Below are positions 1 to 64,000 of a DNA stretch of 64,000 nucleotides, piece by piece. Position 1 is the first letter of the stretch, and the number at the start of each line of letters is the position of its first letter. The position numbers and the translations under genes are program-made. Source of the stretch: Gaetbulibacter sp. S0825 (GTDB lineage: Bacteria; Bacteroidota; Bacteroidia; Flavobacteriales; Flavobacteriaceae); NCBI RefSeq assembly GCF_011777505.1, contig NZ_JAATJT010000001.1, positions 62,001 to 126,000 of the forward strand, given 5' to 3'. A model generated the notes under the pieces. That model made no database searches. It had not been told where the DNA came from and saw only the letters and a list, made by a program, of their open reading frames with translations.

Positions 1-61
1 TTCAATTTAAAGTAAGTCACAAAAAATTAGTAACTTAAAGGACAACACTAAATTTAATATT

Positions 62-526
62 ATGGGAATAAAAAGTTTTCAAGGTTCTAGGAGAATGCAA
101 CAAGAGATTGAAACATCTCCTATACAAGTTAAAGATTATATGACCACTAATCTCATCACATTTAAACCAAATCAATCGGTTGAAGAAGTTATTGATTCAC
201 TTATTAAAAATAGAATTTCTGGTGGTCCAGTAGTTAATGAGAATAATGAATTGATTGGTATTATATCAGAAGGTGATTGTATTAAACAGATTAGCGAAAG
301 TAGATATTATAATATGCCTTTAAGTAACAGTTCGGTTGAAAAGCATATGGCAATCAATGTTGAAACTATTGATGGAAACATGAATGTTTTTGACGCAGCT
401 AGTAAATTTTTAGATTCTAAAAGGCGACGTTTTCCAATTGTTGAAAATGGAAAATTAATTGGTCAAATTAGTCAGAAAGATATTTTAAAAGCAGCTTTAA
501 AGCTTAAAGGTCATAACTGGAAATAA
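62..526 (+). CDS. CBS-domain pair protein
   Basis: Small cytosolic protein made almost entirely of two CBS domains, at about residues 20-80 and 88-150. The repeated pattern of a variable stretch, then a hydrophobic VVNENNELIGIISEGD-like strand, is visible, and the second copy ends IGQISQKDIL. CBS pairs bind adenine nucleotides and usually act as regulatory modules. No catalytic domain is attached, so the partner is unknown. An internal Met at residue 12 (MQQEIETSP) is a possible alternative start. It converges with the next gene, with one base between the two stops. The 61 bases before it show no feature. Confidence 0.85.
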   Translation: MGIKSFQGSRRMQQEIETSPIQVKDYMTTNLITFKPNQSVEEVIDSLIKNRISGGPVVNENNELIGIISEGDCIKQISESRYYNMPLSNSSVEKHMAINVETIDGNMNVFDAASKFLDSKRRRFPIVENGKLIGQISQKDILKAALKLKGHNWK

Positions 527-527
527 T

Positions 528-1235
528 TTAAAATCTACTTCTTTTTTCATTCTTCTGTGGAATATCAGTAATTATTAATTTTTCTTTTCCTTCGCTTACA
601 AGTTCTGCAATTTTGGAATAATGGTAGTCTGGTATTGGTTCGCTTAATGTTTTCCATTTAGCAATACCAGCAACTGTAATTTGCTCGCCAATTTCTATAA
701 CTCCTTCCTGGTAACGAAGTGATTTATTAAACCCTAAAAAATTAAGAGGGTCAATATTATAGCTTTTTAAGAGCGATTCAAACTCTGGTGTTGGGTCGTT
801 AAAAGCTCCAGAAGATGTTCTTTTGTCTTTTACCAGATAACTTAAATAATTTTTTGGTGACTGCGAAGGTCTCACTATAACAAAGTCTCCGTTACTATTT
901 ATAAAGAATTCTTGCGTTTTTTCTTCGTCAATCACAGTTTTCCAATGTGAACTTTTTCCTGTGCTTACACGTTTTTCAATTTTAATAGTATAAAATACAC
1001 ACTTTCTTCCACTTAGTGGCGCTATTAATGGCTCTTTTACATGTAGAGCTTTTCCAGTGACTTTAGTAAGTTCGCTAGTTTTTAAACCTGTGGCTGGTTT
1101 TAAAGGGATTTTAGACAACTTCCTTAAAACAACTTGCTTCTTTGAGAAATAATAAGAAAGAAATATTATAGCGCCAACAACTACAATAATTATTGGAATG
1201 ATTATCATTATTTCATTTGAAGAAAGCAATAGCAT
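528..1235 (-). CDS. GIDE-like membrane protein
   Basis: One strong N-terminal membrane segment (about residues 8-28) is followed by a soluble domain. The stretch PLIAPLSGRKCVFYTIKIEK (about residues 70-89) resembles the GIDE/MAPL-type domain (annotated as E3 ubiquitin ligase in Pfam) found in bacterial membrane proteins without a RING finger. A ubiquitin function is not expected in this organism. The role is unknown; membrane or envelope stress is a guess. The protein is likely anchored with the domain in the cytosol. It stands alone between convergent CBS and zinc-ribbon genes. Confidence 0.6.
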   Translation of the reverse strand: MLLLSSNEIMIIIPIIIVVVGAIIFLSYYFSKKQVVLRKLSKIPLKPATGLKTSELTKVTGKALHVKEPLIAPLSGRKCVFYTIKIEKRVSTGKSSHWKTVIDEEKTQEFFINSNGDFVIVRPSQSPKNYLSYLVKDKRTSSGAFNDPTPEFESLLKSYNIDPLNFLGFNKSLRYQEGVIEIGEQITVAGIAKWKTLSEPIPDYHYSKIAELVSEGKEKLIITDIPQKNEKRSRF

Positions 1236-1293
1236 ATTGATGGATTGTTAGTATAATATATTAGCACAAAAATCTTAAGTTATGTTACAAATT

Positions 1294-1644
1294 CTAGGAA
1301 TCCCGTTTTACCAAAGCATAATAGTCATTCTCCAAAGGTAAATAGCCTTGGTCATACACAAAGTAATAAATAGCTCCTGCTTTGGTTGTGTAAATACTTG
1401 TAAAATAGTTAAAATCGAATCCTTTTTCTATCAGTTTAGCACGTGAAGTTCTCGTTTTTTGGTCAGGATTAAGATCTTCAAGAATTCTGTAATTTTTACG
1501 CAATCTATTATTGATGTTACGTATTAAGTTCTTACTATCCTTATTAACTCTATTGTTATAAGAATTTCTGCAGGCATCGCTACAAAACTTTTTATCTATA
1601 CGACCAACTATTTTGTCTCCACATTCTGGACATTGTTTTTTCAT
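1294..1644 (-). CDS. Small zinc-ribbon protein
   Basis: A 116-residue protein starting MKKQCPECGDKI. The four cysteines of CPEC and CSDAC form a treble-clef or zinc-ribbon motif at residues 5-26, followed by a basic, Asn-rich helical part (NRVNKDSKNLIRNINNRLRK) and a C-terminal domain with aromatic residues. The function is not known. DNA or RNA binding is plausible from the basic stretch, but this is inference. A longer reading frame runs upstream into the agmatinase gene; the Met directly before the zinc motif is preferred. It begins 10 bases after the agmatinase stop, so the two are probably cotranscribed. Confidence 0.7.
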   Translation of the reverse strand: MKKQCPECGDKIVGRIDKKFCSDACRNSYNNRVNKDSKNLIRNINNRLRKNYRILEDLNPDQKTRTSRAKLIEKGFDFNYFTSIYTTKAGAIYYFVYDQGYLPLENDYYALVKRDS

Positions 1645-1654
1645 AATTTTAAAT

Positions 1655-2449
1655 TTATTGAAGCATTTTACTAGCAAGCTCTTTAAACAATTTATAAGCC
1701 ACCATAGCTGTAGCATTATTTATATCTCGTTTTGGATTAAGCTCTACGATGTCTGCTCCAACAATTGGAACTTTTATTTGCTGAATAATATCTATTAATT
1801 GCCTTGTACTCATGCCTCCAGGTTCATGATGAGAAATTCCTGGAGCAAACGCTGGGTCCAACACATCGATATCCAATGAAATATACAAAGGTGATTCGAG
1901 CGAATTGATAAAATCTGTGTTAAAATCCTTCATTTCAACGACATTCACGCCAAAACGTTTTGCTTGTTCTTTTTGATGCGTATTAAAGGTTCTTATACCA
2001 ACTTGTGTTAACGAATTTAATGCACCTTTTTCCATGAGTCTTGCAAATGGTGATGCATGCGAATAAGGATTGTTTTCAAAATTGTCATACAAATCGGCAT
2101 GTGCATCCAAATGCAACACATTTAATTTTGAATATTTTTCTGAAAATGCTTCGATAACAGGAAAGGAAATAGAATGATCTCCTCCTAAACTTATTACCTT
2201 GCTCCGATCCTTTACTTCTTTTCTGATCGTTTCTTTAATTCTTTTGTAAGCAGAAGCAACATCAATTTCAGTAAATTCTATATCTCCACAATCTTTATAA
2301 TTTACACTTTCAACTATTTCATTACCAAACTCACAAAATCGATTTGCCGACCCTTCAGTATCCATTAATCGAATATGTTTTGGCGCTAAAGCTGAACCTC
2401 TTAAATAAGATGAGTTGGCATCATAAGGTATTCCTATTAGTTTAAGCAT
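1655..2449 (-). CDS. speB: Agmatinase / ureohydrolase
   Basis: Arginase-fold ureohydrolase of 264 residues. The dimanganese site is intact: GGDHS near residue 90, DAHADLYD near 113 and SLDIDVLDPAFAPG near 195. Length and motifs fit agmatinase (agmatine to putrescine plus urea), although arginase or formiminoglutamase cannot be fully excluded without alignment. The start MLKLIGIPYDANSS is chosen because the longer frame begins with a non-ATG codon and low-complexity residues. A -7 box (TAAATTTG) lies about 60 bases upstream. Arginine decarboxylase, its usual partner, is not adjacent here. Confidence 0.88.
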   Translation of the reverse strand: MLKLIGIPYDANSSYLRGSALAPKHIRLMDTEGSANRFCEFGNEIVESVNYKDCGDIEFTEIDVASAYKRIKETIRKEVKDRSKVISLGGDHSISFPVIEAFSEKYSKLNVLHLDAHADLYDNFENNPYSHASPFARLMEKGALNSLTQVGIRTFNTHQKEQAKRFGVNVVEMKDFNTDFINSLESPLYISLDIDVLDPAFAPGISHHEPGGMSTRQLIDIIQQIKVPIVGADIVELNPKRDINNATAMVAYKLFKELASKMLQ

Positions 2450-2512
2450 GATTTTTTTAATATTTTTTAAATGCCAGTAAATAGGCAACTATTAACAAAG
2501 AGGGGACAGGTA

Positions 2513-2520
2513 CAAATTTA
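2513..2520 (-). promoter_or_regulatory. -7 box upstream of agmatinase
   Basis: TAAATTTG read on the minus strand matches the Bacteroidota -7 consensus TAnnTTTG. No clear -33 TTTG lies at the usual spacing. It would give a leader of roughly 60 bases before the agmatinase ATG. Confidence 0.35.
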
Positions 2521-2663
2521 TTAATGACTAATAATTTATAATAAAAATATGAAAAATAACTCATTCAATTAAAAATTAAAAAAGTCATGCTTTTAAATAC
2601 GTCGTAATATTTTTATATAAAGTATGTGGTATAGAATAGGAAACGCTTGGTGAAGAAAAAAGC

Positions 2664-2688
2664 AAAAAAAAAGCGGGACAAGCCCGCC
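2664..2688 (-). terminator. Rho-independent terminator after small ORF
   Basis: On the minus strand a GCGGG / CCCGC stem with a five-base loop is followed by a long T run (the A run at 2664-2672 on the plus strand). It lies 20 bases after the stop of the 36-codon reading frame and about 215 bases before the agmatinase start, so it must end a transcript that begins in the 2700-3100 region. Confidence 0.75.
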
Positions 2689-2707
2689 TTATACTCTTAA
2701 TATAAAA

Positions 2708-2818
2708 TTACCTAAAACGTCTTTTTAAATTCCAAGTGATAGCACTTGTATTACTAAAGGTTTTCGTTTTAATTCCAGCTTTACTTACCGCTGTTACTCT
2801 GTTATTATTATTATTCAT
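2708..2818 (-). CDS. Putative 36-residue basic small protein
   Basis: ATG followed by 35 codons and TAA on the minus strand. The product begins MNNNNNRVTAVSKAGIK and ends with a basic tail ITWNLKRRFR. It has no cysteines, no membrane segment, and nine Lys or Arg residues. The main support is context: a strong terminator sits 20 bases downstream and nothing else in this gap could use it. The product is not recognised. It could be a small basic regulator or ribosome-associated peptide, or the transcript could act as RNA and the frame be chance. Confidence 0.4.
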   Translation of the reverse strand: MNNNNNRVTAVSKAGIKTKTFSNTSAITWNLKRRFR

Positions 2819-3242
2819 TACAATTTTTTCATTTTAATTTATGAGCCTGCAAAATTAGTCATATTTTTAATAATTGAAGCTTTTTTATTATCTAAATTTA
2901 GAATAAATAAACTAAAATACGGAAAACCCTTATAAACAAAAGGATTCAAGAATAAAATATTTTCGTTTTCAAGTCATTAAATTGTTTAAAACATAGATTT
3001 TTATAAAAAAAATGAAAGAAATTTCATAAAATTAAAAGCTTGAATTGTTCAAAAAATTCTAGTTGCGGCTAATAATTTGTTTAAAATGCAATTGAATTAT
3101 TCGTTTACAAACGACTACAAGCATTTACAAACGATTTTAAATGTGTAATAACCGACTAATATTTTGTAGGTGTCGCATCTTTGCAATGTCGAAACATAAA
3201 AGCTCGATAGTATTAACTGTTTAACACGAAAAATTTAAAATT
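2819..3242. other. AT-rich intergenic region upstream of ssb, with direct repeats
   Basis: No gene seen. The region holds the start side of the 36-codon minus-strand frame and the leader of the SSB gene. Two exact direct copies of TTTACAAACGA lie at 3104-3114 and 3124-3134, exactly 20 bases apart. The first copy is also part of an inverted repeat TCGTTT-AC-AAACGA (3101-3114). A weak -7 box (CATCTTTG, 3186-3193) lies about 50 bases before the SSB start. Confidence 0.5.
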
Positions 3243-3575
3243 ATGAACTCATTAAGAAACAAAGTACAGTTGATTGGAAACCTTGGGAACGAGCCAGAAA
3301 TTATCAATCTAGACTCAGGAAAAACATTGGCAAAATTCGCAATCGCAACCAACGAAAGTTACAAAAATGCTAGCGGTGAAAAAATTACAGATACGCAGTG
3401 GCACAATGTAGTTGCTTGGGGGAAAACGGCTCAAATCATTGAGAAATATGTTACCAAAGGAAAAGAAGTTGCTATTGAAGGTAAATTAACCTCAAGAAGT
3501 TATGATGATAAGGATGGCAACAAAAGATATATTACCGAAGTTGTATGCAATGAATTACTAATGTTGGGCAAATAA
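3243..3575 (+). CDS. ssb: Single-stranded DNA-binding protein, short form
   Basis: A 110-residue OB-fold SSB beginning MNSLRNKVQLIGNLG, with the conserved W in TQWHNVVAWGKTA and the TEVVC strand. It binds single-stranded DNA, probably as a tetramer. It ends directly after the OB fold (NELLMLGK) and lacks the Pro/Gly-rich linker and the acidic Asp-Phe-Pro-Phe-like tail that recruits repair and replication proteins. Chromosomal SSBs are usually longer, so this is probably an accessory paralogue. It is a single-gene unit: a long AT-rich upstream region with direct repeats and a strong terminator immediately after. Confidence 0.9.
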   Translation: MNSLRNKVQLIGNLGNEPEIINLDSGKTLAKFAIATNESYKNASGEKITDTQWHNVVAWGKTAQIIEKYVTKGKEVAIEGKLTSRSYDDKDGNKRYITEVVCNELLMLGK

Positions 3576-3596
3576 ACTTAGCATTGCATTAAATAT

Positions 3597-3629
3597 AAAA
3601 GCCGTCAAATTTGACGGCTTTATTTTTTT
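3597..3629. terminator. Terminator after ssb
   Basis: Perfect inverted repeat GCCGTCAAA/TTTGACGGC (3601-3618), extended by flanking A and T runs and followed on the plus strand by TATTTTTTTA. The A tract upstream lets it work in both directions, so it would also stop minus-strand transcription from the remnant at 3651-3786. Confidence 0.85.
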
Positions 3630-3650
3630 ATTTTGAACTTAATCTTAAGA

Positions 3651-3786
3651 TTATTTCCAATTAGCAAATGGGCTATTAGCCAACATAGAATTATAATATT
3701 TGTCTTGACCAGTAACTTCCTCTCCTAGCCTTTGAGGTTTTAAAAAAATCCTCATCTCCAGAGTCCAGTTCAATTCCTTGAACCAT
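3651..3786 (-). pseudogene. Frameshifted small-gene remnant
   Basis: Two minus-strand frames read as one protein-like sequence broken by a one-base shift in an A/T homopolymer near 3747. The upstream part starts at ATG 3786 (MVQGIELDSGDEDFF). The downstream part reads QRLGEEVTGQDKYYNSML and ends ANSPFANWK then TAA at 3651. Before the ATG the same frame stays open for about 25 more codons, including a cysteine-rich FDVSCFCCKLN. The family is not recognised. A sequencing error in the homopolymer would turn this into an intact small gene. Confidence 0.3.
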
Positions 3787-3864
3787 ATTTAATTTACAAC
3801 AAAAACAACTTACATCAAACAAAGGTTTAATATCTCTTTTTAAATAGCCATTAAAAATTAGTAT

Positions 3865-3881
3865 TATATTTGAAAAATATA
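3865..3881 (+). promoter_or_regulatory. -7 box and inverted repeat before the Rrf2 gene
   Basis: TATATTTG (3865-3872) matches the TAnnTTTG -7 box, 17 bases before the ATG. It is embedded in a perfect inverted repeat TATATTT-GAA-AAATATA covering the predicted start of transcription. That placement would suit autorepression by the encoded Rrf2 protein. This is inference. Confidence 0.35.
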
Positions 3882-3888
3882 ACCTATT

Positions 3889-4341
3889 ATGCTTACAAAC
3901 GCCACCAAAATTGCTATTCGAGCTACACTATACCTAGCAATGTTCTCTAATGAGACAAAAAAACTAGGTGTTAAGCATATTGCTGAAACGTTGGAAATAC
4001 CACGACCATTCTTAGCAAAATTATTACAGAAGCTAAATAAAAGTGATATTGTCTCTTCTACAAAAGGGCCTCATGGTGGTTTTTATTTAAACGAAATAAA
4101 CACTAAAAAAAGGGTTTGGGATATTATTGTTTGCATTGATAATCCGGATCGTTTTAGCCAATGCTTTTTAGGACTTGCTGAATGTAGTGACGAAAACCCT
4201 TGTCCTGTACATTTTACTGTTGCCCCTTTTAAGAAAAAGATTTTGAACGATTTTAAAGGTAAAACCATTGCTCAGTTTGCTAATGAAATTAAAAACTCCG
4301 ATAAGATTATTATATCTTTAAAAGACTTATTTCTAGACTAG
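3889..4341 (+). CDS. Rrf2-family iron-sulfur regulator
   Basis: A 150-residue winged-helix protein of the Rrf2 family (IscR, NsrR). The recognition helix region is IPRPFLAKLLQKLNKSDIV, the wing is KGPHGGFYL, and the cysteines at about 92, 99 and 105 (QCFLGLAEC...NPC) match the three-Cys pattern that holds an Fe-S cluster. It converges on a norE/norF-like pair with 9 bases between stops. An NsrR-like role, sensing nitric oxide, is therefore plausible by context but not proven. An IscR-like role is less likely because no isc or suf genes are near. Confidence 0.85.
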   Translation: MLTNATKIAIRATLYLAMFSNETKKLGVKHIAETLEIPRPFLAKLLQKLNKSDIVSSTKGPHGGFYLNEINTKKRVWDIIVCIDNPDRFSQCFLGLAECSDENPCPVHFTVAPFKKKILNDFKGKTIAQFANEIKNSDKIIISLKDLFLD

Positions 4342-4350
4342 AATAAACCG

Positions 4351-4584
4351 TTAAAATTGTAATAATATAATTGTGGTGAACAAGAGTAAAAAAATCAGCA
4401 CACTTGCTTTCCAAAAAACATGTGCTTTTTTCATTTCCATAAAATAAAAAGACACGCCTATAAATTTTAACACCGCTAAAATTAGTATTGCCACAACAGT
4501 AAAACTTTCATTAGCACTTGAAATAATTGCAGTAACAATTGTAAGTATTATTAATACACCTAATGTTATTAGTAGTTTTTTCAT
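4351..4584 (-). CDS. norF: Cytochrome oxidase subunit IV / NorF-like protein
   Basis: A 77-residue membrane protein with three hydrophobic segments (about 4-22, 27-49, 56-76), matching the prokaryotic cytochrome c oxidase subunit IV/NorF family. NorF-type proteins are accessory to nitric oxide reductase or to haem-copper oxidases. It starts one base after the upstream norE-like gene ends, so the two form an operon. The catalytic NorB or oxidase subunit I is not in the window. Confidence 0.7.
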   Translation of the reverse strand: MKKLLITLGVLIILTIVTAIISSANESFTVVAILILAVLKFIGVSFYFMEMKKAHVFWKASVLIFLLLFTTIILLQF

Positions 4585-4585
4585 A

Positions 4586-5167
4586 CTAAAAGAGTAAATA
4601 GATTATAGGAAATAGTAATAGCCAAATTAAGTCGCACATATGCCAAAAGGCAGCACTTGCCTCAACATCTTCTAATTTTGTTGTTGAATTAGTTTTACTA
4701 AGTCCAAAATAAACAGAAGCCAAAATAACTAAGCCAACAATTACATGAACTACATGAAATAAAGTAAGCATCCAATAGTATTTGAAAAACGTATTATAAC
4801 CAATGTTAAATCCTGCATCAATCTTATCAAAATATTCATAGCCTTTTAGTGCTAAAAACAATAAACCACCAAGCATGGTGAGTTTTAAAAATAGCTTTGT
4901 TTTGTCTAGTTTTTGTTGTTTTAGATTATGAACAGACACAGCCATAAAAAAACCGCTTACAATTAAAAAAAAAGTATTAACAACTCCTATGGTTGAGTTT
5001 AAATATAGTCTCGATTCATGAAATAATTCGGGTGCTTCTTTACTACTGTAAACCATTGCAATTAGTGCAATACCAAAAGTAAAAAGCTCTAAAAAAATAA
5101 TAATCCACAATAAAATCCCACCTGGTGGATAGTAAATGTTTTTATAGGATATTGTATCACTTTTCAT
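4586..5167 (-). CDS. norE: Cytochrome oxidase subunit III / NorE-like protein
   Basis: A 193-residue protein with about five membrane helices. The family pattern is clear: PGGILLWIIIFLELFTFG at the N-terminus, FHVVHVIVG in the middle, and a terminal FWHMCDLIWLLLFPIIYLLF. It is shorter than a full aa3 subunit III and fits the NorE-type group found with nitric oxide reductase. It leads a two-gene unit with the NorF-like protein. The upstream region has a -7 box, a CRP/FNR-like palindrome near -41 and a second inverted repeat over the start point. This suggests control by oxygen or nitrogen oxides. Confidence 0.75.
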   Translation of the reverse strand: MKSDTISYKNIYYPPGGILLWIIIFLELFTFGIALIAMVYSSKEAPELFHESRLYLNSTIGVVNTFFLIVSGFFMAVSVHNLKQQKLDKTKLFLKLTMLGGLLFLALKGYEYFDKIDAGFNIGYNTFFKYYWMLTLFHVVHVIVGLVILASVYFGLSKTNSTTKLEDVEASAAFWHMCDLIWLLLFPIIYLLF

Positions 5168-5184
5168 AATACACTTAGATATTT

Positions 5185-5200
5185 AGGATAAAAATATCCT
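5185..5200. promoter_or_regulatory. Inverted repeat at the norE start point
   Basis: Perfect inverted repeat AGGATA-AAAA-TATCCT. It lies between the -7 box (5201-5208, minus strand) and the norE ATG, covering the predicted transcription start. A repressor bound here would block initiation. The convergent Rrf2 regulator is the local candidate, by inference. Confidence 0.4.
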
Positions 5201-5208
5201 CAAATGTA
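5201..5208 (-). promoter_or_regulatory. -7 box of norE promoter
   Basis: TACATTTG on the minus strand matches TAnnTTTG exactly. There is no TTTG at the normal -33 distance, as expected for an activator-dependent promoter. The predicted start point is near 5197. Confidence 0.5.
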
Positions 5209-5226
5209 ATATGATGCATTATTATA

Positions 5227-5248
5227 TGATATGACAAATGTCATATCA
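5227..5248. promoter_or_regulatory. CRP/FNR-type palindrome upstream of norE
   Basis: A 22-bp perfect palindrome made of TGATATGAC, a four-base AAAT spacer and GTCATATCA. The TGAC-N4-GTCA arrangement is that of CRP/FNR-superfamily sites. Its centre is about 40-41 bases upstream of the predicted start point, the usual position of a class II activator. No CRP/FNR gene lies in the window. Confidence 0.5.
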
Positions 5249-5272
5249 CATAACTCTTAATCCTGAAAAAGA

Positions 5273-7336
5273 TTAACTAATACTTAAACCATTTGAAACC
5301 TTGTCATGCTCATCAGGACTAACAAACATAAGATTCCCAGATTCGTCTTCGGTCATTAAAATCATACCTTGACTTTCAACACCACGTAATACTCTAGGAG
5401 CAAGATTTACTAGCACAGTTACTTTTTTTCCTATCACTTCTTCTGGAGAAAAACTTTCAGCTATTCCAGAGACAATAGTTCTGGTGTCAAATCCTGTATC
5501 TACTTTTAATACCAATAGCTTTTTGGTTTTTGGCATTTTTGTAGCTTCTAAGATTGTGCCAACACGAATATCCAATTTTGAGAAGTCATCAAAAGTGATT
5601 TCGTCTTTTTGTGGTTCTACCTTTTTCTTAGCTGCTTCGTTAGCTTTTTTACTTGCCTCAAGCTTATCTAATTGAAATTGCACATCCTTATCTTCAATTT
5701 TAGTAAATAATAATTCTGCTTTTCCAATAGTATGATTAGCTGGAAGTAGTTCTAGGACTTCTGAAATACTATTCCATGTAGATGCTTCGACAAGCTCAGA
5801 ATGACAAAGAATGTCTTTAAGTTTTTTAGATGTAAAAGGCAAAAACGGTTCGCTCAATATGGCTAATGCTGAAGCGATTTGTAACGCTACATACATGATA
5901 GTTTGCACACGAGCGTCGTCTTCTTTTATAACTTTCCAAGGTTCTTCATCTGCCAAGTACTTATTACCAAGTCTTGCCAAATTCATTAATTCTTGACTTG
6001 CCTCTCTAAAGCGATAACGCTCAATAGAGCTTGCTATAACCGCTGGAAATGCTTTTAGTGTTGCTAAGGTTTCTTCATCAATTGCCGAAAACTCATTTGG
6101 CTGTGGCACAACACCTTCATAATACTTATTGGTAAGCACTACCACTCTATTAATAAAGTTTCCAAAAATGGCAACTAACTCATTATTATTCCTTGCTTGA
6201 AAATCTTTCCAAGTAAAATCGTTATCCTTAGTTTCTGGCGCATTTGCCGTTAAAGCATATCGCAACACATCTTGCTTATCTGGAAATTCTTGCAAATATT
6301 CATGCAACCAAACTGCCCAGTTTTTAGAAGTTGATAATTTATTGCCTTCTAAATTTAAAAACTCATTTGCAGGAACATTGTTAGGCAAAATGTAACTACC
6401 TTCTGCTTTTAACATTGCTGGGAATATGATGCAATGAAATACAATGTTATCTTTTCCAATAAAGTGCAACAGTTTCGTGTTTTCATCTTTCCAATAAGGC
6501 TCCCAGTCTTTCCCTTCACGTTCAGCCCATTCTTTTGTTGCAGAAATATAACCTATTGGTGCGTCAAACCACACATACAACACTTTACCTTCGCCACCTT
6601 CAACTGGAACTGGAATTCCCCAATCCAAATCACGTGTGACTGCTCTTGGTCTAAGTCCATCATCAATCCATGATTTACATTGTCCGTAAACGTTCGATTT
6701 CCAATCTTTTTTATGACCAACTAGAATCCATTCTTTTAAAAAGGCTTCATGTTTATCTAAAGGTAAAAACCAATGCTTAGTTTCCTTTAATGTTGGCGTT
6801 GCTCCTGTAATAGCAGATTTCGGATTTATCAAATCGGTCGCATTATGACTTGTGCCACAGTTTTCGCATTGGTCGCCATAACTTTCTTCATTACCACATT
6901 TTGGGCAAGTACCAATCACAAACCTATCTGCTAAAAATTGATTTGCTTCAGCATCATATAACTGTTCTGTTACCTCTTCAACAAACTCTCCTTTATCATA
7001 TAAGGTTTTAAAAAAATCTGATGCAGTGTCATGATGAATCTTTGCAGTTGTCCTTGAATAATTATCAAAAGAAATTCCGAAATCTAAAAAAGACTGCTTA
7101 ATTATGGCATGATATTTATCGACTATATCCTGAGGTGTGACACCTTCTTTTTTAGCCTTAATAGTAATTGGAACACCATGTTCGTCACTACCACAAATAA
7201 ATGCCACATCTTTACCTTGAAGACGTTGATAGCGTGCATAAATATCTGCTGGCACATAAACACCTGCTAAATGACCAATATGAATTGGGCCATTAGTATA
7301 AGGTAAAGCCGCAGTTATTGTATATCTTTTAGACAT
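5273..7336 (-). CDS. metG: Methionyl-tRNA synthetase
   Basis: A 687-residue class I synthetase charging tRNA-Met. The HIGH signature ([10 protein letters not shown]), a zinc knuckle (CPKC..CENC near 145-165), the KMSKS variant KLSTSK, and a C-terminal EMAPII/Trbp111 tRNA-binding domain ([10 protein letters not shown], about 585-687) are all present. The start [20 protein letters not shown] is chosen because a -7 box lies at 7358-7365 and the longer frame would begin upstream of it with TTG. Between the anticodon-binding part and the linker, residues [10 protein letters not shown] come from an in-frame dispersed repeat element (5783-5807). Confidence 0.97.
5783..5807 (+). repeat. TTCGAC-type dispersed repeat inside metG
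   Basis: Reads TGCTTCGACAAGCTCAGAAT followed by GACAA on the plus strand. It contains the GCTT-CGAC-AAGC mini-hairpin. It is translated in frame from the minus strand as CHSELVEAS within MetG. It shares the pattern TTCGAC..GCTCA..TGACA with copies near 8889, 12718, 19986 and 25171. Confidence 0.7.
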
Positions 7337-7357
7337 CATTTTTTCTTTTTGGAGGCA

Positions 7358-7365
7358 CAAAAATA
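7358..7365 (-). promoter_or_regulatory. -7 box of metG
   Basis: TATTTTTG on the minus strand fits TAnnTTTG. It gives a leader of about 18 bases and supports the metG start at 7336 or 7339. No good -33 TTTG is seen. Confidence 0.4.
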
Positions 7366-7433
7366 CACAATTTGTCAACCTTTAAGAAACCAAATTAATT
7401 AGAACTTCGTTATATTTACCAAAAGCCTCTTAT

Positions 7434-8462
7434 ATGATTTTTAAACGCATTACATACGCTTTGTTAATACTGACTCTATTTTGTCATACTATAGTTTTAG
7501 CTCAGTCGTCAAATTCAACTTATTCAACTACCACAATGTCTAAACCTTTTTTACAGCCGCAACATTTAAAAGCAGGTGATTCGGTTGCTATTGTTGCACC
7601 TTCAGGAATTTTAAGGAATCGCGAAAAAGAAATAAATCAAGCTAAAGATTTGCTTAAAAGCTGGGGACTCAATGTTGTAGTGGGTGAACATGTTTTTAAA
7701 AAAGCTAATCATTTTGCTGGAACTGATGATGAGCGTGCAGATGATTTTCAAAAAGCCCTAGACAATCCAAATATCAAAGCTATTTGGTGTGCTCGTGGTG
7801 GTTATGGAACTGTTAGAATGATTGACAAATTAGATTATACTAAGTTTAAAGAAAACCCTAAATGGGTGATTGGTTATTCTGATATTACAGCTATTCACAA
7901 CCAACTCAATATTGAAGGCAGTGAGTCTATTCATGCTATGATGTGCACAAGTTTAAAAGATGATTTTACAGAGATTGAACAAACCATTGAAACTTTTAAG
8001 TGTGCCTTATTCGGACAACCTTTAAGCTATACTGTTAAGGGTTCAAAATATAATAAAACCGGAAATACAAGTGGTCCTTTAGTTGGAGGAAATTTAACTT
8101 TACTTCATACTATGCTAGGCTCTAAAACTAGTATTGACACTTCAGGAAAAATACTGTTTATTGAAGAAATTGGTGAGTACAAATATCATATTGACCGAAT
8201 GTTGCAAAGCTTAAAACGTGCAGGTTATTTTGAAAATCTAAAAGGACTTATTATTGGAGACATGAGTAATATGAGAAAAAACACAACGCCTTGGGGAACT
8301 TCCATTGAGCAACTTATTTTAGATGTAGTTGCCGACTATGATTTCCCTGTATTATTTGATTTTCCAGCTGGTCACGAAGATGATAATCGTGCTTTAATTT
8401 TGGGGAGAACTATTGAGTTAAAGGTAAGTAAAGAATCTTCGTTATTGACTTTTGCGAATTAA
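7434..8462 (+). CDS. LD-carboxypeptidase (S66), exported
   Basis: A 342-residue peptidase S66 family protein that removes the terminal D-Ala from tetrapeptides during peptidoglycan recycling. An N-terminal signal peptide (about 1-23, ending VLAQ) precedes the catalytic domain. The nucleophile Ser is in GYSD (about residue 145), in the family context CARGGYGTVRMID. The partner Glu is in EEIGEYKYHIDRML, which also carries the His. A second Met (MSKPFLQPQHL) could give a cytosolic form. The yraN gene starts 3 bases after its stop, so the two are cotranscribed. Confidence 0.92.
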   Translation: MIFKRITYALLILTLFCHTIVLAQSSNSTYSTTTMSKPFLQPQHLKAGDSVAIVAPSGILRNREKEINQAKDLLKSWGLNVVVGEHVFKKANHFAGTDDERADDFQKALDNPNIKAIWCARGGYGTVRMIDKLDYTKFKENPKWVIGYSDITAIHNQLNIEGSESIHAMMCTSLKDDFTEIEQTIETFKCALFGQPLSYTVKGSKYNKTGNTSGPLVGGNLTLLHTMLGSKTSIDTSGKILFIEEIGEYKYHIDRMLQSLKRAGYFENLKGLIIGDMSNMRKNTTPWGTSIEQLILDVVADYDFPVLFDFPAGHEDDNRALILGRTIELKVSKESSLLTFAN

Positions 8463-8465
8463 TCA

Positions 8466-8825
8466 ATGGCACAACACAACGAACTAGGTAAAAAAGGCGA
8501 GCAATTGGCTGTAGATTACTTACTTAAGAATAAGTATGAAATCATTGAACGCAATTACCGATTTGATAAAGCCGAAGTTGATATTATTGCTAAACAAAAA
8601 GATACGCTTGCCATTATTGAAGTTAAAACTCGTTCTACCTTAGATTTTGGTAATCCACAAGATTTTGTAAAACCAAAACAAATACAACGCCTTGTAAAAG
8701 CGGTTGATGAGTATGTTACAGTAAATGATTTAGATGTGGATATTCGCTTTGATATTATTGCAATCGTAAAAGAAGGAAAATCATATAATATTGAGCATTT
8801 AGAGAATGCTTTTTATCACTTCTAG
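8466..8825 (+). CDS. yraN: YraN/UPF0102 nuclease-fold protein
   Basis: A 119-residue UPF0102 protein of the restriction-endonuclease-like fold. The N-terminal G-x-x-GE-x-x-A pattern (LGKKGEQLAVDYL), the acidic residue in AEVDIIA and the EVKTRS motif are in the typical order and look catalytically complete. Family members are suggested to be Holliday-junction or DNA-repair nucleases, but the role is not settled. It is the last gene of the LD-carboxypeptidase unit. Confidence 0.92.
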   Translation: MAQHNELGKKGEQLAVDYLLKNKYEIIERNYRFDKAEVDIIAKQKDTLAIIEVKTRSTLDFGNPQDFVKPKQIQRLVKAVDEYVTVNDLDVDIRFDIIAIVKEGKSYNIEHLENAFYHF

Positions 8826-8888
8826 TTCCCACGAAAACGAGAACCTCCTAAACTAAGGTTTTAATAAAAAATGGATTTCGCATCACAC

Positions 8889-8915
8889 TTCGACTGCACT
8901 CAATGGGGCTGTACA
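8889..8915 (+). repeat. TTCGAC-type dispersed repeat, divergent copy
   Basis: Reads CTTCGACTGCACTCAATGGG then GCTGTACA, in the gap between convergent yraN and thioredoxin-family genes. The first half matches the copies at 19986 and 25171 almost exactly; the second half has drifted. A short GAA-rich imperfect hairpin (8826-8843) precedes it. Confidence 0.55.
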
Positions 8916-8926
8916 GAAATACAAAA

Positions 8927-10255
8927 TTAGTTGCTTATGTACTCTTTTAACGCACTTATATCATATGGTTTTGCAAGGATTTTTTTCTCGTTATTCAAAA
9001 CAAAATAGGTAGGTGTTGCATTTACATTATAACTATTACCAATTTTGTTTTCCCATTTCCCCATACCAAGTACGTGCAAAAATTCAGGGTATTTAGCAAT
9101 CTCCCTTTCCCATAAATAAGTATCGTCTTCTAAGCCAACAGCAATGACTTTGTAATCTGGATTGTTCAAACTTTTTAGGTGTGCTTGCAGTTGTGGGATT
9201 TCTTGTAAACAATGCGAACATGAGCTACTCCAAAACACAAGAATATATTTTTCTGCTACGTCTAAATCGTACATAGAAATAGGTGTTCTTTCGCCATTTT
9301 CTTCTATAAACACATCAAATTCTGGTGCTTTATTACCTATAGACAAACTCTTAAATTGTTTAAGCCTATTTACCAATTCGGTATCTTTTAAAGATTCTGC
9401 AAGTTTAATTAAATACTTATCAGAAATGTAATTGGCTACGCTATCAAAATTTGTATCAACCATTTGCTGCCAAATTATTTCAAGTAGTGTGCTTTTAATT
9501 TCTGGTTGTGCTTTTTTCATTGCCGAATATACCTCGTCGATATTACGCTTGTATATATCATTTTCATCTTCATTTGTAGATGCCATCCCAAACACATAAT
9601 TAGACACACGGTCAATTAAAAAATTTGAACTCTGTAGTGTTTCATTATTAAAATCGACATAATCAAAAAAGTGCTTTTTTATATTAGTGATATACGTGGC
9701 AATATCTTCATAACTCTTTGGGACATATGGCTTGTTTGCCTTTATGAAGTCACTTACTATAGTCCCTTCTGCTGCTTTCTCATACTCTAGTTGCGTTTCT
9801 TTTTGAGTCCTAAAAATCGACATTAATGCAGAGCTATCCTGACTTTGTTGATTGTAAAAATCACCTATGCTTTGACTGATAAGCGACATACTATTTGTAT
9901 ACGAACTCATTAATGTGTTTTCTACAGATGCTTTAAAATCGACTCCTGTTTCAGCATTAAATGTTAGTGATACATCTTCTTTTGCATTATAAATGATATC
10001 GAAATTAAATTCTTCTTGTGGTAATGCATAAACCAATCTATACATCCCTTGAGTCGCTGTAGAATCAAGATCAAATCGAAAATTACCTTCCTCATCCATT
10101 TGTGTATTTGCTACATACAAAGTAGATGTTGGCGTTACTTTATATAGCACAGCAAAAGGATAATCTTCAGCAGGAGAAAAAGTTCCTTTAATGGTATGTT
10201 GCGCCATTAAAAAAGTTGGAAAGATAGATAGGATGAAAATTAGTTTTTTCAACAT
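8927..10255 (-). CDS. TlpA-like thioredoxin-family lipoprotein or periplasmic protein
   Basis: A 442-residue exported protein. A signal peptide (1-19, ending FLMAQ) is followed by a beta-rich DUF4369-type N-terminal domain typical of Bacteroidota, a helical middle, and a C-terminal AhpC/TSA-thioredoxin domain (about 315-442). That domain has the active site SSSCSHCLQEIP (CxxC) and the cis-Pro region ATPTYFV. It probably acts as a periplasmic thiol-disulfide oxidoreductase. It is a single gene between convergent yraN and the end of mfd. Confidence 0.88.
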   Translation of the reverse strand: MLKKLIFILSIFPTFLMAQHTIKGTFSPAEDYPFAVLYKVTPTSTLYVANTQMDEEGNFRFDLDSTATQGMYRLVYALPQEEFNFDIIYNAKEDVSLTFNAETGVDFKASVENTLMSSYTNSMSLISQSIGDFYNQQSQDSSALMSIFRTQKETQLEYEKAAEGTIVSDFIKANKPYVPKSYEDIATYITNIKKHFFDYVDFNNETLQSSNFLIDRVSNYVFGMASTNEDENDIYKRNIDEVYSAMKKAQPEIKSTLLEIIWQQMVDTNFDSVANYISDKYLIKLAESLKDTELVNRLKQFKSLSIGNKAPEFDVFIEENGERTPISMYDLDVAEKYILVFWSSSCSHCLQEIPQLQAHLKSLNNPDYKVIAVGLEDDTYLWEREIAKYPEFLHVLGMGKWENKIGNSYNVNATPTYFVLNNEKKILAKPYDISALKEYISN

Positions 10256-10265
10256 TGTAATTATT

Positions 10266-10284
10266 TATTAATAAGACCCTTATT
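10266..10284 (-). terminator. Hairpin after mfd (weak terminator)
   Basis: Inverted repeat TTAATAAG-ACC-CTTATTAA, 45 bases after the mfd stop on the minus strand. No strong T run follows, so termination here is uncertain. Confidence 0.3.
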
Positions 10285-10328
10285 AAGCTTAATGGTCACG
10301 TGTTTTTTTAATTTTAATTATTCAATAA

Positions 10329-13300
10329 TCAAGCCAAAATTGGTTGTAATGCTTTTAAAGCATTATCTATCGATTTTATGTTTTCAAAAGTAAGCAATAA
10401 TCGTAAACCTTGACGTGTTTGTTTTTCTTTCATTTTACAAGCAGTAGGATGATTTTGAATGTATTGTAACACTTTGGTAAAGCCAACACTTTGGTAAAAA
10501 CTACTCTGCTGATCTTTTATAAAATAACCGATACACCTGTTTTGTTTCATTATTATTTTTTCGAAACCTAACTTAGCTGCTATCCATTTAATGCGAACAC
10601 TGTTTAAAAGGTCTACAACTTGAATTGGCAATTCGCCAAAGCGGTCAACTAATCTTGCCTCAAAAGCCTCCAATTCTTCCTCAGTTTTAAGCTCATTTAA
10701 TTCGGTGTATAAGTTTAAACGTTCGGCTATATTATTCACATAGTCATCTGGAAATAACAACTCGAAATCGGTATCGATTGTTATGTCTTTTATATACGTT
10801 TTTTCTTTTCCTTCGTCATTATACAAATCTTTAAACTCATTTTCTTTGAGTTCTTCAATAGCTTCATTTAGTATTTTTTGATACGTATCAAATCCAATTT
10901 CATTAATGAATCCACTTTGTTCGCCACCAAGTAAATCTCCAGCACCACGAATTTCAAGGTCTTTCATAGCAATATTGAAGCCACTTCCAAGTTCGGTATG
11001 TTGCTCCAAAGCTGTGATACGCTTTCTAGCATCATTTGTCATTGCTGAATATTCTGGAGTGATAAAATAGCAAAATGCTTTTTTATTACTTCTACCAACA
11101 CGTCCTCGCATTTGGTGCAAATCACTCAGTCCAAAATTATTGGCATTATTAATAAAAATGGTGTTGGCATTTGGCACATCTAATCCACTTTCAACAATAG
11201 TAGTACTTACCAATACATCAAATTCACCATTCATAAAAGCTAGCATAAGCTGCTCAAGTTTTTTGCCTTCCATTCGTCCATGACCAATACCTATTTTAGC
11301 ATCAGGAACCAAACGCTGTATCATACCAGCAACTTCCTTAATGTTTTCAATACGATTATGAATGAAAAAGATTTGTCCGCCACGTTGAATTTCGTAACTC
11401 ACAGCATCGCGAATGGTTTCTTCATTAAAACGAATAACATGACTTTCTATTGGATAGCGATTTGGTGGAGGTGTTGTAATCACAGATAAATCGCGAGCAG
11501 CCATTAAACTAAACTGAAGCGTTCGAGGTATTGGCGTTGCTGTTAAGGTCAATACATCTACATTTTCTTTAATAGTCTTTAATTTTTCTTTGACAGCGAC
11601 ACCAAATTTTTGTTCTTCATCAACAATAAGTAGACCCAAATCTTTAAACTTTACATTCTTATTTACTAATTGATGAGTGCCAATAATAATATCAACCCTT
11701 CCGTTTTCAAGTCCTTCTAAGGTTTCACGTTTCTGCTTAGCAGTTCTAAATCTATTAAGATAATCTACAGTTACTGGAAAATCTTTTAAGCGTTCTGTTA
11801 AGGTTCTATAATGTTGATACGCCAAAATGGTTGTAGGCACTAGAATAGCGACTTGCTTCCCATTATCAACTGCTTTAAATGCTGCTCTAATAGCAACTTC
11901 GGTTTTACCAAAACCAACATCGCCACACACCAAACGGTCCATTGGTTGTTCACTTTCCATGTCTGCCTTGATATCAGCAGTTGCTGTAATTTGGTCTGGT
12001 GTATCTTCGTAAACAAAAGATGCTTCCAACTCGTGTTGCATGTAACTATCTGGGAGATATTGATAGCCTTTTTCTAATTTACGCTTTGCATATAGTTTAA
12101 TAAGGTTAAAAGCAATTTCTTTTACACGAGATTTAGTTTTTTGTTTAAGAGTTTTCCAAGCTTTGCTTCCTAATTTGTAAATCTTTGGAGGTTTGCCATC
12201 TTTACCATTAAATTTCGTGATTTTGTGCAATGAATGTATGCTCAAATACAGTACATCGCGTTCGCCGTAAACCAATTTTATTGCCTCTTGCTTTTTACCC
12301 TCAACATCAATTTTTTGCAAGCCTCCAAAACGACCAATACCATGATCTATATGTGTTACGTAATCGCCAACATCTAAATTTGTTAGTTCCTTTAATGTGA
12401 TTGCTTGCTTTTTAGCATATCCATTTTTTAGATGAAATTTATGGTAACGCTCAAATATTTGATGATCTGTATAACAAATAATTTTGTTGTCGTGGTCTAT
12501 AAATCCTTGATGCAAAGACAACACAAAGGTTTTATAATTCACATCCTGCTCTACATCGTCAAAAATGTCGTGAAACCGTTTTGCTTGTTGTTCAGAAACA
12601 CAACTAATATAATTAGTGTAGCCCTTATTATGATTAGTGTTTAGGTTATCGATTAATAAATCGAATTGCTTATTAAATGAGGGTTGTGGAGAAATATTGA
12701 ATTCTATTGTTTGTGATGTTTCGACTCTGCTCAACATGACAGCTACACTACCAAACTCAACTAAAGTAAAATCTAAAAGTTGCTTTTTTAACAGCGTTGA
12801 ACTACAAAAAAGTGCTTCAGGTTCTGCATGTTTAATATCAGAAGATAAATTGTTAAATGCTTCGACAGCCTTACTATAAAAATCGTCAATTCTTGTAAAG
12901 AGCAAATCAGTATTTTTAGTGAAAATCACTGTTTTTTGAGCAATATACTTTAAGAAACTTTGTCTGCTTTCTTCTAAAAACTTATTGGCAACATTTGGAA
13001 TAATATTGATTTTTCTAACCTGTTCGGTAGATAATTGCGTTTCTACATCAAACGTACGAATGCTATCTACTTCATCTCCAAAAAACTCAATGCGATAAGG
13101 TTCATCATGTGAAAAAGAAAACACATCTACAATGCCTCCCCTTACAGAAAATTCACCGGGTTCGGTCACAAAATCAACACGTTTAAATTTATATTCAAAC
13201 AATACTTCATTTACAAAATCGATGGATAAATTATCGTCTTTTGAAATCTTTAAAGTATTTCGTTCCAACTCCTTTCTAGTCACAACCTTTTCAAAAAGAG

Positions 13301-13679
13301 CATCTGGATACGTTACTATAATCGCTGGCTTTTTTCTAGAATTTATTCTGTTTAATACCTCAGCTCTAAGTAACACATTGGCATTATCGGTCTCTTCTAG
13401 CTGATAAGGTCTACGGTAACTTCCCGGATAGAATAACACATCTTTTTCATTAAGTAAGTGTTCAAAATCGTTTAAATAATAAGCCGCCTCTTCTTTATCA
13501 TTAAAAACCAGTAAAAATGGTTTGTCGGCTTCCTTAAAGGCATTAGTAATTACAAACGAAAAAGAGGACCCAATAAGCCCTTTTAAATGTGTTTGAGTTT
13601 GACTTATGGCAATAGAAGATTGCAATTTTTGCTGTTGCAAAGACTGTGAAAAAATTTGCGAGATTGTAGTTTTACTCAC
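10329..13679 (-). CDS. mfd: Transcription-repair coupling factor
   Basis: An 1116-residue Mfd. It displaces stalled RNA polymerase and recruits UvrA. Domains in order: UvrB-like N-terminal part, an RNAP-interacting CarD-like domain (about 425-500, GDYVTHIDHGIGRFGGL), superfamily 2 helicase motor with Walker A GDVGFGKTEV and DEEQ box, motif III TATPIPRTL, helicase C and a C-terminal TRCF domain. The start appears to be GTG; no nearby ATG fits. Residues AVMLSRVETS near 320 come from an in-frame dispersed repeat (12718-12743), in a poorly conserved part of the N-terminal region. Confidence 0.96.
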   Translation of the reverse strand: MSKTTISQIFSQSLQQQKLQSSIAISQTQTHLKGLIGSSFSFVITNAFKEADKPFLLVFNDKEEAAYYLNDFEHLLNEKDVLFYPGSYRRPYQLEETDNANVLLRAEVLNRINSRKKPAIIVTYPDALFEKVVTRKELERNTLKISKDDNLSIDFVNEVLFEYKFKRVDFVTEPGEFSVRGGIVDVFSFSHDEPYRIEFFGDEVDSIRTFDVETQLSTEQVRKINIIPNVANKFLEESRQSFLKYIAQKTVIFTKNTDLLFTRIDDFYSKAVEAFNNLSSDIKHAEPEALFCSSTLLKKQLLDFTLVEFGSVAVMLSRVETSQTIEFNISPQPSFNKQFDLLIDNLNTNHNKGYTNYISCVSEQQAKRFHDIFDDVEQDVNYKTFVLSLHQGFIDHDNKIICYTDHQIFERYHKFHLKNGYAKKQAITLKELTNLDVGDYVTHIDHGIGRFGGLQKIDVEGKKQEAIKLVYGERDVLYLSIHSLHKITKFNGKDGKPPKIYKLGSKAWKTLKQKTKSRVKEIAFNLIKLYAKRKLEKGYQYLPDSYMQHELEASFVYEDTPDQITATADIKADMESEQPMDRLVCGDVGFGKTEVAIRAAFKAVDNGKQVAILVPTTILAYQHYRTLTERLKDFPVTVDYLNRFRTAKQKRETLEGLENGRVDIIIGTHQLVNKNVKFKDLGLLIVDEEQKFGVAVKEKLKTIKENVDVLTLTATPIPRTLQFSLMAARDLSVITTPPPNRYPIESHVIRFNEETIRDAVSYEIQRGGQIFFIHNRIENIKEVAGMIQRLVPDAKIGIGHGRMEGKKLEQLMLAFMNGEFDVLVSTTIVESGLDVPNANTIFINNANNFGLSDLHQMRGRVGRSNKKAFCYFITPEYSAMTNDARKRITALEQHTELGSGFNIAMKDLEIRGAGDLLGGEQSGFINEIGFDTYQKILNEAIEELKENEFKDLYNDEGKEKTYIKDITIDTDFELLFPDDYVNNIAERLNLYTELNELKTEEELEAFEARLVDRFGELPIQVVDLLNSVRIKWIAAKLGFEKIIMKQNRCIGYFIKDQQSSFYQSVGFTKVLQYIQNHPTACKMKEKQTRQGLRLLLTFENIKSIDNALKALQPILA
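12718..12743 (+). repeat. TTCGAC-type dispersed repeat inside mfd
   Basis: Reads GTTTCGACTCTGCTCAACAT then GACAGC on the plus strand. It is translated from the minus strand in frame as AVMLSRVET within Mfd. It has the shared TTCGAC..GCTCA..TGACA skeleton and the same orientation as the four other copies. Confidence 0.65.
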
Positions 13680-13759
13680 TAAGAAAATTTTGAAACAAAT
13701 ATATAATAATTGTTGATTAGAATTTTACCTTTTATAGAACAAAAACGTATTAATAATAT

Positions 13760-13767
13760 TATATTTG
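13760..13767 (+). promoter_or_regulatory. -7 box of terB-like gene
   Basis: TATATTTG, an exact TAnnTTTG match, 23 bases before the ATG at 13791. No convincing -33 element is visible. Confidence 0.4.
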
Positions 13768-13790
13768 CATCACAAAAATAATTTCAAGTT

Positions 13791-14222
13791 ATGTCAATTT
13801 TAGATTTATTCGATAGTGGTTTTAAACAACGAAATGAAGACCATTTTGCAGCTATTGTAAGAGTTGCTATGAGCGACGATGTTATTAATGAAGCTGAAAA
13901 AGCATTTTTAGATCGTTTAGCTAGAAATTTAAATATTTCGGAGCAAGAATATAAAAAGATATTAAAAGATTATAAATCTCACCCTATCAACCCTCCTTTA
14001 TCGTATGATAGACGTTTAGAGCGTTTGTACGATTTAGCAAGAATGGTTTGGGTAGATCACATAGAAGGTAAGGATCAAATAAAAATGCTTAAGAAATTTG
14101 CTATTGGTCTAGGTTTTAAAGCAGAAAACGCAAAATATATTACTGATAAGGCACTTAAGTTAGTACACCAAAATGTTGATTTAGATACATTTACTGAAGA
14201 AATGAAAACAATGAATCAATAA
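13791..14222 (+). CDS. TerB-family protein
   Basis: A 143-residue all-helical protein of the TerB (tellurite resistance B) family. Acidic residues that bind metal in the family appear in VAMSDDVINEAEKAFLDRLA (about 27-46) and in the mirrored second half. TerB-like proteins are cytosolic or membrane-associated and linked to envelope stress rather than always to tellurite. No other ter gene is nearby, so a specific role cannot be assigned. It is monocistronic with a strong terminator. Confidence 0.8.
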   Translation: MSILDLFDSGFKQRNEDHFAAIVRVAMSDDVINEAEKAFLDRLARNLNISEQEYKKILKDYKSHPINPPLSYDRRLERLYDLARMVWVDHIEGKDQIKMLKKFAIGLGFKAENAKYITDKALKLVHQNVDLDTFTEEMKTMNQ

Positions 14223-14240
14223 ATAATCACATAACATCAT

Positions 14241-14273
14241 AAAAAAAGCGAACTAAAAAAGTTCGCTTTTTTT
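14241..14273. terminator. Bidirectional terminator between terB and fbp
   Basis: Perfect inverted repeat of AAAAAAAGCGAAC and GTTCGCTTTTTTT around a seven-base loop. The T run follows on either strand, so it can stop both convergent genes. Confidence 0.85.
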
Positions 14274-14292
14274 ATGTCTTAAATTTGGTTTC

Positions 14293-15300
14293 TTATTTAG
14301 CCTTTTCCATAAACTCTTCAACTTTTTTAACCATATTCTTACTACCACATAAAAAAGGCACACGTTGGTGTAGTTTAGTTGGCTCTATATCCATAATTCT
14401 TGTAAATCCGTCACTAGCTCTACCATTAGCTTGTTCGGCGATGTATGCCATGGGATTGCATTCGTACAATAACCTCAACTTTCCGTTTGAGTTCATTGAA
14501 CTTTTTGGATACATATATATACCTCCTTTGATCATATTTCTATGAAAATCGGACACTAAAGAACCTATATATCGACTAGTATATGGTCTGTCCCCTTCTT
14601 CCATCTGGCAATATTTTATGTAATCTTTAATCCCTTGTGGGAAATGAATATAATTTCCTTCATTTACCGAATAAATTTGTCCGTCTTCAGGAAATTGCAT
14701 GTTTGGATGTGACAAGTAAAATGTACCGATAGCTGGATTTAATGTAAATCCATTAACACCATCTCCAGTCGTATATACTAGCATAGTTGATGTTCCATAA
14801 ATAACATAACCAGCAGCTACTTGTTTGTTTCCTTTCTGTAAAAAATCATCAATTGTTACGGGAGTTCCAACTTCTGTTACACGTCTATAAATAGAAAAAA
14901 TTGTACCTACAGATACATTAACATCAATATTTGATGATCCATCTAAAGGGTCGATTAATACCACATATTTATTTTGATTATTCTCGTCTTGACTATTAAT
15001 TGCTACAAAATCGTCTTCCTCTTCACTTGCTATACCACAAACAATATTACGTCTAGTCATGGCTTTTATAAACAAATCATTTGCGAAAACATCTAATTTT
15101 TGCTGATCTTCCCCCTGAATATTTGTATCACCTGCCTCACCAATAATATCAACTAATCCAGCTTTATTCACCTCATGATTAACTACTTTAGCTGCTAAAC
15201 GAATAGCATTTATTAATCGTGAAAGCTCACCAGAAGTATACTTAAACGATTGCTGATTTTCTATAATAAATTCTCCTAAAGTTTGGTTTCTTTGAGACAT
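14293..15300 (-). CDS. fbp: Fructose-1,6-bisphosphatase class I
   Basis: A 335-residue class I FBPase, the irreversible step of gluconeogenesis. The metal-site signature [20 protein letters not shown] (about 114-133), the upstream [17 protein letters not shown] and the late [12 protein letters not shown] motif are all present. The ATG at [11 protein letters not shown] is chosen; the longer frame starts with TTG. It is divergent from the GNAT-aspartate kinase pair and shares a terminator with terB. Confidence 0.96.
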
Positions 15301-15432
15301 ATATGGTTGTTCATTAATTTTGTGCAAATATCGTACTTTTTAACAAATTTATAGAGTTTCGTTATATAATAAATAAACAATATTATCAACTTTAAACTAT
15401 CTTTGGCCTTATTAATTTCCTAGATAATTATA

Positions 15433-15915
15433 ATGAATTTCACAATTAGAGATGCCACTAAAAATGATATGCCTAGTGTATTAGGGCTTATTAAAGAATT
15501 AGCTATTTTCGAAAAAGAACCAGATGCCGTTGAAGTAACAACCACTAGTTTGATTGAAGATGGTTTTGGAAACAACCCAGCTTTTAAATGCTTTGTTGCC
15601 GAAACTAATAATAAAGTTGTAGGCGCAGCCATTGTCTACAATCGTTTTTCTACTTGGAAAGGCAAAATCCTTCACCTTGAAGATTTAATCGTTTCTCAAG
15701 ACATGAGAAATCATGGTATTGGCACTTCTTTACTTGATGAAGTTGTAAAATATGGTCACAGTCTAGGTGTAAAACGTATAAATTGGGAAGTTATAAGTTG
15801 GAATGATGGTGCCATAAAATTATACGAACGCAAAGGTGCAAAAGTATTGCGTGATTGGAACGTAGTACATCTAGATGAAAGTGGAATTAAGAACTATATA
15901 GCAAAATTAAGTTAA
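15433..15915 (+). CDS. GNAT acetyltransferase
   Basis: A 160-residue GNAT-fold protein. The acetyl-CoA motif is SQDMRNHGIGTSLLDEV (Q/R-x-x-G-x-G/A) near residue 95, followed by the WNDGAIKLYERKGAK helix. It resembles diamine/spermidine-type acetyltransferases (family members often carry GRGIGxxL and NxxAixfY patterns), but the substrate is not known. Its stop overlaps the aspartate kinase start by one base, so translation is coupled. Confidence 0.85.
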   Translation: MNFTIRDATKNDMPSVLGLIKELAIFEKEPDAVEVTTTSLIEDGFGNNPAFKCFVAETNNKVVGAAIVYNRFSTWKGKILHLEDLIVSQDMRNHGIGTSLLDEVVKYGHSLGVKRINWEVISWNDGAIKLYERKGAKVLRDWNVVHLDESGIKNYIAKLS

Positions 15916-17165
15916 TGCGCATATTTAAATTTGGTGGTGCATCGGTTAAAGATGCCGAAGGTGTAAAAAATCTTGCTAAAGTATTACAAACCGTTGGATA
16001 CGATAACACTTTGGTAATTGTTTCGGCTATGGGTAAAACCACCAATGCCCTAGAAGGAGTTATTGACAATTATTTAAACAATATTAAAGAGCTTCAAAGT
16101 TCTATTCAAGAAGTTAAAAAATTTCATAATGCTATTTTATTAGATCTTTTTGAAAATGAAAACCATCCAGTTTTTAAAACCATAGCAAATCTTTTTGAAG
16201 AGTTGAATATTTTTTTCAACAGAAATAAATCACCAGATTACAACTTTGTATACGACCAAGTGGTTGGATTTGGAGAGCTTGCTTCTACAACTATTATTAG
16301 TAATTTTCTTGCTGAATTAGGCATAAAAAATAACTTGTTAGACGCTAGAGAGTTTATAAAAACAGATAGTTACTATAGAAATGCCACTGTAGACTGGAAT
16401 ACCACTCAAAATAATATTTCAAACAATATAAATACATCTGTTCTAAACATTTCCCAAGGTTTTATTGCTAGTGATAAAAATAATTTTTCTACCACTTTAG
16501 GTAGAGAAGGGAGTGACTATACCGCAGCTATTTTTGCTTATTGCTTAAACGCAGAAAGTGTTACTATTTGGAAAGACGTTCCTGGTGTTTTAAATGCGGA
16601 TCCCAGATATTTTGAAAATGCTCAATTATTACATAAAATATCCTATAGAGAAGCTATCGAATTGGCGTTTTTCGGAGCGTCTGTCATTCATCCTAAAACA
16701 TTGCAACCTTTACAAAGAAAAGAGATTCCTTTATTTGTAAAGTCATTTAAAAATCCTGAAAAAGAAGGTACTTCTGTTAGTAAAGGAATAAATATTGACC
16801 CTAAAATCCCTTGTTTTATAGTTAAGAAAAACCAGGTATTACTTTCGCTTTCTTCATTAGATTTCTCGTTTATTGTAGAAAAAAATATTAGTCATATCTT
16901 TCAATTATTACATCAATACAAGATGAAAGTAGATGTTATTCAAAATTCTGCTATAAGTTTTTCGGTTTGTGTCGATAATAATTATGATAATCTTGAAGAA
17001 TTATTGCTACATCTTAAAGCAAAATTTAAGGTAGATTATTTTAAAAATGTATCGCTTTATACTATTCGGCATTATAACAGTCAAGCTATTAAAGCATTAG
17101 AGAAAGATAAAACCGTTTTATTGAAACAAATCTATCAAGAAACCGTTCAAATTGTAACAAAATAA
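15915..17165 (+). CDS. lysC: Aspartate kinase (monofunctional)
   Basis: A 416-residue aspartokinase making aspartyl phosphate for Lys, Thr, Met and diaminopimelate synthesis. The amino-acid kinase domain has KFGGASV at the N-terminus, VSAMGKTTNALE near 37, and FSTTLGREGSDYTAA near 190. A shortened regulatory ACT-like part covers about 300-400. It overlaps the upstream GNAT gene by one base. The regulatory part is less conserved than the kinase domain, so feedback specificity cannot be read. Confidence 0.92.
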   Translation: MRIFKFGGASVKDAEGVKNLAKVLQTVGYDNTLVIVSAMGKTTNALEGVIDNYLNNIKELQSSIQEVKKFHNAILLDLFENENHPVFKTIANLFEELNIFFNRNKSPDYNFVYDQVVGFGELASTTIISNFLAELGIKNNLLDAREFIKTDSYYRNATVDWNTTQNNISNNINTSVLNISQGFIASDKNNFSTTLGREGSDYTAAIFAYCLNAESVTIWKDVPGVLNADPRYFENAQLLHKISYREAIELAFFGASVIHPKTLQPLQRKEIPLFVKSFKNPEKEGTSVSKGINIDPKIPCFIVKKNQVLLSLSSLDFSFIVEKNISHIFQLLHQYKMKVDVIQNSAISFSVCVDNNYDNLEELLLHLKAKFKVDYFKNVSLYTIRHYNSQAIKALEKDKTVLLKQIYQETVQIVTK

Positions 17166-17235
17166 GACTTAAAATTGTCTTTATTGATATAAAAAAAATT
17201 GATTAGGTTTGTAATTCTTTCAATAACACAACCAA

Positions 17236-19050
17236 ATGGGACTAGTAACCGCTAAAGAAGTAGCAAAAGCCATTCATGCTGATAAGTATGGATTTATTGG
17301 TACTTTTTTCGGATGGGTACTAATGAAAGTCCTTAATATTTCTACCATTAATAAAATTTATAATAGGAATAAACACCTTAACGACCTTCCGTTTTTAAAT
17401 GCACTTTTAGACGATTTTCAAATTAAGTTTGAGATACCAGATGAAGACTTAAAACGCCTTCCAAAAGATGGTGCCTATATCACCGTTTCAAATCATCCAT
17501 TAGGAGGCATTGATGGCATTTTATTACTCAAATTAATGATTGAGCAACGAAGTGATTTTAAAATTATTGGAAACTTCTTATTACATCGTATTGAGCCATT
17601 GAAACCTTATATCATGCCAGTAAATCCTTTTGAGGATAGGAAAGATGTAAAATCTAGTATTGCTGGTTTTAAAAATTCTTTATTACACTTAAAGCAAGGA
17701 CATCCATTAGGTGTTTTTCCAGCAGGTGAAGTTTCAACTTATAGAGATGGCAAACTAGTTGTTGATAAACCTTGGGAAGAAGCTGCCATGAAATTGGTTA
17801 AAAAAGCTGAAGTTCCTGTGGTTCCCATTTATTTTCATGCAAAAAATAGTCGTTTGTTTTATAGACTTTCTAAAATTAGCGACACATTACGAACTGCTAA
17901 ATTACCTTCAGAATTACTAACACAAAAGCATAGAACCATTAAGGTTAGAGTAGGAAAACCTATTTCTGTAAAAGATCAAAAAGAGCATGAATCTTTAAAA
18001 GATTTTTCGGAGTTTATTAGACGTAAAACATATATGTTATCGAATGTTTTTGATAAACCAAAAAGACTTGACAACTTTCAATCTAGTTTAAAAGTTCCTA
18101 AAGCTCCAAAAAACATCGTTACTCCTGTAAGCACTGAAAGTATGATTGCTGAAGTTGAGACTTTAAACCAAAATGACTGTAGACTTTTAAAGAGTAAAAA
18201 CTATGAAGTTTATTTATGTCATGCTCAACAAATACCAAATATTTTACGTGAAATTGGTCGGTTAAGAGAAATTACTTTTAGAGAAGTTGGAGAAGGTACC
18301 AATGAGGCTATTGACCTAGATAAATTTGACACCTATTATCACCATATGTTTCTTTGGGATACTGAAAACAAAGTATTGGCAGGTGCTTACAGAATGGGAT
18401 TAGGTTCAAAAATTTTTGAGGCTTATGGTATTGATGGTTTTTATTTACAAGACTTATTTAGGTTTGAACCTGAGCTTCATAAAATGATGAGTCAGTCTAT
18501 AGAAATGGGACGCGCATTTATAATCAAAGAATATCAACAAAAACCAATGCCTTTATTTTTACTTTGGAAAGGTATTGTACATACCACTCTACGTTATCCA
18601 GAGCATAAATTTTTAATTGGTGGTGTGAGTATTAGTAATCAGTTTTCAAATTTCTCTAAGAGCTTGATGATTGAGTTTATGAAATCGCATTACTACGACC
18701 CTTATGTAGCGCAATATGTGCATCCTAAAAAAGAGTTTAAAGTAAAACTTAAAGATGCTGACAAAGATTTTGTGTTTGATGCTACCGAAGCCGATTTAAA
18801 CAAATTCGATAAAATTATTGACGAAGTAGAACCAGGCGCATTACGTTTACCAGTATTGCTTAAAAAATACATTAAGCAAAATGCAAAGCTTGTAGCTTTT
18901 AATGTCGACCCTTTATTTAATAATGCAGTTGATGGCTTAATGTATATTAAAATTGCTGACTTACCTGAAAGCACAGTAAAACCCGTTATGGAAGAATTTC
19001 AAGCTGAGTTAGAACGTAAGTTTTCTAATAATTCTGAAACTTCAGAGTAG
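17236..19050 (+). CDS. olsF: Bifunctional acyltransferase, OlsF-like (ornithine/glycine lipid synthesis)
   Basis: A 604-residue two-domain protein. The N-terminal PlsC-type acyltransferase (about 60-270) has NHPLGGIDG and the GVFPAGEVS motif. The C-terminal GNAT-like OlsB domain (about 320-530) has REITFREVGEGTNE and RMGLGSKIFEAYG. This N-PlsC/C-OlsB order is that of OlsF, which makes ornithine lipids in two acylations; flavobacterial homologues are known. The amino acid acceptor (ornithine or glycine) cannot be read from sequence. Its 3' end overlaps the convergent arsC gene by 9 bases. Confidence 0.85.
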   Translation: MGLVTAKEVAKAIHADKYGFIGTFFGWVLMKVLNISTINKIYNRNKHLNDLPFLNALLDDFQIKFEIPDEDLKRLPKDGAYITVSNHPLGGIDGILLLKLMIEQRSDFKIIGNFLLHRIEPLKPYIMPVNPFEDRKDVKSSIAGFKNSLLHLKQGHPLGVFPAGEVSTYRDGKLVVDKPWEEAAMKLVKKAEVPVVPIYFHAKNSRLFYRLSKISDTLRTAKLPSELLTQKHRTIKVRVGKPISVKDQKEHESLKDFSEFIRRKTYMLSNVFDKPKRLDNFQSSLKVPKAPKNIVTPVSTESMIAEVETLNQNDCRLLKSKNYEVYLCHAQQIPNILREIGRLREITFREVGEGTNEAIDLDKFDTYYHHMFLWDTENKVLAGAYRMGLGSKIFEAYGIDGFYLQDLFRFEPELHKMMSQSIEMGRAFIIKEYQQKPMPLFLLWKGIVHTTLRYPEHKFLIGGVSISNQFSNFSKSLMIEFMKSHYYDPYVAQYVHPKKEFKVKLKDADKDFVFDATEADLNKFDKIIDEVEPGALRLPVLLKKYIKQNAKLVAFNVDPLFNNAVDGLMYIKIADLPESTVKPVMEEFQAELERKFSNNSETSE

Positions 19051-19464
19051 GTTTTGGTCAACAAATTTTTTAAAATAATCCTTTATTTCATTCCTAGCTT
19101 TTAAAAAGGCATCATGCTTTTCTACATCAATTCCTATAACTTTTGATGGGTCAAAAAAGTTATGGTGTAATCGTTTGGCATTTTTGCTTGGGATATATGG
19201 ACAGTTTTCATTGGCATGGTCACAAACAGTAATTATAAAATCAAAATCAATGTCTTTGTATTCATCCACATGGTTTGAGGTGTGCTTAGTAATGTCTATA
19301 CCATCTTCTTTCATAATTGCTGCAGCTCCAGGATTTATACCATGAGTTTCAATACCTGCACTATATACTTTTACTTTTCTATTGTCTAAAAAATGGTTTA
19401 AATAACCATGAGCCATTTGACTTCTACAGGAATTACCTGTACATAATACTAAAATGTTTTTCAT
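19042..19464 (-). CDS. arsC: Arsenate reductase, thioredoxin-coupled (LMW-PTP fold)
   Basis: A 140-residue ArsC reducing arsenate to arsenite. The P-loop CTGNSCR (C8-x5-R14) and the redox pair C81 and C88 (VCDHANENCP) are at the same spacing as in the Staphylococcus thioredoxin-dependent enzyme, so all three catalytic cysteines are present. It is the last gene of the arsR operon; its ATG overlaps the stop of the acetyltransferase gene by four bases. No Acr3 or ArsB exporter follows. Confidence 0.95.
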   Translation of the reverse strand: MKNILVLCTGNSCRSQMAHGYLNHFLDNRKVKVYSAGIETHGINPGAAAIMKEDGIDITKHTSNHVDEYKDIDFDFIITVCDHANENCPYIPSKNAKRLHHNFFDPSKVIGIDVEKHDAFLKARNEIKDYFKKFVDQNLL

Positions 19465-19958
19465 TTATATCCTACTTTATTACTTCGTCTTTCTAAAAAA
19501 TGATTATCATGCCACTTTCCATCACGTTTGCCAATTTTTTCTCTAATTCCCACGACTCTAAAACCACATTTTTTATGTAATTCAATACTTGCTTTATTTG
19601 CTGAGAAAATTCCAGCTTGTAGCGTCCAAAAGCCTTTCTTCTCACTTTCTATAACTAGAGTTTCTAATAACCGCTTGCCAATGCCTTTTCCTCTTTCATT
19701 AGCTGCCACATATACTGTTACTTCTGCAACGCCTTTATAGACTTCTCTTTTTGAGACTTGAGATAACACTGCAAATCCGACGACTTTACTATTTACCTCA
19801 GCAACTAAGCGACACTGTTTAATAAACTTGTTATCCCAAACATTAAAAGAAGGTGCTTCAGTTTCAAAAGTTGCAACTCCAGTAGCTATACCTTCAGCAT
19901 AAATTTTTGATACTGAAGCCCAATCTTGTTTGTTAAATGCTCTAATTTCTAATTTCAA
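19461..19958 (-). CDS. ArsN1/PAT-like N-acetyltransferase
   Basis: A 165-residue GNAT protein of the phosphinothricin acetyltransferase group. Family marks include TFETEAPSF near 31, the acetyl-CoA loop ERGKGIGKRLL and LHKKCGFRVVGIREKIGKRDGKWHD. Family members found in ars operons (ArsN1) acetylate the arsenic antibiotic arsinothricin. Its location between arsR and arsC makes that role likely, but it is not proven against phosphinothricin or methionine sulfoximine. No ATG fits, so the start is TTG at 19958. A dispersed repeat lies just upstream. Confidence 0.8.
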   Translation of the reverse strand: MKLEIRAFNKQDWASVSKIYAEGIATGVATFETEAPSFNVWDNKFIKQCRLVAEVNSKVVGFAVLSQVSKREVYKGVAEVTVYVAANERGKGIGKRLLETLVIESEKKGFWTLQAGIFSANKASIELHKKCGFRVVGIREKIGKRDGKWHDNHFLERRSNKVGYK

Positions 19959-19985
19959 AACTTACAAAATAAGATTCTTCGCCTT

Positions 19986-20013
19986 GACTTCGACTGCGCT
20001 CAGTCTGACAACT
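19986..20013 (+). repeat. TTCGAC-type dispersed repeat in the ars operon
   Basis: Reads GACTTCGACTGCGCTCAGTC then TGACAACT on the plus strand. This is the most regular copy of the family. It lies between the DUF6428 and acetyltransferase genes, so it is transcribed within the ars operon and ends about 28 bases before the TTG start of the latter. Confidence 0.7.
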
Positions 20014-20036
20014 CTAAATAACAATAATAAAGCATT

Positions 20037-20534
20037 TTAACAACAATTTCCATCTGGCGAGCAACAAGGCTCGTCGGACACAAGTGCTGCTTTAACTTCT
20101 TCAACAAATCCACAAACTGTTTTGGCTTTACAATCTGTTTTTTCAACAGCTAACTTAATGATTAAGTTGCTATTCTGTATTTCGAAATCGTTAACAAATA
20201 GTTGAGCAGTATGAAATGTTTTGTTACTATATTCAAATTTCACTTCTGCTTCCATATCATAAGATTTCATTTTTCCAACCTTATTTAATATACTCAATGC
20301 CTTATATACACTCATAAAATCACGTTTTCCAATTTCAAGAGGACTTTCCCATAGCTGAATAATTGTTTCATTCCAAGCATCTGTGCCAGAGCCACAATCG
20401 ACTGAATCTATTTTTAAATGTTTTACCTCGGTAATATGGTAATTAGCTTTTACAAATTCTTGAGGTTGATACTCAAATAATAACGATTTATCTTTATGTG
20501 CATTAAAGATTTCGAATAGTTCTTTTGTTTTCAT
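20037..20534 (-). CDS. DUF6428 protein with C-terminal cysteine pairs
   Basis: A 165-residue cytosolic protein typical of flavobacterial ars operons (DUF6428 group, by recognition of the FVKANYHITEVK and GSGTDAWNETI patterns). Biochemical function is unknown. The C-terminus ends EPCCSPDGNCC, two vicinal cysteine pairs well suited to bind arsenite or another soft metal; further cysteines occur in TDCKAKTVCGF. It is the second gene of the operon, 44 bases after arsR. It may buffer arsenite or deliver it to another protein, but this is inference. Confidence 0.7.
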   Translation of the reverse strand: MKTKELFEIFNAHKDKSLLFEYQPQEFVKANYHITEVKHLKIDSVDCGSGTDAWNETIIQLWESPLEIGKRDFMSVYKALSILNKVGKMKSYDMEAEVKFEYSNKTFHTAQLFVNDFEIQNSNLIIKLAVEKTDCKAKTVCGFVEEVKAALVSDEPCCSPDGNCC

Positions 20535-20578
20535 CTGTATATGTTTTTTTTATTCTAGTAATAAGATTCCTTTTACGA

Positions 20579-20902
20579 TTAACAGCAGTTAAGCTTTGTT
20601 TTATTAAAAAATGAATTGAATAATTCTTGTAATTCTTGAAAACGCTCAACATTTAAGCAATAACATAGACTCTTACCTTCAAAAGTACCTTTTAACAATC
20701 CAGCATCGTTTATAACCTTTAAATGCTGAGATATGGTGGCTTGAGCTAATCCAATTTCTTCAACAATATCATTACAAATACAGGCTTCCTGTTTACTTAT
20801 ATATTGTAAAATAGCTACTCTTGCAGGATGCGAAAACACCTTTGCAACAGCTGCAATTTGGTTAATTTCGTTTGAATAAATATCTACTTTTGACGCTCCC
20901 AT
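20579..20902 (-). CDS. arsR: ArsR-family arsenic repressor
   Basis: A 107-residue winged-helix SmtB/ArsR repressor. The helix-turn-helix reads LAQATISQHLKVINDAGLL. Cysteines at 41 and 43 (EACICND), close to the CVCDLC region of classical ArsR, plus 80, 82 and the terminal CC at 106-107, are candidate As(III) ligands. The start MGASKVDIYS is preferred over an earlier in-frame codon that overlaps the -7 box. It leads the operon with DUF6428, an ArsN-like gene and arsC. Confidence 0.92.
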   Translation of the reverse strand: MGASKVDIYSNEINQIAAVAKVFSHPARVAILQYISKQEACICNDIVEEIGLAQATISQHLKVINDAGLLKGTFEGKSLCYCLNVERFQELQELFNSFFNKTKLNCC

Positions 20903-20920
20903 TATCTTAAGATTAGAGTA

Positions 20921-20955
20921 CAAATATACAAATTAATTGTATTATTGCAATATTA
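20921..20955 (-). promoter_or_regulatory. arsR promoter and candidate operator
   Basis: A -7 box TATATTTG (plus 20921-20928) lies 19 bases from a TTG -33 element on the minus strand. A near-perfect palindrome ATTATTGCAATATTA (20941-20955) overlaps the -33 element, where a bound repressor would exclude polymerase. Autorepression by ArsR is the likely reading. Confidence 0.45.
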
Positions 20956-20974
20956 CGATATTAAATATTTTAGA

Positions 20975-21004
20975 AAAGGCTGAAAAATCATATTTTCAGC
21001 CTTT
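20975..21004 (-). terminator. Terminator after the TM2 gene
   Basis: Inverted repeat AAAGGCTGAAAA and TTTTCAGCCTTT around a short loop, 13 bases after the TM2 protein stop on the minus strand and followed by TTTTCT. It separates that gene from the ars operon. Confidence 0.8.
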
Positions 21005-21016
21005 AATATTCCTTTA

Positions 21017-21469
21017 TTAGAACCAAGATTTTTTTCCTACTTGATATGTATTGTGAAATTCAGTGTCTGTTTTTGTTAAATAAATAATTCCTTCCACTAA
21101 ACCAATGATACCAGAAACTGCCGATGTAATACCACAAGTAAAAAAACCTAAGAGACCTAATACTAATAATATAATACCTTCAGTATTATAGCCTAATATA
21201 AATTTATGGATTCCCAACCATCCTAAAAGAATTGCAAGAATACCTGTGATTAGTTTTTTATTATCTCCAGCTGAAACATCTTCAAATGCTTCTTTTGCAC
21301 TACTTGCAAATTCTTTAGCACTCTCTTTGGCATCATCAGCAAATTCACTTGCTTTCTCTTTTGCATCACCTAGAGCTTCTTTAGCTTCACCAGCAAACTC
21401 ACTAGCTTTTTCTTTTGCGTCTCCCAACATATCGTTAAGATCGTCTCCTAAATTTTTTTCGTCTGACAT
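21017..21469 (-). CDS. TM2-domain protein with amphipathic repeat region
   Basis: A 150-residue membrane protein. Residues about 10-70 form Ala/Lys/Glu-rich repeats (AKEKASEFAGEAKEALGD and variants) that should make a long amphipathic helix, as in LEA or apolipoprotein-like proteins. The C-terminal half is a TM2 domain: GWLGIHKFILGYNTEGI, then two membrane segments separated by a short turn. TM2 proteins are of unknown function in bacteria. Monocistronic, with its own terminator. Confidence 0.85.
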   Translation of the reverse strand: MSDEKNLGDDLNDMLGDAKEKASEFAGEAKEALGDAKEKASEFADDAKESAKEFASSAKEAFEDVSAGDNKKLITGILAILLGWLGIHKFILGYNTEGIILLVLGLLGFFTCGITSAVSGIIGLVEGIIYLTKTDTEFHNTYQVGKKSWF

Positions 21470-21556
21470 TTTAAATAATTTTAGTTAGATAAATAAATAT
21501 ACTAAAAAATAAGGTTGGTTAGTTCTTTTATTTTCAATTAGCTGAAACACTATTCG

Positions 21557-21943
21557 CTATAAAAAAGCTTTATCCACTGGTTCCCAAAGTTCTATTTTAT
21601 TACCATCGTTATCCATAATGTAACCAAATTTCCCATAGTCATATTCTTGAATATCACCAATAACAGTCACACCTTCTTCTTTTAAAGTAGCTAATAGCTC
21701 ATACAAATTTTCAACACGATAATTAAACATGAAATCTTTTTTTGATGGCTCATAGTATTTAGTGTCTTTAGCAAACGGACTCCATTGTGTTGAGCAATCC
21801 TTACCTTCTTTGTCTTTCCACCAAAAGGTACAACCGTAATCGTCGGTATTGAAACCTAAATGCTTTTTATACCATTCTTTAGAGGCTTTTGGATCTGTGC
21901 TCTTAAAAAACATTCCTCCTATTCCTGTCACTCTTTTTTTCAT
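21557..21943 (-). CDS. VOC/glyoxalase-fold protein
   Basis: A 128-residue single vicinal-oxygen-chelate domain protein. The family patterns are GGMFFKSTDPKASKEWYKKH at the N-terminus and FGYIMDNDGNKIELWEP at the C-terminus, with the metal-ligand-type Glu in IELWE. The substrate is unknown; small VOC proteins can act as lyases, dioxygenases or antibiotic-binding proteins. It stands in a run of minus-strand single genes. Confidence 0.85.
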   Translation of the reverse strand: MKKRVTGIGGMFFKSTDPKASKEWYKKHLGFNTDDYGCTFWWKDKEGKDCSTQWSPFAKDTKYYEPSKKDFMFNYRVENLYELLATLKEEGVTVIGDIQEYDYGKFGYIMDNDGNKIELWEPVDKAFL

Positions 21944-21986
21944 GTGTGTAATTTATTAGTCTTTATTAGCATCTATTTGTTACAAA

Positions 21987-22448
21987 TTATTTTCTGTTCT
22001 TGTAGGCCTCTTCATAAATTTGAATCCATTCTTCAGCTCCAACCTTACTTGTCAATTCTCCTATTAAATCATAAGGTATATCATTTAATCGTTTAAAACG
22101 AATGCAGCTTTTTCCCATGTCTAACTTATATTTACAGCGTTTAGTATACTCTGAAGTAAACCAATCCATAACTTCTTTTTTAGCATAAATTACCATACTA
22201 TAAACCGCTACAAAGTTCTTTTGTGAAGCCAAATTCATAAAAGGCAAAGGCAGTTTTGGGTCACAATGGTAACCTGGAGGATACACCGAATGTGGTATTA
22301 CATAACCCAACATTCCATAATTCATACATTCTTCCATACCTTCTGGCAAATTGTCTAATATTTGCTGTCTTAGTTTTTGTATAGGTTCCTTTCTTTCTTC
22401 TGGTAATTCGGCTAAATATTGTTTTGGAGATGTTGCTTTTGATTGCAT
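21987..22448 (-). CDS. DUF1801 protein
   Basis: A 153-residue cytosolic protein of the DUF1801/YdhG-like fold. Recognised from the N-terminal PEERKEPIQKLRQQILDNLP and the late CKYKLDMGKSCIRFKRL motif. Some members are annotated as iron chaperones because of similarity to frataxin, but the function is not established. No operon partner suggests a role. Confidence 0.75.
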   Translation of the reverse strand: MQSKATSPKQYLAELPEERKEPIQKLRQQILDNLPEGMEECMNYGMLGYVIPHSVYPPGYHCDPKLPLPFMNLASQKNFVAVYSMVIYAKKEVMDWFTSEYTKRCKYKLDMGKSCIRFKRLNDIPYDLIGELTSKVGAEEWIQIYEEAYKNRK

Positions 22449-22472
22449 AATATTACATTTTAGATATGTAAT

Positions 22473-23408
22473 TTATGAAAAATATTTGGCAATCTTATCT
22501 ACTATTGTTTGTGCCAGCTTTTCCTTACTCTCAATTGTCCACCCAGCAATATGTGGTGTAAGTAATACATTTTCAGCTTTTATAAGATATTGAAAAGCTT
22601 CTGGCATCTTTGAAGTGAATAAGTTTTCAAACGATGACTTTTCATATTCTAAAACATCTAATCCTGCTCCTAATATTTTACCTGTTTTTAATGCTTTCAC
22701 TAAATCTGAAGTCACCACACTTTTACCACGAGCTGTATTTATAAGCCAAAATGGTTTTTTGAATACATCAATAAATTCCGTATTTATCATATTGGTAGTT
22801 AAAGCTGTTTGTGGTGTATGCAAACTGAGAACATCTGCTTTATTTTGAAGTTCAATTAGAGTTACTTGTTTGGCGTTGTCATCACCTACATTGGGTTTAA
22901 TATCGTAACAAAGCACATCTACATCAAATCCCCTAAGTTTTTTCGCAAAGGCCTTTCCCATATTACCATAACCAATAAGTCCAACAGTTTTTCCATCAAG
23001 TTCAATACCTCGATTGTCTTCACGCAACCATTGCCCTCGTCTTACTTCTTTATCGGCTTTAATAAACTTATTAAACAATGATAACAGCATTCCTAATGTA
23101 TGTTCACCAACAGCATTTCTATTACCTTCTGGGGCTGAAATAAGATAAATACCTTTTGATTCAGCATAATTACAATCTATATTTTCTAAGCCTGCTCCTA
23201 CACGACCAATAAATTTAAGATTCGTTGCTTTGTCTAAGAATTGCTTATCAATAGTAAAACGACTTCTGATGATAATGCCATCGTAATTTGAAATCTTTGC
23301 TTCAATCTCTTCTTTTGAAGATGTATAATCTTCATGATTTGCATAACCTAAATCATTGAGTTGATTGATTAACAATGGATGATTTGTATCGAGGTGAAGA
23401 ATTTTCAT
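22473..23408 (-). CDS. D-2-hydroxyacid dehydrogenase (SerA-like)
   Basis: A 311-residue NAD-dependent D-2-hydroxyacid dehydrogenase. The Rossmann motif VGLIGYGNMGKAFAKKL (about 143-159), the substrate Arg in NTARGKSVV, and the catalytic His in LLTPHIAGWT are present. Length fits 3-phosphoglycerate or hydroxypyruvate-type enzymes without the C-terminal ACT domain. The exact substrate is open. The cupin gene ends exactly one base before its ATG, so the two are cotranscribed. Confidence 0.88.
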   Translation of the reverse strand: MKILHLDTNHPLLINQLNDLGYANHEDYTSSKEEIEAKISNYDGIIIRSRFTIDKQFLDKATNLKFIGRVGAGLENIDCNYAESKGIYLISAPEGNRNAVGEHTLGMLLSLFNKFIKADKEVRRGQWLREDNRGIELDGKTVGLIGYGNMGKAFAKKLRGFDVDVLCYDIKPNVGDDNAKQVTLIELQNKADVLSLHTPQTALTTNMINTEFIDVFKKPFWLINTARGKSVVTSDLVKALKTGKILGAGLDVLEYEKSSFENLFTSKMPEAFQYLIKAENVLLTPHIAGWTIESKEKLAQTIVDKIAKYFS

Positions 23409-23774
23409 CTAGATTTTAGGATAATGTGTTTGCGTTTTCTTATCTAATACTTTCCCAGTATGAGCAGTTGATAACTTTTCAAATAATAACACATGTACTT
23501 CTTCATTATTTTTTGTGCAAGGGTTATGTTCTACGCCTTTTGGAACCACAATAATTTCTCCTTCATTTACAACCTCTGTTCTATCCCGAAATTGCATATA
23601 AAGTGTGCCTTTTACAACTTGAAACAACTCATCTTCGTTATCATGGCTGTGCCAAACAAATTCGCCTTTTAATTTTGCTAAAATGACTTGCATATCATCT
23701 ACCAAAGCAATTTGATGTGGATGCCAATTCTTAGAGAATTTTGTGAATTTGTCTGATATACTTATTGGTTTCAT
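23409..23774 (-). CDS. Cupin-domain protein
   Basis: A 121-residue single cupin. Motif 1 is WHSHDNEDELFQVVKG with the two His and Glu metal ligands; motif 2 is VPKGVEHNPC with the second His. It is probably a metal-binding enzyme or sensor of unknown substrate. It lies directly upstream of the hydroxyacid dehydrogenase, with adjacent stop and start, which suggests a shared small-molecule pathway. Confidence 0.88.
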   Translation of the reverse strand: MKPISISDKFTKFSKNWHPHQIALVDDMQVILAKLKGEFVWHSHDNEDELFQVVKGTLYMQFRDRTEVVNEGEIIVVPKGVEHNPCTKNNEEVHVLLFEKLSTAHTGKVLDKKTQTHYPKI

Positions 23775-23798
23775 TTCACAAATATTAAATTATGATTT

Positions 23799-25166
23799 CT
23801 AAATATTAAGAATCAGTTTTGCAATCCAGAAGTAAATCAGTATTCCAAAAATATCATTGCTTGTTGTAATGAAAGGTCCAGTTGCAATGGCTGGATCAAT
23901 GCCTCTTTTATTTAAAAATAATGGTACAAATGTGCCTATTAATCCTGCTACAATAATTACAACAACTAGAGATACAGAAATTGCAAACGCAGTGGTTTGG
24001 TCTTTAGTCAACCAAACAAACAAAAATAAAAACAGTGCTAAAATGACGCCATTTAGAGCAGCAAGTAACATTTCCTTTATCAATCTACTATTAACACTCC
24101 CTTTTACATCATCATTTGCCAATCCTTGTACAATAATTGCGCTCGACTGCACACCTACGTTTCCCGCCATAGCCGCAATTAATGGTGTGAAAAAGAATAA
24201 AACAGCATATTGTTTAAAAGATTCTTGAAAACCTTCCATTATTAAAAATGCACCAATACCTCCAATCAAGCCAAGAAACAACCATGGCAATCTCGCTTTG
24301 GTTAGTTCAAAAATACTATCATCAGCCTCAACATCTTGGGTAATACCTGCTGCTAATTGATAATCTTTATCAGCTTCTTCTTTCATTACATCAACGATAT
24401 CATCAATGGTAATTCTACCAACTAATGCTAGATTATCGTCAACTACTGGAATAGCTTCCAAATCGTACTTCGACATTATTTTTGCAACTTCTTCAGCATC
24501 ATCATGAACATTTACAAAATCTACATTATCCTTTGCAATGTCAGCTATTTTGGTATCGCTTTTCGCAACAATTAAATCCTTTAACGACAAGCGTCCAATA
24601 AGTTTTTCTTGTTTATCAACCACATAAATGGAATGTACTCTGGTTACATCCTTAGCTTGTCCCCTAATTCGACGCATACAACCTGCAACTGTCCAAGTTT
24701 CATACACTTTTACAAGCTCTTTAGCCATGAGTCCACCAGCAGTATCTTCATCATAGGCTAATAATTCTTCAATTTCAGCTTTATGCTCTTCGTCTTCAAT
24801 GTTAGAGATTACTTCTTCCTGACGCTCTTCAGGAAGCTCAGAAATCATATCGGCAGCATCATCGGTATCAAGTTCTTCAATTTCTTCTGCAATCTCTTTA
24901 GCAGATAAATTTTCAAGTACTTTTTCTCGAATATCTTCATCGAGCTCCATTAAAATGTCCGAAGTCGTCTCGGAATCTAACAACTTAATAACATAAGTGG
25001 CTCCTTCTAAATCGAGTTCATCAAGAATTTCAGCAATATCAGCATGGTGATACTCACTTAAAAATAATTGTAGCTCCTTATCGTTGTTCACAGCAATAAG
25101 TTGTTCAACATTTTCAATGAGTTCATCAGTAAGTTGAAATTGTATATTTTCTTTTTCTTCTGACAT
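23799..25166 (-). CDS. mgtE: Magnesium transporter MgtE
   Basis: A 455-residue MgtE channel. An N-terminal superhelical MgtE_N domain (about 10-130, rich in acidic residues), two CBS domains (about 130-255) and five C-terminal membrane helices (about 285-455) are present. The pore motif region GIDPAIATGPFITTSNDIFG is intact. Magnesium binding to the N and CBS domains gates the channel. The start MSEEKENIQF is chosen; the longer frame would run into a dispersed repeat at 25171-25197 that separates it from rsmA. Confidence 0.95.
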   Translation of the reverse strand: MSEEKENIQFQLTDELIENVEQLIAVNNDKELQLFLSEYHHADIAEILDELDLEGATYVIKLLDSETTSDILMELDEDIREKVLENLSAKEIAEEIEELDTDDAADMISELPEERQEEVISNIEDEEHKAEIEELLAYDEDTAGGLMAKELVKVYETWTVAGCMRRIRGQAKDVTRVHSIYVVDKQEKLIGRLSLKDLIVAKSDTKIADIAKDNVDFVNVHDDAEEVAKIMSKYDLEAIPVVDDNLALVGRITIDDIVDVMKEEADKDYQLAAGITQDVEADDSIFELTKARLPWLFLGLIGGIGAFLIMEGFQESFKQYAVLFFFTPLIAAMAGNVGVQSSAIIVQGLANDDVKGSVNSRLIKEMLLAALNGVILALFLFLFVWLTKDQTTAFAISVSLVVVIIVAGLIGTFVPLFLNKRGIDPAIATGPFITTSNDIFGILIYFWIAKLILNI

Positions 25167-25170
25167 AAGA

Positions 25171-25197
25171 CACTTCGACTGCACTCAGTGTGACAAC
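25171..25197 (+). repeat. TTCGAC-type dispersed repeat upstream of mgtE
   Basis: Reads CACTTCGACTGCACTCAGTG then TGACAAC on the plus strand. It fills nearly all the 41-base gap between the rsmA stop and the mgtE start, five bases before the mgtE ATG. Same orientation as the other four copies. Confidence 0.7.
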
Positions 25198-25207
25198 TGA
25201 TTCGTTA

Positions 25208-25981
25208 TTAAATATCGTTTTCAATTAATTGTGTAAGCTCAATAAATGAATCAACACTTAATTGTTCTGGACGTTTGCCAAATATAACATTTGCTTTTAA
25301 ATTATCGGAAAGATTGAAGGTTTTTAAACTATTTCGTAATGTTTTTCGACGTTGTTGAAAAGCCGTTTTTACTACTCTAAAAAATAATTTTTCGTCGCAA
25401 GGCAAGTCAAAATTTTCTTTTCTAGTTAAACGAAGCACTCCAGAGTCCACTTTTGGTGGTGGATTAAACACAGATGGTGGTACTGTAAATAAGTACTCAG
25501 CATGATAAAAAGCTTGTGTTAATACTGAAAGTATTCCATAAGCTTTACTACCTTCCTTTTCACAAATACGTTGCGCTACTTCCTTTTGAAACATTCCAGA
25601 AAATTCAGGAATTTGATCACGCATTTCTAATGTTTTAAAAACTATTTGAGTGGAAATGTTATAAGGGAAATTACCAATAATAGCAAATTGTGATTCGCTA
25701 AAAACTTCATTTAAATTATACTTCAAAAAGTTTTTTTCTATTATCCTTGGTGCTAAATTTAAGAAATTAGCTTGAAGATATTCAACAGATTCTGAGTCTA
25801 TTTCTATAACATACGTCGTAATATCCTTTTGAAGCAAATATTTAGTAAGCACACCCATTCCTGGACCAATTTCTAAAACCTTATCATATCCTTCTAACGA
25901 TAATGTATTAGCAATTTTTTCTGCGATATTTTCGTCTCGCAAAAAATGTTGTCCTAGGTGTTTTTTAGCTTTTACTGTCAA
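25208..25981 (-). CDS. rsmA: 16S rRNA dimethyladenosine transferase
   Basis: A 257-residue KsgA/RsmA, dimethylating two adjacent adenosines in helix 45 of 16S rRNA. Visible are the N-terminal [15 protein letters not shown], the SAM-binding [16 protein letters not shown], and the target-site motif [15 protein letters not shown] (NxPY). The only start that keeps the family N-terminus is TTG at 25981. It follows DUF4286 and precedes mgtE on the same strand, an order known in flavobacteria. Confidence 0.95.
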
Positions 25982-25990
25982 AAATATATT

Positions 25991-26314
25991 TTAATTAAAG
26001 GTTACCGAATACTCATCAATCACTTCCAACTCAGTTCTAAAGGCCAACATTTTATCTGCAAATCGTTTTAAACCTTCGTTTCTTAAACGCTCAGCATCAT
26101 GCACATAATAGCTTTCTAAAGCTTCTCTGGATATAGCTTTATATTGTACTGAATAAGTTGTGCCTCCCATCTCTTCGTCAATTAAAACTTTAGTAAGCTT
26201 TGCATCTATAAATTTTCCAGTTGCCAATACCTTCGGAATATGTAGTTTAATCCAATTAAGCCATTCTTGATGAATGCTTTCATCTACATTAACGGTTACA
26301 TTGTAAATTATCAT
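25991..26314 (-). CDS. DUF4286 protein
   Basis: A 107-residue cytosolic protein of the DUF4286 family, seen in many Bacteroidota next to rsmA and TPR genes. The N-terminal YNVTVNVDESIHQEWLNWI and the central GGTTYSVQYKA are the recognisable parts. It has a ferredoxin-like alpha-beta pattern. Function unknown. It is 9 bases upstream of rsmA, so likely cotranscribed. Confidence 0.85.
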   Translation of the reverse strand: MIIYNVTVNVDESIHQEWLNWIKLHIPKVLATGKFIDAKLTKVLIDEEMGGTTYSVQYKAISREALESYYVHDAERLRNEGLKRFADKMLAFRTELEVIDEYSVTFN

Positions 26315-26327
26315 AATAATATTAAAG

Positions 26328-26354
26328 TGGATTCATGCCTATACAGGAATGAGA
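26328..26354. repeat. Degenerate REP-like hairpin
   Basis: TTCATGCCT-ATA-CAGGAATGA forms an imperfect inverted repeat in the gap between DUF4286 and a GNAT gene. It resembles the common TTCCTGC..GCAGGAATGAC-type intergenic repeat of flavobacterial genomes, by memory. A single degenerate copy is seen here. Confidence 0.4.
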
Positions 26355-26355
26355 A

Positions 26356-26871
26356 TTAAAGTAATTGTTTTACAAAGAACAGAAGTTCTTTGTCATCATC
26401 AAAGGGTTTTATCTTTTTTTCGAAGGAAAAGCCTAGTTTTTCTAAAAGTTTAATCGAATTTACATTTAATTCTAAAGTAATTGCTCCAACTTTAGTTATA
26501 TCATACTTATTTTTTGCTTCTTCTAAAACCGCAACCGAAGATTCGTAACCATAACCTTTACCTACATATTGTGGTAACATTGCAAAACCTAAATCCGGAA
26601 TTTCAAGCTCCTCTCGCTTTATTAAACCGCAAATACCAATAGCTACACTTGGATTTGATTTTAAAGCAACTTTATAAAAACCATAACCTAAGGCAGCATA
26701 ACTTTTTAAAATACCCTTTTTAAGATATGACTCGGCTTCTTTAACTGTTTTAACATTTCTATCTCCTATGTATTTAATCCAGTTTGGTGAATTCATTAAC
26801 TCTAGGAAAAATGGAGCGTCTTTATGTGTGACTTTAGAAATGATTAAACGACTAGTTTTTACAATAATCAT
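26356..26871 (-). CDS. RimJ/RimL-type GNAT acetyltransferase
   Basis: A 171-residue GNAT protein of the RimJ/RimL subgroup. It has TSRLIISKVTHKDAPFFLEL at the N-terminus, the acetyl-CoA loop PQYVGKGYGYES near residue 100, and LELNVNSIKLLEKLGF near 130. The substrate may be a ribosomal protein N-terminus or another amine. It is one or two bases from the small membrane protein gene upstream, so these are cotranscribed. Confidence 0.88.
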   Translation of the reverse strand: MIIVKTSRLIISKVTHKDAPFFLELMNSPNWIKYIGDRNVKTVKEAESYLKKGILKSYAALGYGFYKVALKSNPSVAIGICGLIKREELEIPDLGFAMLPQYVGKGYGYESSVAVLEEAKNKYDITKVGAITLELNVNSIKLLEKLGFSFEKKIKPFDDDKELLFFVKQLL

Positions 26872-26873
26872 AA

Positions 26874-27143
26874 TTACCAGATTATTAGAAACAAAACAGT
26901 AAATGATACTATCATGACAATAACAAAAACAACGGTTTCCTTTATTTTGTGCTTTCTGATTTTATTTTTAAAGGTTTCGTTAATTTTTTTTAACTCATAA
27001 CTAGATGGCTTAGGAAACTCCAAATCACCTACTTTATTAGAAATAAAATCAAGGTTTTGTTTATTAAATTTTCCTTCTTGTTTCTCCTTTCTTTGCTTTC
27101 TTCTTAAAAGGGTTGCTTTAAAATGACCTAGACTACCATTCAT
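26874..27143 (-). CDS. Small tail-anchored membrane protein
   Basis: An 89-residue protein not assigned to a family. The N-terminal two thirds are strongly basic and charged (KATLLRRKQRKEKQEGKFNK), and residues about 66-88 form a single C-terminal membrane helix (VVFVIVMIVSFTVLFLIIW). The topology is likely N-in. It sits 12 bases after the TPR protein stop and two bases before the GNAT gene. The arrangement suggests expression with the TPR protein. The function is unknown. Confidence 0.65.
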   Translation of the reverse strand: MNGSLGHFKATLLRRKQRKEKQEGKFNKQNLDFISNKVGDLEFPKPSSYELKKINETFKNKIRKHKIKETVVFVIVMIVSFTVLFLIIW

Positions 27144-27155
27144 AATAATTAAAGG

Positions 27156-28937
27156 CTAATTTATAGCATCGCCACGAAGCGCTCTATACTTCTTACGTGC
27201 TTCCACAAAAAAGATACTATCCGCATAATCGAAAATGACTTTTTCGTAAAATTCTTTAGCTTTTTCTGGTTGCGCTAATTGGTTGCTGTATAGTTCGGCT
27301 AATCTGTAATACGCATCGTCTGCTAAAATATCTTCACGATAGTTTTCAATAATAGCTAAATAATTCACTTCGGCTCTTGTATAGTCTTTTATTTCTTCAA
27401 ACAATCTAGCTTGCTTATACAAGGCTTGGTCCATAATGGACTCTGTTTTATGGTTTGCGATAATCACATCCAGCTTTGTAATGGCTTCGTTTGTCTTGTT
27501 TTGAAATGCTAATAAATCTGCCTTAGCATAGAGTTTTAAAGCTGTTTGTGTAGAGTCGTCGTATTTGTTATCTGATATCAATAACTTTAAATCTAAAGCG
27601 TCATTAGCAATTAACTGTGACGTAGAAGACTTAAGTATTTTTAGTTGTGATTCTGCCCATTTAAAGTCGCCTTTATAATAACTTGCTTTTGCCACTCGAA
27701 ACCTTGCTTCTTGAGAAATAATACTGTTTTTTAAACTCGCTTGAATTTGCGAATAATAAATAAGTGCCTCATTAAATTTTTCTTGAAGTATCAATATATC
27801 ACCTAACAATAACTTTACCCTGGCTTCCTGGACTCTGGATGTTCTGGTTTTAAGTGTTTCTTTTAGAAAATCTATGGCCTCTTTAGGTTTATCATTATAA
27901 AAAGCCATGAATTTTGCATAAGACAACTGCAAATTGTTTGTTTGAACGTTTCTTCCATAAAAGTTCAATAAACTTTTGTATTTTTCGTCTATTGATGGAT
28001 AATCATCCTTTAAAGCATGTTTTACTTCTATTTCTAATAGGTCTTTATGAGCATCAAGCACAATGGTTGGCTCCATCACATTCTCGATAACATAATTTAA
28101 AATAGTATTTGCTGTTTCTACCTCATCTTGTTCGATGGCTATTCTTGCTAAATCTAAAATTCCTCTTAAAGATTCTGGTGCTCTTTTAAAAATAGCGCGT
28201 TCTTGCGTAAATGCCTTACTGTAGTCTCTTTGCTGAATAAACAACCAACTTAATAATTGATTCCAAATAATATCTGGGTTTTGCTGTGCTTTGCGTAATA
28301 ATGCTTTTCTTAAATGTTCATTATTTACATCGTCTCCATTTTCAGTAATGTACTCACTAAATAAGCGTTTAGCCTGATGTACAAACGTTGGACTTACCTC
28401 TATGAAATTAACATAGCTGTTGAACATTTTATCAACTTTTCCTTGTTCACCATAAATACGTGCTAATTGTCTATGAAAATTTGATTCAGGACGCAGTTCC
28501 ATTGCTTTTTCGTAAACAATCGCTGCTTCATCTATAAGGGAATGTATCTCAAAACGACGTGCAACAAAATACGCAAAAAGTGGTTCGATCTCTATTTGAG
28601 AAATAGCTTGGTTGTAATACTTTTCGGCTTCTTCTTGATTTCCTTTTAATTGAAAATTATACCCTAATTCTACAAGAAATTGCCCATCTCTTTGTCCACT
28701 AATTTTTTCTTTTAGCAATAATTCAGCTAAATCATATTTTTCTAATTGTTGATGTATTTCAATTATCCTAAAAAAATAATTTAAGTTATTCTTCTTTTCT
28801 TGATAAAGATTTTGGTAAGAAATTAATGCTTTTTCAAATTCACCTCTATCAAAATAGTTTTTAGCCAAAGCTTCATCATTCTGCGAAAAAGCAGTGACAG
28901 ATAGAAAGAAACAACAAATGTAGATTACAAACTTCAT
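27156..28937 (-). CDS. Exported tetratricopeptide repeat protein
   Basis: A 593-residue protein with a signal peptide (1-18, ending TAFS) followed by about a dozen TPR-like helical repeats, for example ALISYQNLYQEK, AEKYYNQAISQIE and AKEFYEKVIFDYA. It is likely periplasmic or outer-membrane associated and acts as a scaffold. Flavobacterial genomes keep this gene next to serS and DUF4286/rsmA, which supports a conserved but unknown role. No enzymatic motif is visible. Confidence 0.88.
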   Translation of the reverse strand: MKFVIYICCFFLSVTAFSQNDEALAKNYFDRGEFEKALISYQNLYQEKKNNLNYFFRIIEIHQQLEKYDLAELLLKEKISGQRDGQFLVELGYNFQLKGNQEEAEKYYNQAISQIEIEPLFAYFVARRFEIHSLIDEAAIVYEKAMELRPESNFHRQLARIYGEQGKVDKMFNSYVNFIEVSPTFVHQAKRLFSEYITENGDDVNNEHLRKALLRKAQQNPDIIWNQLLSWLFIQQRDYSKAFTQERAIFKRAPESLRGILDLARIAIEQDEVETANTILNYVIENVMEPTIVLDAHKDLLEIEVKHALKDDYPSIDEKYKSLLNFYGRNVQTNNLQLSYAKFMAFYNDKPKEAIDFLKETLKTRTSRVQEARVKLLLGDILILQEKFNEALIYYSQIQASLKNSIISQEARFRVAKASYYKGDFKWAESQLKILKSSTSQLIANDALDLKLLISDNKYDDSTQTALKLYAKADLLAFQNKTNEAITKLDVIIANHKTESIMDQALYKQARLFEEIKDYTRAEVNYLAIIENYREDILADDAYYRLAELYSNQLAQPEKAKEFYEKVIFDYADSIFFVEARKKYRALRGDAIN

Positions 28938-28983
28938 AGCTTTGTAAATATAGTAAATGTGAGTTTCGATAGTGTGAATATTT

Positions 28984-29013
28984 TAATAAAAAAATGCCTG
29001 AACCGAAGTTCAG
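28984..29013 (-). terminator. Terminator of a short transcript upstream of the TPR gene
   Basis: Perfect hairpin ATGCCTGAAC-CGAA-GTTCAGGCAT (28990-29013), followed on the minus strand by seven T residues. It lies about 115 bases after the stop of the 23-codon frame and 50 bases before the TPR gene start, so it ends a transcript that begins between 29014 and serS. Confidence 0.8.
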
Positions 29014-29126
29014 GCATAACCATCCAAAATAAATGTGCTATTAATCATATTTCACAAAATGATTCAATTATCCTGTTGTGGTCTTTTTATATTTCTTAAG
29101 GGAATTGTTTCGATTTGAGCCCTATT

Positions 29127-29198
29127 TTAATTAAAAATCACTTGAACTACCAGTACCACAAGGGTAACTAATAGAAATATTCGTTTAAAATTTTTCAT
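29127..29198 (-). CDS. Putative 23-residue hydrophobic peptide
   Basis: ATG-started frame on the minus strand coding MKNFKRIFLLVTLVVLVVQV plus IFN and TAA. Two or three lysines and an arginine precede one membrane-length hydrophobic stretch, the pattern of a single-pass membrane micropeptide. A strong terminator follows about 115 bases later and nothing else in the gap explains it. Function unknown; it could be a toxin-like peptide, a regulator of a membrane protein, or a leader. The 417-base gap between the TPR gene and serS holds no other frame. Confidence 0.4.
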   Translation of the reverse strand: MKNFKRIFLLVTLVVLVVQVIFN

Positions 29199-29309
29199 AA
29201 CTGTAGGTTAATTAGATTTGGTGCCACTAACTTCCGCAATTTTTTTGAAAAATCAAAGGGAAATGATAAAAAAATCGTCAAACAACGTGTTTTTTTTGCA
29301 TTTTAACGA

Positions 29310-29336
29310 TTTAAATGTTAAAATTTAACATTTAAA
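29310..29336. repeat. AT-rich perfect inverted repeat after serS
   Basis: TTTAAATGTTAAA, one central base, then TTTAACATTTAAA. It lies 18 bases after the serS stop and about 110 bases before the 23-codon frame. No T run follows it on the minus strand, so it is more likely an operator or weak hairpin than a terminator. Confidence 0.4.
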
Positions 29337-29354
29337 TTCCAATCGAAAAATTAA

Positions 29355-30626
29355 TTAATCGATATAGTCAAAGCCTGTATATGGCACTAAAACATCTGGA
29401 ATTTTAATACCTTTTTCTGTTTGACAGTTCTCTAAAATTCCAGCTAATACTCTAGGTAAAGCTAAAGAGCTTCCGTTTAGGGTATGTGCTAATTCACTTT
29501 TACCATTGCTGTTTTTAAAACGTAATTTTAAACGATTAGCTTGAAATGTTTCAAAATTTGACACAGATGATATTTCCAACCATCTATCTTGTGCTGTAGA
29601 AAACACTTCAAAATCGTAAGTAAGTGCAGATGTAAATCCTAAATCACCACCACATAATCTCAAAATACGATATGGTAATTTTAATTCTTGTAGAATAGAC
29701 TTTACATGTGCTACCATTTCATCAAGTGCTTGGTATGAACGTGTTGGGTGTTCTACACGCAAAATTTCTACTTTATCAAATTGATGTAATCTATTTAATC
29801 CACGAACATGTGCACCGTAACTTCCAGCCTCACGACGAAAACACGGTGTATATCCTGTCAAGGCTTTTGGCAACTCATCTTCTTTTAAGAGTTCGTCTCT
29901 AAAAATGTTGGTTGCAGGCACTTCGGCTGTTGGAATTAAGTACAAATTATCTTCAGTTACATGGTACATTTGCCCTTCTTTGTCTGGCAATTGTCCTGTA
30001 CCTAAACCTGAAGCTTCATTTACCAAATGTGGCACTTGTACTTCTTGGTAACCTGCAGCTGTATTTTTATCTAAAAAATACCAAATAAGTGCGCGTTGTA
30101 ATTTTGCTCCTTTTCCTTTATATACTGGAAAACCTGCTCCTGTAATTTTATTTCCTAATTCAAAATCAATAATGTCGTATTTTTTAGCTAATTCCCAATG
30201 TGGCAAAGCATTTTCATGCAAAACAGGGATATCGCCTTCTCTAAATACTTCTTCGTTATCTTCGTCTGTGTTTCCAGCTGGAACAGATTCATGTGGAACA
30301 TTTGGAATCTTGAAAAGTAATTCTTCCAGTTTCTCAGATGTACTATTTAATTTTTCAGTTAACGCTTTACTATCATCTTTTAGTTGGGCAGTTCTGTCTT
30401 TAATGGCATTAGCTTGGTCTGCCTTACCAGATTTGTATAACATTCCAATTTCTTTAGAAAGCGCATTAGATTCAGCCAAGGTGTTATCTAATTCTGTTTG
30501 GGTCTGTCTGCGTTCTTCATCAAGTTCAATAGCTTCTGCAATCATTTCTGCTGCATCAATATTTCGTTTTGCTAAACGTGCTATTACCAAATCTTGGTTT
30601 TCTCTAATAAAAGGGACTTGTAACAT
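29355..30626 (-). CDS. serS: Seryl-tRNA synthetase
   Basis: A 423-residue class II synthetase. The N-terminal coiled-coil arm (about 30-110) that grips tRNA-Ser is followed by the catalytic domain with motif 2 TPCFRREAGSYGAHVRGLNR (about 260-279) and motif 3 NGSSLALPRVLAGILEN near the end. Length and motifs are standard. A -7 box TAAATTTG lies 20 bases upstream of the ATG. Confidence 0.97.
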   Translation of the reverse strand: MLQVPFIRENQDLVIARLAKRNIDAAEMIAEAIELDEERRQTQTELDNTLAESNALSKEIGMLYKSGKADQANAIKDRTAQLKDDSKALTEKLNSTSEKLEELLFKIPNVPHESVPAGNTDEDNEEVFREGDIPVLHENALPHWELAKKYDIIDFELGNKITGAGFPVYKGKGAKLQRALIWYFLDKNTAAGYQEVQVPHLVNEASGLGTGQLPDKEGQMYHVTEDNLYLIPTAEVPATNIFRDELLKEDELPKALTGYTPCFRREAGSYGAHVRGLNRLHQFDKVEILRVEHPTRSYQALDEMVAHVKSILQELKLPYRILRLCGGDLGFTSALTYDFEVFSTAQDRWLEISSVSNFETFQANRLKLRFKNSNGKSELAHTLNGSSLALPRVLAGILENCQTEKGIKIPDVLVPYTGFDYID

Positions 30627-30645
30627 TGCGTAAAAATTTAAGCGA

Positions 30646-30653
30646 CAAATTTA
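30646..30653 (-). promoter_or_regulatory. -7 box of serS
   Basis: TAAATTTG on the minus strand, an exact TAnnTTTG match, 20 bases upstream of the ATG. No clear -33 partner. Confidence 0.4.
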
Positions 30654-30670
30654 CGGAATTACTAAGAAAA

Positions 30671-31990
30671 TCAGTCGTGTTTTGAAGGTAAAATCCATGA
30701 AGAATGTTTATAAGCATTCCACTTGACTGAAGCCAAATCTACTTCTGGGTCGATAAATGTTTTAAAAGACTTACCGTTAACTTTAACCTGACAATCTACA
30801 AACACCATAACATCTCTATTTACCTCTTCTTTATATGTCTTTTTTATGAATTGAGCGAATTGCCAAATCATATCTGGTTTGGTTGAAAAACTTCTTTGTT
30901 GTTTATAAGTTAAATAGGTGTCTAATTGAATTGGAATTGTTTGATTGTTGTGTTTATCAATTACCCTAAACGAAATTATACCTTGTTTCGCTCTTAACAT
31001 CATTCTCCACGATAGTCTATGTCCTTCTTCGGTCCAAAGGACATCATCTTTAATTACCCAATGACGAAGTGGTAACACTAGTTGAACCATAAAATAAATG
31101 ATAAGTACTATTTTTAAAAGATTTGGCCTTTTAGTGACTATCACTTTCTGATTTTCAATAGGTTTTAGATTCTTAAAAACTATTTTTCTTATAACATCAG
31201 GTTCAAAAAAGAATACACATACAGCTAAAGCCATATATGGAAATATGCCTATTTGAAACACAATAGAATTAAATAGATGAAATACTATGGCTGCTAAAAA
31301 AGCATACTTACGGCTTCGTTTCCAAAGTAATAGTGGTACAATTAGTAAATCGAAAATTATTCCAAAATAAGCGATTACATAATGCACCCATTTTTGTTGT
31401 AATAAATCTCCAATAATAAGGTAATCTTGCTTTGATTTAAGCAAAATTTCAACAGCGGTTGTATTTAACCAATCTGGATATAATTTTGCTATGGATGCAT
31501 AAGTGTACACAATAAACATTTGTACAATAAAAATCAATGCACCCCATTGTGGCATTAAACTACTTTTAATGCTTGGGTTGTTTTTAGAATCAAGAGAAAC
31601 ATTGGCATTAGCAGGTACTATCGCCATAAACGAACTTAAAAGGATAAGTAAGTAATAATGATTGTTATAAGACGACTTTTGCATAAAATAGGTTCCTGTC
31701 CATAAAATGGCAAATGTAATGATACTCCACTTATGCTTATAACCAACCATGACCATCAAACCGCAAATTCCCATGATAGCATAATACACATACATCCCGA
31801 AACCTGGAAGTGGTTGCAGCCACTCAAAACTTATAAATGAAAACGTAAACTTGGGCTCTATAAAAGCTTGGTGAACCCAACCTGAGAGTATGGCACCAAA
31901 AGCCTCTATTGAAATAAGTAAACCAAATAATATTCTAAACACAATTAGTGCGCTATTATCTATTGGTTTAAATAATAATTTATTAAGCAT
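30671..31990 (-). CDS. HTTM-domain membrane protein
   Basis: A 439-residue protein with an HTTM (horizontally transferred transmembrane) domain related to vitamin K-dependent gamma-carboxylase. The N-terminal FRILFGLLISIEAF and KYAFLAAIVFHLFNSIVFQI patterns are family-like. About six to eight membrane segments (20-310) are followed by a soluble C-terminal part containing LSWRMMLRAKQGIISFRV. Catalysis in bacteria is not established. Its start overlaps the ribF stop by eight bases, so it is in the ribF operon. Confidence 0.85.
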   Translation of the reverse strand: MLNKLLFKPIDNSALIVFRILFGLLISIEAFGAILSGWVHQAFIEPKFTFSFISFEWLQPLPGFGMYVYYAIMGICGLMVMVGYKHKWSIITFAILWTGTYFMQKSSYNNHYYLLILLSSFMAIVPANANVSLDSKNNPSIKSSLMPQWGALIFIVQMFIVYTYASIAKLYPDWLNTTAVEILLKSKQDYLIIGDLLQQKWVHYVIAYFGIIFDLLIVPLLLWKRSRKYAFLAAIVFHLFNSIVFQIGIFPYMALAVCVFFFEPDVIRKIVFKNLKPIENQKVIVTKRPNLLKIVLIIYFMVQLVLPLRHWVIKDDVLWTEEGHRLSWRMMLRAKQGIISFRVIDKHNNQTIPIQLDTYLTYKQQRSFSTKPDMIWQFAQFIKKTYKEEVNRDVMVFVDCQVKVNGKSFKTFIDPEVDLASVKWNAYKHSSWILPSKHD

Positions 31991-32915
31991 TAGTTTGCTC
32001 GAGATAATTTAAGCTGGTTTCTTTGTCTTTATACAACTGTGCTTTTAGAGCATCAATTGAATTAAATTTTTGTTCATTTCTAAGTCTTTTTATAAGCTCA
32101 ACTTGAATTATTTTGTTATAGATGTCTTTTTGGAAATTAAAAAAATGCACTTCTATTGATTGCTTTTCGCCATTTACAGTAGGATTGGTTCCAATATTCA
32201 TCATTCCATAAATAGTTTTGTTGTCTATAATGGATTTCACTATATATGACCCGTTTTTAGGAATAAGCTTGTAAGACTCTTCAATATTAATGTTTGCGGT
32301 AGGAAAACCAATTTGCTCACCAAGATTCCTACCTTTAACGACGGTTCCTGTAAGCATAAAATTATAACCTAAAAAAGCATTTGCTACTTCCATATCACCA
32401 TCATTTAATGCTTTCCTGATTTTTGTGGAACTCACGGCTACTTCGTCAATTTCTTGAGCAGATATCTCGGTGATTTTAAAGTTATAAACCTCACCGTATT
32501 CCCTTAAATTATCCACATTAGCAGTTCTATTTCGTCCAAATCTGTGGTCATAGCCAATTATAATGTGCTTTACATGAAGTTTGTTCACTAAAACATCCCT
32601 TACAAACTCTATGGCTCCTAATCTGGAAAAATCTTTTGTGAATTTTTGTATCACCAGGTGATCTATACCTAAATTCTCCAATAATTGTGATTTCTCATCA
32701 ATGGTATTGATCAATTTAATGCTTGTATCCTTTTGTAATACCATTCTAGGGTGAGGAAAAAACGTAAGCACAACGGCATTAGAATTTTCGCCCTTTGCAA
32801 TTTCAACTAGCTGTTTAATGATTTTTTGATGACCAATATGAACCCCATCAAAAGTACCAATGGTCACTACGGAGTCCTTTTTTGGGTAAGCATCTAAAGT
32901 GGTCTTAATTTTCAA
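31983..32915 (-). CDS. ribF: Bifunctional riboflavin kinase / FAD synthetase
   Basis: A 310-residue RibF making FMN and FAD from riboflavin. The N-terminal FAD synthetase domain has TIGTFDGVHIGHQKI and the STKIRKALNDGDM motif; the C-terminal riboflavin kinase domain has GEQIGFPTANI and GMMNIGTNPTV. The start must be TTG at 32915: a TAG stop is directly upstream and no ATG precedes the nucleotide-binding motif. A -7 box lies at 32932-32939. It overlaps the HTTM gene by eight bases. Confidence 0.95.
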   Translation of the reverse strand: MKIKTTLDAYPKKDSVVTIGTFDGVHIGHQKIIKQLVEIAKGENSNAVVLTFFPHPRMVLQKDTSIKLINTIDEKSQLLENLGIDHLVIQKFTKDFSRLGAIEFVRDVLVNKLHVKHIIIGYDHRFGRNRTANVDNLREYGEVYNFKITEISAQEIDEVAVSSTKIRKALNDGDMEVANAFLGYNFMLTGTVVKGRNLGEQIGFPTANINIEESYKLIPKNGSYIVKSIIDNKTIYGMMNIGTNPTVNGEKQSIEVHFFNFQKDIYNKIIQVELIKRLRNEQKFNSIDALKAQLYKDKETSLNYLEQTNA

Positions 32916-32931
32916 CTAACTTCTTTTTTTA

Positions 32932-32939
32932 CAAAATTA
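32932..32939 (-). promoter_or_regulatory. -7 box of ribF
   Basis: TAATTTTG on the minus strand matches TAnnTTTG. It gives a leader of only about 13 bases before the TTG start. Confidence 0.4.
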
Positions 32940-32962
32940 GATATTATGTTAGTAAAAACACT

Positions 32963-34969
32963 TTATTTTTTAATAAACGGTAAGGATAATGAAGCCTTTT
33001 CTTTTATTACCTTAATAAAATACATGCCATTACTTAAACTAGAGGCATCCACTTTTAACTGTGAGCTATTATTTATTTGCTTTTCTTTTACTAATTGACC
33101 CAACATATTATATATTTTATAACCATCAGGTAAATCATTCCTATTAGCTAATTTTATGTTTAAAATTCTATTTGTTGGGTTTGGATAAATACTAATTCTG
33201 TTATCAACAAAATACTCATTACCCCTAAGGGTTACCATAGTAGAAACTTTAGTTGTTTCGGAAACTCCATAATTTCCACCAGAGGTAATTATTGTGTTAT
33301 CATCTGTTTTCAATTCATAAGATCCTATTCCAAAATCACAACAAATTCCATCACCAGGCACATCAAAAATAGTAAATGTGTAACACTCATTAGCTACAAC
33401 GTTAAATGTTTCATTTATTACATCAGTATTCCCATCAGTATAAGGTCCTCCATTATTAAGTAGGTTATTTCCAGAGTCTCTGAATTCCCATGTTATCTCA
33501 CTACCAAAACTATCTGGAGTCAAAGTTAAATGTACTTGTGCTGTTGATGCGTATGACGGGTTTAAATTAAATGAAGCATTGGTGTCATCATTACAGCTTC
33601 GCGAATCTGAGTTTCCGTTAGGACTAGACACTGAGGCATTAAAACTATGATTCCCTGGAGTTGAAACTATTGTAGGTAAATTAAACACTTCAAATTCTCC
33701 ATAATTTAAAGATCCTGACCAGTTATAATTGGAAGAAATTCCACCATCTTCATCATAAGTAATAACTGCAGATGTTAGTGTATTAGTACCCCAGTTAGTA
33801 ATTCTTACAGAAGGTGTTACGTTAAAGCCACAATTTTCGATTGCAATACCTTCTATTTGCACACTACTATCATCATTTACTGAAGCTAATGGTGTACATA
33901 CATTAGAGCTTAGAGTTGTGGGTCTTCTTGAAGCAATAGTAATAGCAGCAACCATTCTTGCTTTTTGATCATTTGTAAATACATTCATGCAAGAATCTTG
34001 ACTATAATCCATATAATTCTCAACCATATCAGGAAACCCTGGTGGTGTAGGACAAGAATCATTTCCAGTATTGCATATATTGCTATTAGATGTAGAACTT
34101 GCTACTGCTGGAGTGTCATCACAATAATCACCATTACCTGTGCATCCGTCCTTAAAAGTATGCCATAAACCTAAGTAATGTCCAACTTCGTGCGTTGCAG
34201 TTCTTCCTAAATTAAAAACTTCAAAACCAGGTAGAAGTGGAAGAGTAACATTTGGATCATCTTCTGTACCGAAATATTGATATCCAATCACAACTCCATC
34301 GGTATTTGCAGCACCGTTATTTAGACTTTCCATAGTATCAGGAAATTGTGCATAACCTAAGTTACCACTGTTAGAAAACTTAACAGTCCAAATATTCATA
34401 TACTTTGAAGGATCCCAAATCGTTGCTGGCTTTAATACAATATCTGTATTGCCTCCAGGTCCAGACCAAGAAGTGCTTGTTGCTGACATATTTATTCTAT
34501 TAATCCCATTGGTAACACAGCCATCTGGTGTTTGTTGTGCTAAACAAAATTCCACCTCAACATCTGCTCCATCTGGATGCGTATTAAAACCTCTTGTCCC
34601 AGACAGTTTTCTAAAATCTTCATTCAAAACTTGTATTTGGGATAAAACTTGAGCGTCCGAAATATTTGTACCAACACCAATAGCCTCTCCATTATGAATT
34701 ACATGTACAACTACTGGAATTGTATATACAACCCTTCTATTTACAGCTCCATTAATACTGCTCCTTTTTAATTTATTTAATTGAATTTGTTTGCTAAGCT
34801 TTTTTTCAAATGCTTGACTACCCATCATATTTGGGTTATCTTTTAACAACAATTTATTATACTCGTCTGTAGCACAACGCTCTGGTTCTATTTGTTGAGC
34901 AAATGTTGCCATGCATGACAATAAAACACTCAAAAACAAAATATTAAGTGTAGTGTTCTTGAAATCCAT
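32963..34969 (-). CDS. Secreted M43 zinc metalloprotease with T9SS sorting domain
   Basis: A 668-residue pappalysin/cytophagalysin-type protease. A signal peptide (1-25, ending TFAQ) and propeptide-like region precede the catalytic domain. Zinc ligands are in HEVGHYLGLWH (260-270) and the Met-turn in ENYMDYSQDSCMN. Then come a CARDB-like adhesion module (about 370-460), a beta-sandwich with FDVPGDGICCDFG, and a C-terminal Por-type sorting domain (about 595-668: SIYPNPTNRILNI, YNMLGQLV, LSNGMYFIKV). It should be exported by the type IX system. Monocistronic. Confidence 0.93.
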   Translation of the reverse strand: MDFKNTTLNILFLSVLLSCMATFAQQIEPERCATDEYNKLLLKDNPNMMGSQAFEKKLSKQIQLNKLKRSSINGAVNRRVVYTIPVVVHVIHNGEAIGVGTNISDAQVLSQIQVLNEDFRKLSGTRGFNTHPDGADVEVEFCLAQQTPDGCVTNGINRINMSATSTSWSGPGGNTDIVLKPATIWDPSKYMNIWTVKFSNSGNLGYAQFPDTMESLNNGAANTDGVVIGYQYFGTEDDPNVTLPLLPGFEVFNLGRTATHEVGHYLGLWHTFKDGCTGNGDYCDDTPAVASSTSNSNICNTGNDSCPTPPGFPDMVENYMDYSQDSCMNVFTNDQKARMVAAITIASRRPTTLSSNVCTPLASVNDDSSVQIEGIAIENCGFNVTPSVRITNWGTNTLTSAVITYDEDGGISSNYNWSGSLNYGEFEVFNLPTIVSTPGNHSFNASVSSPNGNSDSRSCNDDTNASFNLNPSYASTAQVHLTLTPDSFGSEITWEFRDSGNNLLNNGGPYTDGNTDVINETFNVVANECYTFTIFDVPGDGICCDFGIGSYELKTDDNTIITSGGNYGVSETTKVSTMVTLRGNEYFVDNRISIYPNPTNRILNIKLANRNDLPDGYKIYNMLGQLVKEKQINNSSQLKVDASSLSNGMYFIKVIKEKASLSLPFIKK

Positions 34970-35017
34970 AATCTTTAGGTTAAACTATTTAAAGCAGTTG
35001 TAAAGTTACTATTTTTT

Positions 35018-35650
35018 TTATTTACCGTTAAAACCGTTCATCGTGTTATTCATTCCAGATAACCCAAAAGACTTGATTACCTCGACACTTTTGTTCAATC
35101 TCTCTTCAAGTTTTTCATTTTCTTCAGCTGTCCACTCGCCTAAAACATAATCTACTTGACGACCTTTGCCGAAGTCATCACTAATACCAAACCTAAACCT
35201 GTTGTACTTGGTTGTATTCAATTTTTCTTGTATATCTTTAAGTCCATTATGCCCTCCATCGCTTCCTTTTGTTTTTAATCTTAATGTCCCAAAAGGAAGG
35301 TTTAAATCGTCTGTAATAATTAATAAATTCTCTAAAGGGATTTTTTCTTTTTCTAGCCAATATTTAACCGCTTTACCACTTAAATTCATGTAAGTATTGG
35401 GTTTTAAAAAGATAAAAGATCTCCCTTTTAGCTTATAATTTGCCCTATCCGCTAGTTTTACTGTTTCAAAAACCAAAGTCTCTTTAGACGCAAAAAAATC
35501 AAGGATTTTAAACCCAATATTGTGTCGTGTGTTCTGGTATTTTTCACCAATATTTCCTAGACCAACTATTAAATATTTTTTCATTATTGTTTCATCTTCT
35601 TTAAAAGATTGCTTCTTTTGTCCAAAAATCCAATTAAAAAAATTGCACAT
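35018..35650 (-). CDS. pth: Peptidyl-tRNA hydrolase
   Basis: Pth recycles peptidyl-tRNA. The conserved core starts at MKKYLIVGLGNIGEKYQNTR, with the catalytic His in NTRHNIGF, FLKPNTYMNLSGKAV, and ITDDLNLPFGTLRLKTKGSD. The core alone (from 35584) has normal length. A preceding in-frame stretch MCNFFNWIFGQKKQSFKEDE from 35650 is kept because flavobacterial homologues often carry a short basic, aromatic extension. The true start could be 35584. It has its own promoter region, downstream of the rplY terminator. Confidence 0.93.
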   Translation of the reverse strand: MCNFFNWIFGQKKQSFKEDETIMKKYLIVGLGNIGEKYQNTRHNIGFKILDFFASKETLVFETVKLADRANYKLKGRSFIFLKPNTYMNLSGKAVKYWLEKEKIPLENLLIITDDLNLPFGTLRLKTKGSDGGHNGLKDIQEKLNTTKYNRFRFGISDDFGKGRQVDYVLGEWTAEENEKLEERLNKSVEVIKSFGLSGMNNTMNGFNGK

Positions 35651-35679
35651 ATAGCTTAAGTATATAGTGTAAAAATAAA

Positions 35680-35711
35680 AAAGCATCCTGAATTAACAGA
35701 ATGCTTTTGAT
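35680..35711 (-). terminator. Terminator after rplY
   Basis: Imperfect stem AAAAGCATCCTG and CAGAATGCTTTT around a six-base loop, 22 bases after the rplY stop on the minus strand, followed by a T-rich tract. It separates rplY from pth. Confidence 0.7.
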
Positions 35712-35732
35712 TTTATTAAAAAAGAATGATTC

Positions 35733-36389
35733 TTATTCTTGAGTAGCTTCTGCTGCTGGAGTTTCAGCTCCTTCAGCTGCTCCTTCAGCTGCTCCTTCAG
35801 CACCTTCTTCCAATTCTTCTTCATCTTCATCATCAACAATTGCAGTTCTAGCTGTCTTAATTTGACAAACTACGGTATTGTCTGTATGTAAGAATCTGTA
35901 TTTCTCTTGATCCAAATCACGAACGTAGAATTTACTACCAATTTTCATAGGCGTAATATCTATTTCTATAAAATCTGGCAAGTTAGTTGGAAGTGCTTTA
36001 ACACGAAGTTTTCTGTTATTTCTTCTTAATACACCACCATTTTTAACACCTCTTGAGTTACCTACTAAACGAATAGGAATATCCATCGCTATTTCTTTAT
36101 CTTGAAATAATTGATAGAAATCCACATGTAAAATTCTGTCTGTAACTGGGTGAAATTGTATGTCTTGAAGCACTGCATCCATAGTGTCTCCATTATCTAA
36201 GGCAATCACAACTGTATGCGCATTAGGCGTGTATACTAGTTTAGAGAATGCCAATTCAGGTGCTGAGAAATGTACTGGCTTGTCTCCTCCGTATAATACG
36301 CAAGGAACCTCTCCAGCATTACGTAAGGCTTTTGTTGCTTTTTTGCCTACGCTTTCTCTTTTCGATCCATTGATTGTAATTGATTTCAT
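35733..36389 (-). CDS. rplY: 50S ribosomal protein L25 (Ctc type)
   Basis: A 218-residue L25 of the long, general-stress/Ctc type. The N-terminal 5S rRNA-binding domain (about 1-95) and C-terminal TL5-like domain (about 96-185) end in an acidic, Ala/Glu/Gly-rich tail with repeated [12 protein letters not shown]. The tail is low-complexity and may vary between strains. It follows prs with 25 bases between, the usual order in this group, so both share the prs promoter. Confidence 0.95.
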
Positions 36390-36414
36390 TTTGAAATTTT
36401 TATTAATTAATTGT

Positions 36415-37356
36415 TTACATTATAAATTTTGAACTGATTGATTTGTTATGATGCACTTTATGCATTACATCAGCAAATAAATCGGCACAACTTAGTACTC
36501 TTATTTTTTTACTTTCTTGTGATAACGGAATAGAATCGGTTACGATTAATTCTTCTAATTTAGAATTTTCTATACGTTCATAAGCATTTCCTGATAATAT
36601 TGGGTGCGTACATATAGCTCTAACACTTAGCGCTCCTCTTTCCATCATCAAGTCGGCTGCTTTAGTAAGTGTTCCTGCCGTATCAACCATATCATCTGCA
36701 AGCACAACGTTTTTACCTTCTACATTACCAATCAACTCCATATGTGAGATTACATTGGCTTTGGCGCGTTGTTTATAACAAATCACCACTTCACTCTCTA
36801 AAGCTTTAGAATATGCATAAGCTCTTTTAGAACCTCCCATATCTGGTGAAGCTATAGTTAAATTATCAAGGTTCAAGCTTCTTAAATATGGCAAAAAGAT
36901 TGTTGATGCAAATAAGTGATCAACTGGTCTTTCAAAAAATCCTTGAATTTGGTCAGCATGTAAATCCATTGTGATAATCCTAGTTGCTCCTGCTGTTTCC
37001 AACATTTTAGCTACTAATTTAGCTGCTATTGGCACTCTTGGCTTATCTTTTCTATCTTGTCTCGCCCATCCAAAGTATGGCATCACAGCTGTTATATGTC
37101 TTGCTGAAGCACGCTTAGCGGCATCTAACATTAGCAACATTTCCATTAAATTTTGAGGACCAGGATTTGTTGAACCAATAATAAATATTCTAGCACCTCT
37201 TACTGATTCTTCAAAGGAAGGTTGAAACTCTCCATCGCTATAAGTAGATGTAATAACGTTACCTAAATCCTCTCCGTAAGCTTTAGCAATTTTTTCTGCT
37301 AACTCAGTACTTTGGGTACAGGCAAATATTTTAGCTTGTGTTTTTATTTTTGTCAT
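36415..37356 (-). CDS. prs: Ribose-phosphate pyrophosphokinase
   Basis: A 313-residue PRPP synthetase, the entry point to purine, pyrimidine, His and NAD synthesis. Motifs are [16 protein letters not shown], the ATP-binding [13 protein letters not shown], the metal-binding [13 protein letters not shown] and the PRPP loop [13 protein letters not shown]. Length is standard. It is transcribed with rplY from a full Bacteroidota promoter at 37409-37437. Confidence 0.97.
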
Positions 37357-37408
37357 AACTAACTTCTTGTTAATGAGTCAAAAAAGTCTACTTATTTTTA
37401 ATGAGGTG

Positions 37409-37437
37409 CAAATTTAGGGATTTATTTGAATTCCAAA
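37409..37437 (-). promoter_or_regulatory. prs-rplY promoter
   Basis: On the minus strand TTTG (plus 37434-37437), 17 bases, then TAAATTTG (plus 37409-37416). This is the best full match to the Bacteroidota -33/-7 promoter in the window. Predicted start near 37405, about 50 bases before the prs ATG. Confidence 0.65.
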
Positions 37438-37482
37438 AGGATAAAAGCTACTATTTTAATAGTAAGGAGTTAAATTATTTTT

Positions 37483-37490
37483 TATTTTTG
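37483..37490 (+). promoter_or_regulatory. -7 box of tRNA-Leu
   Basis: TATTTTTG matches TAnnTTTG, 12 bases before the first base of the mature tRNA. No -33 TTTG is clear. Confidence 0.4.
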
Positions 37491-37501
37491 CAATCCGTTT
37501 T

Positions 37502-37583
37502 GCTCAAGTGGCGGAATTGGTAGACGCGCTGGATTCAAAATCCAGTTTCTTCGGAAGTGTGGGTTCGATTCCCACCTTGAGTA
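37502..37583 (+). tRNA. tRNA-Leu (CAA)
   Basis: A class II tRNA. The acceptor arm GCTCAAG pairs with CTTGAGT (one G-U), and the D-arm is TGGCGGAATTGGTAGACGCG. The anticodon stem CTGGA/TCCAG encloses loop TTCAAAA, so the anticodon is CAA. A variable arm follows (TTTCTTCGGAAG region), then T-loop GGTTCGATTCC and discriminator A. The 3' CCA is not fully encoded (CC then TA). A terminator hairpin follows directly. Confidence 0.95.
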
Positions 37584-37590
37584 CCTAATG

Positions 37591-37624
37591 GGGCAAATCA
37601 ATATTAATTGGTTTGCCCTTTTTA
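37591..37624 (+). terminator. Terminator after tRNA-Leu
   Basis: Long stem GGGCAAATCAAT and ATTGGTTTGCCC (one G-U pair) with loop ATTA, followed by TTTTTAT. It ends 8 bases after the tRNA, so the tRNA is a single-gene unit. Confidence 0.85.
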
Positions 37625-37642
37625 TCTTAAAGAAGGAGCATT

Positions 37643-39388
37643 TCACAGCTTAGGTACTAACCATAAATACCCCAAATTCAAAACAAAAATTATAAAAAAC
37701 CACAAAGGATTAATTGGCTTGCTAGTAGAATTGTTTGTATCTACATATGGTTTATTAGTTCCAAAATATCTTTTATTAGATTTAATTGTATTATTAGCCT
37801 TTAAAGTTTGCCAATGTGAGTTATTGATAGTATAAAATTTAAAGATCTTTGTTGTGTCTTGGTTGTTTTGTAGAATGTTCCATCCAGTGCTTTTTGGATA
37901 CGTAACTCCTTTCCATAAATCTTTTATATCGATATCTCTTTTAATAGGAATTTGATAGTTTTTTGTAGTTACTATTGGATTTTCAATAGTTGCCCTCAAT
38001 TCAAAGCTAAACGGTTCGTTCACATAGGCTATTTTTAAGTTAGAATTCCACTCAATAATTGGTGTTTCTTTTTTACCAATACTTTCAATTGTTATAGCCC
38101 AAAGTTGTTTGTAAATTTCAGTCTTTCCCTTTAGTTGTAACTCAAAAGTGTTTTTAAGTACACTAGTGCCTATTCTACCTATACCAACACGTTTGTATCC
38201 TGATATAATATTAGAATTATCATTTAAAACTGATTCAACAGAGATGTCATTTTTAAAAACAAAAGGAAATTTAGAAATCGTATTTTTTGGGCTGATTTCT
38301 AAGGAGGTTGTATTTTTAGTATTAGAAATAAAATTAAATGAATACCACCGACTACGAGAGTTAAAAAGATTAGATTCTGGTTGGATAAATACACCTAAAC
38401 CATCTGCCTTTATTGAAGTTTCAAATGCATTTTTTGCGTTGTTAGACAACCCAGTTAATGATAAAAGATCAATTATTACTATGTCGAAAGTTTTTAATTC
38501 CTCTTGAGTAAATCTAATGGTTGGTTTGTTTTCCATATTAAAATACTCGTACTTATACCTATCTTTTGTTAGTCTGCTTCTAACAAGTACCTTATGACCA
38601 GCTTCAGCCAAATAGTTTTTTAAATATTTAGTTTCAAAAGATGGTGAAGCATTAACAATTAAAAAATGTAATGGTTGTTTCTCTTTTATAGTTAATGGTA
38701 AAGGGTCTTTTTTAATAATATTATCAACTGAGTCTTTTTCAACCAGCTGATAAACAAACGCTCCTTTTACTTTTAAATTAGTAGACAATTGAAATTCTTG
38801 AGAATCATCATTGTTAAGGATAATGGAATCCAAAGCTTTACCAGCTGGATCCTCTAAAAGTAATTTATGTCCTTTTATTGGTCGCACATATTTACCACTA
38901 AATAAAGCTTTATTTCCAACAGTATTCTGAGTATTATATGCAAAATGACTAATCCCTTTAGGAGCATCTCCACCAATATAAATTGTGTTTATTGCATCAA
39001 GCTGCCATAAATCATAAGGCTGTAAACCATCACCTAATATAAATAAAGTTTCAGGATGTTTATAACTAGGAAATAAAGCTTGATTTTCTTTATAACTGTA
39101 AACTGTTAATTTTTTATATACTTTTTTTAAGCTATCAAGTTGCACATTATTATAACCATTTGTAATGATTGCTAATTTAAAAGATGTACTTGAATTTTTA
39201 ACAGAAGGTTTTAAAGCTATTAAAGCCAAAGACAATAAGGCGATTAATGATATGGTGCAATTAACATAAAAACTTTTTTTTCTAAGTTTTGTTCTTTCTT
39301 TCCAGATAAAAACAAGCCAAATACATAACGTAGTTATTACTGTTTGCCATAACCATTGATGATTAATGAAAAAAATCTTATCTATCAT
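37643..39388 (-). CDS. Membrane protein of the MoxR/BatA cluster
   Basis: A 581-residue protein with two N-terminal membrane helices (about 12-27, 42-62), a large middle part and a C-terminal helix (about 560-577). The middle contains a stretch resembling a class I glutamine amidotransferase-like fold (LHFLIVNASPSFETKYLK, FDIVIIDLLSLTGLS), as found in BatA-associated proteins; no catalytic Cys-His is obvious. It is the last gene of the moxR-DUF58-batA-DUF4175 run and overlaps the upstream gene by 11 bases. The role is unknown. Confidence 0.7.
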   Translation of the reverse strand: MIDKIFFINHQWLWQTVITTLCIWLVFIWKERTKLRKKSFYVNCTISLIALLSLALIALKPSVKNSSTSFKLAIITNGYNNVQLDSLKKVYKKLTVYSYKENQALFPSYKHPETLFILGDGLQPYDLWQLDAINTIYIGGDAPKGISHFAYNTQNTVGNKALFSGKYVRPIKGHKLLLEDPAGKALDSIILNNDDSQEFQLSTNLKVKGAFVYQLVEKDSVDNIIKKDPLPLTIKEKQPLHFLIVNASPSFETKYLKNYLAEAGHKVLVRSRLTKDRYKYEYFNMENKPTIRFTQEELKTFDIVIIDLLSLTGLSNNAKNAFETSIKADGLGVFIQPESNLFNSRSRWYSFNFISNTKNTTSLEISPKNTISKFPFVFKNDISVESVLNDNSNIISGYKRVGIGRIGTSVLKNTFELQLKGKTEIYKQLWAITIESIGKKETPIIEWNSNLKIAYVNEPFSFELRATIENPIVTTKNYQIPIKRDIDIKDLWKGVTYPKSTGWNILQNNQDTTKIFKFYTINNSHWQTLKANNTIKSNKRYFGTNKPYVDTNNSTSKPINPLWFFIIFVLNLGYLWLVPKL

Positions 39389-41597
39389 GAATATCTAACT
39401 CTTTAAGTAGTAATTGATTAATTTCGTTAACAGGCGATGTTGTTTTTGATGGGTTATTATTTGGTCTTGGAATTGCCATAAGTAAACCTTTTTGTACTTC
39501 AACAAACGTTTCTTTATTTCTTTGTGAGCCATCAATAATCCAACGTAGTTGTTGTAAAGTGGTTAAGTATTTACTAGGAAATTCTACAGCTAATGCAGAT
39601 AATTCATTTCCTGCTTTTTCAAAAACTTTGATAGATTCTTCAGTAAATAACGTATTATTTGTTTTAAAATCTTCTAACTCTAAAATAGCTAGTCGCATAA
39701 ACGGAAATAATTCTTCTTGAGTTATGGTTTCATTTTTTCTAAAACTCTTTACCTCTTCTAATTTTCCTGTTAAGCGTTTGTCTTCTTTAATTGGGGGTGG
39801 ATCAAACCCAATACGATGTACATAAATTCTAGCCGAATTTTTTATCTCCTGAATGTATTTTAGTGCTTTATATTGATATTGCAACGATTTTTCAGGTTCA
39901 TACAAGCGCAAATACAATTCTGCATCCCACATTTCATTTAGTGCTTTTTTAAGTTTTATTCTTAAAGATTCTTCAAATAAAGTGGCTTTTTCTGGGTCAT
40001 CATGATTATGCATATATTCTTCAAGTGGATTATCAGCTTCTTTCTTAGCAGTTTTGTCTTCCACTAGATTATGTTCGTTTTCACTATCATGATCGTGCTT
40101 GTAACCAGCAAGAGGATCATTTGGGTCATACTCAATTTCATGTTGTGCAAATTCGGCATTTTCTTGATTTGCTATGGCCATTTCTGATTCTTCTCCCATA
40201 AATGCACCATACTTTAATCGTAAGGATTTTTGATCAAACCCTAACTCGTTACTCGTGAAATTAAAATCTTCTTTAGTAAGCGTTTTTTTATTTTCAATAA
40301 GCCTTTCGGTATCTATAATGAGCTGCCTCTGGCTTCTAAAATAATCTGGCATTCTATCAACTCCCAAAGTGCCTTCTACGCCAAATTCATACGAAGTTGT
40401 ATCTCTAATAACTGCGAAATAGGTTTCGCTTCTTGCTGTATTTGACTTTGGTGTTTTAAAATCTTTTGCTTCTATATAAAAATAAAGCTCATCTCCAGGC
40501 TCCATGTTCATGTTATCTAAATTGATTTTTTTAGATAACGTCGTATCTTTAGCTCCCTTTTTTAAAGAATTGTCAAAATTTAGTTTTTCTTCCCGAAACT
40601 TAACCGATTCGCCTGAACCCTTGCTAACGGTGGCAATAATATATGCGTCTGCCACACCAAAATCATCAACAATAGTTGTTTTAAACTCAACTATTTTATT
40701 TTCATCATAATTAAATGAGGTGAATTGATTTAAACCTTGTAATTTAATTGTTGGAGCAGCATCCTTAAATACCTCAATGGCATAGAGGTCTGATGAATAC
40801 GAATTTCCTTGTAAATCTTCAAATTTAAAATTGTAGAAACCTGAATTTGATAAGGTTGTATTCCAAATGTATGAAGCCTTATTTAAACGCATTTGATATT
40901 CATTATCCATGTTTTGCATCACTACATTGTCAATTTGACTATCAAACTGTATTTCCCAATTTAATTGTGAGCTTTCAAGAGCTTTAATGTCCATTTTTGA
41001 GGCTCTCTGTACAGGAATATTAGTGTATTGCGGATAACGTATGGTTACCCATTGTTCTACAAGTTTTGGAGCTTCACCTAGGTTACTTATTGAATCATTA
41101 GCCTTGAAAATAATTGAATCGCCGTTTGTTTCAGGTTTGGGTGAACTATTAAAATAATCAACAATACTAAATTGATTCAAAACAAAACCTAATCCAATAA
41201 GTAAGAGAGTAAAAATACTTGCACGCTTTAAATGATGTGGTGGTTTTATTTCTTTTACTGCTTCTTTTACCTTTTTAGAAATTTTTAATTGCTGAAGCTT
41301 AGCTAAGCTAGAATGCCCATTCCATGGTAGTAATAGTAATCCAGTACTATATTCTAACGAATCTATTTGATTGTCTAAAAAGCTACTTGAAGATTTTATA
41401 TTGGGTTTCCATGGCTTTACAACAAATGAAGCTATCCCTCCAATTAAGACAAACGCAATAAATGATAATATAAAGCTATGACTTAAAAAGCACACACATA
41501 TTGAAGCTCCTAAAGAATATAAAAATACCTCTAACCCTAGTGTTAATCGCCATTGCTTCGTAAATTTAATTAATATATCTTTACCTTTGGTACTCAT
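39378..41597 (-). CDS. DUF4175-like membrane protein
   Basis: A 739-residue protein. Two or three N-terminal membrane segments (about 20-60 and 125-145) precede a periplasmic part with beta-rich domains (about 150-400) and a charged, helical C-terminal half (about 420-739) with a repeated motif around YDPNDPLAGYKHDHDSENEH and PLEEYMHNHDDPE, rich in His and Asp. Recognised by context and layout as the DUF4175-type partner of MoxR/BatA clusters. It overlaps its neighbours by 4 and 11 bases. The His/Asp-rich stretches could bind metal. Confidence 0.65.
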   Translation of the reverse strand: MSTKGKDILIKFTKQWRLTLGLEVFLYSLGASICVCFLSHSFILSFIAFVLIGGIASFVVKPWKPNIKSSSSFLDNQIDSLEYSTGLLLLPWNGHSSLAKLQQLKISKKVKEAVKEIKPPHHLKRASIFTLLLIGLGFVLNQFSIVDYFNSSPKPETNGDSIIFKANDSISNLGEAPKLVEQWVTIRYPQYTNIPVQRASKMDIKALESSQLNWEIQFDSQIDNVVMQNMDNEYQMRLNKASYIWNTTLSNSGFYNFKFEDLQGNSYSSDLYAIEVFKDAAPTIKLQGLNQFTSFNYDENKIVEFKTTIVDDFGVADAYIIATVSKGSGESVKFREEKLNFDNSLKKGAKDTTLSKKINLDNMNMEPGDELYFYIEAKDFKTPKSNTARSETYFAVIRDTTSYEFGVEGTLGVDRMPDYFRSQRQLIIDTERLIENKKTLTKEDFNFTSNELGFDQKSLRLKYGAFMGEESEMAIANQENAEFAQHEIEYDPNDPLAGYKHDHDSENEHNLVEDKTAKKEADNPLEEYMHNHDDPEKATLFEESLRIKLKKALNEMWDAELYLRLYEPEKSLQYQYKALKYIQEIKNSARIYVHRIGFDPPPIKEDKRLTGKLEEVKSFRKNETITQEELFPFMRLAILELEDFKTNNTLFTEESIKVFEKAGNELSALAVEFPSKYLTTLQQLRWIIDGSQRNKETFVEVQKGLLMAIPRPNNNPSKTTSPVNEINQLLLKELDIHDR

Positions 41598-42880
41598 TGT
41601 TTTCTAAAGTTTGCTACAATCCTTTCTATTACAAGTAAACTTGCTAAAAGCAACCACAACCATTTTGAAATATCTAAAACACTTGCATAACTTTTTTTAG
41701 TTTCAATATCTTTGAAAATGGGGTGAATTTCTTCTTTGGCAACAATTCTTTTGTCATTTTTAAGTATAGAGTCCTTTAAGTTTGAATGTAAATCTAAAGT
41801 ACTAATTAACTGCTCAGGTAAATGTTTATTAACTATAGATTCTGAATCTAAAGTTTTGGTTAAATAAAACAAGTTTTTGGTATCACTTTCCTCAATTAAA
41901 GACGATGCAAATGTATCAGGTTTATAAACTAATATTACTTCAGGAGCTTCTATAGGTTGCTGCTCACTCAACCACACCACATAATTATAATTAGACATGG
42001 CAATAGATGTGATGTCCTCTTTTATAATTGTTTCGATTGGCACATTTATGTATTTCGATATCGCCTTAAAAGAAGCATCAATATACATGGTTTCCTTATC
42101 AAAATCCTCGTCATTATAGATTAGAACATTAAGAGGTTTTATCGTTTCAGTAGGCAACCACAAGTCGTTAATTTTAACACTGTCTTTGGCTGCACTAAAT
42201 TCAGCATTGTTACTACCTAATGGCAGTATTTCTTTTTTAAAAGAAAGACTTTCAGAGTTGCTTATAATTGAAAGTAACTCAACGCTCTCATTCTTTTTTG
42301 TTGCTTTGATAATGTTTTCTGTTGTTGCTCCATTATCAATAATAATCCAATCAACATTTGTGTTAATAATAGGGCGTTTCCCTTTTAAACCTTTTAATAA
42401 TCCGTTGGTGAATACAATAATGCTATCAGAATGCAAATCATCTATTTCTTGAGTTAATTGCCAATAATTTGGTGTTGTTATACCCTCATTAGGTATGTTG
42501 CTAAGATTTAATTCTGGAAAGCCCCTTTGAAGCAGTTTAATTGAGGAATTAGCGGTAATGGTATCTAATATATTAGTAATTGACTTATTATTAAGTAAGG
42601 AAGGCTCTACTAAGTAAGTGAGTTTAGTGTTCTCAAAATCTTTTTTTATTTGTGGCTGAGCTATAATTAAAACAACTAGTGCAATTAATAGCATTCTAAT
42701 TAGTAACAATATTAGTTCATTTAATTTGATACTACTGTTTTGTTTTGAATCGGCTTCACTAAGCAGTTGTATACTACCAATTTTAATAGTTTTACCTTCT
42801 TTTTTACTCCATAAGTGAATGACAATCGGAATTAAAAGTCCGAGTAAAGCCCAAAGATATGTAGGATTCAAAAAAAACAT
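41594..42880 (-). CDS. BatA-domain membrane protein
   Basis: A 428-residue protein starting with the BatA N-terminal signature FLNPTYLWALLGLLIPIVIH and a second membrane helix near 55-75, ending with another near 405-422. The part between lacks a clear von Willebrand MIDAS motif, unlike true BatA. It sits between DUF58 and DUF4175-like genes, with overlap of 4 bases downstream. Bat clusters are linked to stress tolerance in Bacteroidota, but the mechanism is not known. Confidence 0.75.
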   Translation of the reverse strand: MFFLNPTYLWALLGLLIPIVIHLWSKKEGKTIKIGSIQLLSEADSKQNSSIKLNELILLLIRMLLIALVVLIIAQPQIKKDFENTKLTYLVEPSLLNNKSITNILDTITANSSIKLLQRGFPELNLSNIPNEGITTPNYWQLTQEIDDLHSDSIIVFTNGLLKGLKGKRPIINTNVDWIIIDNGATTENIIKATKKNESVELLSIISNSESLSFKKEILPLGSNNAEFSAAKDSVKINDLWLPTETIKPLNVLIYNDEDFDKETMYIDASFKAISKYINVPIETIIKEDITSIAMSNYNYVVWLSEQQPIEAPEVILVYKPDTFASSLIEESDTKNLFYLTKTLDSESIVNKHLPEQLISTLDLHSNLKDSILKNDKRIVAKEEIHPIFKDIETKKSYASVLDISKWLWLLLASLLVIERIVANFRKQ

Positions 42881-42881
42881 T

Positions 42882-43778
42882 TTACACTAAATTATTACGT
42901 TTTTTTAAAAACAATTGTATAGCTTCTCCCATTGGCTCATCAAGTCTAAATAGGTGATATCCAATATTATTTGCCAATAAAAAATCTTTGGTGTTTTTAA
43001 TCATATTTTCTAAAGACTGTAAATACATTTTTTTAGCTTCAGCAGTGTTTACTTTTAATTTGGTTCCAGTCTCTAAATCTTCAAAGGTGACGTTTCCTTT
43101 ATAATCAAAATCTAGCTCATTTGCTCCCATAATATGAAGTACAATCACTTCGTTTTTAAGATTCTTTAGCTTTTTTACAAACCGCGTTAACTCTTCATTA
43201 TTTTCATACATATCTGTTATAAAGAAAATTAATTCTTTATGTGTGCGATCATGTAGCTTTCTAGATTCCGTTTCATTTTCAGGCCATTTACCATGATTTT
43301 CAATGTTTATTAATTCATGAAGTAATCTATTAAAGTGTTGTTTTTGAACTTTAGGATAAACACTATGAAGTTCTTTATCGTTAAGCGCAAATAAACCAAC
43401 TGCATCACCTTGATTTTGCGATAAATATGCAAGAGAAGCAACTAAAACCCTTACATAATCCATTTTAGACAATCCATTTTCTTCATGTAGCATGGAATTA
43501 CTAGCGTCGAGAATAAATTTTATAGAAATGTTAGTTTCTATTTCAGACTGCTTTATATAATACCTTCCTGACCTCGCTAACATTTTCCAGTCTAGTAATC
43601 TTAAATCATCTCCAGATTGATAACTTCTATATTGACTAAACTCCATACCTGGACCTACACGACGACTATGATTTACACCTGACAAATAACCATCAACAAT
43701 GACACGAGCTATTAATGCTAAACCAGATATGGTTTTTATAAGTTCAGGTTTTAATAAATCATTGTAGTCTTGTTTCAT
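42882..43778 (-). CDS. DUF58 / von Willebrand-like protein
   Basis: A 298-residue DUF58 protein with a MIDAS-type motif ILDASNSM (DxSxS, about residue 88-95) and the typical GMEFSQYRSYQSGDDLRLLDW upstream (shown in part: YRSYQSGDDLR). It overlaps the moxR stop/start by four bases, the standard partner of MoxR ATPases. It probably binds metal ion-dependently to a protein partner, with MoxR acting as a chaperone. Confidence 0.9.
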   Translation of the reverse strand: MKQDYNDLLKPELIKTISGLALIARVIVDGYLSGVNHSRRVGPGMEFSQYRSYQSGDDLRLLDWKMLARSGRYYIKQSEIETNISIKFILDASNSMLHEENGLSKMDYVRVLVASLAYLSQNQGDAVGLFALNDKELHSVYPKVQKQHFNRLLHELINIENHGKWPENETESRKLHDRTHKELIFFITDMYENNEELTRFVKKLKNLKNEVIVLHIMGANELDFDYKGNVTFEDLETGTKLKVNTAEAKKMYLQSLENMIKNTKDFLLANNIGYHLFRLDEPMGEAIQLFLKKRNNLV

Positions 43779-44785
43779 GACTTACTTTTAAGAGAGGGAA
43801 TAATGGCTTTTAAAATTTCATTTGTGACATTATAAGATGTTATGCCTTCGGCTTCGGCTCTAAAATTCACAATAATTCTATGTCTTAAAACAGGTATTGC
43901 AACATGTTTTAAGTCGTCTAACACAACAGATAGCCTACCTTGGAGTAACGCACGAGCTTTAGCAGTTAAAATCATAGCTTGTCCTGCTCTTGGGCCAGCT
44001 CCCCAATTCACCCATTCTTTTACATAATTTATCGATGTGGTTTCTGGTCTAGTAGCACGGACTACCTTGCTAACAAACTCAATTAAATCGTCACTAATTG
44101 GCACTTCACGAACCAAATGTTGTAACCTTAAAATATCTTCACCACTAATAACTTCGTGTAATGTTTCTTTTTTTATCCCAGTAGTGTTTTTTAAAATATC
44201 TGTTTCTTCAGCTGCTTCTGGATATCCAATTTTTATATAAAAAAGAAAACGATCCTGCTGTGCCTCAGGAAGAGGGAAAGTTCCAGATTGCTCAATTGGG
44301 TTTTGAGTTGCAAGAATGAAAAACGGTCTGTCTAATTTATAAGTATTCCCTGAATAGGTTACCTCAAATTCTTGCATCGCTTCTAGCAAAGCAGCTTGAG
44401 TTTTTGGAGGTGTTCTATTTATTTCATCTGCCAAAACAATGTTGGCGAAAATAGGGCCTTTATTAAATTTGAAGAATTTTTTTCCAGTACTGTGGTCTTC
44501 TTCAAGAATTTCAGTGCCTATAATGTCTGATGGCATTAAATCTGGTGTAAATTGTATGCGTTTAAACTTTAAATCAATAGCGTGAGCAAGTGTCCTAATC
44601 ATCAATGTTTTTGCTAACCCTGGGACACCTTCTAACAACGCATGACCACCTGCTAGAAATGTAATAAGTAATTGATCAACCGTTTCTTCTTGTCCAACTA
44701 TAACCTTACCAATTTCTTTTTTTAAATTTTTAAGCTTTTGAGTTAAGTCGTTAACTTCCTTCTCAATAGTTGCTAATTCTTTCAT
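43775..44785 (-). CDS. MoxR-type AAA+ ATPase
   Basis: A 336-residue MoxR ATPase. Walker A GVPGLAKT (about 59-66), Walker B VLADEINRTPPKTQ, sensor 1 in FFILATQNPIEQ, and a helical lid domain with GAGPRAGQAM are present. MoxR proteins remodel or mature partner proteins together with DUF58/VWA proteins, and both follow here in the same operon. Start MKELATIEKEV is 20 bases after the DUF4159 stop. Confidence 0.95.
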   Translation of the reverse strand: MKELATIEKEVNDLTQKLKNLKKEIGKVIVGQEETVDQLLITFLAGGHALLEGVPGLAKTLMIRTLAHAIDLKFKRIQFTPDLMPSDIIGTEILEEDHSTGKKFFKFNKGPIFANIVLADEINRTPPKTQAALLEAMQEFEVTYSGNTYKLDRPFFILATQNPIEQSGTFPLPEAQQDRFLFYIKIGYPEAAEETDILKNTTGIKKETLHEVISGEDILRLQHLVREVPISDDLIEFVSKVVRATRPETTSINYVKEWVNWGAGPRAGQAMILTAKARALLQGRLSVVLDDLKHVAIPVLRHRIIVNFRAEAEGITSYNVTNEILKAIIPSLKSKS

Positions 44786-44805
44786 TTATTTCTCTCTTAT
44801 TAAAT

Positions 44806-45426
44806 TTATGATGTTAGCGCATACATCACTATGTTTACTGCAAAACGAGTATTGTCGTTTTTATACCATCGTTTGTTTCTAAAATCGTAATCCCATTCAC
44901 AACCATAATCTTTGTTACTGTACAAAACACCTATTCGTCCATTTATTTCTATAGCTTTTAGGTACTCATGAACAAGATCGTCTCCCCAACCATTTAACTC
45001 TTGCGAGGTTGTAGGTGGTCCATTTTCAAATTCAAAAAATATGTTATAAATCTCATGATTATTAGGGATTTTTTTTAATCCATCTGCACCAAAAATAACT
45101 TCCATTTGACGCTCAAAAGATTTTGCAAATAAACCATCAATATCATGGTTGCAATCGTCAACAAAAACAAAACCTCCGTTATTAACATATTTTTCAAAAT
45201 TCTCTCTTTCTTTTTTTGTAAACTGAACGAGTTTGTGGCCAGATAAATAGCAAAATGGGCTTTTAAAAATCTCATCGCTACTTAATGGGATAATTTTTTC
45301 TTGCGCATCTACTTTTAATGTTGTGTACTCTACTAAAGAGTTTAATACATTTGAAGGCATTCGCTGATCGACATCCCAATCACCAGATTCATACTGTAGT
45401 CGTGTAAAAAAGAAAGTATTGCTCAA
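44806..45426 (-). CDS. DUF4159 protein
   Basis: A 206-residue protein of the DUF4159 family, with a glutamine amidotransferase-like fold pattern: FFFTRLQYESGDWDVDQRMP at the N-terminus and GGFVFVDDCNHDIDGLF in the middle. No signal peptide is visible. No ATG fits; TTG at 45426 is the best start, and the frame is open about 20 codons upstream without a Met, through the pmbA terminator. Cotranscribed with moxR. The function is unknown, but the family recurs in MoxR/Bat clusters. Confidence 0.75.
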   Translation of the reverse strand: MSNTFFFTRLQYESGDWDVDQRMPSNVLNSLVEYTTLKVDAQEKIIPLSSDEIFKSPFCYLSGHKLVQFTKKERENFEKYVNNGGFVFVDDCNHDIDGLFAKSFERQMEVIFGADGLKKIPNNHEIYNIFFEFENGPPTTSQELNGWGDDLVHEYLKAIEINGRIGVLYSNKDYGCEWDYDFRNKRWYKNDNTRFAVNIVMYALTS

Positions 45427-45438
45427 TAACTTATTATT

Positions 45439-45478
45439 AAAAAAAACTGGCTGAAATGAATACTCATAACAACCAGTT
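45439..45478 (-). terminator. Terminator after tldE
   Basis: Stem AACTGGTTG and CAGCCAGTT (one G-U pair) on the minus strand, followed by eight T residues. It ends only 13 bases before the DUF4159 start codon, so the DUF4159-moxR unit must start transcription from inside or across this hairpin. Confidence 0.7.
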
Positions 45479-45496
45479 ATTTATTAAAAAACTATT

Positions 45497-46813
45497 TTAT
45501 ACTGCGTCAGACAAACTAGTAAATGTAAAGTCTCTAACTTTCATATAAGGAATTAAGTTTCCGTTTATACGTACTTGTTGACCTAATTCCTCTAGGTTGT
45601 TTAGCATAATAATTGGGCTCTCATTAAACCTAAAGTTTTTAACAGGATGCTTTATGCGTCCATTTTCAATGTAGAAAGTTCCGTCACGAGTTAAACCAGT
45701 ATATAGTAAGGTTTGTGGGTCAACACCTCTTATGTACCAAAGTCTGGTAACTAAAATACCCTTCCTAGTACTCTTAATTAAATCTTCAAGTGATGCATTA
45801 CCACCATCCATAATAGCATTAGATGGGAAAGGAACTGGATCGACACCTTTTTGCTTAGCCCAATAACGGCTATATGCTAAATTTTTAACCACACCATTTT
45901 CAATCCACTTCATTTTTTTAAGTGGTTGTCCTTGGCCATTCCAAGTTGGAGTTGGAACATCTGGATGTAATGGGTCAGACCATAGATTAATACGCTCATC
46001 AATAATTTTTTCACCTAATTTGTTACCACCACCTTCTTTAGACATAAAACTTCGTCCTTCGTCGGCAGTACGTGCATCGATAGATCCAAACATATTTTGC
46101 AATAACCCAATAGATGCAGCTGGTTCTAAAATAACAGTATATTTCCCAGGCTCAATAGCTTTTGCTTCTCTAGACATAATAGCCTTATCTATTGCCACAT
46201 TTGAAGCTTCAACAGCATCAAACTTACTTACATCGTTAAAATCCCTAGTTACCCAACCAGAACCTGTACCGTCGTTGGTTCGCATTGTTACAGTAAAATT
46301 AACGTTGGTTGATTTATTGTAAGCAAAAAGACCATTTGAATTTAACATTGCAGAAAACCCTGCAGAATCGTTTAGAAACCCTGCGGATGTCACATCTTTT
46401 GAAGCCGCAGGATTGATACTGCTTGCGGCAACTTCTGCACGATAACCTGGTGTAATGTTAGCAGTTGCTTTACTATAAGTAATGGACTCATCATAAGTTT
46501 GTGGCCCTAAAGGAGGCATAAACTCAGGGTTTTCAGGAGCTAGTTTTGCTAATTCTTCTGCTCGCTCTACAACCTTTTTTAAGGATGCGTCATCAAATTC
46601 ATCAATTGTTGCTACACCTGACTTTAAACCAAAATTAGATTGAACAACAAGAGTTTGGTTTGATCGATGACCAGATGTGGAAACTGTATTTCTTGCATAA
46701 CGAATATTACCACTTTCGCTTCCGCTTATATTTATTTCGCAAGCATCTGCAGTAGAAAAGCTTAGTGCTTTTTCCATAATTCTGCGTGCTTCTTCTTTTG
46801 TATATATTGCCAT
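45497..46813 (-). CDS. pmbA: TldE/PmbA-family protein
   Basis: A 438-residue TldD/PmbA family protein without the HExxxH zinc motif, so it is the TldE-type non-catalytic partner. Family patterns: AREIMEKALSF-like N-terminus, GNIRYARNTVSTSGH and the C-terminal FRFNESPIIMLNNLEELG. TldD and TldE form a complex that cleaves unfolded or modified peptides. It lies 27 bases after tldD in the same operon. No signal peptide is seen, which contrasts with the Tat-like leader on TldD. Confidence 0.9.
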   Translation of the reverse strand: MAIYTKEEARRIMEKALSFSTADACEINISGSESGNIRYARNTVSTSGHRSNQTLVVQSNFGLKSGVATIDEFDDASLKKVVERAEELAKLAPENPEFMPPLGPQTYDESITYSKATANITPGYRAEVAASSINPAASKDVTSAGFLNDSAGFSAMLNSNGLFAYNKSTNVNFTVTMRTNDGTGSGWVTRDFNDVSKFDAVEASNVAIDKAIMSREAKAIEPGKYTVILEPAASIGLLQNMFGSIDARTADEGRSFMSKEGGGNKLGEKIIDERINLWSDPLHPDVPTPTWNGQGQPLKKMKWIENGVVKNLAYSRYWAKQKGVDPVPFPSNAIMDGGNASLEDLIKSTRKGILVTRLWYIRGVDPQTLLYTGLTRDGTFYIENGRIKHPVKNFRFNESPIIMLNNLEELGQQVRINGNLIPYMKVRDFTFTSLSDAV

Positions 46814-46840
46814 AATGTTATCTTTTTGTAGAAATAATTT

Positions 46841-48481
46841 TTAAATAGTTCGACCAGTATTAATTACATTAACATCTTTAAATCTAGTAGTAGAACTACC
46901 ATGAGATACAGCACTAACCTGAGAAGGCTGGCCTTTTCCATCGAAGAATGATCCAAAAATACGGTAGTCATTTTTATCACAAATTTTAACACATGAATTC
47001 CAGAATTCTTGAGTGTTAGACTGGTACGCTACATCATTTAACATGCCTTCAATTTTTCCGTTTTTAATTTCATAGAAAACAGTTCCACCAAATTGAAAAT
47101 TGTAACGTTGTTGATCTATTGAGTAAGAACCTCTTCCAGCAATATAGATGCCTTTTTCAACATCTTTAATCATGTCATGAATATTGTATTTTTCTTTTCC
47201 AGGTTCTAACGATACATTAGGCATACGTTGGAATTGCACATCATTCCAGCTTTGAGCATAACAGCATCCGTGAGATTCGTTTTGACCAATCATATGTACT
47301 TGATCGCGAATAGCTTGGTAGTTTTTTAATACACCATTGCGTACTAAATCCCATTTTTTAGTTTTTACACCTTCGTCATCATAACCAACTGCACCAAGAG
47401 ATCCAACTTGCGTTTTATCTGCAAAAAGGTTTACAATATCACTTCCGTATTTAAAGTTCCCAGATTTCCATTTATCGAGCGTTGCAAAGCTTGTTCCTGC
47501 ATAGTTAGCTTCGTAGCCTAAAACTCTATCTAATTCGAGAGGGTGACCAACAGACTCGTGAATAGTTAATCCAAGGTGATTAGGATCTAAAACTAAATCG
47601 TACTTCCCAGCATCTACCGATTTTGCTTTAAGCATTTCTTTAGCTTGTTTTGCAGCTGCTGTAGCATCTTCAATAATGTCGTAACTGTTTCTATATCCAA
47701 TTAAACCAGCTGGACCTTCAATTTTTTCCGAATCTAATCCGTCCATATATTCATAACCTAATCCCATTGGAGCACTTAAAGCCTGACGAGATTTAAACTT
47801 TCCAGCAGAACGGTCGATTGCAGTAACACCAAATGTTGGCCAGATTCTATGGACATCTTGATCAATATAAGAACCTTCTGTAGAAGCAAAATACTTTTGC
47901 TCATTTACCATGAATAAAGCAGAGTTAACAAAATTAGCTCCATTCTTCATAGCAGCTGCATTAGCGCTCAATAACAATTCAACTTTTTCAGAAACTGGAA
48001 TGTTTTTAAAATCCTTTTTTATTGGTGTTTTCCAGAAAACTTCTCCATGCGATTTTACAGGAGCAAGTTTTACAGGTTCTTTTTGGATTTTAGAATTAGC
48101 TTTTGCAATAGCTACGGCTTGCATTGTAGCTTTTTTAATACCATCTTCTGTGACATTGTTTGTTGATGCAAAACCCCAAGTCCCGTTTGCAATAACACGT
48201 ATTCCAATTCCAAAAGATTCAGTGTTTTGCACATTTTGTACTTTGTTTTCGCGTGTAAAAACAAATTGGTTTAAATATCTACCAATTCGTGCGTCAGCAT
48301 AAGTAGCACCAGCAGACTTTGCTGTGTTAAGGGCAACATCTGCTAATAGTTTTTTTGTAGTTACATCTAACCCTGGATTGAGTAATGCTTCAGCTGAAAT
48401 ATTACTTCCCATGAGCAGAGATGGCACCATTAGGGCTCCTGTCCCTAACCCTGCATATTGAATAAAATCTCTTCTTTTCAT
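46841..48481 (-). CDS. tldD: TldD metalloprotease with Tat-like leader
   Basis: A 546-residue TldD. The catalytic zinc motif HESVGHPLELDR (HExxxH) is intact near residue 315, with GCCYAQSWNDVQ later. The N-terminus MKRRDFIQYAGLGTGALMVP has twin arginines and a hydrophobic stretch ending near SNISAEA, like a Tat signal. This would place the protease outside the cytosol, unlike E. coli TldD. It leads the tldD-tldE operon. The partner TldE has no such leader, so export of the pair is uncertain. Confidence 0.92.
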   Translation of the reverse strand: MKRRDFIQYAGLGTGALMVPSLLMGSNISAEALLNPGLDVTTKKLLADVALNTAKSAGATYADARIGRYLNQFVFTRENKVQNVQNTESFGIGIRVIANGTWGFASTNNVTEDGIKKATMQAVAIAKANSKIQKEPVKLAPVKSHGEVFWKTPIKKDFKNIPVSEKVELLLSANAAAMKNGANFVNSALFMVNEQKYFASTEGSYIDQDVHRIWPTFGVTAIDRSAGKFKSRQALSAPMGLGYEYMDGLDSEKIEGPAGLIGYRNSYDIIEDATAAAKQAKEMLKAKSVDAGKYDLVLDPNHLGLTIHESVGHPLELDRVLGYEANYAGTSFATLDKWKSGNFKYGSDIVNLFADKTQVGSLGAVGYDDEGVKTKKWDLVRNGVLKNYQAIRDQVHMIGQNESHGCCYAQSWNDVQFQRMPNVSLEPGKEKYNIHDMIKDVEKGIYIAGRGSYSIDQQRYNFQFGGTVFYEIKNGKIEGMLNDVAYQSNTQEFWNSCVKICDKNDYRIFGSFFDGKGQPSQVSAVSHGSSTTRFKDVNVINTGRTI

Positions 48482-48686
48482 AAATACTTCCTTTATGTTT
48501 AGTTTGTCTTAAAGGATAAAGCTTGCTTTTCCAGAAAAGATATTTAAAAAGTCAAGCTAAACCTTAAAATTGTAAGTTATTATCTAATTATGGAGCATTC
48601 TAAGATATGAATTTTGTAAACTCTATACTATTAAGAATTATTATTTAACATATTCTTAAGGCTGTTTTTATTACTAAAAAGTAAAT

Positions 48687-48726
48687 AAAAAAAACCCTCT
48701 TAGGATATCAATTTTCCTGAGAGGGT
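48687..48726 (-). terminator. Terminator after trxB
   Basis: Stem ACCCTCT-AGGA and TCCT-AGAGGGT on the minus strand, followed by eight T residues (A run at 48687-48694). It lies 22 bases after the trxB stop. Confidence 0.85.
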
Positions 48727-48748
48727 ATAATTTTTATAAAAGTTTTAA

Positions 48749-49696
48749 CTATTCCTTAGCAGCCAAATAACGTTCGGCATCTAACGCAGCCATACACCCT
48801 GTACCTGCAGCTGTTACTGCTTGTCTATAAACATGGTCTGCCGCATCACCGCTAACAAATACACCATCAATATTAGTCTTTGATGTTCCAGGTTTATTGA
48901 TAATATAACCTGTTTCATCTAACTCTAAATAGTCTTTAAAAATATCGGTATTCGGTTTATGACCAATTGCCACGAAAAATCCAGTCGCTGGAATATCGTG
49001 CTTTTCGTTTGTTTGGTTATTAAAAACTCTAACACCTGTTACTACTTGACCGTCTCCTAAAACTTCATCAGTTTCGGTATTAAAAAGAATTTCAATGTTT
49101 TCAGTATTCTTAACTCTAGCAGCCATAATCTTGGATGCTCTAAATTCATCTCTTCTAACTAACATAGTCACCTTAGTGCATAACTTTGATAAATAGTGAG
49201 CTTCTTCACAAGCTGAATCACCTGCTCCAACAATAACAACTTCTTGGCCTCGATAGAAAAATCCATCGCAAACAGCACAAGCTGAAACACCTCCACCAAG
49301 CTTTAAATATTTTTGCTCAGATTCTAAACCTAAATATTTCGCCGATGCTCCTGTAGAGATAATTACTGTTTCGCAATGAATTTCTTTGGTATCATTTACC
49401 CAAACTTTATGAATATCTCCAGAAAAATCAACTTTAGTAACCCAACCGTCTCTAACATCAGTATCAAATCTTTCGGCTTGCAGTTGCAGTTGAATCATCA
49501 TTTCTGGTCCTGTAACACCGTCAGGATATCCAGGGAAATTTTCAACTTCGTTTGTTGTTGTTAATTGTCCACCAGGTTGTGTTCCTTGGTATAACACTGG
49601 ATTCATATTTGCTCTTGCCGCATAGATAGCTGCTGTATAGCCTGCAGGCCCTGAACCTATAATTAGGCATTTTACTTTTTCTATTGTCTCTGACAT
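48749..49696 (-). CDS. trxB: Thioredoxin reductase
   Basis: A 315-residue low-molecular-weight NADPH thioredoxin reductase. FAD motif IIGSGPAGYTAAIYAARA at the N-terminus, active site CAVC (C140, C143) and the NADPH motif VVIVGAGDSACEEA are present. It keeps thioredoxins reduced for ribonucleotide reductase and for thioredoxin-coupled ArsC elsewhere in the window. It follows the class V aminotransferase gene by 13 bases. Confidence 0.97.
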   Translation of the reverse strand: MSETIEKVKCLIIGSGPAGYTAAIYAARANMNPVLYQGTQPGGQLTTTNEVENFPGYPDGVTGPEMMIQLQLQAERFDTDVRDGWVTKVDFSGDIHKVWVNDTKEIHCETVIISTGASAKYLGLESEQKYLKLGGGVSACAVCDGFFYRGQEVVIVGAGDSACEEAHYLSKLCTKVTMLVRRDEFRASKIMAARVKNTENIEILFNTETDEVLGDGQVVTGVRVFNNQTNEKHDIPATGFFVAIGHKPNTDIFKDYLELDETGYIINKPGTSKTNIDGVFVSGDAADHVYRQAVTAAGTGCMAALDAERYLAAKE

Positions 49697-49709
49697 TTAC
49701 TAATCAATT

Positions 49710-51182
49710 TTAAACATTAAACCAATTGCTGGTTATTTCTTTTTCTATTTCTAAATTTTGGTTGTGTTCGAATTCGTTCTTAATCGCATTATATTCGTAA
49801 TCCTTACTCCATGTTTCAAAGTTTTCCGCAACGTCTTTAATTGCATCACAAATAAAAAGAATTTCCTCATTGGTCATTGTAGGATGAATAGACATACGCA
49901 CCCAACCTGGTCTTTCTATTAAACAGCCATCTAAAATTTTGAGCTCTATGGCTTTAGACGTAGGTAAATCTACATTTAACAAGAAATGTCCATAGGTTCC
50001 TGCACATGAACAACCTCCTCTGGTTTGAATTCCATAACGGTCGTTTAAAAGCTTCACTACTAAATTATAATGTGCATCAATGATATAAAATGAATACACT
50101 CCCAAACGCTCTTTTTGATGTCCTGCTAGTATTTGAAGATTATCAATCTTAGAAAGTTTATTGAAAACAATGTCGTTTATTTCGTGTTCACGATCTAAAA
50201 TATTTTTAACTCCCATTTGATCTTTAAGCTTTATTGCCAAAGCGACCTTAATAGCTTGTAAAAACCCTGGAGTTCCACCGTCTTCTCTAGATTCTATATC
50301 ATCAATATAATCGTGATCTCCCCATGGGTTTGTGTAAGATACTGTTCCCCCTCCTGGGTTATCTGGCACTAAATTTTTGTATAATTTCTTGTTGAATATT
50401 AAAACTCCCGAAGCACCAGGTCCTCCTAAAAATTTATGTGGCGAAAACATCACTGCATCTAAATACGCTTCTTTATCTTCAGGATGCATATTAATTTCTA
50501 CATAAGGTGCCGAACATGCAAAATCCACAAAACACAATCCATTATTTTGATGAATTAGTTTTGCAATAGCATGATAATCTGTTTTGATTCCTGTAACATT
50601 TGAACATGCTGTAACAGCAGCTATTTTTATTGGATGATCTTTATATTTATCTAAAAGTTTTTGATAGCTTTTCATGCACACCAAACCAACTTCATCACAA
50701 GGAATAACTTCTACCTTAGCAATAGTTTCTAACCAAGACGTTTGATTCGAATGATGCTCCATGTGAGTTACAAAAACCACTGGACGTAAGTCTTCAGGAA
50801 CTTCTGTGTAATCTTTTAAGTTTTCAGAAACTTTCAATCCCAAAATACGCTGAAACTTATTGATAGCTCCTGTCATTCCTGTACCTACAGTTATCAATAC
50901 ATCATCTTCAGAAGCATTAACATGTTCCTTGATGATGGTACGAGCTTCATGGTACGCATGCGTCATTGAAGAGCCTGTTATGGATGTTTCTGTATGCGTA
51001 TTAGCCACATAAGGACCAATAACGTTCATCATTTTTTCTTCTATAGGTCTATAAAGTCTACCGCTTGCAGTCCAATCGGCATAAATAATGTCTTTTTTTC
51101 CATAAGGTGACTGGAAGGATTGATTGATTCCAACTATGTTTTCTCTGAATTTTTGAAAATAGCTTTCTAAAGGTGTTGACAT
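49710..51182 (-). CDS. Class V aminotransferase / cysteine desulfurase-like
   Basis: A 490-residue PLP enzyme of the NifS/CsdA fold. The PLP lysine is in FSPHKFLGGPGASG (about 235-250), with IYADWTASGRLYRPIEEKM near residue 40 and GGCSCAGTYGHFL near 415. Some family members are Cys or Sec desulfurases, others kynureninase-like; the substrate here is not clear. The ATG of MSTPLESYFQ is chosen; the longer frame begins upstream with a low-complexity run. Cotranscribed with trxB. Confidence 0.85.
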   Translation of the reverse strand: MSTPLESYFQKFRENIVGINQSFQSPYGKKDIIYADWTASGRLYRPIEEKMMNVIGPYVANTHTETSITGSSMTHAYHEARTIIKEHVNASEDDVLITVGTGMTGAINKFQRILGLKVSENLKDYTEVPEDLRPVVFVTHMEHHSNQTSWLETIAKVEVIPCDEVGLVCMKSYQKLLDKYKDHPIKIAAVTACSNVTGIKTDYHAIAKLIHQNNGLCFVDFACSAPYVEINMHPEDKEAYLDAVMFSPHKFLGGPGASGVLIFNKKLYKNLVPDNPGGGTVSYTNPWGDHDYIDDIESREDGGTPGFLQAIKVALAIKLKDQMGVKNILDREHEINDIVFNKLSKIDNLQILAGHQKERLGVYSFYIIDAHYNLVVKLLNDRYGIQTRGGCSCAGTYGHFLLNVDLPTSKAIELKILDGCLIERPGWVRMSIHPTMTNEEILFICDAIKDVAENFETWSKDYEYNAIKNEFEHNQNLEIEKEITSNWFNV

Positions 51183-51245
51183 TATCTTCTTAAAATTTAG
51201 CGTGTACAAAAATAGTGAAAAGAATTGCTTTACGTAACTAAAAAA

Positions 51246-53756
51246 TTAGGGTGTTATATTAAAATCTGTTTTATTAGTTTTATTAAACACATTTAGCCCG
51301 CATTCTAGGAACTTAACATACTCTTCCTCATCTGGAGTGTAGCCAACAGGTTGATTTAATATTTTAGTACCATCAGGACTTAACAATACATAATAAGGCT
51401 GTGAATTGGTTTGAAAGAACTGTGTTTGATAATGCGCCCACTTGTGTCCATAATTTTTTAAAGTTCTTGTGCCACCATTAATTCTAGGAACTTCAATCCG
51501 TTCACTTTCTGGCAGTTCTTTTTTATCATCTACATATAACGATATTAACACATAATCGTTTCTTAAATACTTGTCTATTGAAGGTAATGGCCAAACATGC
51601 TCTTCCATTTTCCTGCAATTGACACAAGCATAACCTGTAAAATCTAAAATAATTGGTTTGTTAACTTTCTTGGCATGAGCAATACCAGTTTTTAAATCTT
51701 TAAAGCAATCTAAGTTGTTTGGACACTCATTAGGTTTTAAGAAGCTGTAACCAACTGGCGGTGTTAGTCCGCTTAAAAGTGTAAGTGATGTAAACGTATC
51801 TGTTTCTTTATTAACCCTGAATCCTGATGCTAAATACACTACAAAAGCCACTACTAAAATCCCTGAAGAAATTCTAAAAAACGATAATTTTTTTACTGGA
51901 GAATCATGCGGGAACTTGATTTTACCAAAAACATATAAAGCTAATCCAGCAAAAATGATTATCCATAAACCAAGGAATGCTTCAAATTTTAATATTCCCC
52001 AATGTTGCACTAAATCGGCATTCGATAAAAACTTAAAAGCTAAGGCTAACTCTAAAAACCCTAAAACTACTTTGGTTGTATTTAACCAACCTCCAGATTT
52101 TGGTAATGCATTTAACATATTTGGGAACATGGCAAACAATGCAAATGGCAAACCTAAAGACACTCCAAATCCAGCCATTCCAGCTGTAAGTTGCCACGCA
52201 CCACCATCAGCGGTTAAGGAGCCAGCTAACAGCGAGCCTAAAATTGGTCCCGTACATGAAAATGACACTATAGCAAGGGTAAGTGCCATAAAAAAAATTC
52301 CAAAAACACCTCCAATATTTTCGCCTTGTGTGGTTTTATTTGTCCAACGTGCAGGCAAGGTTAACTCGTAATATCCGAAAAATGAAAATGCAAAAAAGAC
52401 AAAAATGATAAAGAAAATGACATTCAATACTACGTTTGTTGAAATTTCATTCAGGATATCTGGATTAACTGAATCTAATAAATGAAATGGTACACTTAAC
52501 ACCACATAAACTGCAAAAATGAAAAAGCCATAAAGCAATGCTTTTGAGACGCCCTTACTTTTGGCATTATCTCCTTTTTTTGTGAAGAAACTCACGGTTA
52601 AAGGTATCATAGGGAACACACATGGTGTTAACAAAGCTATTAATCCTCCTAAAAATCCCAGTCCAAAAATACTCCAAAGCGATTTTCCTTGTTCTTCTAC
52701 ATTAGACGTTATTGTTGCGCCTTCTATATCACAATTTATTTCTGATTTTGAAATATCGCCAGCAGACATACCATAGAGCAACTGGTTGGTGTCTTCGGTA
52801 TTAACAATTATTGGATTGGCAACTAAGTTTGAATCGTCATTAATAGCTATTAAACCCGTGTCCTTTGAATACTTAAACTTAAACGGATTGTCTGGTTTAA
52901 AAATACATTGCTCATCATCACAAGTCATATATTCTACATAGCCATTAATCTCAAATTGATTGCCAACTACTCTAATTCGTTGTGTAAAAGTGGCTTGGTT
53001 ATAAAACTTAGACACTTCCATATCAAACACCTTATCGTGTTTTGTTTCTTTGTTATCATCACTTTCAACAACTGAGTTAATTAGGTGATAGTCGTTACTT
53101 TCTTCAAAATTAAATATGGTAGGCAAAGGGCCTCCTTCTTCAACAAATTGTGAATATACAGCCCATGTGTCTTCGATATTAGCCTTAAAAATGATATCGT
53201 ATTCTTCCTCACTAACTTTTTTTGTTTCAAATTCCCACGATACAGGGTCTAGTATTTGAGAACTGCCTAAATTAAACTCAGGAATGCCATCTTGCTCAAA
53301 TAAATTATCTGAAATACTAAATTCAAAAGGAACATCGGTTGGAGGCAAGCAACGCTTATCGTCACAGGTCATGAAATTGAGCGTTCCTGTAATGGTAGCC
53401 TTTGGATTTGACAACTTTACAACTTGTGTAAATTCGGCTTTATTGTAAAATTTAGACAAGGTCATGTTAAACACAGAGTCGTGTTTGGTTACCTTATTTT
53501 TATCATTTTCCTTAACCTTTCCAATTAATGCAAATGCATCGCTCTCGTCAAACTCAAAGCTTGTAGGTATTGGTCCATCTTCAGGAATATCTTGTGAATA
53601 GATAGCCCAATTTGCATCCACTAAAGCAATGAATTTTAACTGATACTCATCTTCAGATAGTTTTTCTGTTTGAAACTCCCACTTTACAGGCTCCAAAATT
53701 TGAGCAGGGAGCAAAGTGATAAACAGAAAAGCAATAACTACAATGATATGTTTCAT
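51246..53756 (-). CDS. DsbD-like thiol:disulfide interchange protein, duplicated N-domain
   Basis: An 836-residue protein moving electrons from cytosolic thioredoxin to the periplasm. After a signal peptide (1-20), two tandem DsbD-alpha domains follow (about 21-165 and 175-315), each ending TCDDKRCLPPT or TCDDEQCIFKP with a CxxxxC pair. A membrane DsbD-beta domain (about 370-640) has TPCVFPMIPLTVSFF and SFSCTGPILG; the C-terminal thioredoxin domain has YACVNCRKMEEHVW. The start MKHIIVVIA is chosen. The duplicated alpha domain is unusual compared with E. coli DsbD. Confidence 0.92.
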   Translation of the reverse strand: MKHIIVVIAFLFITLLPAQILEPVKWEFQTEKLSEDEYQLKFIALVDANWAIYSQDIPEDGPIPTSFEFDESDAFALIGKVKENDKNKVTKHDSVFNMTLSKFYNKAEFTQVVKLSNPKATITGTLNFMTCDDKRCLPPTDVPFEFSISDNLFEQDGIPEFNLGSSQILDPVSWEFETKKVSEEEYDIIFKANIEDTWAVYSQFVEEGGPLPTIFNFEESNDYHLINSVVESDDNKETKHDKVFDMEVSKFYNQATFTQRIRVVGNQFEINGYVEYMTCDDEQCIFKPDNPFKFKYSKDTGLIAINDDSNLVANPIIVNTEDTNQLLYGMSAGDISKSEINCDIEGATITSNVEEQGKSLWSIFGLGFLGGLIALLTPCVFPMIPLTVSFFTKKGDNAKSKGVSKALLYGFFIFAVYVVLSVPFHLLDSVNPDILNEISTNVVLNVIFFIIFVFFAFSFFGYYELTLPARWTNKTTQGENIGGVFGIFFMALTLAIVSFSCTGPILGSLLAGSLTADGGAWQLTAGMAGFGVSLGLPFALFAMFPNMLNALPKSGGWLNTTKVVLGFLELALAFKFLSNADLVQHWGILKFEAFLGLWIIIFAGLALYVFGKIKFPHDSPVKKLSFFRISSGILVVAFVVYLASGFRVNKETDTFTSLTLLSGLTPPVGYSFLKPNECPNNLDCFKDLKTGIAHAKKVNKPIILDFTGYACVNCRKMEEHVWPLPSIDKYLRNDYVLISLYVDDKKELPESERIEVPRINGGTRTLKNYGHKWAHYQTQFFQTNSQPYYVLLSPDGTKILNQPVGYTPDEEEYVKFLECGLNVFNKTNKTDFNITP

Positions 53757-53775
53757 TATGATGGTTTTAAACAAA

Positions 53776-53819
53776 TTCAAAAATAGGGTTTTAGAATAAA
53801 TGTATCTAAAACCCTATTT
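53776..53819 (-). terminator. Terminator after the M16 protease
   Basis: Perfect 15-bp stem AAATAGGGTTTTAGA and its complement around a nine-base loop on the minus strand, followed by TTTTTG. It lies 20 bases after the M16 stop and 25 bases before the DsbD-like start. Confidence 0.8.
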
Positions 53820-53838
53820 ATTTTAACTTAACATTATA

Positions 53839-56661
53839 CTACTGTTCTGGTTTAAATACAATTTCAAACGATTTATGGTCATCTAACAATCTTTTTGCCA
53901 TATCTTGAATATCTTTCTTTGTCATTGATTTAACAATATTTTCAAAATTTTCAGGTGCATCCATGTTATAGCCTTCCAATATCAAATTCTTTATTGATGC
54001 CATTTCGTAAGCATTAAGACTCTTACTATCTTCTCTTTCTTTTAAAATATTGGTCGTTATTTTATCCAAATCATTTTGTAAAACTGTGCCATTTTTAATT
54101 GCTTCTATTTCTTTATGGACAATAGTGATTAGTTTTTCAACCAAATCTGGGTTACAATCAAACGATATAGACAAGTATGCTAATGACCTAGGTTCTTTTA
54201 CCATAAATCCATTACTACTTGCTCCATAAGTGCCGCCTTCGTCCTCTCTTAAAGCTTCTGTGTAACGTAGTTGAAGAATTTTACCTAATGCAGACATTAA
54301 AATCTCGTCTTTTAAAGTATGAGGCATTTCTTTTTTATAAGCTATACGAACAGAACTTTTTGGGTCTTCCATTGGTAAATAAATATCTTTATCTACATTT
54401 TTAGCAGACCATTCCACGGCATTGTTTTTCCAATTTTCTTTAAGATTTGTAGTTGGAATACTAGCAATATAGTTAGCTAATAATGGTTTTAAATCGTCTT
54501 TTACAACATCACCAACAATAAAGAAAGTAAAATCGGCAGCATTATTAAATCGACTCTTGTAAACCGCTTTTGATTTTTCAAAACTCATATCTTCAACAAA
54601 TGCTTTATTAAAAATACGTTTTGTTGGGTGATTATTACCATAAAGTGTTGTAGTAACACTATCAGACATTTTAGAATTTAAGTCTTTACTTTTTCTTGTC
54701 AAGAAATTATCAACGTTCTGCATTAATACACCATAACTGGTTTCGTCAAAACGTGGTTTTGTAAAACGTAAGTTTACCATTTGCAGCATTGTTTCTACAT
54801 CTTTTGTTGAAGATGACCCAATGATAGCTTCAGTAGTTTCTCCGATGCTAAAAAATGTGTTTGCTGTTTTTCCAGCTAGAACTTTAGGTAAATCGGTCAT
54901 TGAAAATTCACCAAGCCCAGATAACTGTACCACATTACCAACTATTTCGGCTGAAGGCAATTCATCAACTTTTAATAACGATTTTCCTCCATCACTTATA
55001 GCTTCTAGTTTTACATCGTTTTTATTTTTATCAGCAAACTTGTAATGTACACTAATACCATTACTTAAGGAAAAAGTTGTAAATCCTAGCGTTTCATTTG
55101 CCTTTTCACTTACAATCTTTCCAGGAACTAAATTAACTCCTGTCATTAATGATTTTACTTCCTCCTCCTCTTCATAGGGCTTTAGAGTCTCATCGTTTTC
55201 AACCTCATTTAAGATTTGAATTGCCTGCTCTTCTGTTAAATTGTTTTTTCCTTCTACACCAGTTACAACGATACTTCTGTTTTTTTGAGTATACATACCT
55301 TGCATTCTCTTTAACAAATGGTCTTGAGTTATTACGTTAAACAACACCTTTACAATCTCATATTCCTTTTCGATATCTGTTAAATGTGCATTCTCAAGAT
55401 AATTTTTTTGGATAGAGCGTATTATTTGTCCATGTGGACGATCATTACGTTTTGCTATCTGATTTTCGTAACCATTAGATAATTGTGCTTTAATTCTAGT
55501 GATTTCAGCATTAGTAAATCCAAACTTAACAGCTCTATTAATTTCAGCCATAGCTAATTTAAATGCTTCTTGTTGCATGTCAGGTTTAGGAATTACTCGC
55601 ACATTAAACGCATTATGTAATCTAGTCATGTCTCCAAATCCAGCTCCAACTGCCATAAAAGGCGCATCTGGTTTTTGAGATATTTCTTGAAAACGTGTGC
55701 TTAAAATACTAGAAATCATATTATCAATAAGACCTTGAGCTAAATCAACAATTGATTCGTCTTTTAAGGATTTATCATATCGAATACCAAATGAAATATT
55801 TGCTGTAGACACTTCCTTATCCATAGCGATATCGTACATAAGCTTTTCGTTATCTTCAATTTTAACTACGAAGCGTTCTGGTGCATTTTCAATCGCTGGA
55901 ATAGATGAGAATTTTTCTATTATTTTTTTCTCCATCTCGTTAACATCAATATCTCCAACTATAGCAATGGCTTGTAAATCTGTTCGATACCAATCGTGAT
56001 AAAAATCACGAAGAGCTTTATACTCAAAGTTTTCAATAACATCCATATCACCAATTGGAATACGCTTTGCATATTTTGAACCACCAAACATCGTTTCGAT
56101 AGATTGCTGTAAAATTCGCATTTGACCACTTTGGCGTGTTCGCCATTCTTCTTTAATCACACCTCTTTCTGCGTCAATTTCTTCATCTGTTAGTGACAAG
56201 TAATTACACCAATCACGAAGAATTAGCAATCCTGTTTCTATTAATTCAGGTGTTGTTGGTACGTTATTAATATTATACACTGTCTCATCAAAGGATGTAT
56301 ACGCGTTTATATCTTTTCCAAATACTATACCTTCCTTTTCAAGGGTATTTAAAATGCCTTTTCCTTCAAAGTTCTCGGTACCGTTAAATGCCATGTGTTC
56401 TAAAAAGTGAGCCAATCCTTGTTGGTCGTCATTTTCTAAAACAGATCCAACATTTTGAATTATATAATAGCTTGCCACATCTTTTGTAACATCTGTACTG
56501 TGCAAATAATAAGTCATACCGTTTGGCAAGACTCCCTTTTTAATACTTTGATCTGCAGGTAGTGGTTGGTTTAAATTTTGTGCAGACACAGTAAAACCTA
56601 ACACTACAAGACATAGATTTAATAATGAATTTTTAATTTTTTGGGTGCTTCTCATTTTCAT
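53839..56661 (-). CDS. Exported M16 zinc protease, full-length
   Basis: A 940-residue pitrilysin/insulinase family protein. A signal peptide (ending VSAQNL, about 30) is followed by four M16 domains; the first has HFLEHMAFNGTENF (HxxEH plus the downstream Glu). The second half (about 500-940) lacks the zinc motif, as in two-domain inactive/active pairs fused in one chain. It is likely periplasmic and degrades peptides. Start MKMRSTQKIK is preferred over the longer TTG-initiated frame. Monocistronic, with a strong terminator. Confidence 0.93.
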   Translation of the reverse strand: MKMRSTQKIKNSLLNLCLVVLGFTVSAQNLNQPLPADQSIKKGVLPNGMTYYLHSTDVTKDVASYYIIQNVGSVLENDDQQGLAHFLEHMAFNGTENFEGKGILNTLEKEGIVFGKDINAYTSFDETVYNINNVPTTPELIETGLLILRDWCNYLSLTDEEIDAERGVIKEEWRTRQSGQMRILQQSIETMFGGSKYAKRIPIGDMDVIENFEYKALRDFYHDWYRTDLQAIAIVGDIDVNEMEKKIIEKFSSIPAIENAPERFVVKIEDNEKLMYDIAMDKEVSTANISFGIRYDKSLKDESIVDLAQGLIDNMISSILSTRFQEISQKPDAPFMAVGAGFGDMTRLHNAFNVRVIPKPDMQQEAFKLAMAEINRAVKFGFTNAEITRIKAQLSNGYENQIAKRNDRPHGQIIRSIQKNYLENAHLTDIEKEYEIVKVLFNVITQDHLLKRMQGMYTQKNRSIVVTGVEGKNNLTEEQAIQILNEVENDETLKPYEEEEEVKSLMTGVNLVPGKIVSEKANETLGFTTFSLSNGISVHYKFADKNKNDVKLEAISDGGKSLLKVDELPSAEIVGNVVQLSGLGEFSMTDLPKVLAGKTANTFFSIGETTEAIIGSSSTKDVETMLQMVNLRFTKPRFDETSYGVLMQNVDNFLTRKSKDLNSKMSDSVTTTLYGNNHPTKRIFNKAFVEDMSFEKSKAVYKSRFNNAADFTFFIVGDVVKDDLKPLLANYIASIPTTNLKENWKNNAVEWSAKNVDKDIYLPMEDPKSSVRIAYKKEMPHTLKDEILMSALGKILQLRYTEALREDEGGTYGASSNGFMVKEPRSLAYLSISFDCNPDLVEKLITIVHKEIEAIKNGTVLQNDLDKITTNILKEREDSKSLNAYEMASIKNLILEGYNMDAPENFENIVKSMTKKDIQDMAKRLLDDHKSFEIVFKPEQ

Positions 56662-56842
56662 ATTATTCAAATAATTATATAAGTCGCAATTTAATTACTT
56701 TTCTTTAAGGTTTCAATGTTAAATTGATTTTAAATTAAAAACAATAGGCGTTTTTGTGCTTTTAATTAAGAATCTTTTAATAGCATAAGTGTAATCTTTT
56801 GTATATTTTTCGGACTAATGAAAACGACTTAAATTTATATAA

Positions 56843-57178
56843 ATGTCTAAAACATATTACGACCCAGCAGATCTTAGAAAATTTGGGAATATTACTGAAT
56901 GGAGTGAAGAACTTGGGACCAAATTTTTTGATTATTACAACTCCGTTTTTCAAGAAGGCGCACTCACTGCTAGAGAAAAATCTTTAATCGCTTTAGCTGT
57001 ATCTCATACCGAAAAATGCCCTTATTGTATTGATGCTTATTCTAAAGATGGATTGCAACGAGGAATCACCAAAGAAGAAATGATGGAAGCTGTTCATGTT
57101 GGCGCAGCAATTAAAAGTGGAGCTGCTCTAGTGCATGGGGTGCAAATGATGAATAAAGTTAATAAACTTGATGGATAG
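56843..57178 (+). CDS. Arsenosugar-associated peroxidase-like protein
   Basis: A 111-residue AhpD/carboxymuconolactone decarboxylase-fold protein. The CxxC is CPYC (C59, C62), preceded by AREKSLIALAVSHTEK and followed by a His-bearing helix VHVGAAIKSGAALVHG. It matches the TIGR04169-type peroxidase-like protein found as first gene of arsenosugar clusters. Its role there is not known, perhaps thiol redox. It leads the plus-strand operon, 11 bases before arsS. Confidence 0.88.
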   Translation: MSKTYYDPADLRKFGNITEWSEELGTKFFDYYNSVFQEGALTAREKSLIALAVSHTEKCPYCIDAYSKDGLQRGITKEEMMEAVHVGAAIKSGAALVHGVQMMNKVNKLDG

Positions 57179-57189
57179 TAACTCTAAAT

Positions 57190-58254
57190 ATGACCAAACT
57201 TAAAACACAATCATTACATAAGCGTGAAAGCGAATTAGCCAATAGCAATAGGCAACTAGAAATCCTTTCAAATGGGATTTTTAAAACTGGTGAATTACCA
57301 AAATTTAAAGATAAAATTGCTGAAATTGGTCATTTTCCGTTAAGACCTAAAAAGCTTGAAATTCTTCAAATTAATGTTGGCTATATGTGTAATCAGGTTT
57401 GTGAACATTGCCATGTTGATGCTGGTCCAGATAGAAAAGAAATAATGACTAAAGACACTATGAAGCAATGCTTGGAGGTCATTAAAAATACTGGAGCTCA
57501 TACTCTAGATTTAACTGGCGGTGCTCCAGAAATGAATCCGAATTTTAGGTGGTTTGTTGAGGAAGCCTCAAAAGCTGGCATCAAAGATTTTATTGTTCGT
57601 TCTAACTTAACCATTATTAGAGCTAATAAAAAGTATTATGATTTACCCGAATTTTTCAAAAAACATAATGTACATGTTATAAGCTCAATGCCGCATTGGA
57701 CTAGAGGAAAAACAGACAAACAACGTGGTGAAGGTGTTTTTGATCAATCCATTAAAGCACTACAAGATTTAAATGCCATTGGTTACGGTATGCCAAATAG
57801 TGACTTAAAACTGGATTTGGTTTATAATCCATCAGGTGCTTTTTTACCAAGTGACCAAGCGTCTATGGAAAAGGATTTTAAGAAAGCCTTATTAGAAGAT
57901 TTTAATATTCAATTTCATAATTTGTTTGCAATTACTAACCTACCTATTTCGAGGTTTTTAGATTATTTAATTGCTTCTGAAAATTATGAAGACTACATGT
58001 ATGCTTTAGTTGAAGCTTACAATCCAGCAGCTGTTGCCAACGTAATGTGTACAAACACGATTTCAGTAAGTTGGGATGGTTGGTTGTACGATTGCGATTT
58101 TAATCAAATGTTAGATTTAAAAGTGGCTAGTAAAGTAAAACACATAAGTGATTATAACGAAAACTTACTCAACGACAGAGACATTGTAATCTCTCAACAT
58201 TGTTATGGTTGTACTGCTGGAGCAGGAAGCAGTTGTCAAGGTTCTGTAGCTTAA
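57190..58254 (+). CDS. arsS: Arsenosugar biosynthesis radical SAM protein
   Basis: A 354-residue radical SAM enzyme. The cluster motif is MCNQVCEHCHVDAGP (C67, C71, C74), and the C-terminal Cys-rich tail contains CTNTISVSWDGWLYDCDF and HCYGCTAGAGSSCQ, as in ArsS. ArsS moves the 5'-deoxyadenosyl group of SAM onto dimethylarsenite, giving the precursor of arsenosugars. It lies between the peroxidase-like gene and a TIGR04282-type glycosyltransferase gene, spaced by 11 and 3 bases. Confidence 0.95.
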   Translation: MTKLKTQSLHKRESELANSNRQLEILSNGIFKTGELPKFKDKIAEIGHFPLRPKKLEILQINVGYMCNQVCEHCHVDAGPDRKEIMTKDTMKQCLEVIKNTGAHTLDLTGGAPEMNPNFRWFVEEASKAGIKDFIVRSNLTIIRANKKYYDLPEFFKKHNVHVISSMPHWTRGKTDKQRGEGVFDQSIKALQDLNAIGYGMPNSDLKLDLVYNPSGAFLPSDQASMEKDFKKALLEDFNIQFHNLFAITNLPISRFLDYLIASENYEDYMYALVEAYNPAAVANVMCTNTISVSWDGWLYDCDFNQMLDLKVASKVKHISDYNENLLNDRDIVISQHCYGCTAGAGSSCQGSVA

Positions 58255-58257
58255 AAT

Positions 58258-58860
58258 ATGTCAAAAACACTACTCATCATCTTTGTTAAGAATATTAAAC
58301 TTGGAAAGGTCAAGACACGATTGGCCAAAACAGTTGGTAATGAAAATGCTTTTAAAGTTTACAAAGCCTTAGTTAAGGTTACTGAAAAAGCAACCTCAAA
58401 AATAAATGTAGATAAACGCATCTATTTTTCTGATAATATCGTTGACGAAAAATGGCCAAACGATTATAAAACTATTCAAAAAGGAACCGATTTAGGTGAA
58501 CGAATGAGCAATGCTTTTCAAGATGGATTTGATGATGGTTATGAAAAAATTGCCCTTATAGGGTCTGATTTGCCAAATATTTCAACCAAAATCATTCAAG
58601 ACGGATTTAATGAATTACAAAACAATGATGTTGTGTTTGGCCCAGCGGAAGATGGAGGTTATTATCTAATTGGAATGTCCAAATTTCACAACTGTATTTT
58701 TGAAAATAAAGCGTGGAGTACTTCAGTTTTATTAGAAGAAACTTTAGCAGAGTTAAAACAGAAAAAAATTGAGGTATCACTCATTGAAACCTTAAATGAT
58801 ATTGATACTTTTGAAGATTTACAGGAGTATCCAAAATTTTTAAAACTCATTTCTATATGA
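58258..58860 (+). CDS. Arsenosugar glycosyltransferase, TIGR04282/DUF2064 type
   Basis: A 200-residue nucleotide-sugar-transferase-fold protein of the DUF2064/TIGR04282 group. Recognised from FVKNIKLGKVKTRLAKTVG, IALIGSDLPNIS and FGPAEDGGYYLIGMS. It is thought to add or transfer a sugar in arsenosugar assembly; this is a family association, not a tested reaction. It overlaps the purine nucleoside phosphorylase start by four bases, so translation is coupled. Confidence 0.9.
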   Translation: MSKTLLIIFVKNIKLGKVKTRLAKTVGNENAFKVYKALVKVTEKATSKINVDKRIYFSDNIVDEKWPNDYKTIQKGTDLGERMSNAFQDGFDDGYEKIALIGSDLPNISTKIIQDGFNELQNNDVVFGPAEDGGYYLIGMSKFHNCIFENKAWSTSVLLEETLAELKQKKIEVSLIETLNDIDTFEDLQEYPKFLKLISI

Positions 58861-59669
58861 CTAAGCAAATAGAAAAAACAACTGAATATTTAATAGAAAA
58901 AGGATTTGATAAGCCAGAAATAGGCATTGTTCTTGGAACAGGTTTAGGGCAACTTCTTGATGAGATTGGCATTATTAAAGAAGTAAGTTATAATCACATT
59001 CCATATTTTCCAACTGCCACAGTCGAGTTTCATAAAGGAAAACTTATTTATGGAATGTTAGAAGGTAAAAAAGTGATTGTTATGCAAGGTCGCTTTCATG
59101 TATACGAAGGCTATTCACTTCAAGATGTAACTTATCCAGTTCGTATTATGGAGAAATTAGGAATCCACACCTTATTAGTCTCTAATGCTTCTGGAGCAAT
59201 TAATTTAAATTTTAAAAAAGGAGAATTAATGCTAATTGACGACCACATTAATTTACAAGGGAGTTCACCTTTGGCCTTTAAAGACGTTTCGCAACTTGGA
59301 GAGCGATTTGCTGATATGAGTGCCCCTTATGATTTAGAAATCAATTCTAAAATTGAAAAAATTGCTAAAGAGAATAATATTAAACTTCACAAAGGAGTTT
59401 ATGCGAGTGTTGTTGGGCCTCAACTTGAAACAAGAGCAGAATATAGAATGCTAAAAATAATTGGTGCTGATGCTGTAGGCATGAGTACAGTTCCTGAAAT
59501 AATTGTAGCCAATCATTTAAAATTAAAAGCTGCAGCTGTGTCAGTTTTAACAGATGAATGCGACCCAGATAATCTAAAACCAGTAAATATTGAAGAAATC
59601 ATTGCCATGGCATATAAAGCGGAACCAGAAATGATTACTTTATTTAAAGAACTAATTAAGACCTTATAA
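58857..59669 (+). CDS. Purine nucleoside phosphorylase of the arsenosugar cluster
   Basis: A 270-residue trimeric-type PNP. Motifs: IGIVLGTGLGQLLDEIG, VMQGRFHVYEGYS, VGPQLETRAEYRMLKIIGAD. In this operon it probably removes adenine from dimethylarsinoyl-deoxyadenosine, leaving arseno-ribose-1-phosphate for later glycosylation. A general purine salvage role is the alternative. It is two bases before arsM, with the TIGR04282 gene overlapped upstream. Confidence 0.93.
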   Translation: MTKQIEKTTEYLIEKGFDKPEIGIVLGTGLGQLLDEIGIIKEVSYNHIPYFPTATVEFHKGKLIYGMLEGKKVIVMQGRFHVYEGYSLQDVTYPVRIMEKLGIHTLLVSNASGAINLNFKKGELMLIDDHINLQGSSPLAFKDVSQLGERFADMSAPYDLEINSKIEKIAKENNIKLHKGVYASVVGPQLETRAEYRMLKIIGADAVGMSTVPEIIVANHLKLKAAAVSVLTDECDPDNLKPVNIEEIIAMAYKAEPEMITLFKELIKTL

Positions 59670-59671
59670 TT

Positions 59672-60643
59672 ATGAGCAATTACCTAGAAACTACCCACGA
59701 CGTATATAAAGAAGCCGCATTAACTCCAGATGTTGGTTTATGCTGTACAACAAACCCTATTTGGGAATTACCTGGTTTAAAAATCCCTAGAATCATGCAA
59801 GAAATGAATTATGGTTGTGGCTCTACAGTTCATGTTCGCGATTTAACCAACAATCCCAAGATGCTCTATGTTGGTGTTGGTGGAGGTATGGAGTTATTAC
59901 AGTTCTCATATTTTAATCGCCAAAAAGGAGGTGTGATTGGCATTGATGTCGTTGACGAAATGTTAGAAGCTTCACGAAAGAACTTTGTAGAAGCTGAAGC
60001 CTTAAATCCTTGGTTTAAGAGTGACTTTGTAGAACTAAAAAAAGGAGATGCGATGCATCTTCCAGTTGAAGACAACAGCATCGATGTGGCTGCGCAGAAT
60101 TGCTTGTTTAATATTTTTAAAGAAGATGATTTAAAAAAAGCCATTGCTGAAATGTATCGCGTGCTTAAACCACATGGCCGTTTAGTTATGAGTGACCCAA
60201 CCTGTGAGCAACCAATGAATGATGATTTAAGAAATGACGATAGATTACGTGCTTTATGTTTAAGTGGAAGTTTACCAATTGCTGAGTATGTAAAAATGCT
60301 AACTGATGCAGGTTTTGGAACAATTGAAATTCGCGCCAGAAAACCATATAGAATTTTAGACCCTAAACATTATGCGACTGATGAATTAATTTATATCGAA
60401 TCAATAGAAGTAGCTGCCATTAAAGACTCTATGCCAGAAGATGGTCCATGTGTGTTTACTGGAAAAGCAGCTATTTATTTTGGTGAAGAAGATTTTATTG
60501 ATGATAATGCTGGACACATCTTATTAAAAAATCAACCACTTGCTATTTGCGACAAAACAGCAGGAGCGTTAGCTTCTCTAAAAAGAGACGACATATACAT
60601 TAGTGAATCCACTTATCATTATGATGGTGGTGGTTGCTGTTAG
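59672..60643 (+). CDS. arsM: Arsenosugar-cluster arsenite methyltransferase
   Basis: A 323-residue SAM methyltransferase. The N-terminal VGLCCTTNPIW holds a Cys pair, the SAM site is LYVGVGGGMELLQFS and GVIGIDVVDEML, and DPTCEQPMNDD plus LRALCLSGSL carry further conserved cysteines that would bind As(III). The C-terminus ends GGGCC. It methylates arsenite to methyl- and dimethyl-arsenite, the ArsS substrate. It lies 2 bases after pnp. Confidence 0.93.
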   Translation: MSNYLETTHDVYKEAALTPDVGLCCTTNPIWELPGLKIPRIMQEMNYGCGSTVHVRDLTNNPKMLYVGVGGGMELLQFSYFNRQKGGVIGIDVVDEMLEASRKNFVEAEALNPWFKSDFVELKKGDAMHLPVEDNSIDVAAQNCLFNIFKEDDLKKAIAEMYRVLKPHGRLVMSDPTCEQPMNDDLRNDDRLRALCLSGSLPIAEYVKMLTDAGFGTIEIRARKPYRILDPKHYATDELIYIESIEVAAIKDSMPEDGPCVFTGKAAIYFGEEDFIDDNAGHILLKNQPLAICDKTAGALASLKRDDIYISESTYHYDGGGCC

Positions 60644-60671
60644 TTAGTGTTGATTAAATCTAAATTTAAAA

Positions 60672-61439
60672 ATGAGATTATTATATCTTCTTTCTATAGT
60701 TCTATTATCTTGCTTTAATAATAAAGCCATTGCTCAAAGCTCCACCCAACAGAATATGCAATTTCATCAGGAACTATCAAAACGAACCGGTCCGATTCAT
60801 TTATTATGGGATGAGTTATTACAAAAACACGTTTCGGATGATGGAAATGTCAATTATAAATCGTTTCAGACTGAACATAAAAAATTATTAGGATACATAA
60901 AAGTCTTAGGTTTATTCCATTCCAATGATATCTTTCAAACTATTTCAAGAGAAGAAAAACTGGCGTTCTGGATTAACGCTTATAATGCACTAACAGTCGA
61001 TTTAATTATTAGAAACTATCCTGTAAAAAGCATTAAAGACATTAAAAACCCTTGGAAACAACGTTTATGGAAACCTGCTAATTTCGAGTATAATTTAGAT
61101 GAAATTGAACACGAAATTTTACGTAACATGGATGAACCTCGAATTCATTTTGCTATTGTGTGCGCGTCTTATTCTTGTCCGAAGTTACAAAACAAAGCCT
61201 TTACTTCGGAAAAGTTGGATTTGCAATTAACTAAAGCAACCAAAGAATTTTTAGCAGACACGAACCGAAATGAAATTTCAAAAAATAACATCAAGATTTC
61301 AAAAATATTCGATTGGTTTTCAAAAGACTTTACCAAAAATGGAAGCTTGATTGATTTCTTAAATCAATATTCAGAAGTCAACATTTCACCAAACGCTAAA
61401 AAGCGATACAAAGATTACAATTGGGACTTGAATGACTAA
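60672..61439 (+). CDS. DUF547 exported protein of the arsenosugar cluster
   Basis: A 255-residue DUF547 protein. A signal peptide (1-21, ending AIAQ) is followed by the DUF547 core: SREEKLAFWINAYNALTVDL near 95, IHFAIVCASYSCPKLQ near 160, and a C-terminal KKRYKDYNW. The fold is papain-like; a Cys (in ASYSCP) and upstream His could be catalytic, but no reaction is known. It overlaps the next glycosyltransferase gene by eight bases. Its export suggests a periplasmic step or modification late in the pathway. Confidence 0.9.
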   Translation: MRLLYLLSIVLLSCFNNKAIAQSSTQQNMQFHQELSKRTGPIHLLWDELLQKHVSDDGNVNYKSFQTEHKKLLGYIKVLGLFHSNDIFQTISREEKLAFWINAYNALTVDLIIRNYPVKSIKDIKNPWKQRLWKPANFEYNLDEIEHEILRNMDEPRIHFAIVCASYSCPKLQNKAFTSEKLDLQLTKATKEFLADTNRNEISKNNIKISKIFDWFSKDFTKNGSLIDFLNQYSEVNISPNAKKRYKDYNWDLND

Positions 61440-62217
61440 AATTTCAATCATTATTCCTATTCTTAATGAAGCAGAAACTATTGAAAAACTGCTTAATCGC
61501 CTAATTGAAAATTCTTCAAAGCAAAACATAGCAGAAATTATTGTTGTTGATGGCGGAAGTACTGATGCTTCGAAAGACATAGTTTTATCTTTTGTCACTT
61601 CGAGTAATTCTGTACAAAGTGAAGAATTTTATCGAGAAGTAAACCAAAAAGGCCTCGATACTTTTCCGCAAAGCGAAAATACTCGACCTGACATTCTTTT
61701 AAGAAGCTCAGAAAAAGGCAGAGCCAAACAAATGAATACAGGTTCAAACTTCGCAACAGGAAACATAATATACTTTTTGCATGCCGACTCCTTTCCTCCA
61801 AAACACTTTGACGAGTATATTATTAATGAAGTTGAAAAAGGGAATCCTGCTGGTTGTTTTAGATTGCAATTCGATCAAAACCATTGGTGGTTACGCTTAG
61901 CAAGTTGGCTTACGCAATTTCATTGGAGAGCCTGTAGAGGTGGCGACCAAAGTCAGTTTATAACTAAAGAACTTTTTGATGATATTGGTGGTTTTGATGA
62001 AAGCTATATCATTTATGAAGACAACATTTTAATTAATGAGCTTTATAAGCGCAAACAGTTTAAGGTCATTAATAAAAAGCTAATTACCTCAGCAAGACGC
62101 TACGAAAAATACGGTATTTGGAAGCTTCAATATCATTTTTGGGCTATTTATGTAAAAAAATGGTTTGGCGCTTCTGCTGAAGAATTATATAGCTATTATA
62201 AGAAGCATATTGCTTAA
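61432..62217 (+). CDS. Arsenosugar glycosyltransferase, TIGR04283 type, with repeat-derived insertion
   Basis: A 261-residue GT2-fold protein. SIIIPILNEAETIEKLLNRL, VVDGGSTDASKDI and FLHADSFPP (DxD-like) mark the family found at the end of arsenosugar clusters. Between the DGGST region and GRAKQMNTGSNFATGN, where relatives have a short strand, there are about 35 extra residues (about 53-88) encoded by repeat elements at 61593-61693. The frame is kept, and the rest of the protein looks complete. It closes the operon. Confidence 0.88.
   Translation: MTKISIIIPILNEAETIEKLLNRLIENSSKQNIAEIIVVDGGSTDASKDIVLSFVTSSNSVQSEEFYREVNQKGLDTFPQSENTRPDILLRSSEKGRAKQMNTGSNFATGNIIYFLHADSFPPKHFDEYIINEVEKGNPAGCFRLQFDQNHWWLRLASWLTQFHWRACRGGDQSQFITKELFDDIGGFDESYIIYEDNILINELYKRKQFKVINKKLITSARRYEKYGIWKLQYHFWAIYVKKWFGASAEELYSYYKKHIA
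61593..61693 (+). repeat. Tandem repeat-element insertion inside a glycosyltransferase gene
   Basis: Two adjacent elements. The first (61593-61640) starts TGTCACTTCGAGTAATTCTG and ends ATCGAGAAGT, with imperfect inverted arms ACTTC..GAG and CTC..GAAGT. The second (61653-61693) starts CCTCGATACTTTTCCGC and ends TACTCGACCTGACA. Both resemble short dispersed elements of flavobacterial genomes, by memory. They are translated in frame. Confidence 0.55.
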
Positions 62218-62697
62218 TTAAGCTTCTCCATTAGGCATAATTTTTCCTCCTTTTTTTTCGGACAAGTTGAGGCTAAATTTGAATACAGAAATATAACCAT
62301 CTCGAATACCTAATATCTCATATACTTCCCACCAAGTACTATTATCATTAACTCTTTTTGAAATAACATAAATTATTTTTTCTCCTTGTTCATTTAAAAC
62401 AGGAATATAATTACATTGATACTTTTCTATATGAATTAAATCATCCATCGTTCTTTCAGATTCCTTTTGCTTTGTGTTAAATTGTTCCACTTCTTCGAGT
62501 AACAAAGAATCTACACTTCTTATTTCATTCTCATTTATATTAGTTGGAGTTTTGTATCTAAACCAAGATTCGTAATTACTGTTATTTTCTTTCATTTTGT
62601 GAATGACATCATCCATTTGCACAACTCTGCGATTAACTTTATTACTTTCACATCCAATAGAAAAAATTAAAAAAGCCATTAAAAAATATCTTCTCAT
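62218..62697 (-). CDS. Hypothetical lipoprotein
   Basis: A 159-residue lipoprotein. The lipobox is FSIGC (Cys at 16) after a short signal (MRRYFLMAFLIFSIG). The rest is acidic and helical in the first half (DDVIHKMKENNSNYESWFRY) and beta-rich later (KIIYVISKRVNDNSTWWEVY). No family is recognised. It begins 4 bases before the GH113-like stop, so the two are translationally coupled. It converges on the arsenosugar operon. Confidence 0.65.
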   Translation of the reverse strand: MRRYFLMAFLIFSIGCESNKVNRRVVQMDDVIHKMKENNSNYESWFRYKTPTNINENEIRSVDSLLLEEVEQFNTKQKESERTMDDLIHIEKYQCNYIPVLNEQGEKIIYVISKRVNDNSTWWEVYEILGIRDGYISVFKFSLNLSEKKGGKIMPNGEA

Positions 62698-63710
62698 AAA
62701 TTTTTATGTTTCAAATAAGTCTCTTTTACAATCGCTTCAACAGGCTTGTTTTGTGGTGTAAATTGGGTGTTATCTTCTCCTCCGCTTCTTTCATAGTTAT
62801 GAAACCATTTCCAAACAAACCCACCAGCAAACCAGTCTTCTTGCCAAAAGGTATCTAATAATGCCTTGGTCGTATTTACCTGAGCATCCATGTTAACACT
62901 ATTCATACTTCTGTCAGATTTCCAAGGTTCTTTTCCAGAATAATCCACACTTCTATATCCAAATTCAGTGAATAAAATAGGTTTATCAAATTTATCAGAA
63001 AGCTCGTTTATAACAGCTTTATGTATCTTCCAACCTTCTAAACATTCTTCAACTGTTGGTGTTTGTGAATCACTAACAGGAAAATAAGCATCAACACCAA
63101 TATAATCTAAATCGCCCCAAAAAGGCGTACGTTTAAATTCATCCCAATTAGCTGCGTACGTCAGTTTCCCTTTATAAATAGTTTTAATCTTTTTTATTAA
63201 TTCGAACCAATACGCTGGTCTGTGCTCAATAAATTTTTCTAATTCTGTTCCAATACAAAGTATTTCGGCATTTGTTTCTTCTGCTAATTCAGCAAAATCT
63301 AGAATAAACTTTGAATATGAAGCTTCAAACTGTCGCCACTTGTCTTCCGATGACATAGTTACATGACCAGTAAAATTACCTCTACCAATCCAAATATGAG
63401 GCTTCATCATGACTTTAATATCTTGTTTGTGCAGTGCTTCAATATATTGTTTTGCTCCCAATTTTGATTCCCCAAACCATTGTCTATTTGTATTGTAAAT
63501 AATCTCAGGATTCTCAACGTCTCTAAAAAAACCAAAAGGCATAATAGCTGCATAATTGGCATTAACATTTAATACTGGCCGAATGTGTTTTTCAGAAATT
63601 GAATCTCTTGATGCAACAAAACTCACTCCATTTATTTTTGGAGCCTTGTAAGTAGTCATACTACATGAGCATAGAAACAATATCAAACAAAGCCGAAAAA
63701 GAATCTTCAT
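62694..63710 (-). CDS. GH113-like TIM-barrel lipoprotein
   Basis: A 338-residue lipoprotein (lipobox FLCSC, Cys at 16) with a glycoside-hydrolase TIM-barrel similar to GH113 beta-mannanases: VMMKPHIWIGRGNFTGHVTM near 98, ILCIGTELEKFIEH with a catalytic-type Glu, and ILFTEFGYRSVDY with the second Glu. It would hydrolyse beta-linked glycans at the cell surface or in the periplasm. It is next to, but not in, the arsenosugar operon, on the opposite strand. Confidence 0.8.
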   Translation of the reverse strand: MKILFRLCLILFLCSCSMTTYKAPKINGVSFVASRDSISEKHIRPVLNVNANYAAIMPFGFFRDVENPEIIYNTNRQWFGESKLGAKQYIEALHKQDIKVMMKPHIWIGRGNFTGHVTMSSEDKWRQFEASYSKFILDFAELAEETNAEILCIGTELEKFIEHRPAYWFELIKKIKTIYKGKLTYAANWDEFKRTPFWGDLDYIGVDAYFPVSDSQTPTVEECLEGWKIHKAVINELSDKFDKPILFTEFGYRSVDYSGKEPWKSDRSMNSVNMDAQVNTTKALLDTFWQEDWFAGGFVWKWFHNYERSGGEDNTQFTPQNKPVEAIVKETYLKHKNL

Positions 63711-63804
63711 AAGTGTTAATTAATTTCTAAATTTAAACAATCTGAAATTATCTAGTTAAGGATTTAACAAAACGTTCGACAAACCTTTCAACTAAACCAC
63801 AACT

Positions 63805-64000
63805 ATGGAGCATATTGTAATTATTGGAAACGGAATTTCTGGCGTGACTGCAGCTAGACATATTCGAAAAGGTTCTGATAAAAAAATTACTATTGTTTCT
63901 GCTGAATCTGACTATTTCTTTTCGCGTACTGCACTTATGTATGTGTACATGGGACACATGAAGTTTGAACATACGCAGCCTTACGAAAACTGGTTTTGGA
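63805..64000 (+). CDS. FAD-dependent oxidoreductase, partial (3' end off window)
   Basis: ATG at 63805 opens a frame that runs to the window end: MEHIVIIGNGISGVTAARHI then RKGSDKKITIVSAESDYFFS. The GxGxxG/A Rossmann motif IIGNGISGVTAARHI binds FAD, and the acidic residue in VSAESDYFFSR fits the second strand. It belongs to the NADH-dependent pyridine nucleotide-disulfide oxidoreductase group. Substrate not assignable from 65 residues. Divergent from the GH113-like gene. Confidence 0.8.
   Translation, partial: MEHIVIIGNGISGVTAARHIRKGSDKKITIVSAESDYFFSRTALMYVYMGHMKFEHTQPYENWFW

Follow-up and report, generated by a model that had tools for sequence, protein, structure and literature searches.

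A glycosyltransferase (GT) gene in an arsenosugar cluster of the marine flavobacterium Gaetbulibacter sp. S0825 carries additional palindromic DNA inside its reading frame, which raises the question of what this DNA is, how it came to lie there and what it does to the enzyme. We refer to the whole stretch of 64,000 nucleotides that was analyzed as the window, and the features discussed are collected in Table 1. The GT product scores 219.2 bits against the TIGR04283 model and passes the curated threshold (cut-off 182). We consider it very probable that the insert represents a protein-coding palindromic element. A repeat that is dispersed and lies mostly between genes would have entered the GT gene and would now be read as a flexible protein loop.

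Table 1 Features of the window that bear on the insert (positions count from the first nucleotide of the window)
Feature	Position	Strand	Details
Upstream arsenosugar cluster context	57190..60643	+	ArsS (TIGR04167), TIGR04282 glycosyltransferase, purine-nucleoside phosphorylase, AsSugarArsM
TIGR04283 arsenosugar biosynthesis glycosyltransferase (GT) gene	61432..62217	+	261 aa, GT-A fold, frame intact
Class A palindromic repeat element	61593..61693	+	101 nt; covariance model 93.6 bits, E 1.2e-18 (itself among the seven model rows)
Left outer arm, TGTC at its start	61593..61609	+	inverted-repeat pairing
Inner hairpin 1	61607..61627	+	predicted fold
Inner hairpin 2 (TATCGAG ... CTCGATA)	61630..61660	+	predicted fold
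Inner hairpin 3	61662..61679	+	predicted fold
Right outer arm, GACA at its end	61677..61693	+	inverted-repeat pairing

A palindromic element within the glycosyltransferase frame

A sequence-only reading of the window had claimed extra in-frame repeat DNA with inverted-repeat arms in this gene, and both parts of the claim are confirmed. A single palindromic element occupies the place, starting with TGTCACTTCGAGT and ending with ACTCGACCTGACA, and its outer arms of 17 nt each have a complementarity of 82%. The best single-stranded DNA fold consists of an outer stem and three hairpins (z = -3.43), and none of 200 dinucleotide shuffles folds as well. Where that reading counted two repeat elements we find one, which can also be viewed as a pair of inverted, TGTC-headed hairpin units; these units are the two elements of that reading. 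At Rfam gathering score, a search of the window and eight loci left the element unmatched, the sole match being a tRNA at 37502-37583.

In the GT frame the element runs from the last base of F54 to the first base of I88, with V55-D87 whole, and it is placed between helix 2 and strand 3 of the TIGR04283 enzyme (the alpha2-to-beta3 connection). The linker, counted from the start of the DGGS motif to the KGRAKQM motif, is 55 aa long, compared with 32 aa or less in 42 relatives, many of which have 24-25 aa; the net gain is about 30 residues and not the roughly 35 proposed earlier. The description as an in-frame insertion of 101 bases is correct in that the frame is kept, but 101 is not divisible by three. 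What keeps the frame is the net difference of about 90-93 nt relative to linkers of 24-25 aa, which is divisible by three.

Class A repeats are dispersed in the genome and the genus

Based on a covariance model search, repeats of this family, here named class A, are found at 10 distinct sites in the 3.155-Mb genome, seven of which are the rows used to build the model and were first found by DNA similarity and pattern. These seven copies align to a common four-helix layout, and 10 of the 31 predicted pairs show changes on both sides. Class A sites are present in all six genomes of the genus that were searched, the dispersed copies being 57-143 nt long. We examined 58 sites across the six genomes, counting those of the own genome and excluding the GT orthologues of three congeners (G001, G003, G005). 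An ORF of 100 aa or more encloses just one of them, the window GT copy; four other sites fall in ORFs of 73-94 aa, which we take to be chance. At least seven of the ten own-genome sites (the GT and six others) have a counterpart at the equivalent position in a congener. The family is therefore old and mostly stable in the genus. Class A copies are also clustered, with several lying within a few kb of each other in partly matching regions (G000:C5:82172-84529, which holds L038 and L039, in the own genome; G001:C1:1754107-1769082; G003:C19:252870-264457).

That repeat DNA was inserted, as had been proposed, is supported by this dispersal in the own genome and in congeners and by the many orthologues that lack the element. 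We also looked for relatives with the same residues in the absence of repeat similarity, the case named earlier as contrary to insertion, and saw none: the relatives with the same insert residues (G001, L110-L113, L115, L118, L122 and L155, where L110 is Pontimicrobium aquaticum) carry the repeat DNA as well. With the element present in G001 and further assemblies, an assembly artefact is unlikely.

Several repeat classes occupy the same linker in related genes

The linker was compared across 97 related GT genes, comprising 17 of 30 loci (seven duplicates and the distant L030-L035 were left out) and the best 80 of 137 named relatives. Linkers are 32 aa or shorter in 42 genes and 33-76 aa in 55, and the frame is open from the DGGS to the KGRA motif in every gene. 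Motifs of five repeat classes (A-E), which like their mismatch limits were chosen after the linkers had been seen, occur in 31 of the 55 linkers of at least 33 aa and in none of the 42 shorter ones. No motif was found outside the linkers in any of the 97 ORFs, over the remaining 61,560 nt scanned. Class A is the family of the window element and class B consists of units of TGTCnnnTCGAGCGnAGTCGAG; the motifs of classes C, D and E are ATCCTGAATCAAGTTCAGGAT, CTTCGACAAGCTCAGTGTGACA and ACCTGTCAGGTTTTnAAAACCTGACAGGT, respectively.

The class present differs among near relatives. The window gene and that of G001 carry class A, whereas L114 and L117, from the same small group, carry class B, and a single Winogradskyella clade includes A, A+C, A+C+E and B+E linkers. 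In some genes the classes are nested or one has half replaced another, as in Winogradskyella pacifica and W. marina (A+C+E) and W. eximia (B+E). The GT of P. aquaticum has class A together with a nested unit, that of W. thalassocola has class A, and a Lacinutrix GT is free of an insert. A rapidly built maximum-likelihood tree that omits the linker requires at least 13 changes between presence and absence, with 24 unrecognised long linkers set aside, and 23 changes for all linker states; many branches are weak and both figures are rough. Three sister pairs of GT class A copies are 94-96% identical, and across genera the GT copies are often no nearer to one another than to a dispersed copy, which bears on the idea of a single ancestral insertion. 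The pattern is consistent with five repeat classes that would have been gained, nested, half-replaced or lost at this hotspot across the Flavobacteriaceae. Two genomes labelled Winogradskyella psychrotolerans also differ from each other at this linker, with A+C in RS-3 (L118) and B+E in D3R19 (L130).

A long linker could instead be a native, lineage-specific loop that is palindromic by chance. The 24 of 55 long-linker genes without a recognised repeat speak for this, four of them (L013, L014, L015, L153) having linkers of 55-56 aa, and a long loop at this place can exist without a visible repeat. For the window copy, however, we reject a native loop as very unlikely, since its DNA matches dispersed intergenic copies, its fold surpasses every shuffle, and unrelated repeat classes sit at the same place in relatives. 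Based on a class A peptide profile (seven training rows), four of the 24 unrecognised long linkers (L145, L150, L136, L142) score better than all 50 of their own shuffles. The four linkers of 55-56 aa do no better than shuffles, and we do not claim them as decayed class A copies.

Reading frame, selection and predicted structure

Class A is present in 19 of the GT linkers, and near-complete copies could be cut from ten. All ten have a length of 2 modulo 3 (101-146 nt) and are open in one common forward frame, although they are related by descent and such counts overstate their independence. No forward frame is open in 36 of 57 dispersed copies, and the GT frame is open in nine. Based on these patterns, selection most likely acts on the frame of the element within the GT gene. 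Outside the linker, dN/dS is 0.066-0.182 in nine pairs of GT genes, which indicates purifying selection.

An AlphaFold model of the GT from a 24-row alignment (pLDDT 76.8) has a GT-A core and an unstructured insert, which is predicted to lie between a helix at residues 47-52 and a strand at 87-92, with pLDDT below 50 for residues 61-81. By ten-residue blocks, pLDDT averages 90-95 over residues 1-50 and 91-140, and the C-terminal third is weak (47-90). The nearest solved folds are GT-A enzymes, for example the fucosyltransferase WrtF (Z 22.5, rmsd 2.3, 174 residues aligned). In the GT-A fold, alpha-to-beta connections are at the edge away from the nucleotide site, which sits at the opposite ends of the strands. 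As judged from the model, the insert should thus be away from the active site. The proposal that it lies near the sugar-binding loop and may change or abolish activity finds no support in the alpha2-to-beta3 position, the low pLDDT of the insert or the core dN/dS.

That the insertion inactivated the enzyme is highly implausible. The size of the insert would favor inactivation and nothing else does, whereas the frames intact from DGGS to KGRA in all 97 genes, the constraint on the core and the predicted position in an alpha-to-beta loop all argue against it. More probably, the insert is tolerated rather than harmful, with the loop translated and the enzyme active. The element would persist in this gene as a copy that is open in the GT frame, with a net length that is a multiple of three, in a surface connection between helix 2 and strand 3 that tolerates extra residues. 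The linker would be a hotspot because of this tolerance. The case illustrates how intergenic repeats may turn into protein, and the many natural pairs with and without an element should make it possible to measure what a translated repeat does to an enzyme. It also cautions against assuming that a loop of this kind in a flavobacterial protein is an evolved feature.

Slow divergence of the in-gene elements

Four sister pairs share the same element (the window gene and L007 of G001, L111 and L112, L115 and L118, L114 and L117). At silent sites, divergence of the element is far below that of the core (pS 0.074 compared with 0.410; Fisher 1.6e-11), and at replacement sites the two are similar (pN 0.054 and 0.050). 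Silent and replacement sites of the element alike diverge at about a fifth of the rate seen at neighboring silent sites. Since pS and pN of the element are alike low, the protein code is not what holds its DNA. In several sister pairs the low divergence reaches into the codons adjoining the element. Short recombination tracts, a constraint at the DNA level and copying between species are all possible causes.

These rates are what would be expected if the insert were kept as useful, as a domesticated element with a tuning role for enzyme, mRNA or expression, given that something holds the DNA constant. We nevertheless consider domestication improbable. The element is lost, replaced or absent in close relatives, and the extension of low divergence into the flanking codons would be explained by short recombination tracts. 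For orthologous intergenic class A copies, conservation is not clearly higher than in the flanking DNA (mean 0.85 compared with 0.81, 15 pairs).

Dispersal of classes B and E, and class B in housekeeping genes

Genome-wide scans covered classes A, B and E; classes C and D were seen only in GT and leucyl-tRNA synthetase (LeuS) genes. Class E is present in eight of the 16 genomes searched, with no control matches in any genome. The GT copies of L129 and L189 are among the 36 copies listed. Of 17 distinct other copies that we examined, one lies within an ORF of 90 aa and none within a longer one. Class B was found with a strict pattern at 24 places in 10 of 16 genomes, and with at most one mismatch in 15 of 16 genomes of a second, partly overlapping set, again with no control matches in either search. 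Half of the strict matches (12 of 24) fall in ORFs of 200 aa or more, among them the GT of L177; in L215 and L224, class B lies near the 5' end of the ORF and may precede the start. Among 42 class B sites in three Hanstruepera genomes, 24 are enclosed by a stop-to-stop ORF that is 120 aa or longer and extends 20 aa or more beyond the site in both directions. In the own genome, allowing two mismatches, there are 12 matches at 11 sites and no control matches, and ORFs of 100 aa or more enclose five of these sites. Among the classes, B is the main one that we found inside genes, and class A is almost only intergenic. We dropped the idea that class B is stop-free in all six frames, which is true of 8 of 82 distinct 30-nt units and of 109 of 1640 shuffled ones.

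The class B hosts that score above family-model cut-offs include LeuS (three cases), a HisA-type histidine biosynthesis protein, TilS, one E1-type and two E2-type 2-oxoacid dehydrogenase proteins, HemW, MetH, FGAM synthase, diphosphomevalonate decarboxylase and RecJ, with naming by family models covering part of the Hanstruepera ORFs. A 2-hydroxyacid dehydrogenase and further E1- and E2-type proteins fall below any equivalog cut-off. No model names the host in L216 and L278, and in L279 and L291 the model covers another part of the ORF. The five hosts in the own genome are a 3-hydroxyacyl-CoA dehydrogenase, IcmF, MnmC2, an E2-type protein (below cut-off) and one protein without a family match.

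In 17 genomes (L322-L338) the LeuS frame ranges from 948 to 1176 aa and has two recurrent insertion places, with classes B, C and D. At the place after ASVTFxV, class B is present in six genomes. Between VVSND and GVYP the genomes carry B+C, B, D, an unrecognised insert or nothing.

Recurrent places of this kind could reflect a true target site, with the elements or their enzyme recognizing the DNA of the gene, and not selection sparing certain insertions. Five classes at one place in the GT, two common places in LeuS, and one common class B place each in the diphosphomevalonate decarboxylase and 2-hydroxyacid dehydrogenase genes of Hanstruepera species would fit such recognition. Unrelated classes are unlikely to have one target, however, and the insertion junctions in the GT are not identical (the window class A follows ATAGTTTTATCTTT, the class B of G002 follows ATAG). 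By eye, the host loops are alike in linker position and have no obvious motif. A true target site is thus unlikely in our view, and we infer that the hotspot is due to tolerance, not to a choice of target.

Comparison with known palindromic elements

Protein-coding palindromes are best known from Rickettsia, the usual reason offered being reduced genomes and weak selection. Here, a Rickettsia-like habit is found in marine hosts, within an enzyme that purifying selection strongly constrains, and one loop is the meeting place of several repeat classes. Class A behaves like the Rickettsia palindromic elements (RPE) and like CGTC-tagged REPs, and fails tested features of both.

By analogy, RPE are the closest known behavior. 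They are dispersed palindromes of 105-146 or about 150 bp that lie in frame inside unrelated conserved protein genes (PMC2229807, PMC10969869). A 2007 review describes a guanylate kinase that carries an RPE, is translated, and is active with a changed affinity (PMC2229807), and a 2024 review holds the same process in other prokaryotes to be conceivable (PMC10969869). Compared with the description of RPE, class A is likewise a dispersed palindrome, of 101 nt and with 10 own-genome sites, and the repeats likewise lie in frame in conserved protein genes (class A in the GT; class B in LeuS, HemW, MetH and others). In contrast to RPE, the hosts are marine Flavobacteriaceae, from a different phylum, the division of labor is between an almost only intergenic class A and a shorter class B mainly in genes, and several classes meet at one place.

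For CGTC-tagged REPs, the accessible text of Di Nocera and others (2013) gives TGTC among the tag variants and Bacteroidetes among five phyla, reports REPs inside ORFs in several species, and describes a single case, recB of two Xanthomonas, with different REPs at about one site; it names no flavobacterial host gene (PMC3733652). Class A resembles these REPs in having TGTC at both ends, inverted, and in being built of hairpin units and inverted dimers. By eye, it departs from the published description, as far as accessible, in having AC and not AT after the head and in having no CCA tail. Its inner hairpins are 18-31 nt, as opposed to a stem of 8-9 bp and a loop of 4-5 nt in the REPs.

As with the coding MITEs ERIC and Correia, in the part of the review that treats them (PMC2229807), these are non-autonomous inverted-repeat elements that lie in ORFs as fusions; no target duplication was seen here by eye against diverged linkers, and no link to a transposase was found. 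RepRanger gives REP counts in two Flavobacterium genomes, and its accessible text does not treat coding REPs (PMC12306157). In the accessible open-access literature, including that on DUF559 with palindromes and on arsenosugar glycosyltransferases, we found no report of such elements in Flavobacteriaceae. Elements of this kind are already known. What appears new are their sequences here and their hosts, how many classes meet in one loop, and the presence of DUF559 domains in frame, described below.

Mobility and DUF559 domains

The elements would arrive by some mobility mechanism. A Y1 transposase, or REP-associated tyrosine transposase (RAYT), was considered as the mover and rejected, the own genome having no match to PF01797, which also sets class A apart from RAYT-mobilised REPs. 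Across 13 genomes, nine have PF01797 matches, and a convincing flanking repeat is absent save for one class E pair (L243). G001 and G003 have one match each, with a class A motif only before the match, at 408 and 1192 nt. No mobilising enzyme for the elements was found by the PF01797 search of the 13 genomes. The inverted ends are present, and by eye no target-site duplication is seen relative to empty linkers, which are themselves too diverged for certainty. This class E pair lies around a weak Y1 match in a 516-aa ORF (L243, G111:C22:60992-61321); one half-motif precedes the match start by 82 nt and the other follows it by about 500 nt.

A different lead comes from DUF559, which we take to be a nuclease fold. 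The own genome has no DUF559 match. In two other genomes, DUF559 domains of about 110 aa are in frame in LeuS (L337 and L340 in G109; L334 and L353 in G113), at the place where six other genomes carry class B. Further in-frame domains are in MetH (L339, G115) and RecG (L347, G112; L359, G001). We treat DUF559 as a mobility partner as a lead and not as a result. Tentatively, and with more doubt than belief, we suggest that the Flavobacteriaceae may have an unreported system in which several repeat families insert in frame at the same tolerant loops of housekeeping proteins and the autonomous form would be a small DUF559 nuclease gene flanked by CCT-rich palindromes, with homing-like, nuclease-driven copying in which intein splicing and a transposase are both dispensable. 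As a candidate for the partner that would move the elements, the DUF559 inserts are open to test.

Stand-alone DUF559 ORFs also occur. The one in L345 (165 aa) has no CCT-rich hairpins. Seven others, of 122-128 aa, are near CCT-rich hairpins and are candidates for a putative autonomous palindromic element. The hairpins flank the ORF on both sides in L341, L342, L343 and L354 and on one side in L350 and L358, and the ORF of L351 has a CCT-rich hairpin on one side together with another type of hairpin.
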